The notes beneath the pieces were generated by a model. The model saw nothing but the letters and a program-made list of their open reading frames with translations. It did no database searches and had not been told where the DNA came from. Below are positions 1 through 21,688 of a DNA stretch of 21,688 nucleotides, one piece after another. A program made the position numbers and the translations under genes. Source of the DNA: a virus; IMG/VR virus record IMGVR_UViG_3300004097_000067, positions 1 to 21,688 of that record. One strand, given 5' to 3'. Numbering within the stretch: the first letter of the stretch is position 1; each line of letters begins with the position of its first letter.

Positions 1-2
1 TG

Positions 3-542
3 ATGAGTGGTAGTCGTAATGACGTTAGCTCTGGATATACGGACGACCTATACAGTAAAGTAATTAGACCGCCTAAGCTGTCATTCCGTGTCATTGACTT
101 GGAAGAGCAGTATAAAGAGATCTTGTACTCGTATTGTCTGGAACGTGGTAAGAAGCTAGATGAACTGAAGAAGTTTAAACCACGTAACATATGCGTTAAA
201 GATGTTACTGATTACTTCTACGAAGATGTTGTGAACTCTAAAGGCGAGGTCACTGGTGTTAAGGTTGACGTCTTCTATTCGATACTGTCCACTAGTGTTA
301 CGTTTAATGCACCGCACCCGTACAACGATAAGGAATTAAAACTTATCTTCACGCGTGGTGTTGATCTGCCTGCACGTTCTATCTTAACTAAGCTTGAGAA
401 ATCAAACCCTAGAATAAGTGTAGTGACGTGGCAATTTGACACCATCATGATTCACTACGGTATTATTGTAGAGTCTGATGAAGGTATTGGTTTGTGGTCT
501 GGCTATAGCAGTACGCGTATACTTAACGCAGAAGAGCAATAG
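3..542 (+). CDS. Hypothetical phage protein, 179 aa
   Basis: I do not recognise this protein. It is a soluble-looking mixed alpha/beta polypeptide with a charged N-terminal third (many Lys, Asp and Glu) and a beta-rich C-terminal half ending in LWSGYSSTRILNAEEQ. There is no signal peptide or membrane segment. The ATG at base 3 is preceded by TG, so the first five bases read TGATG. That would fit a start overlapping the stop of an upstream gene, but the ribosome binding site lies outside the window and an earlier start cannot be excluded. The next gene begins 23 bases after the stop with no terminator between, so the two are probably co-transcribed. Confidence that it is coding is high; its function is unknown. 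Confidence 0.75.
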   Translation: MSGSRNDVSSGYTDDLYSKVIRPPKLSFRVIDLEEQYKEILYSYCLERGKKLDELKKFKPRNICVKDVTDYFYEDVVNSKGEVTGVKVDVFYSILSTSVTFNAPHPYNDKELKLIFTRGVDLPARSILTKLEKSNPRISVVTWQFDTIMIHYGIIVESDEGIGLWSGYSSTRILNAEEQ

Positions 543-565
543 TTATCTTTTTTAAAGGTTAGGTG

Positions 566-1084
566 ATGTCTAAGAAATACAGGTTCAAAGTCCCTAAGGT
601 TTGTCGTGAAGCTGTTAATGTAGTTTACCAGTCTTGTGTCCGCGAGTTTGCTATATATGGATTAGGTAAAAGTACATTGGCAGTTTACAATAGATTGTTT
701 ATGGACCATGTCTACAACACACTTGAGGATATGTTAGAGTGCGGGCCAACTTGTGATACGTTAGTGGACGGCTATTACTTGCTACCTCAGGCGTATGAGG
801 CAGTGGATGCATGTATGGACTATGAGGACATTGGCGCGGCAGTTAGTATCGACGATCCTATCTCTAAGTATATGGATAGTAAAGTCGGTATGCACACGCT
901 TGACTCTAAGACGGTTGCAGAGTTTCTTATTGAGGCCATACCCGATGGGGATGAATTGGCATTACTATTTGAACCACTGTATGACGAGATAATCGATATG
1001 GCACATGGATGTGATATTAAATCGGTTAGTCGTATCGAGCGGTCCTTAAATACTGTTTGTCTAATGTTGGATACTTGTGAATGA
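566..1084 (+). CDS. Hypothetical phage protein, 172 aa
   Basis: Unrecognised. The protein is predicted largely helical and acidic, with several Cys residues (CREAV, CVREF, CGPTC, CDIK, a C-terminal CE) but no clean CxxC pair that would argue for zinc binding. The frame opens with GTG at 563, directly followed by ATG at 566. I choose ATG 566 because the AAAGG at 554-558 is then about 7 bases away, a normal Shine-Dalgarno spacing. It follows the first gene closely on the same strand, and a hairpin plus T-run immediately follows its stop, so it is probably the last gene of that transcript. Function unknown. Confidence 0.75.
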   Translation: MSKKYRFKVPKVCREAVNVVYQSCVREFAIYGLGKSTLAVYNRLFMDHVYNTLEDMLECGPTCDTLVDGYYLLPQAYEAVDACMDYEDIGAAVSIDDPISKYMDSKVGMHTLDSKTVAEFLIEAIPDGDELALLFEPLYDEIIDMAHGCDIKSVSRIERSLNTVCLMLDTCE

Positions 1085-1104
1085 CGGCCACGTGCCGTCT
1101 TTTT
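1083..1104 (+). terminator. Rho-independent terminator
   Basis: A perfect 6-bp stem GACGGC/GCCGTC (1083-1088 and 1094-1099) with loop CACGT is followed directly by TTTTTATTTG. It begins at the stop codon of the preceding gene and lies before the ribosome binding site of the next, so it most likely ends the first transcript. Confidence 0.8.
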
Positions 1105-1126
1105 ATTTGTTTTATAAGAGGTTATT

Positions 1127-1684
1127 ATGCGAGTTATATTAAATACACACGGTGATGTTAAAGATGAAGCGGGCGCTATCTGGCGAGAGATAGTTGGGAA
1201 TAATGGCCTTGCTGCATTTTCCAGTGACATAATTAGCTTGTACGAGCAAGGTTACCGGACAATACTATCTGAAATATTGAGCAATCAAATTGAATACTAC
1301 ACAGGTGCGTTTAGATCATACCTTAGCTGGATAGACGTTGGTGCTATTCGTTACCTCATTGAGGGCGGCCATACGCTCACGTACGAGGACGTTATAGATT
1401 CGGCAGAGAATGGTTCAGAGCTGGCTAAAGAGATCATAGAATGTTTTGAGTCGCTACCTATTGAAGTTCAAGATCATAAGGAATTTGATGTTATTGTCGG
1501 GAACAGTGTATACACTGCATATCCAAGCAATGAACGATTTGAAGCATATGAGCGTGAGGTCTTTAGACTCATTGATGAGAGTCATGTACCTGAAGATTTT
1601 GGTGATCGTGCATATGTGGTCTCATTTAGACCATCGTACGGCCGGGTGGTTATATCTGACGTGTGTCGTGACCGTCTTGGGTGA
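1127..1684 (+). CDS. Hypothetical phage protein, 185 aa
   Basis: Unrecognised acidic soluble protein with no signal peptide or membrane segment. The start ATG is preceded by AAGAGG at a good distance (AAGAGGTTATTATG). It sits alone between an upstream terminator and a downstream bidirectional terminator, so it may have its own promoter in the 40-base gap before it, though I see no convincing bacterial sigma-70 boxes there; phiKZ-like phages use their own polymerases and poorly conserved promoters. The C-terminal stretch (VVSFRPSYGRVVISDVCRDRLG) is beta-rich. Function unknown. Confidence 0.72.
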   Translation: MRVILNTHGDVKDEAGAIWREIVGNNGLAAFSSDIISLYEQGYRTILSEILSNQIEYYTGAFRSYLSWIDVGAIRYLIEGGHTLTYEDVIDSAENGSELAKEIIECFESLPIEVQDHKEFDVIVGNSVYTAYPSNERFEAYEREVFRLIDESHVPEDFGDRAYVVSFRPSYGRVVISDVCRDRLG

Positions 1685-1702
1685 TGGCAAATAAAAAAGA
1701 CT

Positions 1703-1731
1703 GAGTAGCGAGAGCTACTCTTTCTTTTTTT
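1703..1731. terminator. Bidirectional terminator between convergent genes
   Basis: A perfect 7-bp stem GAGTAGC/GCTACTC (1703-1709 and 1714-1720) closes on a GAGA tetraloop. It is followed by TTTCTTTTTTT on the plus strand and preceded by AAATAAAAAAGA, which becomes a T-run on the minus strand. It lies between the plus-strand gene ending at 1684 and the minus-strand gene ending at 1739, so it can stop transcription from both sides. Confidence 0.88.
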
Positions 1732-1738
1732 GTCGCGG

Positions 1739-2584
1739 TTACTTGCTTAAACGCTTTAGCTTTTCTTGTGTATCGAACATTGCAGTTGATAGTACAATTA
1801 AACGATGTTGGAAAATAGCATAGAACTCAACCCACTGTGCACAGTTGTAGATTAGTTGCGATAGCTGTCCATTTACTTTCTTAGATACTTTACTGTACGC
1901 TTCTTCATTATTGATAGCGTCTGCTAGTTCTTCAGCCACTGCAAATATAGCGGTAACGCGGGCCTGTACGGCACTTGCGTTTATTTTACTTACATTATCT
2001 TGGATATCGATCAAACGCTTCCCACTGGCGACCATATCGGCGTTACGTTTGAATGCTTGCTTGTATTTTATCTTGTCTGACTTTTCTGTTGGGTTAATAG
2101 CTTTTGTGATGCCAGTTGTCGCCACTTCGATGTTTAAGTTAGCCATCTTGCCGGATGCAGATAAGCCAGAAGCGGCCGCTAATAATGACGGATCGTTTAA
2201 CGCCATTGATAACGTACGTAACGTTGGATGTAAAAGTTCAGAATCTAAGTCTACAATATATGTTAACGCATTTTCTAACGCGTCTATGTATTCCATATAT
2301 GAAACTTTCAATCCTACAGGGGCGAATACGGTAACATCTGCTATATTCAGGTAGGATTCACGGTTTGCCCAATCTATAATCTTCGGTGTGAAGTTACTCT
2401 TCATCTTAAAACCGCTCGCTACTTTTGATTTTGTTACTTCTTTAGTGCGGTCTTGTAGTTTAGTGAAAACGCCCTTTGTGAATATCTTACCGAAGAAATC
2501 TTTGATGGCAACGCCGCTGATGTCTTCTACTGCTACGTTCATTTTTTGATTACGTATGATGAAATCTAAAGTTCTATCTGTCAT
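1739..2584 (-). CDS. Hypothetical, possibly virion protein, 281 aa
   Basis: Unrecognised. The frame opens at a GTG at 2593, but I choose the ATG at 2584: on the minus strand AAAGGTG lies 6 bases before it, and that GTG is itself part of the Shine-Dalgarno sequence. The protein is helical, with a Lys-rich N-terminal region, an Ala/Ser-rich middle (SLLAAASGLSASGK) and a C-terminal helix bundle. It contains an A-x-E tripeptide (NVAVED) near residue 16. Virion proteins of phiKZ-like phages are cleaved after such Glu motifs by the phage prohead protease, so it could be a processed head protein, but one tripeptide is weak evidence. It is divergent from the uvsX-like gene. In phiKZ the neighbour of the UvsX-like gp152 is gp153, which is at least consistent in position. 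Confidence 0.6.
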   Translation of the reverse strand: MTDRTLDFIIRNQKMNVAVEDISGVAIKDFFGKIFTKGVFTKLQDRTKEVTKSKVASGFKMKSNFTPKIIDWANRESYLNIADVTVFAPVGLKVSYMEYIDALENALTYIVDLDSELLHPTLRTLSMALNDPSLLAAASGLSASGKMANLNIEVATTGITKAINPTEKSDKIKYKQAFKRNADMVASGKRLIDIQDNVSKINASAVQARVTAIFAVAEELADAINNEEAYSKVSKKVNGQLSQLIYNCAQWVEFYAIFQHRLIVLSTAMFDTQEKLKRLSK

Positions 2585-2744
2585 GTGTGACACCTTTAAT
2601 ATTTATTTTTTAAGTGGGGTAGTCATACTTTGACCATTGGAAGTATGAGCACGCTGGATGAATAAGACTGTCTCTCAAATGATTGACACCTGAGACGCGC
2701 TATACTTGACCGATAACCTAATTTAATTACTGGAGATACAACAA
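2585..2744. promoter_or_regulatory. Divergent intergenic regulatory region with inverted repeats
   Basis: This 160-bp gap separates the divergent starts of the 281-aa gene and the uvsX-like gene, so promoters for both should lie here. It contains an 8-bp perfect inverted repeat, TCATACTT (2623-2630) and AAGTATGA (2641-2648), with a 10-base loop. A second, looser pair is GTCTC (2670-2674) and GAGAC (2692-2696). The string ATACTTTGACC (2625-2635) recurs nearly intact as ATACTTGACC (2702-2711). A TTGACA at 2683-2688 has no -10 box at normal spacing. The hairpin has no T-run, so it is more likely an operator or mRNA structure than a terminator. Confidence 0.55.
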
Positions 2745-4205
2745 ATGGCAGGACCTGCAAATAGAAGTCGTTCGAAGACAATTCGTCCTAAGTTTAACAC
2801 GTTTAGTTTAGCCGACCATGCGATGGGTCGTTACTTAAAGGGTAAGCACGGGCTATGGTACTTAAATGGTGGCTATCCATCAATCTTAGGTTTCGCGGGA
2901 CGTGGTAATACTTTTAAGTCTGCGTTGTCTGGTACCATGGCGACGATGATGTCGCTGCGTTACGAATTTGAATACACTGAATTCTACGACACAGAGATGT
3001 CTATGCAAGTGGCACGTATTCAAGATTACATCAACAGTGTGGCAGAACAGCATCATTGGGATGAGGTTCCACAAATCAATGAGCTGATGGAAAGTGAAGC
3101 TACTACGTGGAACTTTACAGCATCTGATTTACAAACAGGCGATCAATGGTGGGCGGACCATTGTCGTAAAGAGCGCGTTTCTCGTTCTAAGATTGCTGAT
3201 GGTAAGTTACGTACTACACCGTGGCTTAACATAGACGGTAGTCAAGTCAAGATACCTAACCCTTGGTCCTTTACAGTCGATTCACTATCTGAGCTACATA
3301 CTGCATCGGTTGAAGCTAAGTTTGAGAAAGGGACCATTGGCGCGTCAGAACTTAATACGGAAGCGATGGACGATGCTCGCTCTAAGGCACAGTTATTAAA
3401 ACAAATGCCTAACGTTGCCGCTCAGGGTGGTTACACTTTCGGATTGATTGCACATGCCGATGATGAACTTAAGATGGACATGTATGCACCGTCTACTAAG
3501 AAACTTGATGGTCTTAAGGGTAACCTTAAACTAAAAGGTGTTCCGGGACGTGGCTTTACATTCTTAACTAACTCATGTCTCCTCGCCATCAACATTAACA
3601 ACGGGCTGAACAAGTCTGATAAAATGCCTGAATATCCAAGACCGGGGACAACGCCAACGGTTGGCGATACCGATTTACGTATAGTTACCTATATGGAACT
3701 TCGCGGTAAGTCCGGACCGACTGGCGCGATTATGGAGCTGGCATTCTCACAACGTGAAGGCTTCTTAGTTGGCGTTACTGAGTTCCATTACCTTAAAGAA
3801 ACCTTAAAATCGTTTGGCATGGAGTCGTCAGGTAATGGTGGCGGTATTAAACGCTTGGACTTACTTCCTGATGTATCGTTTACACGTAAGACAATTCGTG
3901 AAGTGTGTAAGGAGAATGAGAAGTTCTCACGTGCATTAAGTATAACCGCATCGCTTGGACACATTTACCATAACAACTTTGAAATCGATGAGGCGCTTAA
4001 AATACCGTTGGCTGAACTTTACACTAAAGTAAAAGATGCTGGCTTTGACTGGGATAAGATCTTATCCGGTTCAGTTGAGTACTGGTACTTTGAAGACCAG
4101 ACGAAGAAACTAAACAAACCCACCGTGACGGCACGCACCATTCTGGGAATGGCTAGTGGTGAATTCACAACAAAACATAAAATCTTAAAGGTATTAGCCT
4201 TATAG
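2745..4205 (+). CDS. uvsX: UvsX/RecA-like recombinase ATPase, 486 aa
   Basis: This is probably the phage strand-exchange recombinase, which coats single-stranded DNA and drives homologous pairing in recombination-dependent replication and repair. Walker A is at residues 52-59, GRGNTFKS. The Phe before Lys-Ser, where Gly is usual, is also found in T4 UvsX (GPSKSFKS). A candidate catalytic Glu follows in FYDTEM (E84), matching the UvsX DSE position. Walker B is WSFTVDS (D179, S180). A later GLIAHADDE and a glycine-bearing loop around KGVPGRGF fit the core-domain strands and DNA-binding loop. At 486 residues it is longer than T4 UvsX (about 390). GGAGA lies 7 bases before the ATG. It is the first gene of a plus-strand run; in phiKZ gp152 is the UvsX-like protein. 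An alternative is another RecA-fold ATPase with a different job. Confidence 0.75.
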   Translation: MAGPANRSRSKTIRPKFNTFSLADHAMGRYLKGKHGLWYLNGGYPSILGFAGRGNTFKSALSGTMATMMSLRYEFEYTEFYDTEMSMQVARIQDYINSVAEQHHWDEVPQINELMESEATTWNFTASDLQTGDQWWADHCRKERVSRSKIADGKLRTTPWLNIDGSQVKIPNPWSFTVDSLSELHTASVEAKFEKGTIGASELNTEAMDDARSKAQLLKQMPNVAAQGGYTFGLIAHADDELKMDMYAPSTKKLDGLKGNLKLKGVPGRGFTFLTNSCLLAININNGLNKSDKMPEYPRPGTTPTVGDTDLRIVTYMELRGKSGPTGAIMELAFSQREGFLVGVTEFHYLKETLKSFGMESSGNGGGIKRLDLLPDVSFTRKTIREVCKENEKFSRALSITASLGHIYHNNFEIDEALKIPLAELYTKVKDAGFDWDKILSGSVEYWYFEDQTKKLNKPTVTARTILGMASGEFTTKHKILKVLAL

Positions 4206-4219
4206 GGTTGCGCAGATAA

Positions 4220-4241
4220 TGGCCACTGTAACGGGTGGCCA
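4220..4241 (+). other. Hairpin between the uvsX-like gene and the next gene
   Basis: A perfect 7-bp stem TGGCCAC/GTGGCCA (4220-4226 and 4235-4241) closes an 8-base loop. There is no T-run after it, so it is not a standard intrinsic terminator. It sits between the stop of the recombinase gene and the AAGGAT ribosome binding site of the next gene. It may be an mRNA processing or stability element or a protein-binding site. Confidence 0.5.
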
Positions 4242-4256
4242 CATAAGGATTAAACA

Positions 4257-4562
4257 ATGGGTATTATTACTAAGTTAATAGACGCTATTGAAGATGAAGC
4301 TATTCGTGAAGCTATAAATCACGACATCGATACTGACTTCGTTTATTGTGGCGATTGGGAAGTGGAGATGAATCACGTTAACATCTACCTAAATAAGTTA
4401 TTGATGCGACGTTCTAGATTATCGAATAAGTCAGTGACTAAAGAAGAGATGCGGCTGGCTAGGCGTGTGCTGAATTCAGTCGACGATGAGAGAGATGTTA
4501 AACATTGGATAAACGATCTCAAGACTTGTTACTTTCCTGTACTGGAAGTTATCTGGGGGTAG
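4257..4562 (+). CDS. Small hypothetical phage protein, 101 aa
   Basis: Unrecognised. It is a small, mostly helical protein. The N-terminal half is acidic (AIEDEAIREAINHDIDTDF), followed by a basic patch (LLMRRSRLSNK) and a Trp-containing C-terminus. The start is supported by AAGGAT at 4245-4250. The next gene begins 6 bases after its stop, so the two are translationally close and in one transcript. Nothing in the sequence identifies a function. Confidence 0.68.
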   Translation: MGIITKLIDAIEDEAIREAINHDIDTDFVYCGDWEVEMNHVNIYLNKLLMRRSRLSNKSVTKEEMRLARRVLNSVDDERDVKHWINDLKTCYFPVLEVIWG

Positions 4563-4568
4563 TGTATT

Positions 4569-5516
4569 ATGACTGACGTTATTAAATATGCCGAAGAGTT
4601 AGCTGCTAAATATAAATACAAAAAGCCGCCTGATAATGTCGACTTAGTATCTGTCTCTAAATATCTGGAGAAGATTAATGGCTTTGGCGATTCAGAACAT
4701 CGTGATACCTTAATTGGTGGTAGACCTTTCTGTAAAGACTACGAGCGTGTCGTAATTGGCTCATATGGTGCGTTTGTTGAGATCTCACATGAGAACTTAC
4801 TACTGCCACTAGAGATACCAGAAGACAAGAAGTGGCGTTATGACGAACTGTACCTTAAACGCCGTCAGATGAAAATAAAGTATCGTGAGTTGAGTTACGC
4901 AGGTATCCCTGTCTTCCTACAGGTCGATACTGTAGAATATGCAGATTACAAAAAAGGCATGTACTACGTTAACGTAACTTACTTTGATGTGCCTGTTGCA
5001 CCTGCCGATATTGTTACGTCGTCCTCTGTAATCGAAGTCTTAGAGGCTCAGCTGCAGAACACTAGTGTGTTTACACATACTGACTCGGAATGTGCTGAGA
5101 ATTTTGTTAGCGTACTTAAAGAAACCTTTATAGATAAAGTTAATGTGGCTATAGTAGGCGATGGTGACATCTCAGACGCTAGTCAGGTTAGTCGATGTAT
5201 TAGCATGGCCGTTAGAATGTTTGGACGTAAAGAAAACATTCGATTAGTGACTGGGGAGTTTGAAGGTGTTGAATCTATCGTTAGGAAGTATGCGCGGAAG
5301 AACGGTTTTGAGATTGACATATACCCAGTTATTGAGAAGCCGGAATGGGTCGTTACGGGACTGACGAATAGGCAGGAACGTGACCGCAGAATGCTAAATG
5401 CGGCACACTGCGTTATTGTAATTAACAAACTTGGGTCGAAGCAGGGTGATTTTATGTACACGTCTGCAATTGATGCAGGTCGTTTTGTAACTAAACGCAT
5501 TGTAAGAGACTGTTAA
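4569..5516 (+). CDS. Two-domain protein with C-terminal SLOG/DUF2493-like Rossmann domain, 315 aa
   Basis: The C-terminal part (about residues 190-300) has the layout of the SLOG/DUF2493 superfamily, Rossmann-like folds that bind or cleave nucleotides and their derivatives. A first strand and glycine turn VAIVGDGDISD is followed by a helix, then a strand IRLVTGEFEGVESIVRKYA, and finally the RDRRMLNAAHCVIVIN segment, matching the family's 'R-N-x-x-M...A-D' helix and strand. The N-terminal part (about 45-145) is a separate beta-rich domain containing VVIGSYGAFVEI, a basic YLKRRQMKIKYREL stretch and VEYADYKKGMYYVNV; I cannot name this family. It lies in the recombinase operon. It could process a nucleotide or NAD-type metabolite, or sense one. 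DprA is another SLOG protein, but the match to it is poorer. Confidence 0.62.
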   Translation: MTDVIKYAEELAAKYKYKKPPDNVDLVSVSKYLEKINGFGDSEHRDTLIGGRPFCKDYERVVIGSYGAFVEISHENLLLPLEIPEDKKWRYDELYLKRRQMKIKYRELSYAGIPVFLQVDTVEYADYKKGMYYVNVTYFDVPVAPADIVTSSSVIEVLEAQLQNTSVFTHTDSECAENFVSVLKETFIDKVNVAIVGDGDISDASQVSRCISMAVRMFGRKENIRLVTGEFEGVESIVRKYARKNGFEIDIYPVIEKPEWVVTGLTNRQERDRRMLNAAHCVIVINKLGSKQGDFMYTSAIDAGRFVTKRIVRDC

Positions 5517-5537
5517 TTACTAAGTCAGGAGTAAATT

Positions 5538-6191
5538 ATGAAAGCAGAAAAACGTAAAGCCATCGAGGCATTTATCTTAAAGTACGTACAAAAGGTAGAT
5601 GACTCTGGCTCTAATCGGGACTTATACAAGAAAGTATTTCTTGAGATGACCGACAAGAAACTTGAAGAGTTAGTAAAGTCTCCCATTCCTATTTACGCGC
5701 CTAACGGTGGTCCAGTTAATATAGACCATATGCGTAATATTGATATCATGCGTGAGTTGGGCTATGACCCTGAACAGTACTGTTGGATTACTGATGATAA
5801 GACGGGGGCTACTTCTAGAACTATTTATAAACATCTAGTGCTAAGACTACCTGTTCGTCGACAAACACAGATGGTTGATAAAAAGATCTCCTATGCCGAA
5901 CACAACAGAACTATTGATAACTCAACAGGACAAACTGTAGGCAAATCTAAGGGCTCTTCGTTTTCGTTCCCACAAATGTATGTAATGTACGCTAAAGGTT
6001 ACGACAACACGCTACGGGAGTTTATAAACACACGTGGTGGTAATGTTAAGGCTAGCAAAGCAGTAGATCGTGAGATTCGACTTACTGGTAAGAGTAGTAG
6101 ACGATTTGAAGGGATGGAAAATACCCGAGTTAAAAGTACGGTAACCTTAGGTAATATCTTTAAGGCAATGCATATTCAAAATAACCTATAA
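5538..6191 (+). CDS. Possible RNA polymerase beta C-terminal-like protein, 217 aa
   Basis: Not assigned with certainty. From about residue 50 onward the protein looks colinear with the extreme C-terminus of bacterial RNA polymerase beta. YAPNGGPVNIDH recalls the beta 'Y-x-G-x-T-G-E' strand, and DKKIS occupies the place of DDKIH. GKSKGSSFSFPQMYVMYAKG resembles [23 protein letters not shown]; then NTLREFINTRGGNVKA resembles YTLQEMLTVKSDDV; and the last residues LGNIFKAMHIQNNL resemble LLKEIRSLGINIEL. The match is in pattern and order rather than in strong identity. phiKZ-like phages encode split multi-subunit polymerases, so a separate beta C-terminal piece is plausible, but an unrelated structural protein is possible. 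AGGAG lies well placed before the ATG. It is in the recombinase operon. Confidence 0.42.
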   Translation: MKAEKRKAIEAFILKYVQKVDDSGSNRDLYKKVFLEMTDKKLEELVKSPIPIYAPNGGPVNIDHMRNIDIMRELGYDPEQYCWITDDKTGATSRTIYKHLVLRLPVRRQTQMVDKKISYAEHNRTIDNSTGQTVGKSKGSSFSFPQMYVMYAKGYDNTLREFINTRGGNVKASKAVDREIRLTGKSSRRFEGMENTRVKSTVTLGNIFKAMHIQNNL

Positions 6192-6204
6192 AGGGCGGTG
6201 GACA

Positions 6205-6687
6205 ATGGATACTAATATTACGACAGTTAGTTTATACGATGGGATGATTGGGCGAGTGTTGGACAAACTTGCAGGTGAGCTTAAGTTCTTGGCGGCTAGT
6301 GAGTCTACGACTGACAGTGCTACTAAAATTTCAGCGCTTAGTTCATTACTAACGTACCCTCCAATTACATACTTCGGTAAGGATAAGCCTTACATTGAAG
6401 ACATGGAGATGTTAGCAATCAGTACACAGATGTGGTTAGTTAACCTTACCAATTCTATTTGTGTCGACTGGCAGATGCATATCGGCACTATGGATGGGAG
6501 CATTAGTGTGGATGGGTTTATGACGTCTATGGCAGAAGCTGTGGGGCGAGTAATGAAATCTCCATTCACTAAACCGGGATATGCTGAGCGTTTAGACTCC
6601 GCCAGTACTAACGACCCAATTCGGGTCACGTTATACATGATGTCTATTGCGTATGTAGAAATAGCTAAGTCGGTTGGAGATAAATAA
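6205..6687 (+). CDS. Hypothetical phage protein, 160 aa
   Basis: Unrecognised. A mainly helical protein with Met-rich helices (MEMLAISTQMWLVNLTNSI, FMTSMAEAVGRVMK) and no signal peptide or clear membrane span. The start has a strong AAGGGCGG Shine-Dalgarno sequence. Its stop overlaps the ATG of the next gene by one base (TAATG), so translation of the two is likely coupled and their products may work together. The arrangement and size suggest a small conserved phage component, but nothing points to a specific role. Confidence 0.7.
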   Translation: MDTNITTVSLYDGMIGRVLDKLAGELKFLAASESTTDSATKISALSSLLTYPPITYFGKDKPYIEDMEMLAISTQMWLVNLTNSICVDWQMHIGTMDGSISVDGFMTSMAEAVGRVMKSPFTKPGYAERLDSASTNDPIRVTLYMMSIAYVEIAKSVGDK

Positions 6688-7400
6688 TGTCTGAAGTAAT
6701 GCAGAATGTTCTTATTGATATTGATGCGTTAATCGACACGAGAGTAGCGTTAATATTTCAGAAGTTCCCGTCTAAGTTTAGGGATATGGACTTATACAAG
6801 TTTGTTACTCGTAATCACAATAGAGTGTGGGACGTGATAGGAGTTACTGAGGAGGAATGGATGGAGGTGTGGGATGATCGAGACAGTATTGTCTTTGAGT
6901 CTGCCAAGCCAACTAACCTACTCGTAAATCTTAAGCAGATAATAGTGTCTAAATACGTTGAGGGTAATACAAGTCCGGTGCACAATAGACTTGTACTTGA
7001 TATAAACGTGTACCCTTACCATCTAGATACCGCTAGCCGGGTGGAAGTGATTGAGTCGGTACGTGAGTGGACGTTCGAGGACCTTACGATTAATGTTGTC
7101 AGCATTGCGCCTAAGACGCTAACGCCTACTTATATTAAGGCAAGGTACCAGTCTTTGTTTATGCTGGATTGGATTACTTGGATTACTGCGCACTCTGAAG
7201 AGCTTAAGACGACCAAGATTCCAACCGTTACTTTTAATGTTCCTGCATATATTCACGATGCTAATCCTGAACTGCATGATGTCATAGGACGTATGGAAGT
7301 AGATCCGGTTTCACAATTACAGCGGTATATGGCAGAGTTCATGTCGCTTAGTATGTTGAAGCCGGAACTGTTCAGTTTTATCACTCCATCCCCTTCCTGA
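6687..7400 (+). CDS. Hypothetical phage protein, 237 aa
   Basis: Unrecognised. A soluble mixed alpha/beta protein with an N-terminal VLIDIDALIDTRVALIF segment and Trp-rich stretches (EEEWMEVWDD, LDWITWITAH). It overlaps the previous gene by one base (TAATG), implying coupled translation. Its 3' end runs about 20 bases into the end of the minus-strand gene at 7381-7818, a convergent overlap without an intervening terminator hairpin. Readthrough would produce RNA antisense to that gene. Function unknown. Confidence 0.72.
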   Translation: MSEVMQNVLIDIDALIDTRVALIFQKFPSKFRDMDLYKFVTRNHNRVWDVIGVTEEEWMEVWDDRDSIVFESAKPTNLLVNLKQIIVSKYVEGNTSPVHNRLVLDINVYPYHLDTASRVEVIESVREWTFEDLTINVVSIAPKTLTPTYIKARYQSLFMLDWITWITAHSEELKTTKIPTVTFNVPAYIHDANPELHDVIGRMEVDPVSQLQRYMAEFMSLSMLKPELFSFITPSPS

Positions 7401-7818
7401 TTTGACGGCCAGTCCTTTGGATATCGTCTAAGTCAACACTGTCACCTACTTCAGACGTGGCACCTGATTCTATATCGAACTTAGGTAGTAGGTTCTCATC
7501 GATAACGGGACCGCTGCCAACTAACTTTTCTGGATCTCGCTTATGTCTTGTCAATCTATTTAAGGTTGCCTCAACGATATCTGCAGCACGTTTATCGTTT
7601 TCTACGCTTGCTTCATCTACCATAACTCTACGTTTAGTAAAGACAGAAGAGTCTGAATCTTTTAACATGCCTTTAATCACTGTTAACGTTTCAGTGTCTA
7701 TTGGTAGTCTTTTTAAACCCGAGCTATCAGTTGTTAAGTTAGTTACGATGTCGTGTCGAAGGCGTTGGCCGAACTCCAAGTAATCTTCGTCATTCATTTG
7801 AGTATTTTCGTCGGTCAT
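7381..7818 (-). CDS. Small hypothetical phage protein on the minus strand, 145 aa
   Basis: Unrecognised. It is a charged, hydrophilic protein with a low-complexity acidic N-terminus (MTDENTQMNDEDYLEF) and a helical middle rich in Arg, Lys and Glu (ETLTVIKGMLKDSDSSVFTKRR). The C-terminal 40 residues look disordered. The minus-strand start has AAAGGATTCC before ATG. It is alone on its strand: the 3' end overlaps the preceding plus-strand gene and the 5' end lies 14 bases from the next plus-strand start. General features (small, charged, helix then tail) are compatible with a packaging adaptor or DNA-binding protein, but this is a guess. The plus-strand frame opposite is less protein-like, so I take the minus strand as the real one. 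Confidence 0.62.
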   Translation of the reverse strand: MTDENTQMNDEDYLEFGQRLRHDIVTNLTTDSSGLKRLPIDTETLTVIKGMLKDSDSSVFTKRRVMVDEASVENDKRAADIVEATLNRLTRHKRDPEKLVGSGPVIDENLLPKFDIESGATSEVGDSVDLDDIQRTGRQIRKGME

Positions 7819-7832
7819 AATGGAATCCTTTT

Positions 7833-8345
7833 ATGCTAAAATTAATTAGATATATTTTATTAAGATGTAATGAGTATAGTAAAAACAAAGCACACATGGC
7901 AGAGCTACATAAAATTAACGCCGATGATCTAATTGGTATTAGTATGTGGCACTGTAAAGGGTGGCTGATGCGTAACGAAAGTTTAGGTACTTCCGAACGT
8001 ATTGACAGTGAGATAAAGACTGACACTTATAATGTTGGTGTGCTTCTCTCTATTACAAAAGAACTTTCCGTGAACCTTTCCAAGACTGGAAGTGGTCGGT
8101 ATATATCAGATCTTCCAGACTGGCGTAATCGTGACATTAATACTGTCTCGCTAGACCGCTGGCTTGTAGATGCTGATGGTTATTACATCGATATGCGGGA
8201 AGCTGTTGAAGAATTATACGCGAACTTGTCAATTATTCACACTACTTTAAAGGGTGAGGAATATGTAGACCTTGTTTATCATTATCAAAAAAAACCGAAA
8301 GGTGTTTATCTATCTATCCTTTCTTTTATTAAGCAATTTAGTTAA
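7833..8345 (+). CDS. Hypothetical phage protein, 170 aa
   Basis: Unrecognised. The N-terminus is basic and hydrophobic (MLKLIRYILLRCNEYSKNK) but too short and too charged to call a membrane anchor with confidence. The middle has IKTDTYNVGVLLSITKEL and the C-terminus is LSILSFIKQFS. The ATG at 7833 is preceded by TGGAATCC. A later in-frame ATG at 7896 has no ribosome binding site, so the first is preferred. The DNA is visibly richer in A and T than the neighbouring genes, which can indicate later acquisition, though this was judged by eye. It begins only 14 bases from the divergent minus-strand start. Confidence 0.62.
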   Translation: MLKLIRYILLRCNEYSKNKAHMAELHKINADDLIGISMWHCKGWLMRNESLGTSERIDSEIKTDTYNVGVLLSITKELSVNLSKTGSGRYISDLPDWRNRDINTVSLDRWLVDADGYYIDMREAVEELYANLSIIHTTLKGEEYVDLVYHYQKKPKGVYLSILSFIKQFS

Positions 8346-8375
8346 CCTACACACTGTTAAGTGCGAGGATTAAAA

Positions 8376-8783
8376 ATGTCAAAGAAACATCTACAGAGTG
8401 CGATTGAAAACCCTGATCAGCAAATACGTGCGTCTAGTAATAACATACTAGGTAAAGTATATTGGTCATTAGTTAGTCAGTTGGGTATTACTCCAGCTTC
8501 GTTTAATGTGTCTTTAAACAGGTTTGTTAGGAATCCATGTAACGTTTCCGAACAGACTGCACACAAGCGGTCCGAAAAGATGTCTAATTTAACAGCAGAG
8601 CTGACCAACCCGGCACGTATGAGTTGGAATAAATTCTTGCAGGGTCTTCAAGCTATTGAAGTTGTTAAGATTAGGTTTAAGGTTGAGGTGTGGCGTGGCA
8701 AGCGACGCATCTATGCTGAGACTATCATTGAAACAGAATTAGATACGATACGTCCTGAAGAGGAGCGTAACGAAGGAGATTAA
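8376..8783 (+). CDS. Hypothetical phage protein, 135 aa
   Basis: Unrecognised. The frame opens with GTG at 8361, but GAGGAT at 8365-8370 is correctly spaced only for the ATG at 8376. The N-terminal part is helical and polar (HLQSAIENPDQQIRASSNN), and the second half has MSWNKFLQGLQAIEVV followed by a basic beta segment IRFKVEVWRGKRR. That would fit a small nucleic-acid-associated or regulatory protein, but no family is recognised. It is followed after one base by the next gene's start region, so they are co-transcribed. Confidence 0.68.
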   Translation: MSKKHLQSAIENPDQQIRASSNNILGKVYWSLVSQLGITPASFNVSLNRFVRNPCNVSEQTAHKRSEKMSNLTAELTNPARMSWNKFLQGLQAIEVVKIRFKVEVWRGKRRIYAETIIETELDTIRPEEERNEGD

Positions 8784-8784
8784 T

Positions 8785-9789
8785 ATGGCTACTACGCCGA
8801 AAGCAACGATGCATGGGAGTGATCCTAAGGTCACTCCAGTTGTAAAAGATGTCTATAAGGATGATGTACTAGTTACATCTAACGAGGTAAAGAAGCCCTC
8901 GCCCGTACAGTCGGCTGCTACTGAGTACCTTAAAAAGTTTGACACTGATACCAAAAGTGTTATTGGTACGATAACAAAGACCGTCTCAAGCGATGACCAA
9001 GGACTAACTGCCGACTTCGGATCTATTAAAAAGCGGCTGGAGACTTCGTTCGGTATCGGTGGCTCTACTACCGGGTTGAGTAACGTTCTTAAGAACGATA
9101 TCGGCAATGCGCTGGCTACCTTAACTGGTGAGAAAGACTCTAAGGTATTGTTTAACAAAGTAGCTACTGCCGTCAAAGATACTGACATCACTAGCGCTGC
9201 ATCTATTGTTGGCATGGTCAATACATTATCTGGCGAGAGTAAAGTGTTTACTATGCTGGATATAACCGCGCAGGCTGCTTTTGTTAGAGGTATCTCTAAG
9301 AAGCTCATAGCTTGGGGCGTGCCTGACATGCTTGACAAGTTTATTGAAAGCATCGAAGACGTCGCTACTAAGAATGCCTTATTGGAAGAAAATGCCATAC
9401 AGGCATCTAGTATTGGCGACTTGACGCAGACTAACTATTTCTGCACGCGAATGGGCCAACTTAGAGCAAGTGCTGTTAAAGATACGCTCATCATGAACCT
9501 TATGATTAATTATGAAATCGATCCCAATGAAGCACGTTCCTATGTTGTGTTAGGTGAGGAACTGCTGGCGTTCTATCTCTGGTTAGATCCATTGTGGGAT
9601 GCGGACAGTAAGGACGTTTCGTTAAAATCATTAGAGTTTCATACTTATGCGAATGAAGACGTCGTCGACATTCTTAGATATACAGACAGTGGTCTAGATG
9701 TAGTTCTAGGTTCACAGGTCATACTAGAGAAGCCACTAGAGACAGCTGGTGACTTATTCCCAACAATGATAGCGTGGCAACACGGTTAA
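8785..9789 (+). CDS. Hypothetical phage protein, possibly virion, 334 aa
   Basis: Unrecognised. The N-terminal 100 residues are polar, Thr/Ser/Lys/Asp-rich and probably flexible; a helical body follows from about residue 110 (ITAQAAFVRGISKKLIAWGV, DKFIESIEDVATKNALLEEN). The C-terminal domain ends in LFPTMIAWQHG. The composition, with many small polar residues and no enzymatic motif, resembles phage structural proteins, but that is composition only. GAAGGAGA before the ATG is a strong ribosome binding site, suggesting high expression. The next gene starts 10 bases after the stop. Confidence 0.68.
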   Translation: MATTPKATMHGSDPKVTPVVKDVYKDDVLVTSNEVKKPSPVQSAATEYLKKFDTDTKSVIGTITKTVSSDDQGLTADFGSIKKRLETSFGIGGSTTGLSNVLKNDIGNALATLTGEKDSKVLFNKVATAVKDTDITSAASIVGMVNTLSGESKVFTMLDITAQAAFVRGISKKLIAWGVPDMLDKFIESIEDVATKNALLEENAIQASSIGDLTQTNYFCTRMGQLRASAVKDTLIMNLMINYEIDPNEARSYVVLGEELLAFYLWLDPLWDADSKDVSLKSLEFHTYANEDVVDILRYTDSGLDVVLGSQVILEKPLETAGDLFPTMIAWQHG

Positions 9790-9799
9790 GGAAATTTAA

Positions 9800-10483
9800 A
9801 TGGAACAGGGTAAAATTAAAATAGAAGTTAGCGGTGAAAACCAAAAGATCGAAGTAATTACAGACGGTGTTAATACACTAGACTTTCGTGATAAGAGTAT
9901 GATACACCCAGTTAATTTATTTCTTATGGGTGAAACTATACAGGTTACTAATGTGTACGCTACTGCACAGCACTTCGCTGTAGGCATTACTGATAACGTT
10001 GTTGATATGTTATCTGTTTACATCAGTAGTCCTGCTGTGTCATATCGCCATATCCACAACATCAGTTGTAAGGAAACTATAAAGGATGCGCGTAAGATAC
10101 TTGCTACCTATGTTACACATCTAGGACGTAATGTGTCTTCAGACGAGTATAGTCGAACGCTACAATACTTGCGTGTACTTACGGTCCTAGGCGACAAGAA
10201 GATTATTGATAAGTTACAGGCTGCTATTAATTCAGATGATCAGGCAGAAGCATTTAGTGTGGCAATGAAACCACTGATGGATACTAAGGTAATGGTCGCC
10301 AAGTATATTTCGTTACTGGAGTTATACTACGGTTACGTTAAGGTTGAGATACTTACACCTGAAGATATTCTTACATGTCCTGTGACGTCGGTTGAATCTA
10401 GAATGCCTGCGGAAGACTTAGATAAGTGGGCGCTTGATCGTAAGATTATTGAAGAAAGCCAATCGGTAATGTTTGGACAGTAA
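9800..10483 (+). CDS. Hypothetical phage protein, 227 aa
   Basis: Unrecognised. The first 70 residues are beta-rich (KIKIEVSGENQKIEVITDGV), the rest helical, ending in EESQSVMFGQ. No membrane segment or catalytic motif is visible. AAGGAAA precedes the ATG. It lies in one run with the preceding gene. The probable true start of the following DUF488-like gene touches or overlaps its stop codon, suggesting coupled translation. Confidence 0.7.
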   Translation: MEQGKIKIEVSGENQKIEVITDGVNTLDFRDKSMIHPVNLFLMGETIQVTNVYATAQHFAVGITDNVVDMLSVYISSPAVSYRHIHNISCKETIKDARKILATYVTHLGRNVSSDEYSRTLQYLRVLTVLGDKKIIDKLQAAINSDDQAEAFSVAMKPLMDTKVMVAKYISLLELYYGYVKVEILTPEDILTCPVTSVESRMPAEDLDKWALDRKIIEESQSVMFGQ

Positions 10484-10875
10484 TTATAAGTACGTTATAC
10501 ACGTCGCATCTCTCGGTAGGTAAGCAGCTGAAGATGGGCGATAAAAGTACGGTGTTCCTTAACACAACTGTTAAGTCAGGGACGTCACTTATAGAGACCG
10601 CTCTTGCGCCAACATGGCCAATGGTGCTCGGTCATAAAAACAAAACTGTTAGTGATGCACGTTACTTGGAACTGTATAAAGCTAAGTTAGACTCAATGCC
10701 TAACGACTCCGTATCGCAGTTAACTGAGATGGCAAATAAAAAAGGTATTAATGTTGTTGTTTCTTGTTACTGTGGCGAGTCAGGTTTCTGTCACCGCTTC
10801 TTTCTTATTGACTACTTATGTGAACGCTTCGGCTTTAAGCGTGGGTACGAGATAAAGAAGTTATATGCGGACTAA
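10483..10875 (+). CDS. DUF488-like protein, probable non-ATG start, about 130 aa
   Basis: DUF488 proteins are small proteins of unsettled function with a conserved Cys-containing strand and a CHR motif. Here the C-terminal half reads VVVSCYCGESGFCHRFFLIDYL, matching that signature, and ALAPTWPMVLGHK matches the family's 'LAPTW' segment. The first ATG in frame (10534) would delete the family's first strand. Upstream, still open, the frame reads LYTSHLSVGKQLKMG, which matches the 'YTS' N-terminal strand. No ATG, GTG or TTG exists in frame between the upstream stop at 10450 and 10534. The most likely start is ATT at 10483 (overlapping the previous TAA) or ATA at 10486, with TTGGA just upstream. 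The exact start is uncertain; the family call is fairly firm. Confidence 0.62.
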   Translation: MISTLYTSHLSVGKQLKMGDKSTVFLNTTVKSGTSLIETALAPTWPMVLGHKNKTVSDARYLELYKAKLDSMPNDSVSQLTEMANKKGINVVVSCYCGESGFCHRFFLIDYLCERFGFKRGYEIKKLYAD

Positions 10876-10892
10876 GTATTTATAAGGGTAGT

Positions 10893-11441
10893 ATGTTAAA
10901 GATTAAAAAGAATGGTAAGGAATACTTACCTGCAGATGATGGCATCAGTCACATCAATGCGTATAGTAGATCCAATACTGTGCTTGGCAGATGGTTATCC
11001 AATTTTGCTTCGACTCAAGTAGAGTTAGAGTTTGGTGTGTTTGCTTCACTGGAGGCGTTGTATCATTACCTGAAGATCGTCAGAAGTTATGAAGTAGCGG
11101 GTGAAGTAATGCCGGATGAAATAGAGCATGCTCTAGAGCGTCTTAAAGGTATGTGTGGTCGCAATGCACAGACACTTGGACGAACGTTAAAGCAAACGGT
11201 TAGGCAGTCTGGTATCCGTACTATGGAAGAACCGGACAGTGTGTTCAATAAACGATTCACTCAAGGCATGTGTGTTAAGTTTATGAACGATGAAGATATG
11301 TTAGATAACCTACTCGACACAGTTGATTCAGGGATTCCTATCTTACACTATTATGTCGTCAATAACGATACGATCATACATAAGCCACATTACGATTGGC
11401 TAGTAGAGCGCATCGAAGATGCCATAAGTCAATGTAGTTAA
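10893..11441 (+). CDS. NADAR-like (YbiA/DUF1768 superfamily) protein, 182 aa
   Basis: NADAR proteins bind or cleave ADP-ribose-type substrates. Members include the riboflavin-pathway YbiA, and some in toxin-antitoxin pairs with DarT remove ADP-ribose from guanine in DNA. The signature is visible: GRWLSNF at residues 32-38 corresponds to the 'SNF' motif, and SLEALYHYLK at 52-61 corresponds to the 'SxExxYxxxK' helix that carries the catalytic Glu and Lys. A helical second half contains ERLKGMCGRNAQTLGRTLK, as expected. AAGGGTAG precedes the ATG, and a terminator follows the stop. In a phage, an anti-defence role reversing host ADP-ribosylation, or NAD-metabolite handling, is plausible but inferred. 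Confidence 0.65.
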   Translation: MLKIKKNGKEYLPADDGISHINAYSRSNTVLGRWLSNFASTQVELEFGVFASLEALYHYLKIVRSYEVAGEVMPDEIEHALERLKGMCGRNAQTLGRTLKQTVRQSGIRTMEEPDSVFNKRFTQGMCVKFMNDEDMLDNLLDTVDSGIPILHYYVVNNDTIIHKPHYDWLVERIEDAISQCS

Positions 11442-11444
11442 TAC

Positions 11445-11469
11445 AGTTGCCGTTCGCGGCAGCTTTTTT
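11445..11469 (+). terminator. Rho-independent terminator
   Basis: An 8-bp stem AGTTGCCG/CGGCAGCT (11445-11452 and 11457-11464, one G-T pair) closes on a TTCG tetraloop and runs into TTTTTT. It follows the NADAR-like gene and separates it from the next two genes. Confidence 0.85.
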
Positions 11470-11483
11470 ATTTGGAGATTAAA

Positions 11484-12083
11484 ATGTTAGAGAAGATGGC
11501 GAGACGGATAGAAAATAACAAGACAGTACTCCTGCCGAGCATACCACAACTTAGCGAGTGGAGTGTTGCAGACCGTGTTATTTTGAATGCTATACTTACA
11601 GATGCGCATAATGCAACTATACTAGGTGCTAAGTCTGAGGACCTTGCTATCCTCGGTGTACGTTTACGTCATACGGTAAATAGAACAATTCGGTCCGGTG
11701 GTCGTTTAAAGCGTATTAAACGTATGCATAGACAGCTTGTTAATAAGATCCTAATCTATAACGCCACAGTTGGATTGTGTAATGTTGCACACAACGCATG
11801 TGTCGTGGGTAAGGACGTTAGAATCAACACTCGCTGCGGGACGTCCTTTGTTACTATTGAGCCGTTTGCGGGTAAAGGTGCCATGATTGCCTTTATGTTG
11901 GACCATGACAAATTAGATAAAGACGCCTCCATTGATAGTCTGTTAAGCACTGTGGTATGTTGTGGCTTTAGTGTCGTTGAGTGGGTAGGTGGAAAATACC
12001 CTTCCGACATGGAGAGCATATGTTATGGAGTACTGACCCGCGGTGGGTTAGATTACGAATCAATTATAAGTAAGGACATTTAA
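11484..12083 (+). CDS. Hypothetical phage protein, 199 aa
   Basis: Unrecognised. The frame opens at TTG 11472, but GGAGAT at 11474-11479 is correctly spaced for ATG 11484, which I choose. The N-terminal half is basic and helical (RLRHTVNRTIRSGGRLKRIK, then RMHRQLVNK). The C-terminal half is beta-rich with four or five Cys (GLCNVAHNACVVGKDVRI, RCGTSF, VVCCGFSVVEW). The clustered basic residues could bind nucleic acid. It starts directly after a terminator, yet that hairpin is only about 15 bases from the start codon, so some expression may depend on readthrough. Its stop overlaps the next ATG (TAATG), implying coupled translation. Confidence 0.7.
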   Translation: MLEKMARRIENNKTVLLPSIPQLSEWSVADRVILNAILTDAHNATILGAKSEDLAILGVRLRHTVNRTIRSGGRLKRIKRMHRQLVNKILIYNATVGLCNVAHNACVVGKDVRINTRCGTSFVTIEPFAGKGAMIAFMLDHDKLDKDASIDSLLSTVVCCGFSVVEWVGGKYPSDMESICYGVLTRGGLDYESIISKDI

Positions 12084-12298
12084 TGTCGATGTTTAAATGC
12101 AGTCGCTGTGGCTGTAAAGAAAGTACTGCGACGTGTAGAGCACAGCTCGACATGCAAGAGGATGCAGCTTCACTATTATGTAGTGAGTGTGATCCTAAGG
12201 TCGGTGTATGGCACAGACGGTTTGCTAAGCTACCTTTTGATGGCCCGCATGTGTTGAATAAACACGGACCACTGCCAGAGAAATACAGACACAAATAA
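12083..12298 (+). CDS. Small zinc-ribbon-like protein, 71 aa
   Basis: Two cysteine pairs, C6-x-x-C9 (with C11 and C18 nearby) and C33-x-x-C36, fit a small zinc ribbon. The C-terminal part, WHRRFAKLPFDGPHVLNKHG, resembles that of other small phage zinc-finger proteins whose function is not known to me. The gene overlaps the preceding stop by one base (TAATG); an alternative ATG two codons later (12089) is also possible. It is the last gene of the plus-strand run, before a terminator. A minus-strand frame covers nearly the same bases but has no ribosome binding site and no recognisable product, so the plus-strand gene is preferred. It may be a nucleic-acid-binding or protein-binding adaptor. 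Confidence 0.66.
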   Translation: MSMFKCSRCGCKESTATCRAQLDMQEDAASLLCSECDPKVGVWHRRFAKLPFDGPHVLNKHGPLPEKYRHK

Positions 12299-12305
12299 AA
12301 GAAGA

Positions 12306-12334
12306 GAGGGGCTTGCGCTCCTCCCTTTTTTTTT
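12306..12334. terminator. Terminator between convergent genes
   Basis: A 7-bp stem GAGGGGC/GCTCCTC (12306-12312 and 12317-12323, one G-T pair) with loop TTGC is followed by CC and a run of nine T. On the minus strand the tail is TCTTCTTTTATTTG, so it may also act on the convergent virion gene ending at 12338. Confidence 0.82.
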
Positions 12335-12337
12335 GTC

Positions 12338-14431
12338 TTAACGTGAAACGCCTGCTGTCAGACCTGAAAGAACACGAGCTGGCATTGTATTTGCAATGCT
12401 GTTAGCTATACGTCCAGAACTAAATGCCGACTTCCATGAGAGCTTCCACTTGTTTAGATTGAACACAACTTTCTCTAGGTTGTATGTCATCTGTGTCAGT
12501 GAGGCCCCTCCGATAGTTGCCATGTAGTCAGTGTACATATTATCATCGTCGAAAATACTAGGGTCTCTGACTATGGGCATATGCATTATCTTAGCTAAAT
12601 CTTTAACCATGATAGTTACATCGCATGCTAACATCTTACCGTCAGCACGCCATCCCATATTACCTACGCCGCGCGAAACAGACACCGACTCAAACATGCC
12701 TAGTCTAACATTCTGGCGACCACGTGCATACATCTCGCAAAGAAACGGTGAACTGTATGTTTGCTTACCGTTAGATAGTGGCAACACGCCCGCCAATATA
12801 AACAACAGTGGTAACGTTATATCTTGAAATATAGATAAGTCATTACCGTACGGAGTTCTTAGCTGTATTGTGATACTCTCACTTGCAACTGATGCTGAAG
12901 ATCTATCCCACACTTCAGGGATGTCTGTAAATGAACTACCATAGATAGCGGATAAACCAGACAGGTTAAATGCCTGTAGCGTCCCGCCTAAGAAGTTCTT
13001 TACTGCAGATGTTGCAGAATCGACAAAATCAAAACCTGTCTTGCCACCGGAGAAAGTAACATCCAATGACTTGGCTGATGAAGATAAACCGTTTAGTGTG
13101 GATGCTATCTCTGCCTCTTTGGACGAGTTGCTAAATGAGTCAGATACTTCACTTTTGCCGGATACTTTAAACGTAACCCACTGACCACCGTCGCGTATTT
13201 CCGAGGCGGTCGTTTCAAGTACATCAGATGCAAATTCACCAATACTGCCCCAGAAGGTTTTGCTGGTTTGATTCACATCTACTTTCCCATCTTTCTTATT
13301 TGCAGACTCAGTAACGTCAGCCTGAAGTTGTTCACTGACGATACCGTCAGCTGACATACCCTCTGCCGATGCATACCGTTCTCTTAACGCGCCCCATACT
13401 TCCACCCTTTTTTTCTCATCCGCCTCACTTATTTGATAAGCCGGATTCTCCGCATACATGTAGGCCAAGGTAGATAGGGAAAGGTCGTTATCGTTAATTT
13501 GGGATTTTAACGTTGCGGACTTTCTAGCATCTTCCATATACTTCTCTAGCGCAGTTTGAAAGCTCTCTCCATCTGCTGCGTTAGTATATATCTCCTCTAT
13601 TGTCTTAGCCTGATAGTTGGCTAACGTCTGGTATCTGTTAACTGCTTTATATACATCGAATCTACCATCCGATTTCCATATATCTGGCAGTTGGCTATAT
13701 ACCTCTTCGATAGGTATGTTGTTCCCTTCTTCAGTAACTTCCTGATAACGATCACTATTGAACGGCTCTAACATCGGAACCAATTGGTGGTGGAGTAACT
13801 GTGTGTCGGCCATTGCTTGAACTGCCTGTAAGTACAGGTTCATCGTTGGCTTTAAGTAGTAATACTTCGATGGTTTTTTATTCAAGGCATATCTTAACAC
13901 ATTCGAAACTACCAGTAGTGGTACAATCACTGCGGCGGGTGCAAGTGCGAACATTACCGCAAGTCCGGTAGCGCCGCCTAACATGCGCATGACGCCAGAA
14001 TACTCACCCGTTCTAGCAAGACGTGCTGCATCTCGGTCGTACATGTTAGCATAGAATGCAATAGACCCAGTGTACTTAGCAACACCAAATCTGAAGTGGA
14101 CATATTGTGCCATATCGTCAATTGACTTTGAGTACACTCTACCCATTCTGTAACTGCCTGAGTTATTCTCATTCTCGAACGTACTCGATTTGTCGACTTG
14201 GTCTTTACCGTCACGGTATTCTATATTTGCCAATAGACCTGTGGCCTTTAGATCAGCAAACCGCGTTGACTGCGGCGGAGAATTTAAGGCTTGGTTACCA
14301 CCAAATGTAGTATCTGCAAACTTATAATCTGCGGAAGACTTCGGTACTGACAAATTTCTACGGTCTCTCGCGGTTGGCAGAAGTCCGAAAGCCCCGCGCA
14401 TCCATTTTGCATCGGTTAATCGTAATCCCAT
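12338..14431 (-). CDS. Large virion structural protein with a membrane-like segment, 697 aa
   Basis: Probable virion protein, from size, position and composition. The N-terminal region is charged; residues about 151-182 form a hydrophobic stretch (LGGATGLAVMFALAPAAVIV, then PLLVVSNVLRYAL) long enough for one or two membrane passes. A long, polar, probably extended region follows (about 230-430). Near the C-terminus, residues about 517-612 form a beta-rich domain with SSPFLCEMYARGRQNVRLGM, ESVSVSRGVGNMGWRADGKM and DVTIMVKDL. That pattern recalls tail or baseplate proteins in large phages, but I cannot name the family. AAGGAG lies upstream of the ATG. It is downstream of the giant tail gene on the same strand, with a terminator hairpin between. 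A tail or internal injection role is likely. Confidence 0.68.
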   Translation of the reverse strand: MGLRLTDAKWMRGAFGLLPTARDRRNLSVPKSSADYKFADTTFGGNQALNSPPQSTRFADLKATGLLANIEYRDGKDQVDKSSTFENENNSGSYRMGRVYSKSIDDMAQYVHFRFGVAKYTGSIAFYANMYDRDAARLARTGEYSGVMRMLGGATGLAVMFALAPAAVIVPLLVVSNVLRYALNKKPSKYYYLKPTMNLYLQAVQAMADTQLLHHQLVPMLEPFNSDRYQEVTEEGNNIPIEEVYSQLPDIWKSDGRFDVYKAVNRYQTLANYQAKTIEEIYTNAADGESFQTALEKYMEDARKSATLKSQINDNDLSLSTLAYMYAENPAYQISEADEKKRVEVWGALRERYASAEGMSADGIVSEQLQADVTESANKKDGKVDVNQTSKTFWGSIGEFASDVLETTASEIRDGGQWVTFKVSGKSEVSDSFSNSSKEAEIASTLNGLSSSAKSLDVTFSGGKTGFDFVDSATSAVKNFLGGTLQAFNLSGLSAIYGSSFTDIPEVWDRSSASVASESITIQLRTPYGNDLSIFQDITLPLLFILAGVLPLSNGKQTYSSPFLCEMYARGRQNVRLGMFESVSVSRGVGNMGWRADGKMLACDVTIMVKDLAKIMHMPIVRDPSIFDDDNMYTDYMATIGGASLTQMTYNLEKVVFNLNKWKLSWKSAFSSGRIANSIANTMPARVLSGLTAGVSR

Positions 14432-14450
14432 ATATTCTACTCCTTAATGT

Positions 14451-14476
14451 AAAAAAGATCGGGCCCGCAAAGGCCC
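14451..14476 (-). terminator. Terminator after the giant tail gene
   Basis: Read on the minus strand, GGGCC-TTTGCG-GGCCC forms a 5-bp stem and is followed by GATC and TTTTTT. It lies between two co-oriented late genes, before the ribosome binding site of the 697-aa gene, so it may attenuate rather than abolish transcription of the second gene. Confidence 0.68.
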
Positions 14477-14493
14477 TTCACTTTTTTTATTTG

Positions 14494-17400
14494 TTATCTA
14501 ACTCTACTCATGCTAATAGGCGCACTACCATGTGTTATGGTCTTAGGTGACGGTCTATTGGCTGCGGCGTTGTTAGGCGTTGCGGTAGGTAGCCTATTAC
14601 CCGGTCTAGTATTTTCAGCTATGTCGTCTAGTGTTGCCGCCATACGTTGAAGTTCAGACAGTTGAGATTCTAACGTAGTTTGTGCCTTGTTAAATATCTC
14701 CATGTGTGCGGTTGTGATTGAGGATTTAACGTCTGATAGCTCACGCTGTTTAGTGGCTATCTTGTCTGCTATCTCCGTCTTCACAGTTTCCGCATACTGC
14801 TTACTGTCCACTTTAGACCCCGGTGTCTTGGCGATCACTTTAGCTGCGCTTACTACACTGTTTGCTATCTCAGTATTCCCGCCACCTACACCGACAGATG
14901 TTGGAGCTGCTTCAGAAACTTTAACTTTAGACAATGCAGTATTAACATCCTTAGCTGCTTTCACTTTCTGTATGTTCGACTTACCTACATCAGTTGCTAC
15001 ATTATTATCTGTAGGTCCCATTTTAACCGTACCCTCCACAGCATCGTCATTTTTACTGACGGTGGGAGTTCTGGCTAGTTGTTTGACAGTCGCATACTTC
15101 GATACGTAAGAGAAGCCCTTAGACGCACGTTTTGTTAAGTAGTCATACGTTTCACGGTAAGTTCTGAATCTACCCTTATCCGAGAATACTGGCATGTTTG
15201 ACGCTGCTTGGGTTTTAAAGTCTTTAGCTGCGATTCTATCCGGCGTCCTATATAGGTTTCTGAGGAAGCGCGCCGCCCCAGTTGGTCCTAAGAAGTGTGC
15301 CATATATAGATCGGCAGGGGCTGGTTTAACACCGCTCGGTAGAGAACGTTGTACAATCTTAGACCCCGACTTCAAGTACTCAGCACCCATAAGTGCATTC
15401 GCCACACCGTCCATTCTACCCGCACCCGCTGGAATACCGTACTTATTACCATGACGTCCGATAGTTTCCTTCCAAGTGCCATCGAGGAACTGATATAGTC
15501 CTTTGGCTGTAGAGGTCTTAGCTCCCGCGTATGGGTTAAGCGATGACTCCAACATACCTACAGTTAATAACAGATTCTCATCTACGCCAGTAGCTTTAGC
15601 CACCTCCTTAAGCATTGCTGAGACCGAAGCCTTATCATTCCCGGCTAGTTTTATACGACCGTACGCACTGTCTTGATCGACCCCTTCTTGGAAATCGGCA
15701 ATCGGTATACGTGTGTTGTACTTCTCAAAACTACCGCCTGAAGAACCGCCCCCGCCCCCTGCACTTTTAGCAAGTGGTGTGTTACTAGTGGGACTGGAGT
15801 TAGTGCCCGGTTTCGTATCCAGTTTGCTAATTTCATTGGCAGCGTCACTGGCAGTCTTACGTTTAGGTTTAGTAACCTCGTCTGTGTTTAATAACGAATT
15901 TTTGTTATCATTAGCTGACTGCTCCACAGATTTGGATTTCTTCACTAGGTCGCGTAAGTACTGTACATTACCGTCAGTTGTCGACATGTCACTGTTTAAA
16001 GTATCTACGTCACCGAATGGGCTAGTTCCTATCTCCCACACGCTTATTGACTCACCGCCAGAACTTACATTAGTAGCTATCACAGATAAGGCAACCTCTA
16101 CTAAATATGTGGCATTTGGAGACACCACAATAGCTAGGGGATTAACTTTACCTAATCGATTCGATATCTCCGACATGTACCTAGTTAGTACTGGTACGAA
16201 ACGACTCCTAAACCATTCAGTCCAATTTAGGCGATGTGTTTCATCGTTAGGATTTAATCCAAACTTAGGTAGGAATATTTTCATTACCTTCTCTAAGTCC
16301 ATATCAACCGAAACAGAACCGTTACTAGTTGTTGAGTTATTTACAACAACTTCCTCTAGTTCCCACAGTAAGTTTATTTTATCCACGTATAGGTTTGTTA
16401 GTCCATACGCTTTTAAACGAATAGCTTCAATCGCATTTACGTTCCCGCCACTTCGTTTGTTAGACGCGGTGTCGTTCGCAACGGATGTAAGCTTAAACTT
16501 ACTACCGCCTGCTGTAGATTTAAGATCGCCTGAAGTATCTTTATCTGATACTTTTGGCATGTCAGCATTTGATGTATCGGTTATTTCTTTTTTAGCTACG
16601 CGACGTCCGCGTCTACCTGAGGCTTTAATCGCAGGTGCAGGCAAGTTAGCTGCGTCTAAATCTGAAACTGTTTCCGATTCAACTGGTGCTTTTACTTTCT
16701 TTCTACGGCGGCCATTTGTCTTTTTGCCTTCAGAAGATATCATTTTAACGATGCCCTCTTTTGCCTCTTCTTCAACTTCTTTAACATCTTCTCCCGATAA
16801 CATGTCGGCACCGCCTAGCCAGCCACCTATCGTATCACCGATACCTCTGCTGCCGAAAGGTGATGAGACGTTGGCGTATGTTGGGTGAGAAACTGGTAAT
16901 GATACAGAGCCATGTACCTTTAACATTGTCTTAGGGTCTATCTTTTCAGGATCGTCTAAGTCTAGCATGTTAATAGATGGTGCGTTTTGCTTAACACGAG
17001 TTGTCCACAGCATGTAGATTGGGAAGAATCTACCGTATAGCCATTTCTCAAATCGCAGTACATCTTCAGGCTCTTCAGTGTCGATGTCGAATAGCTTAGC
17101 TAATTCATTAGTTACTTCTTTATTCACACCCTTGATGGTAGATAGTCCATCATTTCCGTATGTGGTAAATTTTGCTAATGTATCTTCTAGTTTAAACAGT
17201 GTCTCTACCTCGTCGCTGGTACCGTCTGCATAATCTTCAGTACCGTAAGCGGCTAGACGATATCTTGTCATACCGCCTTTAGTTCTGTTGATATAGCTAT
17301 ACGCACCGTAGGCTACTACAGTTACAGCGGTCGCTGCCAGTACAGCTGGTGCTGAAACAACACCAACTGCCGCCATACCTGCAACGCGTGCAGTATTAAG

Positions 17401-20400
17401 TGCTAACACCCCTGCGGTTCTACCTACAAATTTAGTAGCGCCCCATATTCCTTTACCTACACGGGATAGTAAACTACCTCTTGAGGCTCCGGCAGCAGTA
17501 GCTGCACCACTCGCTGCGGTTGCACCACTCGCCGCTGTAGATGCGCCACGCAACTTATTAAACAAACCGCCCATGCCATCAGTTAACAGACCTAGCGCCT
17601 TGCCTGCGAAACTTCCGGCAAGTGCTGCCCCTAACGGAGCCATCAGACCTTTAAGGTTACCCAATGTACCGCTTAACATTCCACTCATCTTAGAAAAGAA
17701 TCCTTCAGACGGTCCCTTTTCTTTTTTGTTCTCTTTTCTTTCTTTGCGTTTCTCAGCGCGATCAGCCTTACGTTTCTCGCGTGCCTCCTTACGTGCTTGA
17801 AATATTTCCTTGAAGCTGTTATCGCGTGTACCATCTCCGTCGGTATCGTGCGCAACTGCATCATCAACGCTTTCGGCTTCGGCCATTTTAGCATCGACAT
17901 TGTGTGCTAGACGATCATCAAGTAGTGTATATATCTCACTTAGCTTATCGACCACCTTGCCGTTACCAATGCTAAAAGTTTTCCCTAACACGCCATCACC
18001 TGAGAAGAGACCTTTAATCCAATCTTTCCCTGCACCTAATCCGTCGAGTACAACTCCTCCAGCACTCTTCAGTTTGTCGACACCCCACTTAACAGCGCCT
18101 CCGACCAGTTTACTAACCTTTTTAATAGCAGATGTGAACGGACGACCATTGACATCTACGAATTTAAAGTCGGGTTTATCTATCTCGGTTTGTGCGATGA
18201 CTACTTCTTTGTACTTATTAAAAACAGGACCAGTTATATCCTTTATAGATTTTATACGCTTACCTGTATTTCTATCTATATAGAACCCTTCTAACATTAA
18301 GGAGCGGCGCAGTCTAGGCTCATTTTCACCTGCTATATAAATATCGCCTGATGTTTTAGCTTTGTTTAATAATGACTTAGCTTGCTTATGCAGTCCTTTA
18401 GCAAATGAGACAGGCATACCTAACGCCTTAGCTACAATACCGCCTGACATTCTACCGATACCTTCTGATAGTTTCTTCCAACCCTTGTTTTTATAATAAG
18501 TGAATTGGTCTTTTTTCTTTTGTATATCCTCCTCACTTATTACTATATTTCCGGCTCGGTCGTACACAGCACCTGTTATGTCCTTTATACCTTTTATGAC
18601 TTTACCCGCAGCGTCAAAGTACTCACCTGCTTTCAATTTTTTACCAAATAGTACGACATCGCCATTCTCATCTCGGATATCAGCAATATCGAGTGCTGCA
18701 TCTTTAAAGCCTTTTAGCGTATCTCTTACTGTTCCGAAAGCGGATGTTGCGCGCGTCTTTAAACCTCTCAAGAAATTAGCCGGACTGCCGATCTTACCTC
18801 TTGCCCAAGCTAATCCATTTTTAACTTTACCGAAGCCTGCACCTGCGAGTGATGATATCCGTCTTCTAGATCTACGGGCTGCCGCACCCGCTCTTCCAAA
18901 ATAGCCATCAGAGTCATCGTCAGACGGTTCTCCACCGTTAGGCACTCCATGTGTCATCATTCTCTCAAGTATCTCGAGGATGCTTCCTAGGTCCTCTCTG
19001 TTGTTATTTTCTACTAGTTGTTCTTTTATTTCACCTACTAGCATAGTTAGCGTATCTTTAGATGTCTCGCTGGTTGGATTTCTACCGATGTCTTTTAGTA
19101 CCTCGATAAGGTTAGTATCTACTTCACCGTAAAGGGTCTGTTTTAATGAAGATGTAAACGTTTCTCCGGTTCTTTTTATCAGATCGCCTACGTCAATACT
19201 TCGACTGGTTCTGTTTTCATTGACAGCATTAGCGTCCGGTAAGAATGCTGGACTAGAGACTGGTGTTGAATTAGCAGCGACTGTTGCGGCGATATCACTG
19301 ACTATATCCTCAGTTTGGTCGTTACTAGATACATTCTTATACGAATCAAACAAATCACTGTTGACTGTGGCATTTCCGTCACTACCGACTTTGAATAGGT
19401 TTGCATCTACAAGTGCGCCATTGCCGTACATGTCTGCTATTTCAGTTATTTTTCCCTGAACCGTATCCACTGAAGATCTGATAGCTCTAATTCTATCCAT
19501 CGTCGTATTGTTTATTTTATCTTTGGCTACGTCATCCATTGTGGACATTTCGTCGAAGAAATCTTTCAGCTCGTGACCGCCATTAGTAAACGCTTCACCA
19601 CCAAGTGCGGACGGTGAGTTCACGATTTCATCTATGTTGAATCTACCTACTTTTCGGATCTTTTCGTCAAGTACCTTGCCTAATGATGTTCTAGCATCTT
19701 CGGATATTTCTTCATCGCCTACAATGTGGTTGATTAGCTCGTCTATACTTTCACGAACATATCTCTTAGTGTCCTCATCGTCGACGTCCTTGGCCAACCG
19801 TTTGTTTAAATCGTCCTTGTTAACCAAAGTGCCTGATTTGAAATCGTAAACCTTACTCTCTGACGGTTTCCCAGTTATTGAGTTGATGGAATCGTTGATA
19901 GTGGACAGCCACTTAGGGATTACATCATTTAGTGTAATGCTGTCGCGTTTAGTCCACGGTGACACTTTAGATAGCGTTTCTGCTGAAACATTATCCATAG
20001 ATGCAGTATCGCCACTATACCGTGGTGTGATGCTCTCGAACATTGTGGCTAATAGTTGCTCACTCCCTTCTAGCTCCCCTGCCTGATTTTTACGAACTAG
20101 ATCATTCATGTATTCAGGTAAGTCGTTCAACTTTCTAAGATTACCGCCTAGCTTAGCAATCGTCTCGTTACCTTCACCTTGCTCACGAAGATAGGAAGAG
20201 AACCTCTTCATGTGCGGGCTTATGTACTTGTTAGCAAATGCACCACCTGCCAGACTTGCTGCAGACTGCATTGTCTTTGCCCGCTCCTGTGCAGGACTTA
20301 AAGGACCGTCTGAGAATGGGTCGTCTTGCGGAAGTATCATATCGGACATGTTTATTGTGTCACGTGCGGTACTTCCGAAATCTCTTATCGCTGTAACTGC

Positions 20401-21297
20401 ATTCCCGCCCATATTACTTACAAAGTCGCGTACGTAATCTGCAGGAGATAATCTATCTACAAGCTTTCTTACCATCATGGCTTTTGTTACTTCGCCAAAT
20501 TCTTCTTTAGCGTAGTCTGGTAATGCGGTATTTTTTACTATTGCGTCCGTGTTTGGGATTAGACGTTCCATCGATTCACGTTGTGATGCTAGCATATCGG
20601 TTAAGACATAGTACTGTCTCCAATTTACTTCTAGCATCTTTCTTCTATATTTGTCACTTACTTGGTTGTAAGCAACCATATTTGCAGTATCACCGCGTAT
20701 TCCAGATATGATTCCGTTTAGGGAGTCTTGACGGATTGAATCAGCAGCGTCTTTTATCTCACGCTGCACTTCTTGTTCTTGCGCATCCTTACGTCCGGCT
20801 TCCTGTTCATTTCTAAGATTAGAGAATGTATCGTCTAACATTGCAGATATTTGAGACTCTCTCGGGTCTTCATTACTGCCACTGCCGCTATACTCTTTAT
20901 CCTCAGACCATTTTTCTATTTTCTTAGTTAGGCGTTCTGGTAAGTATTTTTTAAGCGTTGGGGCTGCTGATCGCGCCGCGCGCTGTAACTCACGCTTGGT
21001 CTGTGTAAGTTGTGTTTTTGCTTCTTGGTAAACTTCTCGACCTTGCACCGCCACGGTATCATATGCGTTAGCAGCTATGGTGTAGTCTTCCGGTAAGCTG
21101 TCTAGTATTAATTTACGACGCTTGCCCTCACCCAAGATAGCCTTAGCTGCAGACTTGGCCGCCTGTTTAGGCATAGCCGTTATTGCATCACGGCCTTCAG
21201 GTAGTGCGGAAGCGGCTGGTGAAAAATCCATGTCAAGGTCTAGATCATCATCTAGTCCCCAATCATCGTCTAGGTCAAAATCTAGTTTCTTACTCAT
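14494..21297 (-). CDS. Giant tail protein with lytic transglycosylase domain, phiKZ gp181-like, 2267 aa
   Basis: Probable cell-puncturing tail protein that cuts peptidoglycan during infection. An SLT-type lytic transglycosylase domain lies at about residues 1890-2030: catalytic Glu E1917 in GMLESSLNP, GLYQF at 1933-1937, and YMAHFLGPTGA at about 1998-2008. phiKZ gp181 (2237 residues, from memory) has the same size and C-terminal enzyme. Other regions in order: an acidic N-terminus, a long helical region, two IKDITG repeats (about 865-920 and 980-1035), a Lys/Arg/Glu-rich stretch (about 1166-1199), hydrophobic Ala/Gly-rich segments (about 1210-1330), two divergent RL-x-AYG modules (about 1342-1455 and 1624-1722), a Gly/Ser linker near 1847, the enzyme, then a helical tail. 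GAGG precedes the ATG by 5 bases. A terminator follows the stop. Confidence 0.88.
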   Translation of the reverse strand: MSKKLDFDLDDDWGLDDDLDLDMDFSPAASALPEGRDAITAMPKQAAKSAAKAILGEGKRRKLILDSLPEDYTIAANAYDTVAVQGREVYQEAKTQLTQTKRELQRAARSAAPTLKKYLPERLTKKIEKWSEDKEYSGSGSNEDPRESQISAMLDDTFSNLRNEQEAGRKDAQEQEVQREIKDAADSIRQDSLNGIISGIRGDTANMVAYNQVSDKYRRKMLEVNWRQYYVLTDMLASQRESMERLIPNTDAIVKNTALPDYAKEEFGEVTKAMMVRKLVDRLSPADYVRDFVSNMGGNAVTAIRDFGSTARDTINMSDMILPQDDPFSDGPLSPAQERAKTMQSAASLAGGAFANKYISPHMKRFSSYLREQGEGNETIAKLGGNLRKLNDLPEYMNDLVRKNQAGELEGSEQLLATMFESITPRYSGDTASMDNVSAETLSKVSPWTKRDSITLNDVIPKWLSTINDSINSITGKPSESKVYDFKSGTLVNKDDLNKRLAKDVDDEDTKRYVRESIDELINHIVGDEEISEDARTSLGKVLDEKIRKVGRFNIDEIVNSPSALGGEAFTNGGHELKDFFDEMSTMDDVAKDKINNTTMDRIRAIRSSVDTVQGKITEIADMYGNGALVDANLFKVGSDGNATVNSDLFDSYKNVSSNDQTEDIVSDIAATVAANSTPVSSPAFLPDANAVNENRTSRSIDVGDLIKRTGETFTSSLKQTLYGEVDTNLIEVLKDIGRNPTSETSKDTLTMLVGEIKEQLVENNNREDLGSILEILERMMTHGVPNGGEPSDDDSDGYFGRAGAAARRSRRRISSLAGAGFGKVKNGLAWARGKIGSPANFLRGLKTRATSAFGTVRDTLKGFKDAALDIADIRDENGDVVLFGKKLKAGEYFDAAGKVIKGIKDITGAVYDRAGNIVISEEDIQKKKDQFTYYKNKGWKKLSEGIGRMSGGIVAKALGMPVSFAKGLHKQAKSLLNKAKTSGDIYIAGENEPRLRRSLMLEGFYIDRNTGKRIKSIKDITGPVFNKYKEVVIAQTEIDKPDFKFVDVNGRPFTSAIKKVSKLVGGAVKWGVDKLKSAGGVVLDGLGAGKDWIKGLFSGDGVLGKTFSIGNGKVVDKLSEIYTLLDDRLAHNVDAKMAEAESVDDAVAHDTDGDGTRDNSFKEIFQARKEAREKRKADRAEKRKERKENKKEKGPSEGFFSKMSGMLSGTLGNLKGLMAPLGAALAGSFAGKALGLLTDGMGGLFNKLRGASTAASGATAASGAATAAGASRGSLLSRVGKGIWGATKFVGRTAGVLALNTARVAGMAAVGVVSAPAVLAATAVTVVAYGAYSYINRTKGGMTRYRLAAYGTEDYADGTSDEVETLFKLEDTLAKFTTYGNDGLSTIKGVNKEVTNELAKLFDIDTEEPEDVLRFEKWLYGRFFPIYMLWTTRVKQNAPSINMLDLDDPEKIDPKTMLKVHGSVSLPVSHPTYANVSSPFGSRGIGDTIGGWLGGADMLSGEDVKEVEEEAKEGIVKMISSEGKKTNGRRRKKVKAPVESETVSDLDAANLPAPAIKASGRRGRRVAKKEITDTSNADMPKVSDKDTSGDLKSTAGGSKFKLTSVANDTASNKRSGGNVNAIEAIRLKAYGLTNLYVDKINLLWELEEVVVNNSTTSNGSVSVDMDLEKVMKIFLPKFGLNPNDETHRLNWTEWFRSRFVPVLTRYMSEISNRLGKVNPLAIVVSPNATYLVEVALSVIATNVSSGGESISVWEIGTSPFGDVDTLNSDMSTTDGNVQYLRDLVKKSKSVEQSANDNKNSLLNTDEVTKPKRKTASDAANEISKLDTKPGTNSSPTSNTPLAKSAGGGGGSSGGSFEKYNTRIPIADFQEGVDQDSAYGRIKLAGNDKASVSAMLKEVAKATGVDENLLLTVGMLESSLNPYAGAKTSTAKGLYQFLDGTWKETIGRHGNKYGIPAGAGRMDGVANALMGAEYLKSGSKIVQRSLPSGVKPAPADLYMAHFLGPTGAARFLRNLYRTPDRIAAKDFKTQAASNMPVFSDKGRFRTYRETYDYLTKRASKGFSYVSKYATVKQLARTPTVSKNDDAVEGTVKMGPTDNNVATDVGKSNIQKVKAAKDVNTALSKVKVSEAAPTSVGVGGGNTEIANSVVSAAKVIAKTPGSKVDSKQYAETVKTEIADKIATKQRELSDVKSSITTAHMEIFNKAQTTLESQLSELQRMAATLDDIAENTRPGNRLPTATPNNAAANRPSPKTITHGSAPISMSRVR

Positions 21298-21316
21298 ATA
21301 AACCTCGGAAATTATT

Positions 21317-21688
21317 ATGGATTGGTTAAGTTTTACAGTACTTGCTATAGATAAGCAAGCGGTTACACGATTGAAGGAGGTTAAAGTTCTAGATATGTAC
21401 GAAGGTGCTACAAAGAACTTTCATCCTGAGGGTCTGTACTCGACAGAAATATTTGGCGCTATCGGTAGCGAAGAGCGTGATACTAACTTTGGCTACATTG
21501 ATGTAGGTATTGATATTATCGCCCCTGCCGTGGCACTTACCTTATTTGAATTGAAACGTTTGTATAAAGACGTAATGTCTGGTAAACGTTTTGCGTTATG
21601 GGATGCTAAAGCGAAGGACTTTGAACCCGCCGCGCCCGGTGACGAAGGTGCTGGAACCGGATATAGCTTTTTCATGGAGCACTACAGC
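21317..21688 (+). CDS. RNA polymerase beta-prime subunit, N-terminal part (phiKZ gp180-like), partial
   Basis: The 124 visible codons run off the end of the window. The segment HPEGLYSTEIFGAIGSEERD followed by TNFGYIDVGIDIIAPAV matches the N-terminal clamp of RNA polymerase beta-prime, where 'GLF-x-x-x-IFG' is followed by a 'G-x-I-x-L-x-x-P-V' strand. In phiKZ-like phages the virion-packaged polymerase has a split beta-prime, and its gp180 lies beside gp181. Here it lies beside the gp181-like gene, transcribed divergently with only 19 bases between the start codons. The zinc-binding cysteines of bacterial beta-prime are absent from the visible part, as is usual in these phage subunits. The ATG at 21317 has a weak CGGAAA ribosome binding site. 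A minus-strand frame on the same bases is a shadow. Confidence 0.72.
   Translation, partial: MDWLSFTVLAIDKQAVTRLKEVKVLDMYEGATKNFHPEGLYSTEIFGAIGSEERDTNFGYIDVGIDIIAPAVALTLFELKRLYKDVMSGKRFALWDAKAKDFEPAAPGDEGAGTGYSFFMEHYS

Follow-up and report, generated by a model that had tools for sequence, protein, structure and literature searches.

T4 gp30.3 (PF08010), the closest characterised phage relative of the protein described here, hydrolyses guanine-ADP-ribose in vitro and gives cells no rescue from DarT1 (PMC11125620). The catalytic residue on the last strand of the NADAR fold is glutamate in YbiA, aspartate in DarT1-linked NADARs and histidine in the phage type (PMC11125620). Two lysines matter in the E. 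coli C7 NADAR: K95 is essential, and K115 is the lysine that DarT1-linked NADARs need for cell rescue from DarT1 (PMC11543638). NADARs in jumbo phages, together with their links to DUF4326 and SLOG domains, have already been published, and surveys predict that these NADAR/DUF4326/SLOG sets act on ADP-ribose derivatives in soluble form (PMC9503650, PMC7824862). A 2026 preprint reports phage proteins that break down the ADP-ribose-based signals of Thoeris (PMC13232231). Here we describe a very divergent phage NADAR whose gene adjoins that of a DUF488-type protein carrying a cysteine motif.

The source record is a 21,688-base virus fragment (hereafter the window). Its genes are collinear with those of two Vibrio phages of 230 kb, pVa-21 and pVp-JHP1101; identity to pVa-21 is 77% for UvsX, 74% for a 697-aa protein and 52% for NADAR. 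From this collinearity, and not from the length of the record, we infer the jumbo-phage status that the first-pass annotation had assigned. The lineage is probably nucleus-forming, since pVp-JHP1101 encodes an annotated nuclear shell protein. The NADAR gene sits in a block that includes virion genes and not in an early defence island; the DUF488-type gene flanks it upstream and a gene for a protein without a Pfam match downstream. A homologue of the upstream gene at 8785–9789 lies directly before NADAR in SPN3US, phiEaH2 and Wellington; here NADAR is two genes on. This common upstream gene suggests vertical inheritance of NADAR. Between pVa-21 and pVp-JHP1101 the NADAR gene has a dN/dS of ~0.07 and is under purifying selection. 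No Rfam match or tRNA was found in the 21,688-base window. The features discussed below are as follows.

4569–5516, plus strand: protein of 315 aa in which residues ~192–252 weakly match a YAcAr-type SLOG domain (PF10686 E 0.0097, below cut-off), a possible third component.
10483–10533, plus strand: 5′ extension in frame with the DUF488 gene; it encodes the conserved N-terminal strand of the protein (from the alignment).
10534–10875, plus strand: protein of the DUF488-N3a type with the motif CYC-x5-CHR, 113 aa long if the first ATG is the start (PF22751 31.1 bits, cut-off 27).
10893–11441, plus strand: divergent NADAR protein, putatively of the His type, 182 aa (open reading frame, PHROG, AlphaFold2 model, profile search).
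10938–10967, plus strand: family signature DGxxHxNxYS, residues 16–25.
11052–11054, plus strand: E54, equivalent of the distal-ribose glutamate E43 (P. nicotianae NADAR) or E88 (E. coli C7) (PMC11543638).
11073–11075, plus strand: K61, equivalent of the phosphate-contacting K50 or K95 (PMC11543638).
11181–11183, plus strand: R97 in a GR motif, aligned with R79 of 8bau, which contacts ADP-ribose; 46 of the 56 sequences have K or R at this position.
11346–11348, plus strand: H152 in PxxHYY, proposed phage-type last-strand histidine, matched by position (PMC11125620).
11445–11464, plus strand: intrinsic terminator with a GC stem, a TTCG loop and then a T run (−12 kcal/mol, z −2.5).

The NADAR reading frame runs from ATG through stop and contains both motifs from which the first-pass annotation had started, GRWLSNF (residues 32–38) and SLEALYHYLK (residues 52–61). 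When the protein was shuffled with its composition preserved, 1 of 200,000 sequences contained a comparable motif pair, and the minus strand across the same interval, in the frame translated, contains many stops. Upstream of the gene lies a purine-rich Shine–Dalgarno-like stretch, AAGGG; sigma-70 promoter matches were no better than chance level. The strong terminator is directly 3′ of the NADAR stop codon, and the gene is therefore probably the end of its transcription unit.

Searches with the single sequence did not detect this protein as a NADAR. It scored 13.5 bits (E 0.089) against Pfam NADAR PF08719, below the cut-off of 35.1, which is a detection threshold and not a biological criterion. 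A Pfam NADAR search across the whole record returned no match, nor did PADLOC and NCBIfam searches with the protein. An IMG/VR scan with the single protein recovered no relatives; scans with alignment queries did. PHROG 652, which is unnamed, matches at E 2e-31 and indicates how large the family is, and tblastn found homologues in 483 phage records, including phages of Vibrio, Erwinia, Salmonella and Klebsiella. Nearly all homologues among the matches listed are annotated 'hypothetical protein', because the family falls below standard detection thresholds.

Profiles and structure gave a consistent assignment. A profile of 16 phage homologues had one significant protein match in the PDB, the ADP-ribose-bound P. 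nicotianae NADAR 8bau (9.7e-5), and a 56-sequence profile matched solely 8bau (1.3e-4) and E. coli YbiA 2b3w (1.8e-3) at E < 0.01. The AlphaFold2 model (pLDDT 95.6, pTM 0.90) was compared with 350,542 PDB chains using Foldseek; 2b3w and 8bau were the sole matches with probability 1.00 (TM ~0.55), at only 14–15% identity, and many named NADAR proteins in a viral structure library also match the model. Profile comparison with T4 gp30.3 using hhalign gave 91% probability (E 1.1e-6), and PF08010 itself matched weakly in one of the 16 relatives and in L224. The NADAR-type fold read from the two motifs is thus borne out by model, PDB matches, profiles and catalytic residues, including the comparison with YbiA that had been proposed as a check; the proposed HMM search against NADAR fell short of the cut-off with the single sequence. 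The protein is a very divergent member of the NADAR fold, with its identity resting on fold, profile and catalytic residues. The family is present in hundreds of sequenced phages; this placement provides a testable enzyme and a pointer to a partner protein. Homologues from Erwinia and Salmonella phages (L003, L007, L018, L088, L094, L096) carry an extra N-terminal region of ~80–140 aa; the one tested, from Wellington (L018), had no Pfam match.

Residue conservation was counted over 56 aligned family sequences. Invariant positions are D16, G17, H20, N22, Y24, S25, E54, K129 and H152, and W169 is kept in 52 of the 56. The first six of these lie in the family signature. We had considered DGxxHINxYS as wholly unique to the family and dropped this, as YbiA carries INFYS at the place aligned with INxYS. 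Three residues align with ADP-ribose contacts of 8bau: E54 with E43, K61 with K50 and R97 with R79 (PMC11543638); matches are given in 8bau chain numbering, which runs 2 ahead of that in the paper. The positions of 8bau W89 and R93 are not conserved in the family. The conserved glutamate and lysine expected of a NADAR are both present here, and E54 holds throughout. The lysine, a NADAR hallmark, is lost across most of this branch: it occurs in just 12 of the 56 relatives and so is not a family requirement. The loss that the first-pass annotation had named as refuting thus applies to most of the wider family and not to the present protein.

The last strand carries glutamate in 8bau and YbiA; in the present family the candidate is a histidine. 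In the model H152 immediately precedes the final hairpin, where the order of elements would place the catalytic residue of the last strand, and this makes it the natural choice. Because the profile alignments end before H152, its equivalence to the catalytic glutamate or aspartate is inferred from chain order. T4 gp30.3 is likewise a phage NADAR and has the same Glu…Lys spacing; the last-strand His type described for phages would also be common to both if H152 is the equivalent residue. The two differ in sequence (~20% identity) and gene neighbourhood, and T4 gp30.3 has neither the DGxxH portion of the signature nor a histidine in a PxxHYY setting. The DarTG1 antitoxin (DarT1-NADAR) belongs to the same superfamily and has the same catalytic Glu and Lys; its last-strand Asp, linked DarT1 gene and rescue lysine were not found here, and Q93 occupies the position aligned with C7 K115.

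The DUF488-type gene is co-directional with NADAR and ends 17 bp upstream of it. Its C…CHR motif is conserved in an alignment of DUF488-type proteins. The 5′ extension contains no ATG, GTG or TTG; the gene may start at ATT 10483 or ATA 10486, or may be N-terminally shortened. A model of the protein (pLDDT 84) had no confident PDB match, and neither did a DUF488 profile. Among loci collected solely for their NADAR gene, a DUF488 homologue was present in seven lineages. It is the immediate NADAR neighbour in the lineage of the window and pVa-21 and in L072, L098, L101 and L032; in L082 it lies 238 bp from NADAR with one small ORF called between, and in L105 the two are fused in one protein. By a rough estimate, the chance of this linkage in the six unfused lineages is ~1e-6, or ~1e-5 if L082 is not taken as adjacent.

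A DUF488 gene was found in all five complete relatives checked (W01–W05). Adjacency is not universal, because the gene is distant from NADAR in SPN3US and phiEaH2; coordinates place it far away in Wellington as well. With tblastn, DUF488-type genes proved widespread in nucleus-forming jumbo phages, for example Goslar, PhiPA3 and Noxifer. Such genes (Goslar 200874–201239, PhiPA3 161964–162221, SPN3US 105034–105318) are mostly unannotated and lie far from NADAR where checked. The literature searched, which was partial in coverage, made no mention of DUF488 together with NADAR or ADP-ribosylation. Relative to that literature the NADAR–DUF488 pairing is a new observation, whereas the NADAR/DUF4326/SLOG links are not.

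Relatives of the protein contain exactly the fusions of the published sets: DUF4326–NADAR–SLOG in L052 and L079, DUF4326–NADAR in L059 and L224, and NADAR–SLOG in L256, L257, L260 and others. The partner at the present locus differs in being a separate, adjacent DUF488-N3a-type gene, and DUF488 is absent from both survey papers (PMC9503650, PMC7824862). A possible SLOG component is nevertheless encoded 5 kb upstream of NADAR. The protein at 4569–5516 scores 16.1 bits against YAcAr PF10686 (cut-off 28.2), and its pVa-21 orthologue 24.5 bits (E 2.5e-5). YAcAr genes also lie near NADAR in L105 and L101, and the DUF488 protein of L082 includes a fused YAcAr SLOG domain. Further in-frame NADAR fusions, each on a single metagenomic contig, involve a 3′–5′ exonuclease–DNA polymerase A (L050:7986–10877), a uracil-DNA glycosylase (L061:7995–8984) and a PD-(D/E)XK nuclease (L024:7992–9620). 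Macro, NAPRTase, NUDIX, nucleotidyltransferase, RNA ligase and a second NADAR each occur as neighbours of family members at single loci, counted without a control set. A weak Macro-domain match was present in four of the five complete relatives and exceeded the Pfam cut-off only in SPN3US. On a candidate division WOR-3 contig (L101:6022–10261), 4 kb hold a His-type NADAR (6022) and a YbiA-type NADAR (9125) together with a neighbouring DUF488 gene and a gene for a YAcAr SLOG protein; the presence of both types suggests that the two NADARs are not redundant.

We give roughly even chances to the proposal that NADAR, the DUF488-type partner and possibly the SLOG protein form a module that hydrolyses or clears ADP-ribose derivatives arising from host defences, these being more likely small molecules than ADP-ribosylated DNA. 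NADAR would cleave an ADP-ribose-type compound at an N-glycosidic bond to its distal ribose, with E54 holding the ribose, K61 and R97 contacting the phosphates, and H152 acting as the catalytic residue on the last strand. It would probably work with the DUF488-type cysteine-motif protein, and the SLOG protein of the same gene block may be a further participant. Candidate targets would be ADP-ribose derivatives made by NAD+-consuming defences of the host or by RNA- or DNA-modifying toxins. The published prediction for phage NADAR/DUF4326/SLOG sets (PMC9503650) speaks for this proposal; the location of the gene among virion genes and the distance between DUF488 and NADAR in SPN3US and phiEaH2 speak against it. 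Of the two roles suggested in the first-pass annotation, the gene context agrees better with the handling of NAD breakdown products than with protection from DarT, because relatives are fused or adjacent to DUF4326, DUF488 and SLOG domains.

In protection from DarT, the enzyme would strip off the ADP-ribose that a DarT1-type toxin of the host had attached to guanines in phage DNA. NADARs, including T4 gp30.3 in vitro, reverse guanine ADP-ribosylation (PMC11543638, PMC11125620), DarTG restricts a Vibrio phage (PMC11481870), and E54, K61 and H152 are all in place. The fusions to DNA polymerase A, uracil-DNA glycosylase and PD-(D/E)XK nuclease likewise keep a DNA substrate possible, but each comes from one contig. 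This role is nonetheless unlikely and is not the one we favour: T4 gp30.3 fails to rescue cells, the K115 equivalent is glutamine, the window genes scanned with Pfam and PHROG gave no ADP-ribosyltransferase match, and a nuclear shell gene is present in the closest relative, whose DNA is therefore probably shielded already. We would place only a small probability on a broader scheme in which the His-type phage NADARs of this family repair N-glycosides in DNA or nucleotides, are tied to replication and base excision as in the three DNA-enzyme fusions, and form, with DUF488 or DUF4326 and SLOG proteins, an undescribed multi-enzyme pathway of jumbo phages that undoes ADP-ribose-based defences. Equally improbable, in our estimate, is a clean-up role outside defence, in which ADP-ribose is removed from RNA guanines or by-products of RNA repair or NAD salvage are processed. 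NADARs, that of T4 included, reverse guanosine ADP-ribosylation on RNA in vitro, but E. coli C7 NADAR outperforms the T4 enzyme on this substrate (PMC11833690); RNA ligase, RlaP and NAD-salvage enzymes occur as single neighbours of family members, but their genes were not found in the window.

Two readings depart further from the proposed module. The protein could be an inactive NADAR-fold binder, for example one that soaks up or senses ADP-ribose derivatives, or a structural protein of the virion. The scarcity across the family of the lysine important for C7 catalysis would suit such a role, and the SPN3US homologue gp224 adjoins the head protein gp225 (PMC10052503); in the literature searched for virion packaging, main texts do not name gp224. 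Invariance of E54 and H152 in all 56 sequences would be unusual for a mere binder, and the present protein retains K61, which makes this reading very unlikely. A riboflavin-type N-glycosidase (COG3236-like) acting on nucleotide intermediates is more improbable still. Classical members of the YbiA family carry the annotation of N-glycosidases that act on early intermediates of the riboflavin pathway (PMC11125620), and one phage relative, in Moabite, bears this annotation, but no riboflavin gene was noted near the family members examined, and the proposed last-strand histidine would set the present family apart from the YbiA family with its glutamate.

Two further genes of the window were noted. 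In the same gene block as NADAR, the product of 5538–6191 is homologous to SPN3US gp218 (46% identity), which makes up the C-terminal part of the beta subunit of the virion RNA polymerase. On the minus strand, 14494–21297 encodes a 2267-aa tail protein that resembles a transglycosylase around residues 1880–2135.
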